Source: Oligoflexia bacterium
GTDB lineage: Bacteria; Bdellovibrionota; UBA1018
Assembly (NCBI GenBank): GCA_903881565.1
Contig: CAIRTR010000121.1
Span: 1-54,413 of the forward strand
Reading direction: 5' to 3'
DNA: 54,413 nt
Shown here one piece after another: positions 1 through 54,413 of the stretch; positions within the stretch are counted from its first letter, which is position 1; each line of letters starts with the position of its first letter. The position numbers and the translations under genes were made by a program. Under the pieces are notes generated by a model, which ran no database searches, was not told the origin of the DNA, and worked only from the letters and a program-made list of their open reading frames with translations.

Positions 1-81
1 AATTTAAAACCCAATCCTAATCCCAAATTAAATCGCAACTGCCACTTTCCAAGCGAAACTCCCACTTGCGTCTGCACCAAT

Positions 82-109
82 GAAAAAGCCCGCTTGTTAT
101 CGCGGGCTT
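82..109 (-). terminator. Rho-independent terminator after tRNA-Ser
   Basis: An 8-bp perfect stem (86-93 with 102-109, AAGCCCGC/GCGGGCTT) closes an 8-base loop. Read on the minus strand the stem is followed by a short T run. It lies 36 bases beyond the 3' end of the minus-strand tRNA-Ser and would end the long nuo-serS-tRNA transcription unit. Positions 1-81 hold no gene that I can support. Confidence 0.75.
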
Positions 110-144
110 ATCATTTTAAAAACTTCAACTTTGATCATTTAAAC

Positions 145-234
145 TGGCGGAGAGGGTGAGATTCGAACTCACGGAGGAGTTTCCCCCTCTCTGGTTTTCA
201 AGACCAGCGCTTTCGGCCACTCAGCCACCTCTCC
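145..234 (-). tRNA. tRNA-Ser (anticodon UGA), CCA encoded
   Basis: Read on the minus strand this folds as a class II tRNA. The acceptor arm GGAGAGG pairs with CCTCTCC, the discriminator is G, and a genomically encoded CCA follows (147-145). The anticodon arm carries TGA in the loop CTTGAAA, reading UCA and other UCN serine codons. A long variable arm (GAGGGGGAAACTCCTC) and a T arm with GTTCGAATC are present, as expected for tRNA-Ser. It sits 53 bp downstream of serS on the same strand and just before a terminator, so it is probably on the same transcript as serS. The processing site was not determined. Confidence 0.96.
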
Positions 235-287
235 GTACCTAGGCCCTAATAGAGCTACATTACACAAGAAAAGCCTGGATACAAACG

Positions 288-1631
<1,344 letters not shown>

Positions 1632-1647
1632 TTAGCACGGCCGAGCG

Positions 1648-4506
1648 CTAACGCAAATACCGCTGAAACTCCGCCTTGTCAGGCGCGTCAGGCTCCATGT
1701 CCAGGTACTTCCGAAATGCGACTGCCGCCGACGCGGTGTCTCCTGATTCGCGATGCGCCATCCCGAGGCGTTTGTAAACTGCGGGATTACCCTTGTCCAA
1801 GGCTAGGGCTGCCTGAAAAAGGGCGATTGCACCTGCATAATTCTTCAAAAGATAATTGGCGTAGCCGGCCTCCTGCTTCGCGTCTGCGGACTGCGGCGCC
1901 GCCTGCATTGCCTTCAAGAACTGCGTCAATGCATCTGAAGGTGAACCAACTTCAATCAAGGCCTTTCCGTACGAAATCATGGCTTGAGCGTTGTTTGGAT
2001 TATTCGCAAGCTCCGTCTTGAACTCATCTGCGGCTAATCGGTGATTTCCCATGACGGCATAGAGGGCACCCTTGTAATAATGGAGGTTCGGATATTTGGG
2101 ATAAATCCCAAAAATCTTCGACAGTTCATCCGAGGCCTTCTCATATTCAGTCCTTTTTACGTAGATTCGATACTTCTCGAGATAGCCCGATGGATCTGAA
2201 GCGTTGCGTTCTGAAAAGGACTGATAAGCTGAGAGCGCACGCGTAAGTGCATCCTTCTCTAGCCCTTCTTTACTTAAATAGATCTGCGCTTGAAGCTTCC
2301 ACGCATATCCATACTCTGGATTTGCGGTCATCGCCTGCTCCACAAAGCGCTGGGCCTGTTCCCAGTCTCCTTTTTGAATGTGTAATTCGGCAATCGCCGA
2401 TAGAATCTCTGCCTTAGCCCCCGAACGTCGTTGGAGTTCTTCTTGTAACAGGCTAATCGCGCGCTCAACTGATTCAGTCGCCGCGACACACTTGGCAATT
2501 CCAATAAGCGCATCGTTGTTAAGGGGGTCAAAACGAAGGGCTAAGGCAAAAAAGAAGGGTGCGTCCTTAAAATTCTTTATCGCAATCAAACTCTTCGCAT
2601 AAGCGATGTAAACGTCGGGATCAACAGAGTCCCGTCCCATCGCCTTTTTGTAAAACATCTGCGCTTCAACTTGTCGTCCTTGTTTGGCATAGAGATCTGC
2701 TGCCGCTTTATCAATCGCACTTTGGTTGACAGGGAGGCTTCGGAATTTATCCATCGCCTTTTGCGCCTCTTCCCATTCATAACTTTGAATCAAAATAGAA
2801 ATGTATTTAGACCAAACTTCGATATTCTTGGGGGCTCGGTCTGCTGCAAGCTTGTAATTCATGCGGGCATTATCAAAGTCGTGAAGATATTGAAACATGT
2901 CTCCAATCTTCACAAGCGGGATAGCGGACTCGTCGTTGGCCTGTCTTGCCTGAAGAAAGGTGGAAAGCGCCTCATGATGCTTTCCTTCTTTCAATAATTT
3001 TTCACCTTCTCCGAGAAAAAAATACATTCTCGCTTCTCTTTGTATCGTCTTTCCTTTTTCACCCGCTTTTGCGCGTAGGGTGTAAAGCTCAAGCAAATAA
3101 TCATGATTTTCCTTATCAAGCTTTACGGCCCGCTCGACATCATACAATGCGAGATCCCATTTCTCGAAGAGCTCACTCAAAACTCCGTGAAGATAGTAGG
3201 CGGATGCGCGATCCTTAGGAGAAAGCAGTTGAGAGTTTCCCACTAAAAAGTCGAGGTTTTTAGCAACCTCCTTTAACTTGCCCTGATGATGCGCAAGTTC
3301 AGAAATCCGCAAAAATGAGCGCGCATGCCGGTTGTTGAATTTGGCGGCTTTTTGATATTCCATGAGCGCTGCCGTCATATCATTCAACTTCTCTGCGATT
3401 TGCCCCCTCAAATAAAAGACCTTGGCGCTAAATACTTTTTCATCAGGAATCTGCCCAATATATTTTGCAGCTCCGGCAGCATCTCCTCGGCTGTAGAAGA
3501 CGAGGGCTACGTAATAGAACATTTCCAATCCAAAACTGGGATGGGTCTTGGTATATTCAACAATGCGATTTTGAGCGGCCTCAACCTTATTTACCATAAG
3601 GTAGAACTCTACATCCGCAATGACCGACTCGGGCAGATCAACAGCCTTAGCCCGAGACATTTCAATCAATTTTGAAATCACCGAGAAATAGTTCTCATCC
3701 TTATTAGATGAATCAATCAGATTGATATAGGACGAAGCGAGTAAGGCCAAGGCCTTTACATTTCCTGGGTCACTTCCGGCAGACGCCCTAAATTTTTCGG
3801 CCGCTTGCCGATAACCAAGCACTGTGTCTTGAATGTACTCTTTTATACCTGCCTGATAGAGTTTCTCACTTTTCTGTGGATCAACTTGTCCCTGCACAAA
3901 TGCGGGGAGATCTGGCCGAACCGGAGGCCACTTCTTTTCGATCGGCTTTTCAGTGGGTGAAAGAAACGTTTCATACGCAAAATACCCCAAAACAAGGGCC
4001 AATAAAGTGGCTTTCGCTAACTTCCTCAAAGGGGATGTTTTTGATCTTTCACCCCCTCCGCTGCTTGAGTCTGACTCCGACAATGAGGGTCGCTGAAAAA
4101 CAATGGTGCGTTCACTTGAAAGATCCCGATATTTGGACTGAATTTCCTCTTCGTGAACCGCCAGTTCGCGCTGCGCCTCGGGACGAGTATCAATGCGCGT
4201 GCTCTCATTGTCTTCTTCAGTTGGCTGTCGTATTTCGATTTTATCAACGACAACCTCAGTTGGAAAATACTCTGTCTTGGAGGGTTCTTCTTGTGCTTCG
4301 GGCGGAGGGATTGCTCCTAATAGTTCTGTGAGTTCTGGAAACTCCGAAAAAGCGCGCCATTCTTCACTGGGAAGCTTGCGCACCTCTTCATTTCCCGTAA
4401 CGACTCCCTTGTCGATAAAGAGGCGAACTCGATCTACATTCAAGGGCCCTAAAGTCCGGCCTGAGGAAAGCTTGATTTTAAAGCTAGGTTCGCCGTCGTA
4501 CTTCAT
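1648..4506 (-). CDS. GYF-like/TPR single-pass membrane protein
   Basis: A 952-residue protein of unknown role. Residues 1-65 resemble a GYF_2-type domain (a GxxxGP turn, then ..EEWRAFSEFPEL). A charged, low-complexity cytoplasmic linker runs to about 160. One membrane helix spans about 166-183. After it come roughly 750 residues of tandem TPR-type helical repeats, probably outside the inner membrane. Such proteins usually act as scaffolds or in envelope assembly. The start codon directly follows the nuoN stop codon with no spacer, so translation is probably coupled to complex I. A role in complex I assembly is possible but is inference from position only. Several short reading frames on the other strand inside it are shadows. 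Confidence 0.85.
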   Translation of the reverse strand: MKYDGEPSFKIKLSSGRTLGPLNVDRVRLFIDKGVVTGNEEVRKLPSEEWRAFSEFPELTELLGAIPPPEAQEEPSKTEYFPTEVVVDKIEIRQPTEEDNESTRIDTRPEAQRELAVHEEEIQSKYRDLSSERTIVFQRPSLSESDSSSGGGERSKTSPLRKLAKATLLALVLGYFAYETFLSPTEKPIEKKWPPVRPDLPAFVQGQVDPQKSEKLYQAGIKEYIQDTVLGYRQAAEKFRASAGSDPGNVKALALLASSYINLIDSSNKDENYFSVISKLIEMSRAKAVDLPESVIADVEFYLMVNKVEAAQNRIVEYTKTHPSFGLEMFYYVALVFYSRGDAAGAAKYIGQIPDEKVFSAKVFYLRGQIAEKLNDMTAALMEYQKAAKFNNRHARSFLRISELAHHQGKLKEVAKNLDFLVGNSQLLSPKDRASAYYLHGVLSELFEKWDLALYDVERAVKLDKENHDYLLELYTLRAKAGEKGKTIQREARMYFFLGEGEKLLKEGKHHEALSTFLQARQANDESAIPLVKIGDMFQYLHDFDNARMNYKLAADRAPKNIEVWSKYISILIQSYEWEEAQKAMDKFRSLPVNQSAIDKAAADLYAKQGRQVEAQMFYKKAMGRDSVDPDVYIAYAKSLIAIKNFKDAPFFFALALRFDPLNNDALIGIAKCVAATESVERAISLLQEELQRRSGAKAEILSAIAELHIQKGDWEQAQRFVEQAMTANPEYGYAWKLQAQIYLSKEGLEKDALTRALSAYQSFSERNASDPSGYLEKYRIYVKRTEYEKASDELSKIFGIYPKYPNLHYYKGALYAVMGNHRLAADEFKTELANNPNNAQAMISYGKALIEVGSPSDALTQFLKAMQAAPQSADAKQEAGYANYLLKNYAGAIALFQAALALDKGNPAVYKRLGMAHRESGDTASAAVAFRKYLDMEPDAPDKAEFQRYLR

Positions 4507-6012
4507 CTATAGACTTGAGGCGACCTTCTTTGCCGCCAAAACCACTTTCCCCGGCATAAGCCCGAGTTGAAGAGTTAAAAAGACCATTGCCGCTATTCCA
4601 AGCGTTGACCAAACAGGAATCCTATTCACTGAAGGACTGCCTGATGGATCCCTCATATACATATAAACCATCACTCTTAGATAGTAGTATACCGAGATCG
4701 CGCTACACAAGACGCTAATAATAACGAGAGGAATCTCGTTGGCTTGAACGGCCGAGTAAAACAACACGTACTTCGCAGCAAATCCAGCCGTAGGAGGAAC
4801 CCCGGCCATCGAGAACATGAACACCGCTAATCCGAAAGCGAGCCACGGATGTCTGCGCGATAATCCAGAGAGATCATGAAGACCTAGACCGCTATCATCC
4901 CGCGAAGAGAGGACGGTCAAAATAATAAAGGCTCCAAGATTCATGGCTGCATACGCAATAAGATACATAACAACAGGGCCATAACCCATTTCATTGCCGG
5001 AACCTGCAATAATACCGACGATCAAATAGCCTGTATGCGCAATCGAAGAATAGGCCAACATTCGTTTGAGATTGGTTTGAGTCAAAGCAACCACGTTTCC
5101 CAGAATCATCGTAAGTACGGCGCTGACCCAAAGAATATCGTGCAAATGCGCCTGTAATGTTATCGAAAGACCCTTTCCATAACCTACAGATGTAAGCAGT
5201 CTGATGAGGGTTGCGAAAGCGGCCGCCTTCAACCCAGTAGTCATAAAGCCTGTTATAGGGGTAGGAGCACCCTCATAGACATCGGGCATCCACATATGAA
5301 AGGGAACAGCCGCGACTTTGAAAAGAAAACCAAGAATCACCAGCCAGGCGCCAAGTGTGTAAACGGGTGTCATGGACGTCGGGTGGGTCTGTATAAAGGA
5401 GAGAATTTCCTTGATTCCGGTGGTTCCCGTTGAACCGTACAGCAAAGCGGAACCATAAAGAAAGACGGCCGACGCTGCGGAGCCCAGAATGAAGTACTTC
5501 ATTGCCGCTTCATTGCTTCGACGATCGGCTCGCCGAAAACCAACCAAGGTATAAACAGCCAATGACATTAATTCGAGAGCAATAAAGACCACAATCAAAT
5601 CTTGCGCGGAAACCATGAGCATCATTCCCAAGACGGCAAAGAGAATTAGAAGATAGTACTCGGGATACTGTAGCTTTTCTCGATCTAGATAACGAAAAGA
5701 GGCCATGACTGTAAAAAAGGCTGAAGCCATGAAGACAATGTTAAAGAGATGTGAATAGCCGTCCGAAATCATCATCGCATTGAATAGCGTAAGGGGTGCC
5801 TCTGGAACCAGCCGAAATGAATCCACGATTCCAGCAAACAGCGTGGCAAGCACCAGAATAAAGAGCGGCCATTTTGGATTCATCCAACGAACAACCGAGA
5901 GAATCATTGCTAAGATAGTGCCACCAAAAATAATGAAGTAAGGTCGAAGCGCCGAAAGCTGTTCGGGACTGATGGACAAGAGTTCGGGGCGGATTGTCTG
6001 TAAGCCTTCCAT
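4507..6012 (-). CDS. nuoN: NADH-quinone oxidoreductase subunit N (canonical set)
   Basis: One of three antiporter-like proton-channel subunits of complex I, in the inner membrane. The 501 residues carry about 14 hydrophobic helices. The expected pumping residues are present: Glu in FIALELMSL (E133 of E. coli), Lys in LGFLFKVAAVPFH (K217), Lys in TTGLKAAAF (K247) and Lys in AGFAAKYV (K395). The EGAPTPITGF signature is intact. It is the last nuo gene of the 14-gene operon, one base after nuoM and directly abutting the TPR gene. Confidence 0.97.
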   Translation of the reverse strand: MEGLQTIRPELLSISPEQLSALRPYFIIFGGTILAMILSVVRWMNPKWPLFILVLATLFAGIVDSFRLVPEAPLTLFNAMMISDGYSHLFNIVFMASAFFTVMASFRYLDREKLQYPEYYLLILFAVLGMMLMVSAQDLIVVFIALELMSLAVYTLVGFRRADRRSNEAAMKYFILGSAASAVFLYGSALLYGSTGTTGIKEILSFIQTHPTSMTPVYTLGAWLVILGFLFKVAAVPFHMWMPDVYEGAPTPITGFMTTGLKAAAFATLIRLLTSVGYGKGLSITLQAHLHDILWVSAVLTMILGNVVALTQTNLKRMLAYSSIAHTGYLIVGIIAGSGNEMGYGPVVMYLIAYAAMNLGAFIILTVLSSRDDSGLGLHDLSGLSRRHPWLAFGLAVFMFSMAGVPPTAGFAAKYVLFYSAVQANEIPLVIISVLCSAISVYYYLRVMVYMYMRDPSGSPSVNRIPVWSTLGIAAMVFLTLQLGLMPGKVVLAAKKVASSL

Positions 6013-6013
6013 T

Positions 6014-7588
6014 TTAGTTCCCTTTTATCTGGTTGAAGGGTTCAAGAGTCACTGTCGCTACGGCGGTCGTCTGAGATTTCGCACCACTTCTGGAGAGGAA
6101 TCTCTCAATTGAGGGCTGAGTTCTTGAGAAGAAATAGTTTGGGAAAAACCCCATCACAAAAATTGAAACTACGAGTGGGGTCAAAACTGCGATTTCTCGG
6201 AAACTCAAATCCTTAAGCTTTTCATTCTCTTTATTCGTGATCGGTCCAAACATGACTCGCTGGAACATCCAGAGCATGTAGACCGCACCGAGAATCACCC
6301 CAAGCGCCGCAATAACCGTGAGGGTTTGATTCGCGCGCCATGCACCCAAGAGAATCATGAACTCGCCGATGAATCCGTTGGTTCCAGGAAGGGCAATCGA
6401 AGAGAGAGTGACGATCATAAAGATTACAGCGAACCACGGCATCACTTTCGTGATCCCGCCATATTCCGAAATTTCCCGTGTGTGTCTTCGCTCATAGATC
6501 ATGCCTACAAGCAAGAAGAGGGCACCGGTGGAAACCCCGTGATTTAACATTTGATAATAGGCGCCGGTGGCCGCCAGGCTATTCAGGGAAAAGAGCCCAA
6601 GCACGACATAGCCCATGTGACTCACTGAAGAATAGGCCACCAGTTTCTTGATGTCCGGCTGAACCATCGCAACAGCCGCACCATAGATGATCGCGATCGT
6701 CCCTAGAACCATGAAGGGGATTTGATAGGTCGCAACGGCCTCTGGAAAAAGAGGAAACGCGAACCGCATAAATCCATACCCTCCCATTTTAAGAAGAACC
6801 GCAGCAAGGATGACGCTTCCGGCGGTCGGCGCTTGCACGTGAGCGTCAGGCAACCAGGTATGCAACGGAAAGAGAGGGACCTTGATTGCAAAGGCGACGG
6901 CAAAGGCAAGAAACAAAAGTCCTTGCGGAGAGAAAAATCCCGCGCCTAGGAGCTTCAAGCGATAAAGGTCCGTCACCAGCATGGAGTAGTTTCCAAATTG
7001 AACTTTATGCTGATAGGCCAGATAGAAAATCGCAACGAGCATCAGAAGTGATCCGACGAGGGTAAATAAAAAGAATTTCATAGCGGCATAAATACGGTCT
7101 TTTCCGCCCCAGATGCCGATTAAGAAATACATGGGAATCAACATGGCTTCCCAAAAAATGTAGAATAGAAACAGATCCAGAGATATAAAAGCGCCGAGCA
7201 TCCCTGTTTCCAGAGAGAGAAGCAGGAAATAGTATTCACGAAGTCGCATATCGACCGCATTAAATGAGCCCAAAATCGCGATGGGCATCAAAAAAGTAGT
7301 GAGCATGATCAACCACAAACTGATTCCATCCAACCCGACGGAATAGGAAATCCCAAGCTGAGGCAACCACTCTATACTCTCGCTCAACTGAAACTCAGGC
7401 CCCGAGGGCGAATACTGCTGAAACATCCACACCGAGAGTGCAAAAGTGACGAGCGAACCGAAGAAGATCCAGGTTTTTAGAAAAGTCTTACCTCCTTGCG
7501 AACTCACTGGGATTAAAAGCCCGGCAGTTGCCCACAACAGAGGGAGGAAAACGGTTGTCGTAATTAGATGTGACTCAAGCCATTCCAT
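6014..7588 (-). CDS. nuoM: NADH-quinone oxidoreductase subunit M (canonical set)
   Basis: Antiporter-like inner membrane subunit of complex I, 524 residues with about 14 helices. All main proton-path residues are visible: Glu in FYIFWEAMLIPMYF (E144 of E. coli), Lys in FAIKVPLFPLHTW (K234), Lys in AVLLKMGGYG (K265) and Glu in NGFIGEFMILLG (E407). The start ATG overlaps the end of nuoL by 14 bp, which suggests translational coupling. It serves here as the internal reference for the divergent NuoM2. Confidence 0.98.
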   Translation of the reverse strand: MEWLESHLITTTVFLPLLWATAGLLIPVSSQGGKTFLKTWIFFGSLVTFALSVWMFQQYSPSGPEFQLSESIEWLPQLGISYSVGLDGISLWLIMLTTFLMPIAILGSFNAVDMRLREYYFLLLSLETGMLGAFISLDLFLFYIFWEAMLIPMYFLIGIWGGKDRIYAAMKFFLFTLVGSLLMLVAIFYLAYQHKVQFGNYSMLVTDLYRLKLLGAGFFSPQGLLFLAFAVAFAIKVPLFPLHTWLPDAHVQAPTAGSVILAAVLLKMGGYGFMRFAFPLFPEAVATYQIPFMVLGTIAIIYGAAVAMVQPDIKKLVAYSSVSHMGYVVLGLFSLNSLAATGAYYQMLNHGVSTGALFLLVGMIYERRHTREISEYGGITKVMPWFAVIFMIVTLSSIALPGTNGFIGEFMILLGAWRANQTLTVIAALGVILGAVYMLWMFQRVMFGPITNKENEKLKDLSFREIAVLTPLVVSIFVMGFFPNYFFSRTQPSIERFLSRSGAKSQTTAVATVTLEPFNQIKGN

Positions 7589-9515
7589 AAATGAGATACC
7601 CCACTGATGCCATAATTCCCAAAAATAGGATTAGAGCGTAAAATTGGATCGACCCTGTTTGCGCAAGTCGCAGAACCTGTCCACTCCACTCAGAACCGCG
7701 GCCCAAGCTGTTAATACATCGATCAATTACCGCGACGTCAAAATACTTCCAGAGAAGTTTTGAAAACCCAAGAATAGGCTTCACAAACAAGAATTCATAA
7801 ATCTCATCGATATACCACTTATCAGTAAGCACCTTGTGAAGGCCTGCCCACTTGCGCTTAAGTTCCGCCGCTTTCGGCAGATTCGCATACATTCTCAAAG
7901 CAACGTAAATACCTAATGCCGCGCCGGCAACAGACACCGCCATCAAAACCCATTCCATTGAGGGCGAAATCCCTTCTGCAATCCCGTGTGACTCAGGGAT
8001 CACAGGCTCTAACCAATGATCAAGCCAGCTGAGGTGGGGGATTCCCATGAATCCACCAACGACACTTAAGACCGCCAGAATTTGAAGCGGCACCACCATG
8101 ACATTGGGAGATTCATGAACATGAACTTCTTTGCTTCGAAGTGTTCCCAAGAAAGTAAGGGAGAATAGCCGGGTCATATAGAATGCCGTCATGACAGCCG
8201 TTGCAGCTCCCAGCCCCCACAGAAAAATCGAACCGTGAGTCGAGCTAAAGGCTTTCCACAGAATTTCATCTTTTGAGAAAAACCCAGAAAAAGGAGGGAT
8301 GCCACAAATCGCAAGCCACCCTGCCGCAAACACGAGAAACGTCTTAGGCATTTTGAATCTGAGTCCGCCCATCTTGAGGATGTCTTGTTCTTCATGCATT
8401 CCATGAATCACGCTGCCGGCACCCAAGAAGAGTAGAGCCTTGAAAAAGGCGTGGGTGATCACGTGGAAAACTCCGGCGGTATATGCGCCAACACCGCAAG
8501 CCAAGAACATATAGCCAAGTTGCGAAACAGTGGAGTAGGCGAGTATCTTCTTAATATCTGTTTGGGTGATGGCAATGGTGGCTGCAAAGAATGCCGTAAA
8601 CACCCCGACCGAGGCGACAACTTCGAGCGCCACGGGCGAAAGGCTATAAAGAAAATTCAGTCGTGCGACCAAATAGATTCCGGAGGTGACCATCGTGGCC
8701 GCGTGAATGAGTGCCGAGACCGGCGTAGGGCCCGCCATGGCATCTGGCAGCCAAACAAAAAGAGGAATCTGCGCTGATTTTCCCATGCAACCCACAAAAA
8801 GCAAAACACAGATCGTCGTAATCGCACCGACACTTACGGAGGGCGGAATCGACGCATGCGCGCCCCCTAATCCTTCGCGAAGTACCGCGAAGTCTAAGGT
8901 GCCAAAGGTCGAAAAAATCAGGAACATTCCGAGGAGAAACCCGAAATCACCAATTCGGTTGACGATGAAAGCCTTTTTGCCAGCCTTTGCTTTTTCGATA
9001 TCGGTATACCAATACCCAATAAGTAAATAACTGCAAAGGCCCACCCCTTCCCAGCCCATGAACATGATGGGAAGAGAGGCACCTAAAACGAGCATGAGCA
9101 TCGCGAAACAGAAGAGATTCAGATAGGCGAAAAACTTACCCGGAGTCTCATCATGATGCATGTATCCGATCGAATAGATGTGAATCAGTGTTCCCACCCC
9201 TGTAATCACAAGCGTGAAAAGAGAAGAGAGGGGATCGATCCGAAGCGCCATATCCAGCGAAAAATTTCCAGCGTTGATCCAGGAAAAGAGGACCTGATTA
9301 ATCGCTCGGCCCTCTTCGGGTAGATCTTTGAGTTGGAAAAAGAGCAAAAGGGAGACCACGAAAGAGGAGAAAATCGCAAGACTTGCGATCACACCCGTTA
9401 CACCGGAGTGCGCTTTATGTTTTCCCGGAGGCGCTTGAAAGAACGCGTACCAAACACCATTTATAAGAAAGCCAATCAACGGAAATACTGGGACTAGTGC
9501 TAGCATTTGGGTCAC
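7575..9515 (-). CDS. nuoL: NADH-quinone oxidoreductase subunit L (canonical set)
   Basis: The distal antiporter-like subunit of complex I, 646 residues. Conserved proton-channel features are in place: Glu in MGWEGVGLCSYLLIG (E144 type), Lys in CMGKSAQIPLFVWLPDAM (K229 type) and the histidine segment SALIHAATMVTSG. The C-terminal portion (about 560-646) forms the long lateral helix and final membrane helix. The start is probably the GTG that overlaps the nuoK stop (GTGA, 4 bp); an ATG three codons later is the alternative. Confidence 0.98.
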   Translation of the reverse strand: MTQMLALVPVFPLIGFLINGVWYAFFQAPPGKHKAHSGVTGVIASLAIFSSFVVSLLLFFQLKDLPEEGRAINQVLFSWINAGNFSLDMALRIDPLSSLFTLVITGVGTLIHIYSIGYMHHDETPGKFFAYLNLFCFAMLMLVLGASLPIMFMGWEGVGLCSYLLIGYWYTDIEKAKAGKKAFIVNRIGDFGFLLGMFLIFSTFGTLDFAVLREGLGGAHASIPPSVSVGAITTICVLLFVGCMGKSAQIPLFVWLPDAMAGPTPVSALIHAATMVTSGIYLVARLNFLYSLSPVALEVVASVGVFTAFFAATIAITQTDIKKILAYSTVSQLGYMFLACGVGAYTAGVFHVITHAFFKALLFLGAGSVIHGMHEEQDILKMGGLRFKMPKTFLVFAAGWLAICGIPPFSGFFSKDEILWKAFSSTHGSIFLWGLGAATAVMTAFYMTRLFSLTFLGTLRSKEVHVHESPNVMVVPLQILAVLSVVGGFMGIPHLSWLDHWLEPVIPESHGIAEGISPSMEWVLMAVSVAGAALGIYVALRMYANLPKAAELKRKWAGLHKVLTDKWYIDEIYEFLFVKPILGFSKLLWKYFDVAVIDRCINSLGRGSEWSGQVLRLAQTGSIQFYALILFLGIMASVGYLIYGMA

Positions 9516-9820
9516 TCCCGTAAAAGTTTGATTTGATCGGTATCCACGCTTCGGAGGGTTCGAAACATGGCGATGACCAGACCTAGTCCGATCGCTGACT
9601 CAGCAGCGGCGACCGTGATAATAAAAAACACGGCCATCTGACCGCCCATATGATTCAAGAGTTTTGAATAGGTAACGAAGGTTAAATTCACGGCATTCAA
9701 CATGAGTTCAATACTCATCAAAATGACGATAATGTTACGCCGCATGAGAACACCGGCAAAACCGATGAAGAATATGGTCGAACAAAACGCTAATACTACC
9801 CAAGGCTCTATGCGCATCAT
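9512..9820 (-). CDS. nuoK: NADH-quinone oxidoreductase subunit K (canonical set)
   Basis: Small three-helix inner membrane subunit (102 residues, normal size) between the E-channel and the first antiporter-like subunit. Both conserved membrane glutamates are present, in SIELMLNAVN (E36 of E. coli) and VAAAESAIGLG (E72). It overlaps nuoL by 4 bp and nuoJ by 4 bp. Its intact glutamates contrast with the two glutamines of NuoK2 (22840-23130). Confidence 0.98.
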   Translation of the reverse strand: MMRIEPWVVLAFCSTIFFIGFAGVLMRRNIIVILMSIELMLNAVNLTFVTYSKLLNHMGGQMAVFFIITVAAAESAIGLGLVIAMFRTLRSVDTDQIKLLRE

Positions 9821-10341
9821 GTTGACCTCCTCTTTGCAATCGCAACCGCGCCGACAATGGCTCCCAGAAGCAGGACGGAGGTCAGCTCAAAGGGGAGAAT
9901 ATATTCGGAAAACAGTAGTTCAGAGAGCACCCGCGTGTTCCCTCCCGCTTCTTGAATCCTTTGTGGCGTAAAGGCGCCCACCGAGGCCGGAGGGGTTGTC
10001 TCTTTGAATGCCCAAATAAAGAGCGATAGAAGCCCGATCGAAAGAGCTATAATCATGAAACGTCCGAGACGACCCGCCCTCATCGTATCGAGCGAAGGCG
10101 CATCAATATTGAGAAGCATAATCACGAAAATGAACAGCACCATGATCGCGCCGGCGTAAACCAGAATTTGTAGCGCTGCAACCAGATGGGCGTCCAACAT
10201 CGCATAGAGCCCGCCGAAACAGAAAAAGACGATCACAAGACTTAGGGCGCTTGCAATCGGGCTCTTCTTTAAAACCACCATTCCTGAAAAGGCTATGGCC
10301 ACGGCGGCAAAACTATAAAAAAAGACTGGAGAAATATCCAT
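9817..10341 (-). CDS. nuoJ: NADH-quinone oxidoreductase subunit J (canonical set)
   Basis: A five-helix inner membrane subunit of complex I, 174 residues. The conserved third helix, whose pi-bulge switches conformation during turnover, is recognisable in ALQILVYAGAIMVLFIFVIM. It overlaps nuoK by 4 bp and shares one base with the nuoI stop (TAATG). No residue looks out of place. Confidence 0.96.
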   Translation of the reverse strand: MDISPVFFYSFAAVAIAFSGMVVLKKSPIASALSLVIVFFCFGGLYAMLDAHLVAALQILVYAGAIMVLFIFVIMLLNIDAPSLDTMRAGRLGRFMIIALSIGLLSLFIWAFKETTPPASVGAFTPQRIQEAGGNTRVLSELLFSEYILPFELTSVLLLGAIVGAVAIAKRRST

Positions 10342-10784
10342 TACTTGTTCCCCCGCTGTTCCGCTAAATAGGACTTGTCATAGACGGTTCTCTGACTGAC
10401 CGACATTTCATAGATATTGCTAAGCTTGATCGCATCCTTTGGACAGGCTTCTTCACACATGCCACAAAAGCAGCAACGCAGAAGATCTACTTCAAATTTG
10501 ACCGGATATTTTTCCTTATCGGGCCGCTCGCCTGCTTCAATATGAATGCACTCAGCAGGGCAAACGGTTGGACACAGCATGCAAGCCGTACAGTTCTCCA
10601 CGCCATTTACGGACTTGATATAGTGCATCCCTCTAAAGCGGTCGGAGTAATTACGTCGGACCTCAGGATACTCAATCGTCACATTTGGGGCAAAAAGCAT
10701 GTTCCTCATCGTAATGAAGAGCCCCTTGGCGATGTCGATCACGTAAAACTCGTACCAAATAGACTTCTTGTGTTTAACAAGCAT
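10341..10784 (-). CDS. nuoI: NADH-quinone oxidoreductase subunit I, 2x[4Fe-4S] (canonical set)
   Basis: A peripheral-arm ferredoxin-like subunit that carries clusters N6a and N6b between the NuoG wire and N2 in NuoB. The 147 residues contain two complete CxxCxxCxxxCP motifs: CTACMLCPTVCP and CCFCGMCEEACP. The ATG start is 3 bp after the nuoH stop. It overlaps nuoJ by one base. Confidence 0.97.
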   Translation of the reverse strand: MLVKHKKSIWYEFYVIDIAKGLFITMRNMLFAPNVTIEYPEVRRNYSDRFRGMHYIKSVNGVENCTACMLCPTVCPAECIHIEAGERPDKEKYPVKFEVDLLRCCFCGMCEEACPKDAIKLSNIYEMSVSQRTVYDKSYLAEQRGNK

Positions 10785-10787
10785 AGA

Positions 10788-11873
10788 TCAGTACCACCGG
10801 TAGTAAATCATCACACCTGTGATGAAGATGTTGGCAAGCGAAAGGGGCAGGAGAACTTTCCACCCAAAATCCATGAGCTGGTCATAACGAAAACGGGGGA
10901 GAGTCCAACGTACCCAGACAAAGAACCACATAAAGAAACAAAGCTTCAACAGGAAGGAGAGCGCCTCAAAAGCCACTCTGACGATATCGAAGGTCAATCC
11001 CGAAAGCCCCAGGACATCAAGAACCGAATGCATTCCGGGAAGCATTTGCCAGCCCCCAAAATACAAAGAAGCGATAAAGCCAGAAGCCACCGCCATATTC
11101 ATGTATTCGGCCATCATAAACAGGGCAAACTTCATGGAGCCATATTCAAGATGATAACCCGCTACGAGTTCTGACTCGCCTTCAGGTAAGTCAAAAGGGA
11201 GGCGATTGGTTTCAGCAAACGCGGTAGTCAGGAAAATCAAAAAACCCAGCGGCTGAATAAAAATGCCCCACTTAGGGATGGTGAGCGGCCCCAATGTCAT
11301 CAAGACTTCGCCCTGAGCACGAGCAATCTCGCCTAGGTGAACCGTTGAAAATGCCATGACAATCCCAATGACGGACAATCCCATGGAAAGCTCGTAACTG
11401 ATCATCTGTGAAGAGCTGCGCAGGCTTCCTAAAAGTGCGTATTTATTATTCGAAGACCATCCCGCCATGATGATGCCATAAACACCAAGCGAACCAACCG
11501 CCAAGATAAAGAGGAACCCTACATTAAGATCCGCAATCTGGAAGTTAATCACCCGCCCATCGATGGTCATAGAGCTCGCAAACGGGATCACCGCAAAAGT
11601 CAAAAACGGAACAATGAGAGAGGCGAGAGGGGCTAGAACATAATAGAATTTTTCGACATGCCCCGGAATCGGATCTTCTTTGCCCATGAACTTGATCGCG
11701 TCCGGAATAGATTGAAGCAGGCCCAAAGGACCAATTCGATTAGGTCCCTTGCGATTCTGCATGAGTGCCGAACCTCGACGCTCAACCCACGCCATGACCG
11801 GAGCGACAGAAAGCAAGGGAACGAGCACAATTAGAATTTTAACCGCTGTTGCAACCCAATCAAAAGTATCCAT
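10788..11873 (-). CDS. nuoH: NADH-quinone oxidoreductase subunit H (canonical set)
   Basis: The heel subunit that forms the quinone chamber and the E-channel, in the inner membrane. It has 361 residues from the ATG at 11873. I chose this start because GAGGG lies 7 bases upstream; a GTG at 11900 would add nine residues. The RKGPNRIGPLGLLQ loop is present. So are the acidic residues of the E-channel: ISYEL, AETNRLPFDLPEGESELVAG, YHLEYG and MAEYMN. It is the template against which NuoH2 looks stripped of acids. Confidence 0.97.
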   Translation of the reverse strand: MDTFDWVATAVKILIVLVPLLSVAPVMAWVERRGSALMQNRKGPNRIGPLGLLQSIPDAIKFMGKEDPIPGHVEKFYYVLAPLASLIVPFLTFAVIPFASSMTIDGRVINFQIADLNVGFLFILAVGSLGVYGIIMAGWSSNNKYALLGSLRSSSQMISYELSMGLSVIGIVMAFSTVHLGEIARAQGEVLMTLGPLTIPKWGIFIQPLGFLIFLTTAFAETNRLPFDLPEGESELVAGYHLEYGSMKFALFMMAEYMNMAVASGFIASLYFGGWQMLPGMHSVLDVLGLSGLTFDIVRVAFEALSFLLKLCFFMWFFVWVRWTLPRFRYDQLMDFGWKVLLPLSLANIFITGVMIYYRWY

Positions 11874-11883
11874 CACAATGCCC

Positions 11884-13302
11884 TCACGCCTTTTTTCCAC
11901 CGTTGGCCCAGACCATCAAGATCTCAGCTATTGCTTTGCTTTGACCCAGGGGCCTGATCGCGGGTTTGAGTTTTTGCTCTTTGCCCTGAAAGTTAATAAT
12001 CGTTCCCGATTTTTCGACAAAGCTCAAACTCGGGAGAATCGCTTCATAGCTCTCCACCTGGGGTAGATTAAAAACACCCACTCCGATCCGCTTCATGCTT
12101 TTGAGCTCGGGCAGCTTCGCTCTCCCCCCGCGAAACACGATCGCAACCTCGGCACCTGTAAAAGATGGGTCAAAAGGCTTGATTCCCAATTTTTCCATCC
12201 CGTTCAAATTGGAGGTTTTGCTCTTCATTTTTAGAATAGGATCCGCTTCTCCATCTTCTTGAGTCGTTTTGACGGTGGGTGTTCCAAAATGGTAAACCGG
12301 CGCAGAAGTGTATTTGGATTTTGCGAAATCCAGAATCTGCTGTCCTTCTTCTAAGGTGAGATCAGATCCGACGAGAAACACGACCTTCTTACCCGCGCTT
12401 ACATTTCGAGCGACTTCCAATCCCTGCTCCCAGGTTGTGGACGTCAACGATGCGGCTGTGGCTCCCTTGGTGGCGGGTTCAAGCACGCGCGCAGAATCGT
12501 GCACGTAGTGATAATTAAAGCGGCCTTCATCGCAAATCCAATATTTATTAACCTCAAGGTTTTCGCGCGCGATACAGCGGTAGATCGTGTTGCCGTCTTC
12601 TTGAACTTCAATATTACAGCCTCGCGAACACCCTTCACAGACCGTCGCGGTCTTTTTCAAGAACCAGGACCGTTTTTTGAAACGAAAGTCTTTGAGGGTC
12701 AGGGAACCAGTAGGACAGATGTCGGCATAATTCCCCGCATACTCTGTCGTGAGCTCTTTTGAATTCAGCGTCGTGATTTCGGTCCAATTTCCGCGTTTGA
12801 CGGCAACCATTTCATGAATTCCAGCAATCTCATCGCCAAACCGAATACAGCGAGTACAATGAATACAACGATTCATATTCTTCTTGATCACGGGACCCAT
12901 ATCTAGATCCAGATACGTCCGACGCTCTTCTGTATAGCGAGAGTAGGGGCTTCCAAATTTATAGGAGTTGTCCTGCAGATCGCATTCTCCGGATTTATCG
13001 CAAATTGGACAATCCAGGGGGTGGTTAATAAGCAGAAACTCCATGATGGCTTTTTGGTTTTGGACCACTTTTGGCGTAGTCGTATGAACCACCATTCCCT
13101 CAGCGGCCGGCGTAGAGCACGCCGTCTGAAGTTTTGGATTCTTCTCAATCTCGACCGCACACATCCGACACTGCGCCACGACCGTAAGGCCCGGATGATA
13201 GCAAAAAACCGGGATTTCCACTCCGACTCGCTTCGCTACTTCAATAATATTTTCGCCAGGCTTAAACTCCGCCTCGCGCCCGTCAATTATGCATTTGGGC
13301 AT
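11884..13302 (-). CDS. nuoG: NADH-quinone oxidoreductase subunit G, short form (canonical set)
   Basis: The iron-sulfur wire subunit of the NADH module. Ligands seen in order: N1b [2Fe-2S] (VFCYHPGL, AQCRMC, QTACS), N5 with one His and three Cys (NHPLDCPICDKSGEC), N4 (RCIHCTRC and DICPTG) and N7 (CEGCSRGC and WICDEG). At 472 residues it is about half of E. coli NuoG (about 908). It keeps all clusters plus about 200 residues of the molybdopterin-oxidoreductase-like domain. nuoH follows after 10 bp, so no leftover coding sequence points to a frameshift. It overlaps nuoF by 16 bp. Confidence 0.95.
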   Translation of the reverse strand: MPKCIIDGREAEFKPGENIIEVAKRVGVEIPVFCYHPGLTVVAQCRMCAVEIEKNPKLQTACSTPAAEGMVVHTTTPKVVQNQKAIMEFLLINHPLDCPICDKSGECDLQDNSYKFGSPYSRYTEERRTYLDLDMGPVIKKNMNRCIHCTRCIRFGDEIAGIHEMVAVKRGNWTEITTLNSKELTTEYAGNYADICPTGSLTLKDFRFKKRSWFLKKTATVCEGCSRGCNIEVQEDGNTIYRCIARENLEVNKYWICDEGRFNYHYVHDSARVLEPATKGATAASLTSTTWEQGLEVARNVSAGKKVVFLVGSDLTLEEGQQILDFAKSKYTSAPVYHFGTPTVKTTQEDGEADPILKMKSKTSNLNGMEKLGIKPFDPSFTGAEVAIVFRGGRAKLPELKSMKRIGVGVFNLPQVESYEAILPSLSFVEKSGTIINFQGKEQKLKPAIRPLGQSKAIAEILMVWANGGKKA

Positions 13303-14576
13303 TTGCCACCTCGAATATGGGCTTCAAAATCTGCTCTAAATTTCTTCACAAAACTAGCGACGGGTCCCGCGGCTGCGTCACCAAGGGCACACAACGTTTT
13401 CATGCCCACATTTTCAGTGATATCAAGAAGCAGCTGAAGATCCTGGTCCCGACCATGTCCCGCTTCAATGCGCTCAATGATATCCCACATCCACCGCGTG
13501 CCCTCTCTACAAGGCGTGCACTGACCACAAGACTCATGCGCATAAAAATGGGCAATTCTCCTCAATAATTTAACGATGCAATAATCTTCACTGATCACGA
13601 CTATGGCCGCAGAACCCAACATGGTTCCAATCTTGGACATAGGCTCAATGTCAGCAATGACATCAATTTCGTCTGCCGTGAGGACAGGCGCTGAGGAACC
13701 CCCTGGGATAACGGCCTTGAGTTTTTTATCACCTAAGATCCCATGACAATGTTCATAGATAATTTGTCTAAGCGTCACAGAGCCCGATGCGAATTCATAG
13801 ACCCCGGGTTTCTTTACGTGACCCGATACGCAAAAGAGTCTCGTTCCGCCGGATTTTTCCAGCTTCCCAAGCTTTGCATACCAGTCCCCACCATTCTTGA
13901 TGATGAAGGGAACAGACGCTAACGTTTCCACGTTATTAACGATCGTGGGTCCGCCAAATGCCCCTGCTTGAGCAGGAAACGGCGGCTTCACTCGTGGCTC
14001 TCCACGCTTACCTTCAAGAGAGTTAAGAAGGGCGGTTTCTTCGCCACAGATATAAGCGCCCGCACCGCGATGAACGGTTAGATCAAAGTCAAAACCACTG
14101 CCCAAGATGTTCTTGCCAAGATAACCGGCTTCATAGGCCTCATCGATGGCTTCATCCAAAAGCTTTGCTTCGCGCGCATACTCGCCTCGAATGTAGATGT
14201 AACCGACATGCGCACCAATGGCAAAACCGCCAATCACCATGCCTTCGATAAGAAGGTGAGGGGTGTAGCGCATAATATCGCGATCTTTAAAAGTTCCGGG
14301 TTCAGATTCGTCCGCATTACAAACCAAGTATTTTGGCTTCGGGGATTGCTTGGGAATAAATCCCCATTTCGTTCCCGTCGGAAAAGAGGCGCCACCCCGG
14401 CCTCGAAGCCAGGACTTTTTCATTTCGCCAATAATGTCATCTTGAGACATCCCGAAGGCTTTTTTAACCGTCTTGTAGCCATCCATGCTCTTGAGATAGT
14501 ACGCTAGCGGACGCGACTCCTCTTGGAAGTGCTGGATAAACATCGTTTCAACTGTTTCGTCCATTGTGTCTGACAT
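13287..14576 (-). CDS. nuoF: NADH-quinone oxidoreductase subunit F (canonical set)
   Basis: NADH-oxidising flavoprotein of complex I on the cytoplasmic tip of the arm. The 429 residues show the FMN/NADH site (GRGGASFPTGTKWGF, CNADESEPGTFKDR, GAGAYICGEETALLNS) and the N3 [4Fe-4S] ligands CGQCTPC plus a later Cys in MKTLCALGDA. It is the only NuoF in the window; the upstream 11-gene operon has none. It starts 5 bp after nuoE. Confidence 0.98.
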   Translation of the reverse strand: MSDTMDETVETMFIQHFQEESRPLAYYLKSMDGYKTVKKAFGMSQDDIIGEMKKSWLRGRGGASFPTGTKWGFIPKQSPKPKYLVCNADESEPGTFKDRDIMRYTPHLLIEGMVIGGFAIGAHVGYIYIRGEYAREAKLLDEAIDEAYEAGYLGKNILGSGFDFDLTVHRGAGAYICGEETALLNSLEGKRGEPRVKPPFPAQAGAFGGPTIVNNVETLASVPFIIKNGGDWYAKLGKLEKSGGTRLFCVSGHVKKPGVYEFASGSVTLRQIIYEHCHGILGDKKLKAVIPGGSSAPVLTADEIDVIADIEPMSKIGTMLGSAAIVVISEDYCIVKLLRRIAHFYAHESCGQCTPCREGTRWMWDIIERIEAGHGRDQDLQLLLDITENVGMKTLCALGDAAAGPVASFVKKFRADFEAHIRGGKCPNA

Positions 14577-14581
14577 CGCAC

Positions 14582-15058
14582 TTACTCCAAGGAACTCAGA
14601 AGACGATCCATCTTCTGAATGTCCAGATTTTCATGATAATCATCGTTTAACATCATCGCAGGGGCCGTTCCACAGGCGCCCAGACACTCTTCTTCCATCA
14701 AGGTAATCTTGTTGTCCGCCGTCGTTTCGCCGCATTTAATCCCGAGCTTCTTTTCCAGATGCTCCATCACTTCGTCTGAGCCCCGAAGACAGCATGCGAC
14801 GTTGGTACATAATTTGAGATGATACTTGCCGACAGGCTTCAGATTGAACATCGTGTAAAAACTTGCAACCTCACGAACCTGAGCCGGATGAATTCCGATG
14901 TAACCTGCGATCTCGTCCATCACCGCATCTGAGAGCCAGCGCGTTTCATCTTGCGCCGCATGAAGCGCAGGGATGAGAAGCGCGACCTTTGTTGGATAAC
15001 GGGGCTCCAATTTTTTCATTCGATCATAAAACTTTTTGGAAAGTATTTTTTCTACCAT
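14582..15058 (-). CDS. nuoE: NADH-quinone oxidoreductase subunit E (canonical set)
   Basis: A thioredoxin-fold [2Fe-2S] subunit (cluster N1a) that pairs with NuoF. The 158 residues are of normal length. Ligand cysteines are visible in LCTNVACCLRGS and EECLGACGTAP. It lies between nuoD (24 bp) and nuoF (5 bp). Confidence 0.97.
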   Translation of the reverse strand: MVEKILSKKFYDRMKKLEPRYPTKVALLIPALHAAQDETRWLSDAVMDEIAGYIGIHPAQVREVASFYTMFNLKPVGKYHLKLCTNVACCLRGSDEVMEHLEKKLGIKCGETTADNKITLMEEECLGACGTAPAMMLNDDYHENLDIQKMDRLLSSLE

Positions 15059-15082
15059 TTCAATCCTCCACCAAAACCAACC

Positions 15083-16333
15083 CTAACGATCCAGCTCGCC
15101 TGCAATCACGTTGACACTGCCAAGCGCGCCAATTAAATCCGCAATTTTCCAACCCTTTACCATCGGTGAAATTCCTTGATAATGCCAAACCGATGGCCCT
15201 CGAATTCTCATGCGATGGGCTTTCGGGCCGCCTTTACTCACAATATAGAATGCGAGCTCCCCATTTGACGCTTCAATCGCGGTGTAGGCTTCGCCCGCAG
15301 GAACATCAAAACCTGTCATAAAGAATTTAAAATGGTAAATGAGGCCTTCCATTGTATTGTGGACAACGTCTTTATCCGGAATCCGCACGCGCTTGTCTTC
15401 AGACCAAATCGGCCCTTTTTTCATGCGGTCCGCACATTGGGCGATAATATTAAGTGACTGACGTATTTCGTGAACTCGCACGAGATAACGGTCAAACGTG
15501 TCCCCATTTTGGCAAACGGGAACATCAAATTCGACGTTTTTATAATACAGATAAGGTTGGTCGCGCCTAAGATCAATATCCAAGCCCGCAGCACGAGCAT
15601 TAGGACCACTGTAACTGTATTGCAAGCATTGCTCTTTGTTGAACGGCGTCACACCGACAGTACGCATCTGCCAAATCTTATTTCCTGTAAGTAGCCGATC
15701 CATCTCATCCAGGACGGTCCGGGTCTTCGCAACCCAAGCCTTAACTTCACGCTCAAACCCCTCGGGCGCATCCTGCATCAACCCGCCAATTCGCGTATAG
15801 GAGGTTGTTAAACGTGCGCCGCAAAGTTTTTCAATGATCGTGTAGGCTTCTTCTCGTTGATGGTAACCATAAAGAAAATACGAAAAAGCACCTAAATCGA
15901 CGGCATTAATCCCGATACAAACCAGGTGATCGATCACGCGGGCAATCTCGGATACGATCATGCGAATCCAGACACACCGCTCAGGAACCTCAATCCCCAT
16001 GAGTTTTTCAACAGCAAGCGCATAACCCACGTTATTCATGAGCGAGGAACAGTAATTGAGACGATCCGTATAAACAATAAACTGATGGTAGGTTCGGTTC
16101 TCGCCCAACTTCTCTTTTGCGCGATGGGTATAGCCCATTTCGCAATAGGAGCTTTCGATTGTTTCTCCATTGAGTTTCGCAACCATCCTCAGCGCACCGT
16201 GCATCGCCGGATGAGTGGGTCCAATATTCACGACGAAGCGCGAATCTCCCCATAGATCATCTGGATCATGATCGACTCGAATGCCACTGGGAAACTCTGT
16301 ACTTCCTAGTTTTGTGTCTTTAATGTTTTGCAT
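15083..16333 (-). CDS. nuoD: NADH-quinone oxidoreductase subunit D (canonical set)
   Basis: The 49-kDa-type subunit that builds the quinone-reduction site with NuoB and NuoH. The 416 residues keep the quinone-head pair. One is His45 in GPTHPAMHG; the other is Tyr94 in TDRLNY, exactly 49 residues later, matching the spacing of His59 and Tyr108 in the bovine protein. It is separate from nuoC, unlike the fused E. coli nuoCD. NuoD2 upstream has lost both residues. Confidence 0.98.
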   Translation of the reverse strand: MQNIKDTKLGSTEFPSGIRVDHDPDDLWGDSRFVVNIGPTHPAMHGALRMVAKLNGETIESSYCEMGYTHRAKEKLGENRTYHQFIVYTDRLNYCSSLMNNVGYALAVEKLMGIEVPERCVWIRMIVSEIARVIDHLVCIGINAVDLGAFSYFLYGYHQREEAYTIIEKLCGARLTTSYTRIGGLMQDAPEGFEREVKAWVAKTRTVLDEMDRLLTGNKIWQMRTVGVTPFNKEQCLQYSYSGPNARAAGLDIDLRRDQPYLYYKNVEFDVPVCQNGDTFDRYLVRVHEIRQSLNIIAQCADRMKKGPIWSEDKRVRIPDKDVVHNTMEGLIYHFKFFMTGFDVPAGEAYTAIEASNGELAFYIVSKGGPKAHRMRIRGPSVWHYQGISPMVKGWKIADLIGALGSVNVIAGELDR

Positions 16334-16360
16334 TTTTTCTGCGCCTTTGTTTCGAAAACA

Positions 16361-16927
16361 CTAGTCCAACAACTTTGGGTCGATCACCTGGGGTTCGGTG
16401 AAGATCTGGTATCCTCTTAATGGAAAGTCTTTACGAAGGGGGTGCCCCTCAAAGCGATAGTCCATTAAAATTCTTCTCAAATCAGGGTGACCGAGAAATT
16501 TGACTCCAAACATATCGTACACTTCTCGCTCCGCCCAATTAGCCCCCGGCCAGACCGATACCGCCGTTGGAACTTCTTCGCCCTCGGAAACCTTCACTTT
16601 TACGCGAATTCGATTTTTATGTACCGTGGAAAAGAGATTGTAAACGACTTCAAACCGAGGGGCCTGCTCTTCATCCGTCGCCGTAAGATCGGCGAGAAAA
16701 TCGTACTCAAACCCGGGTTCGGTTTTAAGAAAAGACAAAAGCTCAATTACCTTTGCTAGGGATACATAGACTATTGGAAAGTCTGTGGCGGCCTCCCCTG
16801 GGAAAAGAACATTTCCCAGATCCCCTGAAAACTTCGCCTGAAGTGTGGCGAGTTGTTTGCGCCAACCTTCGCCAAATTTCTTGATCGCCTCGCCGCCATT
16901 TGTTGGAATCAATGTTCGCACGTCCAT
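16361..16927 (-). CDS. nuoC: NADH-quinone oxidoreductase subunit C (canonical set)
   Basis: The 30-kDa-type peripheral subunit that supports NuoD and NuoB; it binds no cofactor. The 188 residues end with the family signature [19 protein letters not shown], then [24 protein letters not shown]. It is an independent gene 21 bp after nuoB and 27 bp before nuoD. Confidence 0.97.
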
Positions 16928-16948
16928 GGTGTGATCCTCTCTCTGCCC

Positions 16949-17464
16949 TTACGATGAAGCCAAACTGCTGCCGCGCTTATGCTCCGCTAATTTTCGATGC
17001 GAATGAGTTTCCCCGCGCGCAATCTTTTCTTGGAGTTGAAGCAAGCCGTGCAGAAAACCCTCTGGTGCAGGGGGGCAACCAGGGAGGTAAATATCCACGG
17101 GGATCATGGTATCAATCCCCTGAAGAACGCTGTAAACATTAAAGATCCCACCTGAGGAGGCACAGGCCCCCGCACACATCACATATTTGGGATCACTCAT
17201 TTGATCGTAGACGGTTTTTAAAACCGGGGCCATTTTCGTTGTGATAATTCCCGCTACGATGAGTAGATCGCTTTGTCGGGGGGAAAACCGAACCACCTCT
17301 GCCCCAAAGCGCGACATGTCGTAATCTGAACAAAGCGTAGACATCATTTCGATCCCACAACAACTTGTGCCATAGGGAAGCGGCCAGAGAGAATTCTTAC
17401 GGCCCCAATCAAAGAGGGCGTCTACTTTTGTCGTGAAAAATGAAGCTGAACCGTCTTTAGACAT
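16949..17464 (-). CDS. nuoB: NADH-quinone oxidoreductase subunit B (canonical set)
   Basis: Carries the terminal [4Fe-4S] cluster N2 that donates electrons to quinone. All four ligands are present: the adjacent pair in TSCCGIEMM, Cys in AGACASSGG and Cys in LPGCPP. I prefer the ATG at 17464 (171 residues) because AGGAG lies about 7 bases upstream; an upstream in-frame start at 17503 would overlap nuoA. Confidence 0.97.
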
Positions 17465-17493
17465 AATGACTCCTTTTAAACTCCCTAAACTCC

Positions 17494-17853
17494 TTAATCC
17501 CAATCAAGTGCGCGTTTCCGCAGCACGTAAAAATATCCAACGAGAAGTATCGCCACAAAAAAGAACATCTCCAAAAGGATGAAGGAGTTGATAGCCAAAT
17601 ATTTTTTGAAGACCACGGCCCATGGAAAGAAGAAAATGGCCTCTACGTCAAACAAGAGGAATAAAATCGCGACGAGATAAAATCGAACAGAAATCCGATG
17701 TCGCGCATCTCCCATGCCGGGAACACCGCATTCGAAAGGAAGATTTTTTTTCTTATTCGGAATACCCGTTCCGATAAGATGAGTCAGAACGAGAACTGCA
17801 CCACCTACTACCAGGCCTAGGCCCAGTAGGATCAATACAGGAATGTATGCCAT
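17494..17853 (-). CDS. nuoA: NADH-quinone oxidoreductase subunit A (canonical set)
   Basis: A three-helix inner membrane subunit at the heel of complex I, 119 residues. The cysteine loop PFECGVPG and the acidic second helix [12 protein letters not shown], which lines the E-channel, are intact. It is the first gene of the canonical 14-gene set. Only 34 bp separate it from the end of nuoN2, and no convincing terminator lies between (GC-rich short palindromes but no T run), so both sets are probably on one transcript. Confidence 0.97.
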
Positions 17854-17887
17854 AGAGACGTTTATAGCCTTAACACCGGTCAGCCGG

Positions 17888-19369
17888 CTACCATAAAATG
17901 GAGCCTAAGTGTTTGCCGGCCCATTGAAAAAAGTTTTCCGCAAATCCCCCGGAAAGAACCAACGGCATCATCAGCGAGAACAGAAACAATCGCCCTCTCA
18001 CCCCAAACTCCAAACGAACATCCACGGGCTTGCGATAATCAGAGATCATCGCATAGATGAGCCGCGCCACGGCAGCAGTAGAAACTCCCATTGAAACAAT
18101 CGCCAACCCAGCAAGCGCAGTCCAGCCATGCTGCACAGCAGATCCAACCAAAGCAAACTTTCCTATGAACCCTGGCAAAGGGGGAACTCCCACTAGACAG
18201 AGTAAAAAGAGGATCAGACAAATGCACTCCGGAACCGCTTTGCCCAAAACTCCCTTGAAATCCGCCAGGCGGTCTGAACGCATTTCGTCATAAAAAACAG
18301 CGAGCACGAAAAAGATCCCCGTCAGTGTGAAAACCTCGATGACGAGGTTATACATTAGCGCGGCGACGCCTTGCTGATCCAAAACAAGTGGCCCCATCAA
18401 AAAGAATCCCGTTTGAGAAACTGCCAAGCATCCCACCATGCGCTTGGCTCCTTTTTGGCGCAGAGCAAGAAACGCTCCAACTAACATCGAGAATCCTGAA
18501 AGTTGCGCTAGAATTTGTGGCCAGTCAAAATCTCCAATATAATGGCGAAGCGGTCCAATGCCCTCTCCTGTTTCGGTGGGTACCGACAGGAGCACCAAAA
18601 CAAAGCGTAACAGGACTGCGAAACCAACCCCTCTCGAACCTAATATAATAAAAGAGGAGACCGGCGTAGGTGCGCCCTCAATCACGTCCGGTGCCCAGAG
18701 ATAAAAGGGAAAGGCGGCCATCTGAAAACCAATAGCAAGAAAGAAGAATGAAAAAATTACAAGCATGCCCTTGGGGTCAATGGCTTGGACGAGAAGCACG
18801 CGATGAATTTCATAGATATTGAGTTCTTTAGTTGCGGCAAAGATCAGCGCTATTCCAAAAAGAAGAAACCCTACTGAAACGACTGAAAACATCAAATACT
18901 TAATCCCTGCCTCAATGGATAAAACAGATCTTTTTCCGTAGGCCGCCAAAACCGAGAACACAATATTCACGCATAAAAGTGAAAGAAAAAGAACAATGAG
19001 GTCGGCCGAGGAGGCCGCTAAACACATCGCCAAGCAAGCGGCGACAATGAGTGCGCAATATTCCGTCCGCATCGATCTCGCAATTTCCTTTGCTTGAACG
19101 GCAGAAATAACCGCGAGCGCGCCCAGGACCGTGAAGAGTAATTTGAAAAAGAGGGACAACCCATCGACCGCGAGCACTTTTTCAAACACAAAAGTCGGAC
19201 CGTAATAGAAAACCACGAGGATCTGCAAAAAGGCTGCGGCCAAACCAAAGAGTGAAATAAGTGGAGTGAGGCGCGTACGCTCACCATGATAAGTGATTTC
19301 GGCAAGAACCACGAAGAGCAGAGTGATCCCTAAGATAATCTCCGGAAGAAACGCTACTAACGCCCTCAA
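17888..19369 (-). CDS. NuoN-like subunit of the divergent complex I (NuoN2)
   Basis: A 493-residue polytopic membrane protein of the NuoN family; the family signature APDVIEGAPTPVSSF is strong. Compared by eye with the canonical copy, the key charges are changed. Leu132 stands where E133 should be, Gln216 replaces K217, and Arg246 replaces K247. Only Lys404 (GFIGKFALVG), matching K395, remains. The proton path through this subunit is therefore probably broken or altered. It is the last gene of the 11-gene operon, 12 bp after nuoM2, with no frameshift. Confidence 0.9.
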   Translation of the reverse strand: MRALVAFLPEIILGITLLFVVLAEITYHGERTRLTPLISLFGLAAAFLQILVVFYYGPTFVFEKVLAVDGLSLFFKLLFTVLGALAVISAVQAKEIARSMRTEYCALIVAACLAMCLAASSADLIVLFLSLLCVNIVFSVLAAYGKRSVLSIEAGIKYLMFSVVSVGFLLFGIALIFAATKELNIYEIHRVLLVQAIDPKGMLVIFSFFFLAIGFQMAAFPFYLWAPDVIEGAPTPVSSFIILGSRGVGFAVLLRFVLVLLSVPTETGEGIGPLRHYIGDFDWPQILAQLSGFSMLVGAFLALRQKGAKRMVGCLAVSQTGFFLMGPLVLDQQGVAALMYNLVIEVFTLTGIFFVLAVFYDEMRSDRLADFKGVLGKAVPECICLILFLLCLVGVPPLPGFIGKFALVGSAVQHGWTALAGLAIVSMGVSTAAVARLIYAMISDYRKPVDVRLEFGVRGRLFLFSLMMPLVLSGGFAENFFQWAGKHLGSILW

Positions 19370-19381
19370 TATGAACTCCTT

Positions 19382-20896
19382 CTATTTTACAGTCGACAAC
19401 AAAGTAAGAACCGTCGGTCTCACGAGGTCTAAGAATGGTTTTGGATATACCCCAGCGAAAACAAGCCCCGCCACCAAGGGAAAGAAGTATACTTTCTCTC
19501 TGAGCGTTAAATCACTAAAGTTTTCGAGGGCTGGGTTAGGCTCGCCCAGAAAAACACAACGATACATCGTAAAAAGGAAGTAGGTCGAAAGTAAAAGAGC
19601 CAACCCCGCTATGATTACCATCAGCGGATGAACAGAATAACTTCCAATGATCACCAGAGAATTTCCGATGAAGCCCCCAAATCCCGGCACCCCCAGAAGC
19701 GATGCAATGACAATCCCCGCAACAACAGCAATCAAGGGCGCCACCGTAGCCAGTCCCCCAAAGCTACGCTGATTTTGGTCTCTTAAAAACATCGAATGTC
19801 CTGCGCGAGCAGCGATCAATCCCGTAAAAAGGCCAAAACCACAAAGCCCCAACCCAAATACCAGCAAATGAAATATCGCGCCAACCACCCCAGCCGAATG
19901 AAGGGAGCCGACCCCAATAAGGCCTAGCCCCACGCCACTCAAACAGAGAAAAGCCAACAGAAGCCTTAAGCCTTTTTGGGCAACGGCGTAGATGCCTCCC
20001 ATCACAAGGTTTGCGGTTCCTACGATCACGATGATATTCTCCGCACCCGGCAACATCTCAGGGAACAAACTATAAGACAGACGCACAAAGATGTAGATGG
20101 CCATCGGCACTGTCACCGCAGCAAGAGAAACAAAAACAGTGGGCGGAGCCTCTTTTGCCACATTTGAAAACCAGCCATGAAGCGGCCAAACCGGCGCCCG
20201 AAACGCAAGCCCGACACTCACCAAGAAGAAGGCCGCCATTGAAACCAGGAAATCGCGTCCTAGAATTGAAACGGTTTTTCCTGAGAATTTTCCTCCTGAT
20301 AGTTCATGGATGGAAAAACTATGTGGATCAGCTGAGTAGTAAACCAAAATGAGAGCGGAAAATAGAAGGCAGTTTCCAATGGCTGACGCAACGATCGACC
20401 GAAAAGCAGCACTTTCCCGTCCTTCGCCGCCCCAGATACCCACTAAGAAATAGAAAGGGATGGCGCTCATGCCCCAAAAGAAGAAAAGCAGAAAAAGGTC
20501 CTGGGCGACGGCTGCCCCGAAAAAAGAAGCCTGGAGAATTAAGAAAAGCCCGTGCATTCCACGAGGGCCGATCCTTTGGTTCCATTCAGCTGCAATCAAA
20601 ACTGGAAAAATGACGGCCACCAAAAGAACCAAAAGCGCATTAAGGCCATCCAATCCCAGCTCATATCGAATCGCATAGGAGCCTACCCAGGAAAATGTCT
20701 CTACAAACTGTAAATCGGGTGTTTGTCGGTCCATTGAAAAGACAAGAAGGACCCCCACGATGCTGGCACCAAGACTCGTTACAATGGCAGCCCAGCGAGC
20801 GAGACCCGCTGTTTCCATTTTTTTGGAGAAGCCCATCTGAAAAAGGGCTCCGGCCAACGGTAGTAATATCATCAAACTCAGAAAATAATTATTCAA
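19382..20896 (-). CDS. NuoM-like subunit of the divergent complex I (NuoM2)
   Basis: A 504-residue polytopic membrane protein clearly of the NuoM family (DLFLLFFFWGMSAIPFYFLVG matches the canonical helix 5 segment). By-eye alignment gives Gly142 for E144, Arg233 for K234, Pro264 for K265 and Asn412 for E407. All four central residues of the half-channels are thus altered while the fold looks kept. The reading frame is intact and starts 9 bp after nuoL2. It could be a structural membrane subunit without pumping. Confidence 0.92.
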   Translation of the reverse strand: MNNYFLSLMILLPLAGALFQMGFSKKMETAGLARWAAIVTSLGASIVGVLLVFSMDRQTPDLQFVETFSWVGSYAIRYELGLDGLNALLVLLVAVIFPVLIAAEWNQRIGPRGMHGLFLILQASFFGAAVAQDLFLLFFFWGMSAIPFYFLVGIWGGEGRESAAFRSIVASAIGNCLLFSALILVYYSADPHSFSIHELSGGKFSGKTVSILGRDFLVSMAAFFLVSVGLAFRAPVWPLHGWFSNVAKEAPPTVFVSLAAVTVPMAIYIFVRLSYSLFPEMLPGAENIIVIVGTANLVMGGIYAVAQKGLRLLLAFLCLSGVGLGLIGVGSLHSAGVVGAIFHLLVFGLGLCGFGLFTGLIAARAGHSMFLRDQNQRSFGGLATVAPLIAVVAGIVIASLLGVPGFGGFIGNSLVIIGSYSVHPLMVIIAGLALLLSTYFLFTMYRCVFLGEPNPALENFSDLTLREKVYFFPLVAGLVFAGVYPKPFLDLVRPTVLTLLSTVK

Positions 20897-20905
20897 GTGA
20901 CCCTC

Positions 20906-22843
20906 TCAGCCTTTCAAAAAATTGAGTAAAAGAGCGATCCCTGAAGCGACCGCAAAAAATAAATACCATTGCACGTTTCCATTTTGGATCAACTGCAGGC
21001 TCTTGGCGGGAATCTCGACCCCGCTTCGCAATATCCCCGAAAGCCTCGCGAAGAATCTAAGATCCATAAGCGTGGCTGCTTGTGAACCCTTTTCAATCAC
21101 CCGAGTAAGCCCGTTCGGCAAAAGCCTGTCCCAAATCCTCTGGTCCACTATGCGATAAACCTGTTCACCGGCATACGAGATAAGTCGCAAAGCTCCCAAG
21201 AAAGCCCTATCAACTCCGTACCCTTCCTCTACGACCCCAAAAATTCGCGAAAATTTGTTAGAAAAAGAGACTAAAACTTCTTTTTTTCGGCCAAATCCCC
21301 AATAAGCGGCCAAAAAAGCTAAAAAGAACATCCCCCAGTATCCACCCAAAGCGATTAAGTCCGACTCGCTTCGCTGAGTATTGTTTTGAACCTGCGAAAA
21401 AACCTTTTTCAAGACCGATGGGACGAGTTGATCAGCCCGATCAAGGACAACACCCCCAAAGAGGCTTCCATCCCAGACAAAACTTAGAGAGAGAACCACA
21501 AGGAGGGCAGAGAAAATAACCTGCACAAGTGAAAGTTCCGTGACGGTCGTGTCACGATTGAGTTGAAAGAAATTTTTCCACCCCAGTAAGACCAAAAGGA
21601 AAATGGCAATGCTATAACAAACCACAACCGGCGCGCTTTCAAGACCGTGAATAAATCCATGAAAGCCGCCAATACTTGAGACGAAACCTAAAAGTCCCGT
21701 TCCCGCGGCACAAGCGAAAAACCGTGAAACCGTAAACCGAGCGCGCGTAGAGGCCTCGATTTTATCCTTTTTGTTCCCCGTTTTTTTTGCTTTCTCCTGG
21801 CGCCCTTGCTCTCCAATTAATAACGACAAGGAGAGCCCGCTTAGTCCAACGCCAATTCCCCAGACGAACCCCGCCTGCGCGCCGGCAAAGGCAAATAGTG
21901 CTGAAGCGAAAGCAAATCCTGCCGAAATCCAAACCGCAATTCCTTTAGTGCTTCGTGTTTGAAAGAGGCCTTCGCCGGTGGATAAAACCGCAGACAGAAG
22001 GCAGAGCCAGCCATAGGCCCACAAAATTCCGGAACCCTTAAGGCTTGCTTCAAGTCGAACCAGGAAAAATAATGCGGCCCAGCCGGGCAAAATCTGTGAA
22101 ATAAAGACACTGACCGCAAGAGGGACCTGCGCTTGGGAGAACCTCCGTGCCGAAAATGGGAAAGACTGAAATTGAAAAAAGAAACCCAGCAATAAGAGTG
22201 CCGCACCTAACGGTTCGAGGCTCCCGGATTGTTGGTTCAAGAGAAGTGAGGAATTTGATGAAGCGAGGATACAAGCGCCGAAAATTGAACAGAACAGGCC
22301 GCTGCTTCGCTCTAGAGCAAACCGAATCCCTAATGTGGCATCTTCATTGGATTTCCAAGTAGCCCCCAGGACTACTGTGCCGCCCAGAATAATGAGAAAC
22401 AGTCCGATAAAAACCATCCACGGTGTGAGTGCCGTAACACAAATAGAGAACCCTGCTATACTCATCAGAAAGGCGGGGACAATCCGCACCCAAACGATTG
22501 TTTTTGGCGCAAGGCTTAAGAAACCGCCTAAAAGTGCAGTCAATAAGAGTGCAAGTGCGAGCCCCACAAAGGTGAAGGCATCCACCCAAAGACCGACTGT
22601 TATGGCTCCGGCGACGTCGCGAGGGAGAACCCAGCCTCTCGCCCAAGAGACGGGGGCGAATGTGGGCTCCTGTCCTGCAGCAACATAAAAGACGACGCCT
22701 GAGAAAAAGGCTAAAACCAAGAAGAAGATCCAACGCGAATATTTCTGTAGTTTGTCTCCAAAAATGTAGAGCATCAAACCAAAGAGCGCGGTGAAGAAAA
22801 TACCTAGGCTGAGTATTTGAAGGTTATTGACGTCTTCCATCAT
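20906..22843 (-). CDS. NuoL-like subunit of the divergent complex I (NuoL2)
   Basis: A 645-residue membrane protein in the nuoL position, nearly the same length as the canonical NuoL (646). It is very divergent. The GWEGVGLCSY helix is not recognisable (Gly147 aligns with the glutamate), Gln224 falls at the K229 position (five residues before Pro), and the ALIHAA histidine is lost. The best conserved part is the C-terminal quarter (about 540-645), with the lateral-helix and last helix pattern. Identification rests on gene order, length and the C-terminus. The middle (about 355-375) has a Lys-rich loop. Confidence 0.8.
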   Translation of the reverse strand: MMEDVNNLQILSLGIFFTALFGLMLYIFGDKLQKYSRWIFFLVLAFFSGVVFYVAAGQEPTFAPVSWARGWVLPRDVAGAITVGLWVDAFTFVGLALALLLTALLGGFLSLAPKTIVWVRIVPAFLMSIAGFSICVTALTPWMVFIGLFLIILGGTVVLGATWKSNEDATLGIRFALERSSGLFCSIFGACILASSNSSLLLNQQSGSLEPLGAALLLLGFFFQFQSFPFSARRFSQAQVPLAVSVFISQILPGWAALFFLVRLEASLKGSGILWAYGWLCLLSAVLSTGEGLFQTRSTKGIAVWISAGFAFASALFAFAGAQAGFVWGIGVGLSGLSLSLLIGEQGRQEKAKKTGNKKDKIEASTRARFTVSRFFACAAGTGLLGFVSSIGGFHGFIHGLESAPVVVCYSIAIFLLVLLGWKNFFQLNRDTTVTELSLVQVIFSALLVVLSLSFVWDGSLFGGVVLDRADQLVPSVLKKVFSQVQNNTQRSESDLIALGGYWGMFFLAFLAAYWGFGRKKEVLVSFSNKFSRIFGVVEEGYGVDRAFLGALRLISYAGEQVYRIVDQRIWDRLLPNGLTRVIEKGSQAATLMDLRFFARLSGILRSGVEIPAKSLQLIQNGNVQWYLFFAVASGIALLLNFLKG

Positions 22844-23130
22844 TGTCTCAAGGTTCGGAGTTCAGACATTGAAATCCTTCTTCGTAAATAGAACATTCGA
22901 ATTGCAAGGGCAAACCCCAAAACCAGCTGGACGATCCCGCTCAGAAAAATCAAGACCCCTGAAACCTGACCTGAAACCTGTCGCCCAGAAATGAATCCAG
23001 CGAAGATCACAGCGGCAACCGCCCCTAAAAAAAGCAGCTGCGCACCAATAAGAACTCCCAACAGGGTTTTTCTAAAAATAATACAGGCTAGGCCTATACC
23101 CCCAATGAGGCCGGGCAAAATCAGAATCAT
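22840..23130 (-). CDS. NuoK-like subunit of the divergent complex I (NuoK2)
   Basis: A 96-residue, three-helix membrane protein of NuoK type. Both conserved membrane glutamates are replaced by glutamine. Gln31 (IGAQLLFLG) falls at E36, and Gln68 (GIVQLVLGFAL) falls at E72; the second match is anchored by the shared GQV eleven residues earlier and the glycine four residues later. Both changes keep size and polarity but remove the charge, which argues for selection rather than decay. It overlaps nuoL2 and nuoJ2 by 4 bp each. Confidence 0.92.
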   Translation of the reverse strand: MILILPGLIGGIGLACIIFRKTLLGVLIGAQLLFLGAVAAVIFAGFISGRQVSGQVSGVLIFLSGIVQLVLGFALAIRMFYLRRRISMSELRTLRQ

Positions 23131-23672
23131 ATCCCCTCCTTGTTACTTTTGGGGGCCTCGGGGCGTGCGATTACCCCACCCCCCACAATTACCAACAGGA
23201 GCATAAGGGCAAGGATTTGAAGACTCAAGAAGTGCTCTCTGACAAATACTTTTCCAAAGGTGGTGAGATCAACCCCATAGACCGCGCCGCCCCTCAAAAC
23301 CTCATCGATCTTTTCGGCGGCCCCGTTTACTCGACTCAAGGCCAACGCAAAAATGCCACAGAAAACTGCGCCTAGCCCAAAAGGTAAACTCTTCTCAATA
23401 ATACTTTGAGGAATCCTGCTTTCCCCAAGGGTGGGCGTCTGTTGTTGCTCGAACTCTCCAAACATGACCGAAAAAAAGATAAATGTAACAGCAACCAGCG
23501 TGCCGACAATCCACTGAGTTACGGCAAGAAACTCCATCCCAAGTCCCAAAAAGAGCCCTCCCATCCCCAGGTTACAGACCCAAAGAGACAGAATTGAGCG
23601 TTTAATATTAGACGAAAACGCCGAAAGAAGTGCCCCTGCAATAACTAGGAATGAAAAAAAGCCTAAAATCAA
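23127..23672 (-). CDS. NuoJ-like subunit of the divergent complex I (NuoJ2)
   Basis: A 181-residue membrane protein in the nuoJ position. The third-helix segment GMEFLAVTQWIVGTLVAVTF resembles the canonical pi-bulge helix but lacks its VYAGAIMV core. The start is a TTG that overlaps the nuoI2 stop (TTGA, 4 bp). No ATG fits better. Identity rests on the weak helix match, the size and the gene order. Confidence 0.82.
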   Translation of the reverse strand: MILGFFSFLVIAGALLSAFSSNIKRSILSLWVCNLGMGGLFLGLGMEFLAVTQWIVGTLVAVTFIFFSVMFGEFEQQQTPTLGESRIPQSIIEKSLPFGLGAVFCGIFALALSRVNGAAEKIDEVLRGGAVYGVDLTTFGKVFVREHFLSLQILALMLLLVIVGGGVIARPEAPKSNKEGI

Positions 23673-24202
23673 AAGCCCACCTCCTCATTTTCATGTGTTC
23701 GACGATTTGCAGCCCAACGAGCTTGCATTTCAGGGGTTACGCCTCCGCGCCCGAAGCTTGCCTTTAAATCATCAAGAACATAAACCGCGCCCTCATACTG
23801 TTTCGTATGCACTAAAGAACCTGGGATACACTCTTCGACGCACAGTCCACAAAAGATGCACTTTGAAAAGTCGATATCAAAAAGAGAAACCCAAATCTTA
23901 GCCGGATCAGATCCTGACTGCGTTTCGATGGCAATGCTTTTATTTGGACAAATTTTCTCACATTCTCGACAACCCGTGCATCGATCAATATCGTTAAACA
24001 AGAGACCCCGCGACCGTGAGGGTAGGTCATCAGCGGTACGCGAGGAAATTGGATCAGGATATTGCTCTGTGACCTCTTTGCGGTTTTCCCCAGCACTGAA
24101 AAGATAGGGAATCGCGGTGACACAGGACTCTAAAATCGAGCGAACAGATGAAAAAACATCTTTGAGATAGGAGAGAGTGGTTGAAAAAAGAGATCCACTC
24201 AT
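23669..24202 (-). CDS. NuoI-like 2x[4Fe-4S] subunit of the divergent complex I (NuoI2)
   Basis: A ferredoxin-like subunit, 177 residues from the ATG at 24202. I chose this start because it gives the 4-bp ATGA overlap with nuoH2 typical of this operon; an upstream in-frame start at 24226 exists. Both cluster motifs are complete: Cys75, 78, 81, 85 (CTGCRECEKICP) and Cys115, 118, 121, 125 (CIFCGLCVEECI). N6a and N6b can therefore be bound. Because NuoG is absent from this operon, the electron donor to these clusters is unknown. Confidence 0.94.
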   Translation of the reverse strand: MSGSLFSTTLSYLKDVFSSVRSILESCVTAIPYLFSAGENRKEVTEQYPDPISSRTADDLPSRSRGLLFNDIDRCTGCRECEKICPNKSIAIETQSGSDPAKIWVSLFDIDFSKCIFCGLCVEECIPGSLVHTKQYEGAVYVLDDLKASFGRGGVTPEMQARWAANRRTHENEEVGF

Positions 24203-25275
24203 ATCAAGAGCCCCCATCCCGCCCAAATTGCCGATCCTACGAGGGCCAATAATGCAAAGGGACTAAGCACCTTCCAAGCGAAGTCAGTCACTTGGTCAAC
24301 TCGGGTTCGTGGATTGACTCTTGAAACCCAAATAACAATCAACATCATAATAAACGTCTTTGAAAGAAGCAGGATAGACTCAAGGCTTTGTTTTAGTATT
24401 AAGGAGTCAGACAAGAGGTCATTTACCTGCTCTGGAAGCTGCCAGCCTCCCAAAAACAAGACACTCGCGACAAGACTCCAGAGAAAAGAGGCATAGAAAC
24501 GTCCCAACCTGAAAATCGCCCAGCGGCGCCCATAAAGATGCGCGGTCACACCCCCGTTCATATTAATGGGCAAAACCACGCCCTCCATCGGGGGCAGGCA
24601 CATCATTACTAAGCCACTGATCATGAAGACAATGAGAGCAAGAAATTGAAAGGGATTTGAAAAGGCCGCCCAATCCATCGGGGATGCACCTTGAGAATTC
24701 GCAAGATGACTCCAGCGAAAACCACCCGATCTAATTCCAGCGGTCAATAAAGATATGAGGGCTGGAAATGCACCTGAGAACGCTTGTCCCGCGACCTTAA
24801 TTGCTCCAAACCAACCTGGGACTGTGGGGCGGCTAAAGCCCAGCAACATCGTGCCTAACGCCAGAACCAGAGCGGACAAAAAAGGAATGAAGGCGCTTAA
24901 ATCGGTGTCGACCATCAGAAAAGAGGAGCCGAGCGGAATAACCGCGACACTTGAATAAAGGGCTGAAGAAAAAACGATGATCCACAACAAATCAGAGGTC
25001 GTTATTTTTTCTTGTGAGTCCTTCTGCATGAGTTTCAAAAAGTCCGCCAGCGGCTGAAAAAATCCGGAGGGCCCGGCCCTGTTGGGGCCAACTCGAGCCT
25101 GAAAATCAGCTCCCAGCTTCCGATCCACATAGGAAATAATCCACGCCCCGGGGACGATAAGAAAGAGATAGATGAAGAAAAGCGCAACGAAAGCAAGAAG
25201 ACCGTTCGGGTAATTGCCCTGTAATCCAAAAACCTTCTGTAACAGAATTGCCCAAGCGGGCCCCTGGCCACTCAC
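24199..25275 (-). CDS. NuoH-like subunit of the divergent complex I (NuoH2)
   Basis: A 358-residue membrane protein of NuoH type. The cytoplasmic loop RVGPNRAGPSGFFQPLADFLK, which contacts the peripheral arm, is intact, and the C-terminal RVDQVTDFAWKVLSPF matches the canonical end. The acidic E-channel elements are gone. The ISYEL segment reads AFSGAFPA, and the AETNR..FDLPE..ESE..YHLEY region reads CLPPMEGVVLPINMNGG and on. The start is GTG in a GTGA overlap with nuoD2. Docking to an arm looks preserved while ion and quinone chemistry looks lost. Confidence 0.93.
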   Translation of the reverse strand: MSGQGPAWAILLQKVFGLQGNYPNGLLAFVALFFIYLFLIVPGAWIISYVDRKLGADFQARVGPNRAGPSGFFQPLADFLKLMQKDSQEKITTSDLLWIIVFSSALYSSVAVIPLGSSFLMVDTDLSAFIPFLSALVLALGTMLLGFSRPTVPGWFGAIKVAGQAFSGAFPALISLLTAGIRSGGFRWSHLANSQGASPMDWAAFSNPFQFLALIVFMISGLVMMCLPPMEGVVLPINMNGGVTAHLYGRRWAIFRLGRFYASFLWSLVASVLFLGGWQLPEQVNDLLSDSLILKQSLESILLLSKTFIMMLIVIWVSRVNPRTRVDQVTDFAWKVLSPFALLALVGSAIWAGWGLLI

Positions 25276-26405
25276 CGGTCGGCCTCCGAAATTGAAAGAT
25301 CAAGGCTAGCCAGAACAACTGACAGATCTTCTAATTTAAGGCCCGTGATTAGTTCTGGGACTGCCTGAAGATGGAAACCACTTGGAGCACGAAACTGTAC
25401 ACGATGGGGAGCGGTCCCGCCGAGAGACATGAGGTGGCAACCTAAAAGCCCTCGAGAGCTTTCCACACGAACATAAGCCTCGCCCTCGGGAACGGCTTTG
25501 TCTTCTGTCGGAGTAAGATACTCTCCTAAGGGGAGTCCTTCGGTTACCTGTTTAAGGATTTCTATACTTTGAGAGACCTCGCGAAGGCGAATAAGAAAGC
25601 GCTCATGAGCATCACCAAGAGTTCCTCCTTCACCCCGTCCCAGCGGAACCTCAAAATCGAGAATTTCATATCCGCTGTACGGCCGGTCTTTACGAACATC
25701 CGCATTGATGCCGGAGGCGCGAGCGTTAGGACCTGTCATCCCATATTTTTTGATCAAAGCTGGGGAAAGAACGCCTACGTTTATTGTTCGCTTCAAGAAG
25801 GCGTGGTTAAAGGTGAATAAGTCATTATATTCTTTAAGTCGGACTCGAATGAGGTCACAAACATCCAAGACACGCTCAATAAAACCCTCAGTAACATCTG
25901 CCCGAACGCCCCCAATCCTAAGAAAGTTGAGAGAAAATCTCGCCCCGGTCAACAACTCAAAAAGATCGATAATTTTCTCTCGGTCCCTCAAAAGATAATG
26001 CAAAACCGTTTCGGCGCCCACCGCCCGAGCAATCCGAACCGCGTTCGCTAGATGACAAGATATTCTTGTTAATTCAGAGAGGATAATTCGAATCGCCTGC
26101 GCGCGCGGAGGGACAAGTGTGTTTGCGGCTTCCTCAACCGCCAGGCAATAGACAAGCTCTCCAAAGACCGCGGCCTCGGGATCAAGGCGATCTGCATAAG
26201 GAATAGCGGATTTCCAGGAATGAAGTTCAAAACACTTTTCCAAACCGCGATGCAAGAATCCAGTCTCAACCTCTCCTGAGATAATAACCTCACCATCCAG
26301 TTTGAGCGAAAGCCTTATTGGACCCGGAAGTGACAAATGGTAAGGTCCCACCTCCCAGTTGGTAACATCCGTTTTAAGCCGCTCACCAAAAAGAGAGAAA
26401 CTCAT
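25272..26405 (-). CDS. NuoD-like subunit of the divergent complex I (NuoD2)
   Basis: A 377-residue homologue of the 49-kDa subunit; signatures include GPNARASGINADVRKDRPY and ESSRGLLGCHL. The two residues that hold the quinone headgroup are both replaced by proline. Pro27 lies in GPYHLSLPG where the family has GPxHPxxHG, and Pro76 lies in ADRLDP where it has DRLDY. The 49-residue spacing is the same as in canonical NuoD. No CxxC pairs are present, so it is not a [NiFe] hydrogenase large subunit. It overlaps nuoC2 and nuoH2 by 4 bp each. Confidence 0.95.
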   Translation of the reverse strand: MSFSLFGERLKTDVTNWEVGPYHLSLPGPIRLSLKLDGEVIISGEVETGFLHRGLEKCFELHSWKSAIPYADRLDPEAAVFGELVYCLAVEEAANTLVPPRAQAIRIILSELTRISCHLANAVRIARAVGAETVLHYLLRDREKIIDLFELLTGARFSLNFLRIGGVRADVTEGFIERVLDVCDLIRVRLKEYNDLFTFNHAFLKRTINVGVLSPALIKKYGMTGPNARASGINADVRKDRPYSGYEILDFEVPLGRGEGGTLGDAHERFLIRLREVSQSIEILKQVTEGLPLGEYLTPTEDKAVPEGEAYVRVESSRGLLGCHLMSLGGTAPHRVQFRAPSGFHLQAVPELITGLKLEDLSVVLASLDLSISEADR

Positions 26406-26920
26406 AACCCGTCCCTTTGATGTTGAATTCCCGAGAAGGACTCAGGAAACTTATATTCTTTTCGAAATGGAAACCCCTGCCATCCGGGAGGCAAAAAGCT
26501 ATGCTTAATCTCTTTTTTGTCCGCCGGGGACAAACCTAAGTAGAAAATGATTCCGAAAAGCTCCGCACTCTCACGCTCTTGATGCTCAGCCATGGGCCAG
26601 ACTTCGCGAATAGACGGTGCTTTGGCGAGGCCTTCAGGGTTCGGTGGCACTATTGAGGCCCGAAGAATGAGCTCCATGCCCGTTTTTGGCGCGCGGAGAT
26701 AATAGCTCAGGAGAAATGCTGAATCGAGTTGGGCTACAAAAAAATTCTCTAAAACCGAAAATCCTAAATACGATTCATTTCGAAGAAGAAGAGCAACTTC
26801 ATTAATATGTTTCGCCTCAACCCAAACAGAGAGCACGCGCCCCTTTCCGAGCTGCGCAAGTTCCAAGATTTTTTCTGAAAGCGCTTCAGTTAATCTTTTT
26901 TTCAGTTCTATGATGTCCAC
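26402..26920 (-). CDS. NuoC-like subunit of the divergent complex I (NuoC2)
   Basis: A 172-residue peripheral subunit. The family end signature is recognisable though altered: WPMAEHQERESAELFGIIFY, then PPGWQGFPFRKEYKFPE. The start is a GTG at 26920 with AGGA about 8 bases upstream. It overlaps the end of nuoB2 by 35 bp, the longest overlap in this operon. It binds no cofactor in known complexes. Confidence 0.9.
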   Translation of the reverse strand: MDIIELKKRLTEALSEKILELAQLGKGRVLSVWVEAKHINEVALLLRNESYLGFSVLENFFVAQLDSAFLLSYYLRAPKTGMELILRASIVPPNPEGLAKAPSIREVWPMAEHQERESAELFGIIFYLGLSPADKKEIKHSFLPPGWQGFPFRKEYKFPESFSGIQHQRDGL

Positions 26921-27359
26921 GTATTTTTTCCTGAAGTGATAAAAGCCCGTTCATGATCGCTTCTGGCCGAGGTGGGCAACCTGGCACATAGACATCCACG
27001 GGTATTATTTTATTAATCCCGGGAACAACCGAATAGCTGATATCCGAACTAAAAGGCCCCCCACAATTCGCGCAAGATCCGATCGACATCACATATTTTG
27101 GCGCAAGCATTTGATCATAGAAAGCTCGTAAATAGGGCGCGGCTTTATAGGTGATCACTCCGTTGACTATTAAGAGATCGACTTGTCGAGGCTCGGATTG
27201 AGGGACGCAACCAAATCGTTCAAGATCATAACGGCACCCGACGGTGTGGAGCGGCTCATCAGCACAGCAACCCCCTCCCACGGAGATGTACCAAAATGAG
27301 CTATATCGAGCCCATCTCAATACCCGACCCAGCGTTGAATCGTAAATTGAGGACTCCAT
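26886..27359 (-). CDS. NuoB-like cluster N2 subunit of the divergent complex I (NuoB2)
   Basis: 157 residues from the ATG at 27359, which overlaps the nuoA2 stop by one base (TGATG). All four N2 ligands are kept: Cys31-Cys32 (GGGCCADE), Cys96 (GSCANCGG) and Cys128 (VPGCPPRPE). The usual CCGIEM is changed to CCADEP. There are three further cysteines at 42, 51 and 99. The PRQVDLLIVNG segment is typical. An N2-type cluster is expected, but its surroundings differ from the normal quinone-side environment. Confidence 0.95.
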   Translation of the reverse strand: MESSIYDSTLGRVLRWARYSSFWYISVGGGCCADEPLHTVGCRYDLERFGCVPQSEPRQVDLLIVNGVITYKAAPYLRAFYDQMLAPKYVMSIGSCANCGGPFSSDISYSVVPGINKIIPVDVYVPGCPPRPEAIMNGLLSLQEKIRGHHRTEKKIN

Positions 27360-27781
27360 CAAACCTCATCCTCATGCCGATGATAAGACCGCAACCAACT
27401 CAGGTCCCCTTTGCGTACCGCATACAGCAGGCCCACCCCTGAAAAAATCCCCAAAGAACATAAAGAGGCTATGGCGGCCAAAACATCCATTCGCTCGCTC
27501 TCTTTTTGAATGGCTCCGACGCAAGGAACAAATCCTAGTGTGAGGGAGACTAAGACAAGCGCAGCATTTGCAGAAAGATAGAAACGGACATTAATTCTTC
27601 GCCCCAGAACACTGCGAACAAGGGGTTGTTCTTGAATCTTTTTTTCTGGAACTTGATCCCTGCGAAATTTTCTCTTTTCAGGTAAGATAACAAAAGAAAA
27701 GATCATCAAAATTATGGGCAAACCAAGCGCTAACGCCGATGACAAAAGGATAACATAATATATTTCCCAACCGCTTGGCAT
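27359..27781 (-). CDS. NuoA-like subunit of the divergent complex I (NuoA2)
   Basis: A 140-residue, three-helix membrane protein in the nuoA position. The anchor RINVRFYL aligns with RISVRFYL of the canonical copy. After it, the acidic pair of [11 protein letters not shown] is replaced (Val79 and Leu81 in LVLVSLTLGFVPC), and the PFECG cysteine loop is absent. It is the first gene of the long minus-strand unit, 22 bp from a good promoter match. Confidence 0.85.
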   Translation of the reverse strand: MPSGWEIYYVILLSSALALGLPIILMIFSFVILPEKRKFRRDQVPEKKIQEQPLVRSVLGRRINVRFYLSANAALVLVSLTLGFVPCVGAIQKESERMDVLAAIASLCSLGIFSGVGLLYAVRKGDLSWLRSYHRHEDEV

Positions 27782-27802
27782 CTTAATGAGAACCTCGCGA
27801 AA

Positions 27803-27831
27803 AGATTACTGAAGTTGAAAAACCGTGTCAA
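27803..27831 (-). promoter_or_regulatory. Predicted sigma70-type promoter for the nuo units
   Basis: On the minus strand a perfect -35 box TTGACA (27826-27831) is followed by a 17-base spacer and TAATCT (27803-27808) as -10. The start point would be near 27796, about 15 bases before the nuoA2 ATG. It is the only strong promoter match I see ahead of the 27-kb minus-strand gene run. Confidence 0.55.
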
Positions 27832-27843
27832 GGAAAGTAGATT
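27815..27843 (+). promoter_or_regulatory. Possible divergent promoter for mfd
   Basis: TTGAAA (27815-27820), a 17-base spacer and TAGATT (27838-27843) match a sigma70 promoter moderately. It overlaps the opposite nuo promoter. The start point would fall at about the mfd ATG (27850), which would give a nearly leaderless transcript, so this is tentative. Confidence 0.3.
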
Positions 27844-27849
27844 CTAATT

Positions 27850-30800
27850 ATGCAATCCTCTCGGATTAAGGAATTTGTCGCAGAACTCGCCAGACCCGGA
27901 TCGAAGGTCAGAATTTGCGGAACAAGCCCTTTATCGCGCGCCTATCTTGCTTTGGAGCTCTGCCGTTCTTTAGACGCGGCCCAGGCCGCGTCTCCACTTG
28001 TCTACCTTTGTAAGAACGATGAGTCATCGTGGGAGGCTTATTCTGATTTCCAGGCGCTTGCACCCTTTTTTGGGCTTTCCGCCTCCCAAATCGTTTTGAT
28101 CCCCACCTGGGAGATCTCTCCCTATAGCCCGGTAGCGCCGTCGCTCAAGTCCCGTTATTCTCGGTTAGCGGGACTCACCGCTCTTCTTGATTCGACCCAA
28201 AAGAAGATAGTGATCACCACCCTTGCCGCAGCGACCCAAGCCACACTCCCTTACCGGCTCTTTAAAGACCTAACGCTAACGCTAAGAGGGGGAGGGGGTG
28301 GCCCTTCGCGAGATGAGCTCGTGAGTCATCTTATTAGAGCCGGTTACTTACCATCAGATACCGTGGAGGACCGAGGAACCTTCTCTGTTCGTGGCAATAT
28401 TCTCGATGTTTTTGCTCCTTGTCTCGAGAATCCGATTCGAATCGAGTTTTTCGGGGATGACATTGAAAAGATTCGCCCCTTCAACAGCGAAACTCAACGC
28501 ACTTATCCCCGAACTTTTTCTGAAGCTCTCCTTTGTCCCGCCAGGGAGTTTATCTTGAGTGCCGAGAGTCAGCGCCTCGTTCGAGAAAGAATTAAAGAGT
28601 TTTGCGACGATCGTGCGGTTTCTCGCCCCCTTAGAGATCCCCTTTTGGCCCTTGTCAGTGATGGCATCTATCCCGAACACAGTGACGCTTGGGTTCCTTT
28701 TTGTTACGAAAAACCTGAAACCCTCCTCGAATTCCTCCCGGCAAGTTCTTCGCTGATCTGGAACGATCAGGAGGGTTGCATGCAAGATTGGGCCATGACC
28801 TTCAAAAAATTTGAGGAGGAGGCTGCTCTCGGACTGAAAAAAGGGCTCATTCTCCCACCACCTCAAGACCTTTTTCCGACCTCTTCTCTGCCGACCGATG
28901 CAATTCTGGCCCGGTCTAGGGTTTTTTTTGATCCCTTGAATTTAGAGGGTGGCGATAGCGAAGAACATAAAAGATTCTCCATCTCCATTGAGCCCACCAC
29001 GTCTTCACGAACCAGTGCGCATGCCTCGCTTGCTCAATACGAGCCCCTTCTTAAGGAGTGGGTGAGGGAAGGCCAAACCGTCCTGATTTTTTGTCTCACG
29101 GATTCAAAGATGGATCGCCTTAAGTTCCTCTTAGAAGAGCGCAATATTCGGTGCAGTCTCGATCCCAATCCATCTAAAAACACGGTCACGATCATGAAGG
29201 GTTCGATCTCCAATGGCTTTCGCTGGCTCGCAGAGGGGTTGGTGATCCTCTCGGAAGAGGATATTCTAGGCACCCGCAATTCCCAAACCAAAAACCCGGC
29301 TCATTCCCGCGCTAAAAAGGAGGCCGCCAGTGCTGCAAAAGAATGGTCAGGTCTGCAAGCCCTGTCTGATCTTGCCTTGGGAGATACCGTCGTTCATCAA
29401 GATCATGGAATTGGCAAATATCAGGGAATTTCCCGACTCACGCTGACGGGCGCGGCCTCTGACTTTGTTCTGCTTGAATACGCTGGAAACGACCGCTTAT
29501 ATATTCCTGTCTACCGATTAAATGTCATTCAAAAGTATGCAGGTTCCGGTTCCTCGACCCCTTTAGATCGCCTCGGAAGCGTTTCGTTTCAAAAAACAAA
29601 AGCCTCAGTCAAGGCAGCCGTTCAAAAGCTTGCGGTTAATCTTGTACAACTTTATGCGGAAAGAAAACTTCGCCCTGGTGTCATTTTCCCTCCAAGGGAC
29701 TCTGTTTTCCGTGAGTTTGAGTCTACGTTTCCTTTTGAGGAAACTCCGGACCAATTAAAAGCGATTGACGATGTTTTAGAGGACCTCCAATCCGGGAAGG
29801 TGATGGATCGCCTCATTTGCGGGGACGTGGGTTATGGAAAAACTGAGGTGGCGATTCGCGCTGCCTTTCGTGTGGTCAGTGAAGGAAAACAGGTTGCGGT
29901 TCTTGTTCCAACCACGCTTCTTGCGCTTCAACATGAACAGTCGTTTCGGGCCCGACTCTCCTCTTTTGCGGTAAAAACAGATTCATTGTCCCGATTTAAG
30001 ACGGCCAAAGAGCAAAAAATTATTTTAGAGGAATTAGCACAGGGAAAAGTCGACATCATTATCGGAACGCACCGGCTGCTCTCAAAAGACATTCAGTTCA
30101 AGGATCTCGGGCTACTCATTATTGATGAAGAACACCGCTTCGGCGTTGAGCACAAGGAAAAGCTCAAAGCCCTGAAAACCAATACCCACGTCCTCACGCT
30201 TACCGCGACCCCCATTCCTCGCACGCTGAATATGGCCGTCTCCGGCCTGCGAGACATCAGTCTTATTAACACGCCTCCTTTGGATCGTCTTGCCATTCGC
30301 ACCCACGTTTCTCGCTATGACGACGCATTGATTCAGAAGGTCATTCGCGCGGAACTCGCGCGAGACGGGCAGGTTTTCTTTCTTCATAATAAGGTGAGTT
30401 CAATCCATTCAATCACAAACTCCCTTCAACTCCTGGTCCCGGAGGCGCGTTTCACCATCGCGCACGGGCAAATGCCAGAGCAAGTGCTCGAAAAAGCAAT
30501 GCTAGACTTCTACCAAAAGAAGGCCAATGTCCTTGTGTGCACAAGTATTATCGAATCTGGCCTTGATGTTCCTTCGGCCAACACGCTCCTTGTGAATCGG
30601 GCTGACGCTCTCGGGCTTGCGCAACTCTATCAAATTCGCGGTCGGATCGGGCGCGGCCAGCAACGGGCGCACGCCTACCTCTTTATTCCTCCTGAGAGCC
30701 CAGTGACTGAAGAGGCGAAGCGTCGACTTGAGGTTATTCAACGTTTTGTTGAGCTTGGAAGCGGGTTTCACATCGCGTCACATGATCTGGAAATCCGAGG

Positions 30801-31371
30801 CGGAGGGAATCTTCTGGGGCCCCAGCAATCAGGGCATATTGCTTCGGTGGGTTTTGACCTCTACCTGGAACTTCTTGAAGAAGCGGTGCGGGAGATTCAA
30901 GGCCGCCCTCTTTCCCTGCAAGAAACCGCAAAAGAGCCCGAAATCAGAACCCCATTTCCTGCTTATCTTTCCGAGGAGTTTGTCCCCGACACGCATCAGC
31001 GCCTTGCTCTTTATCGCCGTTTTTCGTCTGCTTCAACCGCGACGCAAGTCGACGCCTACAAAGATGAGCTCGTTGATCGGTTTGGCCCGCTTCCCGTTGA
31101 AGCTGAGAATCTCTTGTGGGTGATTCGAACAAAAATCTTACTTAAGACAAATGGGATTGAAAGCCTGACAGCCAGTTCTGATAAATTTATCCTGCAATCA
31201 GGCTCTCAGAGCACTCTTGACCCGGTGCGCGCAATTAATTTAATGTCGGCGGATGGAGATAAATATCGGCTCTTACCTGACTCAAAGTTCGTCGTCAAAG
31301 TTATGACCACCTCTCCCAGAGATCTCTGCTTTCAAGTGGAAACTGCTTTAAGCGCTCTTCGTGGTTCTTGA
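27850..31371 (+). CDS. mfd: Transcription-repair coupling factor
   Basis: A cytoplasmic DNA translocase that removes stalled RNA polymerase and recruits UvrA. The 1173 residues have the usual architecture. The N-terminal UvrB-like part includes [16 protein letters not shown]. The RNA-polymerase interaction domain starts near [17 protein letters not shown]. Two helicase domains follow, with Walker [10 protein letters not shown] (about 657-665), DEEH (about 757), TATPIPRT and RGRIGRG. The C-terminal part after 1010 is the D7 regulatory domain. It is divergent from the nuo operon and leads a plus-strand cluster that ends with uvrA, its repair partner. No clear Shine-Dalgarno site precedes the ATG. 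Confidence 0.98.
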
Positions 31372-31423
31372 AAGCTGAAGCGGGCAATTGCAAACGGCGC
31401 GGAGCACTGATAAACTCAACTTC

Positions 31424-32254
31424 ATGGAAACCAAACATATTTCGCTCATCTTCCTTTGCGCTTTCTTATTTTCCCCTTCGCTCAAGAGTTTCGCCTCCAC
31501 TGAGGTTGCGAAGGTAAATGGTTCGGCGATCTCTCTTGAAGAGTTCAATAAGAAATACCGAGAAAACCTGAAGTTTTTTCAATTTAAGGCGCCCACGAAA
31601 GTGGGGGTGTTGGATGATCTCATCAAGCGTGAGCTCGGAATTCAAGAAGCCAAACGCCTCGGCCTGGATAAAGACCCTGATGTTCTGGATCGAATGAACA
31701 CCGTCCTTTACCATGCCCTTCTCGATAAGAAGCTCAGCAAAGATTTTGAAGGAATCCATATTACGGACGAAGAAGCAAAAGAGTTCTACTCTCGGAACCC
31801 CGAAGTCCGCACGAGCCATATTTTCGTCGCCCTCCGGCCTGATGCAAAGCCAGAAGAAGAGAAGAAGGCGCTTGAGAAAATTAAGAAGATTCAAGAAGAG
31901 CAAATCAAGCCTGGAAAAATGGGTTTTGCCGAAATTGCTCAGCGCTTTTCAGAGGGGGTTGCCGCACCCATGGGCGGAGACATCGATTACCAGAGTAAAG
32001 ACAAACTTGACCCAACCTATTATGAAACCTCTGTCAAATTGCACAGCGCGGGTAAAGTCAGTGGGATTATTCGCTCCCAGTTTGGCTTTCATATTGTTAA
32101 GCTAACTGCCATCCGCCCCTGGGAAGACGTTGACAAGGCGCAAGTTAAGCGCCTGCTCTTTGATGAAAAACGTTCCAAGATTTTTGAGTCCTACATGGGT
32201 CAATTGAAGCAGCAGGCTAAAATTACGACGCACCCAGAGCTTTTAAAAGACTAG
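31424..32254 (+). CDS. Secreted parvulin-type peptidyl-prolyl isomerase
   Basis: A periplasmic folding helper. From the ATG at 31424 (276 residues) it opens with a signal peptide (Lys, a hydrophobic FLCAFLFSPSL stretch, then FAS). A TTG at 31388 would add 12 residues that spoil the signal, so I reject it. There is no lipobox cysteine. A SurA-N-like helical region comes first, then one rotamase domain near residues 123-235 with RTSHIFVAL, FAEIAQRFSEG, GGDIDY and FGFHIVKL. It is followed by a second related protein and pdxA on the same strand. Confidence 0.9.
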   Translation: METKHISLIFLCAFLFSPSLKSFASTEVAKVNGSAISLEEFNKKYRENLKFFQFKAPTKVGVLDDLIKRELGIQEAKRLGLDKDPDVLDRMNTVLYHALLDKKLSKDFEGIHITDEEAKEFYSRNPEVRTSHIFVALRPDAKPEEEKKALEKIKKIQEEQIKPGKMGFAEIAQRFSEGVAAPMGGDIDYQSKDKLDPTYYETSVKLHSAGKVSGIIRSQFGFHIVKLTAIRPWEDVDKAQVKRLLFDEKRSKIFESYMGQLKQQAKITTHPELLKD

Positions 32255-32332
32255 AACTCCTGGCCCTCGATCTTACTACCGCTTGCCCAAAAACCCTTCA
32301 TGTGACAAAACTCATGGAAAGGATCTTTGGGT

Positions 32333-33304
32333 ATGAATCTACATCGGCTTGTTCTTGTTTTATCACTCTTTTGCCTGTCGGGGTTGGCGTCCGCATCGGT
32401 CCTTCTTGACCGCCTTGAGGCGTCGGTAAATGCGTCAATCATTCTTCGTTCCGACATCACCAAATTTAAAGAGACCCTCAAGCTTCGCGCTCAAATGGAT
32501 CCCCTTTTCAACGAAACCACTGTTGGAACAAAAGGGGAGTCTGCCTCCAACTCTGAGATTGTCGAGTTCCTGATTGACGAGAAGCTGATTGCACAGGAGT
32601 TTCCAGTCTCCGACGCAGAGGTTGAGCAATCTATTAATTCCATTCAAACCAACAATAAGCTCGACCGAGCCGGTCTAAAATCTGCCCTTGCAGAGCAGGG
32701 GTTTTCATTTGAAGACTACTTTAATTTGATTCGGATGAGTCGGTGCAAGACAAACCTCATTGATCGAGACATTCGAACGAAGGTCACTATTTCCGACGAT
32801 GATGTTAAGAACTTTTTTTACAATAACTATTCACAAGGTGCGCCCGCCGCTATCAACTACCACCTTCAACTGATTTCGGTTTCGACGAAGAGTTTTAAGA
32901 CCCCTTCTGCGGCTTACGATGTTGCCACTTCGGCGCTTAAGCAAATTCAAGGTGGGGAGTCTTTTGATGAGGTCGCAAAGCGAGTCAGCGACCACCCCTC
33001 TGCCTCTTCTGGGGGAGACTTGGGTGAGTTGACTGAGGAGCAAATCTCTCCAGAAATCAGGGGTCAACTCAAGGATTTGGCTATCGGAAAAGTGAGTGCG
33101 CTTTTTGGGGGGCCCTCATCTAATGCTTATTTCATTTTGAAGCTTCTCGACAAAAAATCGGCCGAGGGCGAGCGCTTCGAAAAAATGAAGGGTGAAATCA
33201 GAAATCATCTTTTTGCGAGCGAATACCAGCACCAGCTGACTCTATGGATCAGTCGTCAGCGGCAAAATGCCTCGCTCCATATTTCTCAAGACGCGCCAAA
33301 ATAA
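32333..33304 (+). CDS. SurA-like periplasmic chaperone/isomerase
   Basis: 323 residues from the ATG at 32333, with AAAGGA 9 bases upstream. A signal peptide (hydrophobic LVLVLSLFCLSGL, then ASA) sends it to the periplasm. The SurA_N-like chaperone part spans about 22-160, with one PpiC-type rotamase domain after it (YHLQLISVS, FDEVAKRVSDHPSASSGGDLGEL, AYFILKLLD). SurA proteins guide outer membrane proteins to the Bam machine. The surA-pdxA order found in enterobacteria is also present here: pdxA starts 4 bp after the stop. Confidence 0.88.
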   Translation: MNLHRLVLVLSLFCLSGLASASVLLDRLEASVNASIILRSDITKFKETLKLRAQMDPLFNETTVGTKGESASNSEIVEFLIDEKLIAQEFPVSDAEVEQSINSIQTNNKLDRAGLKSALAEQGFSFEDYFNLIRMSRCKTNLIDRDIRTKVTISDDDVKNFFYNNYSQGAPAAINYHLQLISVSTKSFKTPSAAYDVATSALKQIQGGESFDEVAKRVSDHPSASSGGDLGELTEEQISPEIRGQLKDLAIGKVSALFGGPSSNAYFILKLLDKKSAEGERFEKMKGEIRNHLFASEYQHQLTLWISRQRQNASLHISQDAPK

Positions 33305-33308
33305 GACG

Positions 33309-34316
33309 ATGTCACAAGCGCTCACGCTCGCAATTACCCCGGGGGATCCTGACGGAATTGGCCCAGAGCTCGTAAAGAAGGTTTTCGAAAACCGGCCTCG
33401 TCTCCCGAAGGGGGTTCGTCTCTTCTGCGTGGGGGCTGTTGAACCCTTTAAGAAAATGGGCGCAAACATTTTCGAAATCTCCAGCCCCTCTGATCTCGAC
33501 TTACTTCCTAAAGGGAGAGCGATGTCTTCGCGGATTCCGATTATTCGAGCACCGTTGCCTTCGAAGAAACTGCTTCGCCAGGGTTTCCAGGCGGGTTGGT
33601 CTATCGAACGGGCGACTGGCCTGGTTTTGGACGGATCCGCTTCCGCCCTTGTCACGGGCCCAATTCATAAAGCCCGGTTTCAAGCCGGGGGCTTTAACTT
33701 TCCGGGCCATACCGAATTCCTCGAGTCTTTGTGCCACAGCCGTGGCGTGACCATGATGCTTGCAAATGATCAGCTTAGAGTAGCCCTGGTCACAACCCAT
33801 TTGGCTGTCAATCGGATTTCTAAAACCCTAACCAAGAAGCTCATTCAAGACACAATCAAGAGAACCGCCTATTTCCTGTCTCACGATCTTGGGATTTCAA
33901 AACCCAGAATCGCGATCGCTGCCCTAAATCCTCATGCCGGGGAGGGTGGAATTTTTGGGGATGAAGAGCGGCGACTTATTGTTCCTGCGATGGACGGGCT
34001 AAAAGGGAAAGTGTCCGCCGTACTTGTTGGACCCCTGCCGGCCGATACGCTTTTTGCCTTAAACGCCTCTGCAAAGAAGCCTTTTGACGCTGTGGTTTGC
34101 ATGTACCACGACCAAGGGCTCATCCCTGTGAAGCTTGTTGATTTTAAGAATACAGTCAATATAACATTGGGTCTTCCTATTATTCGAACCTCCGTTGATC
34201 ATGGGGTGGGGTTTGATATTGTGGGAAAAGGCACAGCGGACCCCTCAAGTTTGATTGCGGCGATTCTCCTGGCGGCTGAGCTTGCTTCAAAACGAAAGAA
34301 GAAGGATTTATGGTAA
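33309..34316 (+). CDS. pdxA: 4-hydroxythreonine-4-phosphate dehydrogenase
   Basis: Oxidises 4-phosphohydroxy-L-threonine in the DXP-dependent route to pyridoxal phosphate; a cytoplasmic dimer that needs a divalent metal. 335 residues. The signatures are TPGDPDGIGPEL at the N-terminus, TGPIHKA, PGHTEFL, LNPHAGEGGIFGDEE and MYHDQGLIPVK, which together hold the metal-binding histidines. The ATG at 33309 is used. Its end overlaps the next gene by 7 bp. Confidence 0.97.
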   Translation: MSQALTLAITPGDPDGIGPELVKKVFENRPRLPKGVRLFCVGAVEPFKKMGANIFEISSPSDLDLLPKGRAMSSRIPIIRAPLPSKKLLRQGFQAGWSIERATGLVLDGSASALVTGPIHKARFQAGGFNFPGHTEFLESLCHSRGVTMMLANDQLRVALVTTHLAVNRISKTLTKKLIQDTIKRTAYFLSHDLGISKPRIAIAALNPHAGEGGIFGDEERRLIVPAMDGLKGKVSAVLVGPLPADTLFALNASAKKPFDAVVCMYHDQGLIPVKLVDFKNTVNITLGLPIIRTSVDHGVGFDIVGKGTADPSSLIAAILLAAELASKRKKKDLW

Positions 34317-35728
34317 AAATTAAGAAAAGTATTTTTCGCGAGTACGATATCCGAGGAATTGCTGGAGATGACCTCACCCCTGAGTTTGCCGAACTTCTCG
34401 GGCGCGCTTACGGCAAATATCTCTTTTCAAAACGCAGTGCCTTAACAGGAACCCCAAAGGTTTCTGTCGGGCGGGACTGTCGGCTTTCGGGTGATAGCTA
34501 CGCAAGTGGATTGATTGCGGGCCTTACAAAGGCCGGACTTAATGTTGTAAACCTTGGCGTTTGCCCAACTCCCTTAACTTATTTTAGCCTCTTTCACCTG
34601 AATTTAGAGGGTGGAATCATGATTACCGGCTCTCACAATCCCGCCGACTATAACGGCTTTAAAGTGTGCCTGGGTAAGGACACGGTTCATGGAAAGCAAA
34701 TTCAAGAGCTTCGCGTTATCATGGAGGAGTTACTGACCGATAATTCACCCCACGGAAAGGTCGGAGAATTAACTGAGTATGCGATCATTCCCGCCTATAT
34801 TGAATACCAACTAAAGATTGCCCGTCCCTTAAAAAGAAAGCGCATTGTACTCGACTCTGGAAATGGAACGGCGTCAACCGTTGCGCCCATTCTCTTCGAA
34901 AAATTGGGCGCCGAAGTCGTTCCGCTCTTTTGTGAGTTAGACGGCCGATTTCCAAACCATCACCCGGACCCCACGGTTCCTGAGAACCTTAAGCAGTTGA
35001 TCGCTAAGGTTAAGGAAACGAAAGCCGATTTAGGGATCGCCTTTGATGGCGACGCGGATCGCGTGGGTCTCGTTGATGAGACAGGTCGGATTTTTTATGG
35101 CGATGAGATTATGGTTCTCTTCTCACGCGCTGTCTTAAAGGAAAATCCGGGGGCCACCATCATCTCTGAGGTGAAGTCGAGCCATCGGCTTTATGATGAC
35201 ATCGCCGCCAAGGGTGGGAAGCCGCTCATGTGGAAAACGGGGCATTCTCTTATTAAGGCTAAAATGAAGGAAACCGGCGCCTCACTCGCGGGCGAAATGT
35301 CAGGGCACATCTTCTTTGCAGATCGCTATTTTGGATTTGACGACGCGATCTACGCCGCGATTCGCCTCTATGAGATTGCGTGTTCTACTTCTGCTACTTT
35401 TTCGACTCTCATCGAAGACTTGCCAAAAGTCGTATCAACGCCCGAGATTCGGGTCGATTGTCTTGAGGAAAAGAAGTTCGAGCTCGTTGCGGCGGTAAAG
35501 CGAATCCTCCAGAGCAGATCCCACCGAATCAACGATATCGACGGCGTTCGTGTTGACTTTGGGGATGGTTGGGGACTTGTTCGTGCCTCTAATACTCAGC
35601 CCGTTCTGGTTTTACGTTTTGAGGCTGTTTCCGAGCAACGCATCCTTGTGCTTCGCGCGGAAGTTGAGGGGGCTCTTGCGGCTGCGGCCAAGGAGATTGG
35701 CCACCCCGATGTGGTGATCAGCGCTTGA
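34310..35728 (+). CDS. Phosphomannomutase/phosphoglucomutase family enzyme
   Basis: A four-domain alpha-D-phosphohexomutase of 472 residues that interconverts hexose 6- and 1-phosphates for sugar nucleotide and envelope polysaccharide synthesis. The catalytic phosphoserine loop TGSHNPADYNG is near residue 107, the metal loop DGDADRVG near 245, and the sugar loop GEMSGH near 325. The substrate (mannose or glucose) cannot be settled from sequence alone; the AlgC/ManB type fits best. It overlaps pdxA by 7 bp and ends inside the uvrA start (TTGA). Confidence 0.93.
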   Translation: MVKIKKSIFREYDIRGIAGDDLTPEFAELLGRAYGKYLFSKRSALTGTPKVSVGRDCRLSGDSYASGLIAGLTKAGLNVVNLGVCPTPLTYFSLFHLNLEGGIMITGSHNPADYNGFKVCLGKDTVHGKQIQELRVIMEELLTDNSPHGKVGELTEYAIIPAYIEYQLKIARPLKRKRIVLDSGNGTASTVAPILFEKLGAEVVPLFCELDGRFPNHHPDPTVPENLKQLIAKVKETKADLGIAFDGDADRVGLVDETGRIFYGDEIMVLFSRAVLKENPGATIISEVKSSHRLYDDIAAKGGKPLMWKTGHSLIKAKMKETGASLAGEMSGHIFFADRYFGFDDAIYAAIRLYEIACSTSATFSTLIEDLPKVVSTPEIRVDCLEEKKFELVAAVKRILQSRSHRINDIDGVRVDFGDGWGLVRASNTQPVLVLRFEAVSEQRILVLRAEVEGALAAAAKEIGHPDVVISA

Positions 35729-38355
35729 ACGACGAGAATTTAGTTATTCGAGGGGCACGCGTTCATAACTTAAAAAACGTCTCGCTCACCATCCCTCGCG
35801 ACAAGCTCATTGTGTTCACCGGTCCTTCAGGATCGGGAAAATCCTCGCTTGCGTTTGACACGATCTATGCCGAAGGCCAACGCCGTTACGTCGAGAGTCT
35901 GTCGGCTTACGCGAGACAGTTTCTAGAAAAAATTGGCAAGCCGGACTTAGATGATATTTCGGGTCTGAGTCCAACCATTTCCATTGATCAAAAGACAACA
36001 TCCTATAATCCCAGATCAACCGTAGGAACAGTAACTGAGGTTTATGATTATCTTCGCCTTCTCTATGCGCGGATCTCTAAGCCATTTTGTTATCAGTGCG
36101 GAAGAGCGATTCAATCTCAGTCTCCCCAGCAGATCACAGATCACATCCTCACTTTTCCAGAGAACTCTAAACTTTCGATTCTTGCTCCAATTGTCCTGGG
36201 GCGAAAAGGGGAGTACCAGAAGGAGCTTCTTCAGTTACGGCAAAATGGTTTTGTCCGGGTGAAGGTTGATGGAGAGACGTTGGATCTGTCGGACGATATC
36301 AAGTTAGAGAAAAATAAAAAGCATGACATTTCGGTCTATGTTGATCGCTTGGTCTTAAAAGGAGACCTCAGCCTTCTCGCCGCCCGAGTTAGTGACTCCG
36401 TTGAGCTTGCCCTGCGGTTAGGGGAAGGATTAATACTTTTAGAGACCTATGAGCAAAACAGCCCAACCGAAACCCTGATGTCGGAGAAGTTCTCCTGCAC
36501 GCACTGCCAAATCAGTTATCCGACGCCGGAGCCACGAACCTTTTCTTTTAACAGCCCCATGGGCGCCTGCCCAGCTTGTGACGGATTAGGGTTTGATCAC
36601 GCGTCGGCCGAACTGCTCGCCGCCGAGGAAAGTGCGGAGCCATCAGACGCTGGCCCCTCTTTTTCGGCGCGACAGGCGAAAATATGTGCCACCTGTAAGG
36701 GCGCTCGCTTAAGGGCCGAAAGTCTTCATCAAAGAATCGCGGAAAAGAATATCGCAGAAGTATCTTTGCTTTCGCTTGAAGATCTTTCCAGATTTTTTTT
36801 GGAACTCAAACTTTCGAAACGCGAACAACTCATCTCTGATCGAATCCTGCGAGAGATACAAGACCGCGTGAGTTTTCTTAATTCAGTTGGTGTTGGATAC
36901 CTTTCGCTTTCCCGCTCAGCCCAATCACTTTCGGGTGGCGAGACTCAACGCATTCGGCTCGCCACCCAGATCGGCAGCGCGCTCGTGGGTGTGATTTATG
37001 TTTTGGACGAGCCTAGCATTGGCCTTCATCAAAGGGATAATGAGCGTCTTTTAAAGACGCTCTTTAAGCTTCGTGACATGGGTAACACCGTAATCGTAGT
37101 AGAACATGACCGTGACACGATTGAAGCTGCGGATTGGATTGTGGATTTGGGTCCCGGTGCCGGAACCCAAGGCGGGGAGGTTGTTGCGTCGGGCTCACTG
37201 ACGCAGATCCTTGCCTCGAAAGAGAGTTTGACCGCCCAGTATCTTACTGGCGAACTCGAGATTCATGTTCCATCTTTACGGCGGTCCTGGACGAAGGACC
37301 GCACGATACGAATTGAAGGTGCGCAGCAAAATAATCTTCGATCTGTGAGTGTGGATTTCCCTTTAGGGGTTTTTTGTTGTGTCACAGGGGTTTCGGGCAG
37401 CGGGAAAAGCTCTTTGGTTGTTGACACTCTTTATCCTTTACTCGCACAGGAACTCTACTCCTCAAAGGTGGGGGATCTAAAGATCAAGAGTTTTTCTGGG
37501 GTCAATCATATTGATAAGGTAATTGATATTGATCAAAGCCCAATTGGACGCACGCCGCGCTCTAACCCTGCAACGTATACAGGTCTTTTCAGCTTAGTTC
37601 GGGATCTTTTTTCGCAGCTTCCAGAGGCCAAGATCCGTGGATTTCTTCCGGGACGGTTTTCTTTTAATGTCAAAGGCGGCCGCTGTGAGATTTGCCAGGG
37701 CGACGGCTTAATGAAGATCGAAATGCACTTTCTCCCTGACGTATTCGTGGAGTGCGAGACCTGTAAGGGGCTGCGCTACAACCAAGACACGCTTGAAATC
37801 CGTTATCGTGGGAAAAATATTGCCGAAGTGCTCAATATGACTGGTACTGACGCTTTGGATTTTTTTGATGCCGTTCCAGCAATCAAAGCGAAGCTTAAAG
37901 TCTTGAATGAGGTTGGCTTGGGTTATCTCCATCTTGGGCAAAGCTCGACCACCTTGTCAGGAGGGGAGTCTCAGCGCATCAAGCTGGCCAAGGAACTGTC
38001 CCGCCGAAGTACGGGAAGGACGTTTTACATTCTGGACGAGCCCTCCACCGGACTACACTTCGATGACGTGAACAAGCTTATTAAGATTCTGCAGACTTTA
38101 GTAGATCAGGGAAATACCGTTGTGGTGATTGAACACAATCTTGATATTATTAAAGTTGCGGATCACGTGATCGACCTCGGGCCTGAGGGTGGTCTTTTAG
38201 GCGGGGTTATTGTTGCGCAGGGAACGCCGGAGCAGATTATCGATTGCGCGGCAAGCGTCACGGGCTCATTTTTACGTCCATATCTGTTGCGTCCGAAAAA
38301 TCTAGCGCAGCCAGAACCTCCAAAAAATCCGCCGAAGAAAGCGGCCCGTCGGTAA
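35725..38355 (+). CDS. uvrA: Excinuclease ABC subunit A lacking most of the insertion domain
   Basis: The damage-recognition ATPase of nucleotide excision repair. Both ABC modules are complete: Walker [11 protein letters not shown] (32-41) and [10 protein letters not shown] (about 555), with signatures LSGGETQR and LSGGESQR. The zinc modules CTHC..CPAC and CEIC..CETC and the UvrB-binding region are present. At 876 residues it is shorter than the usual 940 or so, although its tail is about 20 residues longer. The loss lies between CPACDGLG (about 290) and CATCKGARL (about 320), where only some 30 residues remain of about 115. The start is TTG overlapping the upstream stop. The last 98 bp overlap the opposite gene. 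Confidence 0.96.
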
Positions 38356-39856
38356 CGGAGAGGCTCTCGGGCGAGACCCCTTTGCTTTGATAATAGGCTG
38401 AGCGCGCCTTTTGATAGTCTTTCAGATCGCTCGCAAGCTGTTTTTGGATTTCGAAAATATGCCCTTCGGTCTCCTTTAGCTCTAATACAAGCGCGCTATC
38501 CTGCTCCTGTCGATCAGGAAGTGTGCCGATGGGTTTTAATTTTTCCAGGAGCCTACTCTGCGTTGGCTGCGCGCTGTGAAAAACAACCAACGTCTCGAGT
38601 ACGCGCTGACAGCTCGAATCCATCTCGTTCCGGGCAGTAAACGTTTTCCGCCCCAACTTCCCTGAAGCGTAGAACCCGAGCGCATAATCGGCCTGCCTAT
38701 TTCCCGAGGACGGCGAGTCATCAAATGAGTAGGACCCCTTAAGGGCGACGATTAAGTCCAGTGCCTCGTCTTCAAAACCCAGCGAAACACTTGCTGACGC
38801 CTTCTGATAAAAATCAGAGCTGAGGGCGGCATTGATTAGAAATGCCAAAAGTGGGTCGTCAAAAATTTTGTTTTTGCGTGCGAAAAAATCAAGCGACGAG
38901 ACCACGTCTTGCTTTTCTGCCGGGTTCCCATACTCCAAGACATATTTTATCCGCGCAGATGCCGAAACATCCCAGCCGCGCTTCTTTCCTAAAGCCGCAA
39001 GCCAATGCTCCCGAAGTTGGATTTCGAAGGACCTTTTTTCTTCTTTTGCGGTTGGATTTACCTTTTCATTAAGCCCAGCAAGGAGCTCGAAGCCATTCGT
39101 AGTGAGCGCCGCTCCCAGTTTAAAGGAGGGCTTTAAACCAATTCCAAACGAACTTGCAGCACCATACCATCCTAAGCGAAGCGAGTCGTTCTCAAGCTTC
39201 AGAAACCAGCCTGAAAGGCCAATGTTTCCCTGATTTGTAGCTAGCTCGCCGGCAAGTGCGGCGATGGCAATAAGGATCGCATTGTTGGCAATCCCGGTTT
39301 TTATTTTATCCCATCCCGCCTGACCTTTAGGGAAAAACGGGGTTTTCGTTGCGACCAGGTAGACCCCAAGATCCACAAGTTCATCGACTGTAAAATAACC
39401 CGGAAGCGAACGAACAAAGCTTGTAACGATTTGCTCCGCGTCTTTTGAGGAAACCGTAAGCACTACAGGATCAATGTCCTGTGCTTGATTTGTTGCAGTG
39501 GCAGGCGCGTGATCCAATTGCATGGTCGAAACCCGCTCGGCAATTGCCGAATAGAGACGAAGTCGTATTTGGGGCGGCAACAGTCCAAGCTTGGCCGCCG
39601 TCGTTGGGGAAAGCGTCCAGGGGTCTCCCACAACACGATCAATTTGTTCGCTGGAATGGAAAATCGGCAATTCGCCGACCATGATGACAAACTTATTGGC
39701 AAGCTTTCCAAATTGACCCGTATCCTTTTGCGAAACATCACCGGGTAAAGATGCGCGGCTGTCTTCGCCAATGGCGGGTCGATACCCAAAAAGGGCGCCG
39801 AGCGCAAAGCACAGGATAAATATTAGGCAAATCCGCCTTTGAGAGACAAGCCTCAT
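38258..39856 (-). CDS. Secreted protein of unknown function
   Basis: 532 residues from the ATG at 39856 (a TTG at 39859 is the alternative). The N-terminus is a signal peptide (Arg-rich start, hydrophobic LIFILCFALGALFG, then IGED). I recognise no family. Residues about 205-400 show alternating polar/apolar segments such as KPSFKLGAALTTNGFELLAG and KASASVSLGFEDEALDLIVAL, compatible with an outer-membrane barrel or beta-rich fold. The last 100 residues are helical and charged. It lies beyond the atpE terminator, so it probably has its own promoter, and it converges on uvrA with a 98-bp coding overlap. Confidence 0.7.
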   Translation of the reverse strand: MRLVSQRRICLIFILCFALGALFGYRPAIGEDSRASLPGDVSQKDTGQFGKLANKFVIMVGELPIFHSSEQIDRVVGDPWTLSPTTAAKLGLLPPQIRLRLYSAIAERVSTMQLDHAPATATNQAQDIDPVVLTVSSKDAEQIVTSFVRSLPGYFTVDELVDLGVYLVATKTPFFPKGQAGWDKIKTGIANNAILIAIAALAGELATNQGNIGLSGWFLKLENDSLRLGWYGAASSFGIGLKPSFKLGAALTTNGFELLAGLNEKVNPTAKEEKRSFEIQLREHWLAALGKKRGWDVSASARIKYVLEYGNPAEKQDVVSSLDFFARKNKIFDDPLLAFLINAALSSDFYQKASASVSLGFEDEALDLIVALKGSYSFDDSPSSGNRQADYALGFYASGKLGRKTFTARNEMDSSCQRVLETLVVFHSAQPTQSRLLEKLKPIGTLPDRQEQDSALVLELKETEGHIFEIQKQLASDLKDYQKARSAYYQSKGVSPESLSVTDGPLSSADFLEVLAALDFSDATDMDVKMSP

Positions 39857-39997
39857 CAACGGCTTAGGATTGCAGACTTCGTGCCTACCAAGGGGGGCTT
39901 TCTTGGTTTTCCGTGCGGGATTATTGGACTTTTATTGGGCCTGCTCACTGGAAAAGACGAAGAATCAGATCCCCTGTCTCAGGATTTGACAGGTGCC

Positions 39998-40034
39998 AAA
40001 AAAAAAGCCGAAGCGGGAGTGACCCTGCTTCGGC
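39998..40034 (-). terminator. Rho-independent terminator after atpE
   Basis: On the minus strand GCCGAAGC pairs with GCTTCGGC (40027-40034 with 40007-40014), extended by a bulged GGG/CCC, and is followed by nine T (40006-39998). It lies about 30 bases past the atpE stop and ends the dnaN-to-atpE direction of transcription. The rest of 39857-39997 shows no gene. Confidence 0.9.
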
Positions 40035-40065
40035 CTCAAAACATGTTCTCGGCTTGAATTCGAGA

Positions 40066-40374
40066 TTAGATCTTCACGAAAGCAATAACGAAGGCATAGA
40101 GAACCAGTGACTCAATAAGAGCCAAACCGATAATCATTGGAACGAAAATTTTACCTTGAGCAGCAGGATTGCGTGCAATCCCTTCCAGGGCGGCGGCAGC
40201 CGTTTTCCCTTGTCCCAAAGAACCGCCGAATGCCGCAAGACCGATTGCGAGCGCTGCGCCCAAGGATCGGTATTGATCGCCTCCAGCTGCGGCGCCGTCA
40301 TTGGCCATCGCTGCTGTTGCAAAAAAGGCCACAAGCAAAGTACTCACTACAAAAAACGCTTTACGAAAAGTCAT
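40066..40374 (-). CDS. atpE: F0F1 ATP synthase subunit c with N-terminal signal-like segment
   Basis: Forms the rotary c-ring in the inner membrane. The 102 residues are longer than the usual 75-90 because the first 24 (hydrophobic FFVVSTLLVAFF, then AMA) look like a cleavable signal peptide. The two-helix hairpin follows. The ion site shows Gln55 (LGQGK), Glu88-Ser89 (LIESL) and Tyr93. The Gln-to-Glu spacing of 33 equals that of the Na+-binding c subunit of Ilyobacter tartaricus (Q32, E65, S66, Y70), but T67 is Leu here. It follows atpB by 19 bp and precedes a strong terminator. Confidence 0.95.
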   Translation of the reverse strand: MTFRKAFFVVSTLLVAFFATAAMANDGAAAGGDQYRSLGAALAIGLAAFGGSLGQGKTAAAALEGIARNPAAQGKIFVPMIIGLALIESLVLYAFVIAFVKI

Positions 40375-40393
40375 CGAAGTTTCTCCCTTTCTC

Positions 40394-41107
40394 TTAATGA
40401 TCGTGTGCTGTTGACAATGATATATAGACCATCGTCATCAAACAGAAGACGAAAGCCTGAATAAAGGCCACAAACACTCCTAACCCATAAAAAACTACGG
40501 GCAGAAGGTATGGAACCAAACTACTAAAAACCCCTAAAACGACGTGATCTCCCATGATGTTCCCACGGAGACGAAGCGCCAATGAAAGCGGCCTAAAAAC
40601 ATGGGAGGCGACTTCAATAACTAGCATTAATGGCGAGAGCCAAAGAATGGGGCCCAAGAAATGTTTCAAATAAGCAATGCCATGGGCCCTGAGCCCCGCA
40701 AAATTGTAGTAGATAAAAACAAATGCGCCCAAGGCGAGTGTTGTATTTAAGTTATCGGTCGGAGGTAAAAGTCCTGGGATCAACCCCACAATATTAGCTG
40801 TAAAAATAAAGACGAAAAGTGTCCCAATAACCGGGAAATAAATCGGGGCTTCATGATGACCAAGGACAGATTCGGTGAGTTTAAAAAGACTTTCGGCCGC
40901 GATCTCAAAAAAGTTACGGAAAGTAAGGGTTGAGTCTGGAACAAGCGCGCCCTCAGAGGTCTTCATGACGTGCGCAAGCTGTTGTCTGGCAACCCAAGTT
41001 GATACCACGAGCAAAACAGCGACAACTCCAGCCATCACAACGTGATTTGGATAGTCCCTTAAGACGGGTACAAAATGCAGCCAATTAAAGCCATGCCCCT
41101 CATGCAT
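40394..41107 (-). CDS. atpB: F0F1 ATP synthase subunit a
   Basis: The stator channel subunit in the inner membrane, 237 residues with about six helices. The essential arginine region is RPLSLALRLRGNIMGDH, and the last helices (FVAFIQAFVFCLMTMVYI) match the family. The His-rich N-terminus (HEGHG) faces the periplasm. Its start overlaps the preceding small gene by 8 bp. The F1 genes and subunit b are not in this window. Confidence 0.96.
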   Translation of the reverse strand: MHEGHGFNWLHFVPVLRDYPNHVVMAGVVAVLLVVSTWVARQQLAHVMKTSEGALVPDSTLTFRNFFEIAAESLFKLTESVLGHHEAPIYFPVIGTLFVFIFTANIVGLIPGLLPPTDNLNTTLALGAFVFIYYNFAGLRAHGIAYLKHFLGPILWLSPLMLVIEVASHVFRPLSLALRLRGNIMGDHVVLGVFSSLVPYLLPVVFYGLGVFVAFIQAFVFCLMTMVYISLSTAHDH

Positions 41108-41501
41108 GTTTCAAAACCCTCTGACTCCACAAAAACCCGCCAAAAAGCGGGACGATTACTAAAGTCCCCAACCCCAAAAACATCGAAAGTTTTGAGATCG
41201 AGGTGCTAAAAAACAACACTATTCCAAAAGCTCCTAAGCAACCTATCTTAAGAAATCCCCAATAGAAAGACTGAATTATAAGGGCCGGTCTTTTTTCAAG
41301 ATCCTTTTCTTCAATCGCCACAAGGGATAAGAGGCTTTGAACAACTCTGGAAAGGGCTAAAAGATCTAGAACGGAAAGGCCCCAAAAAGCTAAAAACCAG
41401 GGCGCTGCCGATAGTGCTCCTGCGGGAAGCGCCACGGAGAGAATCCCGCCAGCCGCCAGCCAGGCCACCGAACACCAGAAGAATGGTTTTAGTTGGTCCA
41501 C
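41100..41501 (-). CDS. AtpI-like small membrane protein
   Basis: A 133-residue protein with about four hydrophobic helices (near 10-25, 30-50, 80-100 and 105-125). Sequence signatures are weak. The place between the AtpQ-like gene and atpB matches the usual position of atpI, whose product helps to assemble the c-ring. It directly abuts the upstream gene (stop at 41502) and overlaps atpB by 8 bp. The call is by context. Confidence 0.6.
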   Translation of the reverse strand: MDQLKPFFWCSVAWLAAGGILSVALPAGALSAAPWFLAFWGLSVLDLLALSRVVQSLLSLVAIEEKDLEKRPALIIQSFYWGFLKIGCLGAFGIVLFFSTSISKLSMFLGLGTLVIVPLFGGFLWSQRVLKHA

Positions 41502-41729
41502 TTAAGAACTCCGATCCTTTTGCGATAAAAGGTACATTTTATACATTGCCAGGCTTAGTCCCGCAGTCGAAAAAAGCAAAAGCACCCACCAGGGGGCTTT
41601 CCACTGATGCCAAAAATAATAACCAAGCGCGACTCCCGCGCCGGAGTAACCCAAAAGATCCACGATAATCACCGAAAAATAGCCCACTTTCCGGAGCATG
41701 CTCTGATTCGTCTCGTTCTCGTCTTTCAT
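41502..41729 (-). CDS. AtpQ/AtpZ-like F0 assembly protein
   Basis: A 75-residue protein with two predicted helices: VGYFSVIIVDLLGYSGAGVALGY and PWWVLLLFSTAGLSLAMYKMY. It resembles the small AtpQ/AtpZ proteins (F0F1-ATPase subunit, putative Ca2+/Mg2+ transporter family) encoded ahead of atpI and atpB. It is probably first in the short atpQ-atpI-atpB-atpE group, 46 bp after the BamD-like gene. Confidence 0.65.
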   Translation of the reverse strand: MKDENETNQSMLRKVGYFSVIIVDLLGYSGAGVALGYYFWHQWKAPWWVLLLFSTAGLSLAMYKMYLLSQKDRSS

Positions 41730-41775
41730 TCTATCCTTGGAGTATCCGGGTGGGTAACATGAAGCTCTGCAAAAT

Positions 41776-42660
41776 TCAACGACTGCGCTGGAGTTTTCGC
41801 TCTCGAATTCGAGCTAGCCTAATTTGGACGACCTTCGGCGATGGGTAGGTGGATTTGATTGCCTCATAATTATTATATGCCGCATCAAGCTGGTCCATTT
41901 CCTCTAGACAAGAGGCCATTCCAAATTTTGCCTCCGGCACGAGTGTGCTCTTCGGATATTTCTGAATAAACGCCTCATAGGCATCAATCGCTTCTTGGTA
42001 AGTTTCATGCGCCTGGCCGTGTCCGCTGGGGTGCTGCTCGCCCCGGGTGTAAAGGGTTACCCCAACTTCAAAAGCCGCGCGCTCGGCCCAGCTGCTTTTG
42101 GGGTGTGCCTTTGAAATTTCTCGAAAGGCTTTAAGCGCATCATCAAATTCTGCTCTAAAAAAATGGCTCTTCCCAATTCGAACAGTGAATTCGGCCGCCT
42201 CGTCCTCTGTTGGCTTTTTTGCAAGCAAGGCCTGGTAGTGCTGAATGGCCTGATCGTACTGCTCTAGTTTTGAAAATAGAATCTCTCCGATCAACTTTTG
42301 GGCCTCCCAATAGTTTGGGTTATCGGAGTTAATGGGATTCCCCACAAAAAGCTGCAGTTTTCTTAAGGCTTCAGAATAATGCGAGAGAAAAAAAACCTGG
42401 GTAAAGGCTGCGCGAAAGAGGGCCTGCTGCCCAATTTTTCCCCGCGTATCTTGAACGGTCGCCCGTTCAAATTCTGAAACTGCAGCGGCATATTTGCCGT
42501 CGTTCCAGAGTTTTTCTCCAAGAATATAATGGCTTTTCGCGCCATTTGCGCTGCAACCTATCACCCCTAAAGCAAGACACAGCGAAAGGACGCTCCTGGC
42601 CCTATAATATCGCCCCTTACTCAGTGGGTGTTTCGTTTGCTGGTGCTGGACCTGCGTCAC
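41776..42660 (-). CDS. TPR lipoprotein, BamD-like
   Basis: 294 residues with a hydrophobic leader and lipobox ([14 protein letters not shown]), so the mature protein is a lipoprotein starting at Cys. TPR-like helices follow ([55 protein letters not shown]), as in BamD/YfiO, which helps to insert outer membrane proteins. The start is uncertain: a GTG at 42660, with AGGAG just upstream, puts 44 bp inside the gyrA 3' end. It may instead be a different TPR lipoprotein such as CpoB-like. Confidence 0.72.
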
Positions 42661-45142
42661 TTGCTCCTGCCTCGCTGGCGATCACCGGTTCCGATGATTC
42701 TGCCATGTACTCGAAAGACACAACTTTCTCGCCTTGTGAAACGGTCATGACGCGAACGCCTTGTGTATTCCGACCTTGTTCCGAAATTTCTCCCACATGG
42801 ACACGAATCATCTGACCCCGATTTGAGACAAGCATCACGTCGTCTTTAGGAAGGACTTGACGTGTTCCCATGATGGGACCGTTTTTGTCCGTAGTTTTCA
42901 TTGTAATGATCCCTTTGCCGCCTCGACTTTGGGTGCGATACTCAGAAACCGGCGTACGTTTGCCATAGCCGCTTTCGGTCATCGTTAAAATCTCAAAGTT
43001 CTCCGCGGCGCGGTTAAGCACTTCAAGGGCGACGACTTGATCGCCTTCATCTAAACTCATTCCGATTACGCCTCGGGCCGTGCGTCCCATTGGGCGAACA
43101 TCTTCTTCGCTGAAGCGAATGCTCATGCCGTCTTTCGAGCAAAGGAAAATGTCGTTATTTGAATTCGTAACTCGTGCGCTGATGAGCTCGTCGCCATCGT
43201 CAGTCGAAATCGCGACGATCCCCATTGTACGAACGTTACTGAAGTCACTCAGTGGCGTCTTTTTGATGATCCCCTTACGAGTCACCATCACGATAAACTC
43301 AGACTCCTTGAATTCACGCACTGGTAAAATGGCCTTAATCTTTTCTCCTGCTTGCAACGAGACCAGATTAACAACCGCTTTGCCTTTGGCGCCACGGGTG
43401 GCTTCGGGAACCTTGTAAACCTTTAACCAGTAAACGCGTCCGCGATCCGTGAAGCAGAGTAAAAAACTTAGGGTGTTGGTCCGATAAATTGCCGTCACAA
43501 AATCTTCGTCGCCTGTAGTGACCCCACGAACGCCCTTGCCTCCGCGATGCTGGCTTCGAAAAGAACTTGGATCTGAGCGCTTCACATACCCTGTGTGCGT
43601 AATGGAAACGAGGGTTTCGACGTCGGCAATCAGGTCTTCAACTTCAAACTCTGAATCGCCTCCATAGACAATCTCGGTACGCCGTTTGTCCCCAAATCTT
43701 TCACGAACTTCAAGCAGCTCTTCACTGATTTTTTCAAAAACGAGCTTTTCGCTAGCCAAAAGGGTTCGGAGGTCCGCGATGAGAAGAAGGAGGCCTTTAT
43801 ATTCTTCGATGATCTTGTCGCGCTCAAGACCCGTCAAACGCTGAAGCTTCATGTCCAAAATCGCTTGCGCTTGTAGATCGCTAAAGGAGAAGTGACTAAT
43901 TAAACCCAAGCGTGCTTCTTCAGGATTCTTCGATCTTTTGATTAACGCAATGACCTCATCGAGGTGTTCGACCGCGCGCTTTAAGCCCTCCAAAATATGA
44001 AGGCGGGCTTCAGCTTTTTTAAGCTCAAAAACAGTCCTGCGGACCACGACGTCTTTTCGGTGTTCGATGAACGCCCAAAGCATGTCTCTAAGATTAAACG
44101 TCCGGGGCTGGCCGTGGTGAATGGCGAGCATGTTTAAGCCGAAGTTTTCCTGAAGCTGTGTCAGCTTGAAAAGCCGATTCAGAATGACGTTCGCATTTTC
44201 ACCTTTTTTGGTTTCAATAACCACGCGCATTCCGGTGCGATCAGATTCGTCGCGAAGATCAGAAATTCCTTCAACCTTTTTATCTCGAACCAAGTCGGCA
44301 ATTTTCTCGATCATCTTGGCTTTGTTAACTTGGTAAGGGAGTTCCGTGATCACGATTCGCTCGCGATCGCCTTTATAGGTTTCGATTTCGGTGCGTGCAC
44401 GCATGGTGACTGAGCCGCGTCCCGTGCGATAGGCTTCGCGAATATTATCGCCCCCGAACATGTACGCGCCCGTCGGGAAGTCGGGTCCCTTGATGTATTG
44501 AAGCATGGCGTTCGTATCTAAGGCAGGATCTTTGATCAGCGCGAGAGCCGCGTCGACTACTTCTGTGAGGTTGTGGGGAGGGATATTTGTTGCCATCCCG
44601 ACAGCGATCCCGGAGGAGCCGTTTACAAGAAGGTTTGGAATTCGAGAAGGAAGAACGAGCGGCTCCATAATGGTGCCGTCATAGTTTGGCCCTAGATCGA
44701 CGGTTTCCTTGTCGAGGTCAGCCAAAAGCTCATCCGTTATTTTGGCCATGCGGATTTCGGTATAACGCATGGCGGCTGCTGAGTCGCCGTCGATGGAGCC
44801 GAAGTTTCCTTGGCCGTCAATCAAGGGATAGCGAAGGGAGAAATCCTGCGCCATTCGAACAATCGTATCGTAAACGGCGGTATCTCCGTGAGGATGGTAT
44901 TTACCGAGAACATCCCCGACCACACGAGCGGACTTTTTATAGGCTTTGTTGTGGGTATTGCCCATGTCGTACATCGCGTAAAGAGCGCGACGGTGAACGG
45001 GCTTTAGACCATCCCGGACGTCGGGAAGGGCGCGGCCGACGATAACGCTCATCGCGTAATCGAGATAGGCTCCACGCATTTCCTCTTCAATTGTTACGAC
45101 GACTGTGCCTTTTTCGGGCGCTGTTGTTCCTGTTTCACTCAT
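42617..45142 (-). CDS. gyrA: DNA gyrase subunit A
   Basis: The DNA-cleaving and wrapping subunit of gyrase, which introduces negative supercoils. 841 residues from the ATG at 45142; a GTG at 45148 lies two codons upstream. The catalytic Tyr127 lies in MRYTEIRM. The C-terminal domain has beta-pinwheel repeats and the GyrA box QSRGGKG near 765. The quinolone region reads [10 protein letters not shown], with Thr88 at the position of E. coli Ser83 and Asp kept at the Asp87 position. The gene follows fabH almost directly and overlaps the next lipoprotein gene. Confidence 0.98.
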
Positions 45143-45148
45143 AATCAC

Positions 45149-49735
<4,587 letters not shown>

Positions 49736-49750
49736 CAAAAATTATAACGA

Positions 49751-50857
49751 CTACACCCTCATGGGCATCAAAACGTAGGTATGATTCTGTTCATTTAACC
49801 CTTTGATAATTCCGGGATTTAAACGATCCTTCAATTGAAGTTCCATTTTCTCAGATTTCTGAACCATCAGACAATCCAAAAAGTATTTGGAATTGAATCC
49901 TGTTTCAATTGGGTCACCCGTATACTCGATGTCGATCTCTTCACGTGCTTCACCCATTTCAGGGTTGTTAGAAGTAATGACGAGAACATTAGGCTGAACA
50001 GAGAATTTAATGCTGCGGCTCTTTTCGTTTGCCAAAAGGCTTACGCGTTTAATCGCCGAAGTGATGGTTTCTCGGTCCATTCTAATGACTTTATCCATCG
50101 TATGAGAGAGGAACACACGACAGTCAGGGTATTCGCCTTCGATCAATCGAATAAAAAGGTAAGAATCATTGTGTTTAACAAAGATATTTCCTCTTTCAAA
50201 CGAAAGCCCGACAGTTGAACCACCGAGACTTAAAAGTCGATAAATTTCTGCGAGTCCTTTTTTAGGGATAATCACTCCGCGCTTTAGGTCTGGCGGAGCC
50301 AAAAAGACTTCGTTATCCACAAAAGAGAGACGATAGCCGTCTGTCGCCGTCATGCGCGACAAGCCGTTTTCAAGTTGTTCAAAGAAGACACCATTTAAAT
50401 GATATCGGCTTGAATCTGTTGAAACCGCATACTGCGTCCGGTGAATCATATCGAGCAAGGACTCTGCCCGTGCGTCGATATATACTTTTTCGCTAAACTC
50501 AGGGAGTGCGGGATAATCTTCGGCCGGCATGCTGACGATATTGAATTTCGCCTTGCCGCAAAGAATCTCAACCCAGTTGTTATCTTTTTTATTAATCTGA
50601 AGTGGCTTGTCAGGAAGTTCTTTTACAATCTCTACAAAATGCTTTGAAGAGAGAGTTACTTTGCCGTTGGTCGACATCTCAACTGGCAGAGTAACTTGAA
50701 TTCCTATTTCCAAATCTGTAGCCGAAAGAAAAAGGATGTTGTTCTCCACAACACACAAAATGTTTCCAAGAATTGGAACCGTGTTTTTTCTCTCAACGAC
50801 TGCCTGAACCTTTTGTAGCGCTTCCCATAAGGGAGTGCGATGAATCGTAAAATTCAT
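49751..50857 (-). CDS. dnaN: DNA polymerase III beta sliding clamp
   Basis: The ring-shaped processivity clamp. 368 residues from the ATG at 50857. I chose this start because AGAGGT lies 7 bases upstream and because the N-terminus MNFTIHRTPLWEALQKVQAVVE matches the family; GTG and ATG codons at 50866 and 50863 are less likely. The end TYVLMPMRV is the usual C-terminus. It is the first gene left of the putative origin. dnaA, its usual upstream neighbour, is not there. Confidence 0.97.
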   Translation of the reverse strand: MNFTIHRTPLWEALQKVQAVVERKNTVPILGNILCVVENNILFLSATDLEIGIQVTLPVEMSTNGKVTLSSKHFVEIVKELPDKPLQINKKDNNWVEILCGKAKFNIVSMPAEDYPALPEFSEKVYIDARAESLLDMIHRTQYAVSTDSSRYHLNGVFFEQLENGLSRMTATDGYRLSFVDNEVFLAPPDLKRGVIIPKKGLAEIYRLLSLGGSTVGLSFERGNIFVKHNDSYLFIRLIEGEYPDCRVFLSHTMDKVIRMDRETITSAIKRVSLLANEKSRSIKFSVQPNVLVITSNNPEMGEAREEIDIEYTGDPIETGFNSKYFLDCLMVQKSEKMELQLKDRLNPGIIKGLNEQNHTYVLMPMRV

Positions 50858-50867
50858 AATCATCACC

Positions 50868-51476
50868 TCTTGTGTAATCCCTTATCACTATCTTGAAAGA
50901 AATATCTATAAAAGTTGTTAGTAGTAGTAGGGGACATGAATTCAGGGATAAGCGGGTTAACCAACTGAATTTAATGGATAAAGAAAAAGCACAGAATCGG
51001 GAATAAGCCTCAGGGATAGAATACCTCCGTTTAGGGATAAGTGGGAAGCAGGGGAAATCAACAGGGTTATCAATGGGGTATCAACATGGGGGTGACTGTT
51101 CAGATAGTAAGAGAGGGTGCTTTTTGTGTAATTTCTTAGAAATAAGGACTTCGAAGGAAGAAGGGGAAGGTTTCTTTTTAAGATATGAACATATCAATGC
51201 CGGCGAGTCGCTTAAGGGAGATGGGTATAAACAGCTGTTCAGATGAGGGAAATGTGTGAGGGAGGGATACCTTTTTAAGTCCTTGTAAAGACCGGGAAAA
51301 GATTATTTTTTGATAGGGATAACCGCGTGAATTAGCGGAGAAGTAAGGAGGGACCAAGTGAAAGAGTAAACAGTCGCGCACAGTATTTCAGGTGGTTATA
51401 AACATGAATATTCCCCCCTCCGGCGAGGTAGTTACAAAAAAAGGGGTGCGTCTCAGGAGTTGAGGCTCAAATGCCG
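50868..51476. other. oriC: Probable chromosomal replication origin (oriC)
   Basis: A non-coding stretch of about 600 bp beside dnaN. On the minus strand it has repeated DnaA-box-like 9-mers: TTATCCCTG (50943-50951), TTATCCCTA (51032-51040 and 51314-51322), CTATCCCTG (51011-51019), TTATCCATT (50973-50981) and TTATTCCCG (50998-51006). Weaker plus-strand ones are TTATCAATG (51067), GTATCAACA (51078, 7/9 to TTATCCACA) and TTATAAACA (51396, 7/9). The plus strand is strongly purine-rich at 51100-51380. A short minus-strand reading frame at 51178-51381 has no support as a gene. Confidence 0.72.
50895..50951 (-). other. DnaA box, GC stretch, DnaA-trio and AT-rich unwinding element
   Basis: Read on the minus strand toward dnaN: a DnaA-like box TTATCCCTG (50951-50943), 9 bases, then CCCC (50933-50930), then four CTA triplets (50930-50919). 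After these the sequence becomes AT-rich (50917-50895, with TTTATAGATATTTC). This order matches the basal unwinding module known from Bacillus subtilis, in which DnaA loads from a box onto trinucleotides of form 3'-(G/A)AT-5' and opens the duplex next to dnaN. The assignment is by pattern only. Confidence 0.65.
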
Positions 51477-51486
51477 ATAACAACAT

Positions 51487-52317
51487 GTGATCATTTGTGG
51501 TTTCATAGCTTGGCGTAAATTTTCGGTCCTTGGGATGTTCGCGCTTAAGGGTGCGGGTTTGGCTAGGGCAGGGGACGATCCTCCGCCCCCATTATCGGTC
51601 GCGCAAGCCGCAGACCAAGACGCCGCTGCGATCATACAACAATTTAGTGAAATCCGAGTGGGAATTACTAAGGCTCCCGGCAACGGACATCAAGCGTGCG
51701 CTGTCATGGTGATGAAGAGATTGAGGGAGTTGGGGTTTAATGGTTACTTCGAGGTTTTTTATGACCCCGCCGTTAAAGCGAAACTTGAATTCCTGCTTCC
51801 AGGATTCAAACCCGAAGGCCCAGCGGTTCAAACGTTAACCGGGTTGGGCCGCCTCACTGTTGTTGAATGGAAAGAGGGTTGGCTAAGAGGTTCCTCAACA
51901 GGATTGGATGCGCAAGCCACGGCGGCCGGAAAAAAACATATGGCTCTTGGAATTATGGGCGGAGATGACCTTACTATTACACCCGAGCAACTTAATGTTG
52001 ATGGCCTAATCAGAGTTCAACCAACAGGATACGCGGCAGGCACAATCGCTTTGCAAGGACAGATTCCGGACATTTTGAAAAGGCTTGGAAGCGCGGAGCA
52101 CCTTCTGACACATGTGAAAACGATAGAGTTTTCAAGCGCGAAAGAGCTTCTTCAAAAAGAGATGGGACAGACACCTAAATACAAGCGGCCAGACAAAGTG
52201 AGTGTGACATTAAGTGAAGCGAAAAAATACTTTGAGACGAAGCTAAAGATAGATTCGGCTCCTCGCGCCGGACACTATCTTCAAGAGAAGTTGATAATAC
52301 TCATGGAGGTCCGGTGA
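51487..52317 (+). CDS. Probable secreted protein with GxGHQ motif, unknown function
   Basis: 276 residues from a GTG at 51487. An in-frame ATG at 51535 is the alternative; neither has a clear Shine-Dalgarno site, and a stop lies at 51478. The first 28 residues end in LARA and may be a signal peptide. The core has a beta-strand plus glycine loop (EIRVGITKAPGNGHQ, Gly65-Gln69), then a helix and strand (MKRLRELGF, FEVFYD). This recalls the N-terminal Rossmann half of GT-B glycosyltransferases, but I do not recognise the family. The next gene starts 2 bp after its stop, so the two are probably an operon. Confidence 0.6.
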   Translation: MIICGFIAWRKFSVLGMFALKGAGLARAGDDPPPPLSVAQAADQDAAAIIQQFSEIRVGITKAPGNGHQACAVMVMKRLRELGFNGYFEVFYDPAVKAKLEFLLPGFKPEGPAVQTLTGLGRLTVVEWKEGWLRGSSTGLDAQATAAGKKHMALGIMGGDDLTITPEQLNVDGLIRVQPTGYAAGTIALQGQIPDILKRLGSAEHLLTHVKTIEFSSAKELLQKEMGQTPKYKRPDKVSVTLSEAKKYFETKLKIDSAPRAGHYLQEKLIILMEVR

Positions 52318-52319
52318 AG

Positions 52320-53339
52320 ATGGGCCTCTTTTTTAAGTTGCGGCTTGCTGTCTTGCTCGTTCTGTTTGCACAAGCCCTCCAGCCATTTGGGGCATATGGC
52401 GAGAACACAAATAAGATTGAGATCTACCGAATACCCATAGCACCGGTTTTTGCAGCCCTGGATACGCTTGTGAGAACCAGGCAAGGCATGCCAGTAGGTC
52501 AGGCTGTTAGAAAGGAGCTGGATGAACGCAAAGGGGAACTCGCCCTTTGGGTTGCCTATATCGGGACGACAGTCATCGCCTCACAATTGTTGGCGTCCGA
52601 TCAGGCAGCACTCATCTCGAGAGCGGAGAGTTCGGCGACTCAGCCTATTCTTAAAGTTCTTAATGTTTTGGCTCCAAGCCAGAAGGGGGACGAGGGCTTC
52701 TTTTCGTGGGACACAGCGTTTTTGAAAAAGAGGTTTGGGAAGGGCGTGCAAGAGATCTCTGTTGAGTCTGGAGATGATTTAATTGCCCAGTTAAGGGGTC
52801 TCGAAAAAAGCGGAAGCAAATTTGATCTCGTTCAGTTCACGATGCATGGTTTGGCCGGGCACCCTAGTTTCAAAAAGGGTCCGAGCTTCAGCAAGCGACA
52901 CCTAGAAGAGCTCAGCCGGATATCTTTGATCAACCAGGATGGTGCAGTGGTCTTTGGTTCTTGCAATATTGCGAGCAAATTGCCGATTGCTGGAAACGGG
53001 GATGTCTTTATGGAAAGCGTGGGTCATGCACTTCTCCCACGAGGAGGAAGGGTAATTGCCTCAAAATACCCAATTTATGCGGGCTCCTATGTAAGCAAAG
53101 GTACCGTCGCTTCGCGAAGCAAAGACTTTTGGAGGGGTGTTACTAAAGGCAGAAACATTTTGGAAGCTGCCCAGCTTCTAATGGGCAATCCACTTTTTGT
53201 TGCGAGCTTAGCACAAGCAACATGGGGTGGCAGGCCGGAGGCGGTTGTAGAGAAGAAAATTCTACCTGAAGCGATGCGGCCGAAAAGCACTCGATCGAAG
53301 TGTCTGGTGAACGGACTGCGGAGACTCACAGGGATGTGA
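52320..53339 (+). CDS. Secreted caspase/CHAT-like (clan CD) predicted cysteine protease
   Basis: 339 residues from the ATG at 52320, with GGAGGT 9 bases upstream; a GTG at 52314 is too close to it. A signal peptide (LRLAVLLVLFAQAL, then AYG) predicts export. The C-terminal half has the two blocks typical of clan CD peptidases. A hydrophobic strand ends in His-Gly (DLVQFTMHGLAG, His176). About 39 residues on, a second strand ends in Cys (GAVVFGSCNIAS, Cys215). The following GGRVIAS resembles DUF4347/CHAT-like proteins (GCN-A ... AS). Substrate and target are unknown. It may instead be an inactive relative. Confidence 0.68.
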   Translation: MGLFFKLRLAVLLVLFAQALQPFGAYGENTNKIEIYRIPIAPVFAALDTLVRTRQGMPVGQAVRKELDERKGELALWVAYIGTTVIASQLLASDQAALISRAESSATQPILKVLNVLAPSQKGDEGFFSWDTAFLKKRFGKGVQEISVESGDDLIAQLRGLEKSGSKFDLVQFTMHGLAGHPSFKKGPSFSKRHLEELSRISLINQDGAVVFGSCNIASKLPIAGNGDVFMESVGHALLPRGGRVIASKYPIYAGSYVSKGTVASRSKDFWRGVTKGRNILEAAQLLMGNPLFVASLAQATWGGRPEAVVEKKILPEAMRPKSTRSKCLVNGLRRLTGM

Positions 53340-53354
53340 TGACGCAAACTTTAA

Positions 53355-53379
53355 CCAAAAGGTGGGGACTACCTTTTGG
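53355..53379. terminator. Hairpin between convergent genes
   Basis: A perfect 9-bp stem CCAAAAGGT / ACCTTTTGG (53355-53363 with 53371-53379) around a 7-base loop. It lies 15 bp after the protease-like gene and overlaps the stop codon of the opposite mutase gene. There is no T run, so it may be a weak two-way terminator or an end-protecting hairpin. Confidence 0.45.
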
Positions 53380-53788
53380 GCGCGTTCTTCAGCACGTAAT
53401 CCGTCACTTCTTGCAGCGAAGCCCCCGGCGTAAACACCATGTGCACGCCCTGAGATTTTAGGGTGACGATGTCTTCGTCGGGAATAATTCCACCAACTAA
53501 GAATAGCGCGTCTGTTAAGCCGGCTTTTTTCACGCCCTCAACCACGTCAGGTACAAGCGCATTGTGCGCGCCTGAGAGGATGCTTAAGCCCACGACGTGG
53601 ACATCTTCGTCGATCGCCGCTTTAATGATCATGTCCGGCGTTTGATGAAGGCCGGTGTAAATCACCTCAAACCCTGCATCGCGAAGAGCGCGGGCAATCA
53701 CCTTGGCGCCGCGGTCGTGACCATCCAGGCCGGGCTTAGCAATTAGGACACGAATTTTCTGTGGGCTATTTTGTGGCTTAGTATTCAT
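53369..53788 (-). CDS. Methylmalonyl-CoA mutase, B12-binding subunit
   Basis: A 139-residue stand-alone cobalamin-binding domain. The base-off/His-on motif is KPGLDGHDRGAKV (DxHxxG). The loops LSILSGAH and VGGIIPDED, which cradle the cofactor tail, follow. It works with the catalytic chain encoded just upstream to interconvert methylmalonyl-CoA and succinyl-CoA in propionate metabolism. Its ATG overlaps the stop of the catalytic gene by one base (TAATG). Confidence 0.95.
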   Translation of the reverse strand: MNTKPQNSPQKIRVLIAKPGLDGHDRGAKVIARALRDAGFEVIYTGLHQTPDMIIKAAIDEDVHVVGLSILSGAHNALVPDVVEGVKKAGLTDALFLVGGIIPDEDIVTLKSQGVHMVFTPGASLQEVTDYVLKNAPKR

Positions 53789-54413
53789 TAGAAACTTCCT
53801 CCATCACGATAGATTCCGTAAACGCCGCGGAGAGTATCACAGACCTCTTGAAGCGTAGCGTAAGATTTGACGGCTTCCATGATCGGCTCAACCATATTTT
53901 TGCCGGCTTGCGCAGATTCTTTAACCAAACGCATGGATTGCTCATACGCTTGCGGGGAGCGCTTGCGACGAAGCTCGGCCAATCGCTGGCATTGAGCCTT
54001 TTCCACTGTACGGTCGATGTAGAGGGTTGGAATCGAACTTTTACCTTCTTGGACCTGATACTTATTCACGCCCACCATCACTTTTTGTTTTTGCTCCATC
54101 AGCTTTTGAAACTGATAGGCGCTGTTTGCGATCTCGGCTTGCGGGAAATTCTGTTCAATCGCTTGTGCGATCCCACCCATGTCATCAATACGCTTAATCA
54201 GTGCTAAAGCCTCGCGTTCCATACGATTCGTAAGCGACTCAACGTAGTACGACCCCGCAAGGGGGTCAATGACGTTCGCGACGCCACTTTCTTCAGCAAT
54301 AATTTGCTGAGTCCGCAGCGCAATCATCACCGACGCATCGGTTGGGAGCGCCAGAGTCTCATCCATGCTGTTGGTATGAAGAGAATTCGTGCCGCCCAAA
54401 ATCCCCGCTAACG
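53788..54413 (-). CDS. Methylmalonyl-CoA mutase, catalytic subunit (3' part, cut by window edge)
   Basis: The C-terminal 208 or so codons of the large mutase chain; the frame stays open to the window edge, so the start lies beyond 54413. The visible part begins LAGILGGTNSLHTNSMDETLALPT and continues with RTQQIIAEESGVANVIDPLAGSYYVESLT, both strong family signatures. The chain ends without the B12 domain, which is encoded separately just downstream. It might be an isobutyryl-CoA or ethylmalonyl-CoA mutase; the residues that set specificity are outside the window. Confidence 0.93.
   Translation of the reverse strand, partial: LAGILGGTNSLHTNSMDETLALPTDASVMIALRTQQIIAEESGVANVIDPLAGSYYVESLTNRMEREALALIKRIDDMGGIAQAIEQNFPQAEIANSAYQFQKLMEQKQKVMVGVNKYQVQEGKSSIPTLYIDRTVEKAQCQRLAELRRKRSPQAYEQSMRLVKESAQAGKNMVEPIMEAVKSYATLQEVCDTLRGVYGIYRDGGSF

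Follow-up and report, generated by a model that had tools for sequence, protein, structure and literature searches.

Few protein-DNA pairs of bacteria are as conserved as DnaA and the DnaA box. Positions 4 and 6 to 9 of the box are conserved across bacteria (PMC5124646). Its 3' half is read by helix 5 of DnaA (PMC5742627), with base-specific contacts made by residues 432-435 and 438-439, among which residues 433 and 434 form a highly conserved dyad (PMC5043019). In Bacillus subtilis oriC, the basal unwinding system (BUS) consists of a DnaA box, a short spacer, GC-rich at its end, 3'-GAT-5' DnaA-trios and AT-rich DNA, in this order, and lies between the box cluster and dnaN (PMC6669920, PMC8287927). 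The module begins there with a tandem pair of boxes, only the upstream one of which is required for strand separation (PMC8287927). The origin of Bdellovibrio bacteriovorus is likewise found upstream of dnaN, followed by recF, gyrB and gyrA, and holds four DnaA-trios that adjoin a box and a short GC-rich segment; NN(A/T)TCCACA describes its boxes, and its dnaA is adjacent (PMC5124646). A precedent for a changed recognition helix combined with a changed box, ACCTACCAC, exists in Thermotoga maritima (PMC10316083; residues in PMC7561715).

Here we describe an origin locus of an Oligoflexia bacterium of the Bdellovibrionota. The window, that is, the whole stretch of DNA analysed, comprises 54,413 nucleotides (contig CAIRTR010000121.1, assembly GCA_903881565.1). 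One genome represents the genus, a metagenome-assembled genome (MAG) in 323 contigs.

Organization of the unwinding module

Directly upstream of dnaN, the minus strand carries TTATCCCTG, a 12-nt spacer ending in CCC, four CTA triplets and an AT-rich tract, in that order. The features of the region are the following.

49751..50866, minus strand: dnaN, DNA polymerase III beta clamp, starting at the ATG at 50857 or further upstream
50263..50271, minus strand: TTATCCCTA within the dnaN gene, a possible additional DnaA site
50882..50890, plus strand: box-like TTATCACTA, one mismatch to TTATCCCTA
50891..50918, minus strand: AT-rich tract ACAACTTTTATAGATATTTCTTTCAAGA, 79% A+T over 28 nt; TTTATATATA in relatives
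50892, no strand: cumulative GC-skew minimum
50919..50930, minus strand: four DnaA-trios CTACTACTACTA, (CTA)4, reading CTA on this strand and 3'-GAT-5' on the other
50931..50942, minus strand: spacer AATTCATGTCCC; relatives carry here a further, proximal DnaA box and GGCC or similar
50943..50951, minus strand: candidate distal DnaA box TTATCCCTG, three mismatches to the canonical TTATCCACA, separated from the first trio by 12 nt
50973..50981, minus strand: box-like TTATCCATT, likewise with T at position 8
51011..51019, minus strand: box-like CTATCCCTG, one of five intergenic TATCCCT
51032..51040, minus strand: candidate DnaA box TTATCCCTA
51262..51270, minus strand: box-like GTATCCCTC, one of five intergenic TATCCCT
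51314..51322, minus strand: candidate DnaA box TTATCCCTA

A sequence-only reading of this DNA had reported a box, CCCC, four CTA triplets and an AT-rich tract on the strand that reads toward dnaN, in the same order as at the B. subtilis origin. Order, strand and coordinates are right and match the BUS (PMC6669920, PMC8287927), with the minor corrections that the fourth C already belongs to the first CTA and that the box departs from the canonical one at three of nine positions. Four perfect CTA trios stand in register on the box strand, where a BUS has at least three, and the 12-bp spacer between box and trios falls within the usual 0-16 bp. The (CTA)4 sequence occurs five times in the entire 4.56-Mb genome, and a box, a 0-16 nt spacer and three or more CTA coincide only at this site within the window. 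The AT-rich tract, which is likely the first DNA to melt, stops about 25-35 bp short of the possible dnaN starts and is less regular than its counterpart in relatives. Between the tract and dnaN, TTATCACTA sits in the opposite orientation and faces the module from the other side. Every 9-mer of the spacer AATTCATGTCCC has at least five mismatches to both TTATCCACA and TTATCCCTA; the proximal box of relatives is not recognisable. In contrast to the tandem pair of B. subtilis, the module thus has one recognisable box, which fits the requirement of that system for the upstream box only.

The upstream DNA of 43 other genomes from the same family, order or class was compared, and most of them show the same layout directly upstream of dnaN. 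A typical relative has a distal box (usually TTATCCAC[A/T], at the position occupied here by TTATCCCTG), a proximal box (for instance TATCCACA), GGCC or similar, the trios and TTTATATATA. Conservation of the triplets, proposed as a check in the sequence-only reading, is borne out by the three to six CTA-like trios present in most relatives. Counting the present genome, 25 of the 34 that were scored have a gap of exactly 12 nt between distal box and first trio; the scoring was automatic and, where trios are degenerate, gave no result or a wrong pick in some genomes.

GC skew and gene neighbourhood

The cumulative GC skew switches sharply at the module, with its minimum at the module edge both in the window and in a 154-kb join with the contig that carries dnaA. 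The sequence-only reading had staked its origin assignment on the place of this switch, and the assignment passes. In two relatives, 200-kb stretches gave noisy skew curves whose minima fell 9 kb (G023) and 56 kb (G028) away from dnaN; these are not used as support. The 620-bp intergenic region beside dnaN contains TATCCCT five times, always oriented toward dnaN; taken as boxes, these sites form the DnaA-box cluster expected of an oriC.

The dnaN product matches TIGR00663 (312 bits, cut-off 138). Beyond the module, dnaN is followed by recF, gyrB, a fabH-like gene and gyrA, the latter four named by reading their translations. The dnaA gene is located on a separate contig, C232. One end of it (L081) and the end of the window's contig (53980-54413) form a dovetail overlap of 435 bp with 92.9% identity, and the frame crossing both ends belongs to the same mutase-like large subunit. 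Because of this overlap and the shared frame, dnaA is probably about 11 kb from the origin, unlike the adjacent dnaA of B. subtilis and B. bacteriovorus; in several relatives, too, about 10 kb separate dnaN from a divergently oriented dnaA. The 92.9% identity suggests that the bin mixes closely related populations, so that the dnaA and origin contigs may stem from sister populations. Both dnaA and dnaN are single in the genome, and the neighbouring gene order matches that of relatives. Two overlapping ORFs (276 and 341 aa; 51487-53339) lie between the origin and the mutase genes; they have no Pfam match at E 0.1 and were not seen in the two relatives in which the mutase adjoins the origin region (L005, L020).

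Genome-wide, TTATNCACA has 63 scattered sites, compared with 51 for a reversed control pattern, and hence no rival cluster of canonical boxes is seen. Upstream of dnaA in this genome, no boxes of a second sub-origin were seen either. We have hardly any doubt that a chromosomal origin with a BUS is present at this locus, and it is almost certain that the module is where oriC unwinds. The skew minimum at 50892 and the conserved module strongly support, at the level of sequence, the DnaA-trio reading proposed earlier, in which the strands would open here.

Altered DnaA boxes of the origin

On both strands, all 9-mers lying 0-16 nt from the trios depart from TTATCCACA at three positions or more. 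TTATCCCTG comes closest and differs at positions 7, 8 and 9; the published search tolerates two mismatches unless a species-specific box is known (PMC8287927). Its single mismatch to TTATCCCTA is to a box deduced from the same origin rather than independently established. Five copies of TATCCCT were reached in 0 of 2000 dinucleotide shuffles of the sequence, and some 7-mer reached five in 21 of 2000. Of the 16 genomic copies of the longer TTATCCCTRA, three lie at the origin within a span of 780 bp.

The box differs from the conserved one mainly at position 8. T occupies this position in all four TTATCC sites here versus 4 of 243 in 25 family relatives, which have C in 231 of them (about 5e-7 in a one-sided exact test done by hand on pooled sites, ignoring their relatedness). 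At position 7, relatives have either A or C, also those that keep His434, and by eye no clear pattern with residue 432 (K or R) emerges. Since position 7 is loose, the unusual change is that of C8 to T. Both TCCACA and TCCCCA are absent within 800 bp upstream of dnaN, the sole such case among the family genomes surveyed, and the origin has none of the TTWTNCACA-type boxes that belong to the canonical pair; relatives have up to about 20 canonical boxes. One TTATCCACA is present inside dnaN. Position 9 has drifted in some relatives, to TTATCCACC in G039 (L030) and to TTTTCCACC in family f5 (for example L031, L032 and L063-L071), which indicates that box variants are common in the order, position 8 staying C.

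A tyrosine in the DnaA recognition helix

The single-copy DnaA of 488 aa contains all three Pfam DnaA domains, matches TIGR00362 over its full length (506.5 bits, cut-off 343.9) and keeps the AAA+ core, the Walker B motif, the Arg finger and the minor-groove Arg (R399). The recognition helix, GGRDHTTV in Escherichia coli and GG[KR]DH[ST]T in most relatives, reads -AKDYSTI here. In the alignment one loop residue is missing and E. coli His434 is replaced by Tyr; of the Asp433-His434 dyad of the canonical pair, the Asp is thus kept. His434 is present in 26/26 aligned relatives. The DnaA of G006 has the same one-residue deletion, yet retains the His.

A DNA pattern for Tyr434 matched this genome only among 55 of the order, and one for Tyr, Asn or Asp at 434 matched this genome only among 369 of the phylum. 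The His version of the pattern detects 22 of 29 DnaA loci of relatives, a sensitivity of about 76%, and the Tyr434 counts are lower bounds. Across 84,980 species, 16 stretches carried the Tyr434 pattern, mainly in Chitinivibrionales, Chitinispirillia and other Fibrobacterota and also in a group of Clostridia or Firmicutes MAGs. A match in Serratia symbiotica was discarded as a 51-aa fragment with no usable DnaA.

Like the present locus, those of Chitinivibrionales and Chitinispirillia (L085-L100) combine Tyr434 with non-canonical box-like repeats near dnaA. All seven usable Fibrobacterota loci with Tyr434 (L085, L089, L091, L092, L097, L099 and L100; a locus labelled Fibrobacter succinogenes, without usable upstream DNA, was left out) have two to four TT[AG]TCAACA sites within 410 bp upstream of dnaA and zero to two in the remainder of each locus. 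Three of the seven have one copy of the canonical TTATCCACA. TT[AG]TCAACA looks like a second altered DnaA box. Unlike the box described here, it is changed from TTATCCACA at position 6 and keeps the C at position 8; Tyr434 therefore does not dictate T8, or any one box. The Clostridia DnaAs with Tyr434 showed no box cluster near dnaA.

The sequence-only reading had called the module textbook. For the DnaA box that term does not hold, given a box beyond the published mismatch limit, an unrecognisable proximal box and the C-to-T change at position 8 alongside the rare His434-to-Tyr replacement.

Discussion

The explanation that we favour, and regard as probable, is a normal BUS origin, with a joint shift of DnaA and its boxes in this lineage. 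Domain IV of DnaA would dock on TTATCCCTG, aided by the upstream TATCCCT sites. From this box an ATP-DnaA filament would extend onto the strand opposite the CTA repeats, that is, along the 3'-GAT-5' trios, stretching this strand and melting the AT-rich tract toward dnaN. With the box differing mainly at position 8 and Tyr434 placed in the recognition helix, a paired change of protein and sites is most likely, which would imply a binding preference of this DnaA for the altered box and a causal link between residue and base change. Counting against a joint shift are its occurrence in one genome only, the location of dnaA and origin on two contigs with an imperfect overlap, the different altered box that accompanies Tyr434 in Fibrobacterota, and the variability of position 7 despite His434. 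For a more far-reaching version, a natural switch of initiator specificity among close relatives, we see slightly better than even chances. His434-to-Tyr and the uniform C8-to-T would then have co-evolved and shielded the origin, in part or completely, from canonical DnaA; Fibrobacterota would offer an independent parallel.

Alternatively, the origin may be an ordinary BUS origin with weak boxes, its DnaA unchanged in specificity, Tyr434 simply tolerated and the TTATCCCT sites of low affinity, working through cooperativity. The intact AAA+ core, Arg finger and R399 agree with this, as do the looseness of box position 7 within the family and the known use of low-affinity boxes by DnaA (noted in PMC8287927). 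We consider it unlikely, since no canonical box remains upstream of dnaN where relatives have many, the change at position 8 is uniform, not random, and the residue change is very rare and falls in the recognition helix. Less probable still, and by a clear distance, is an artefact of assembly or binning, with the Tyr codon arising from a base error (one C-to-T) or with dnaA and origin coming from different organisms. The 323 contigs of the MAG and the contig overlap of only 92.9% identity invite such doubt; against it stand the single dnaA and single dnaN, the gene order shared with relatives, and the box change, which is independent evidence from the other contig. That the site is a former origin in decay, with replication now starting elsewhere and the boxes eroding, we regard as very improbable. 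The loss of the canonical boxes and of the proximal box and the less regular AT tract would suit decay, but the skew switches sharply at this very site, four perfect trios and the exact spacing are retained, the sites have changed uniformly, and the genome holds no competing box cluster.

In summary, the joint shift of DnaA and its boxes would differ from the precedent of T. maritima, a deep lineage in which most contact residues are changed, in that a single genome is concerned, whose family otherwise retains the canonical pair. In this one member a recognition residue of DnaA is altered, and so is a single base in each of the origin's TTATCC sites. Origin searches that rely on TTATCCACA would overlook this box. 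The finding bears on how the pair of DnaA and DnaA box could change without killing the cell, a question that a single deviating member of a canonical family brings within reach of tests on short oligonucleotides and a domain of about 90 residues in two versions.
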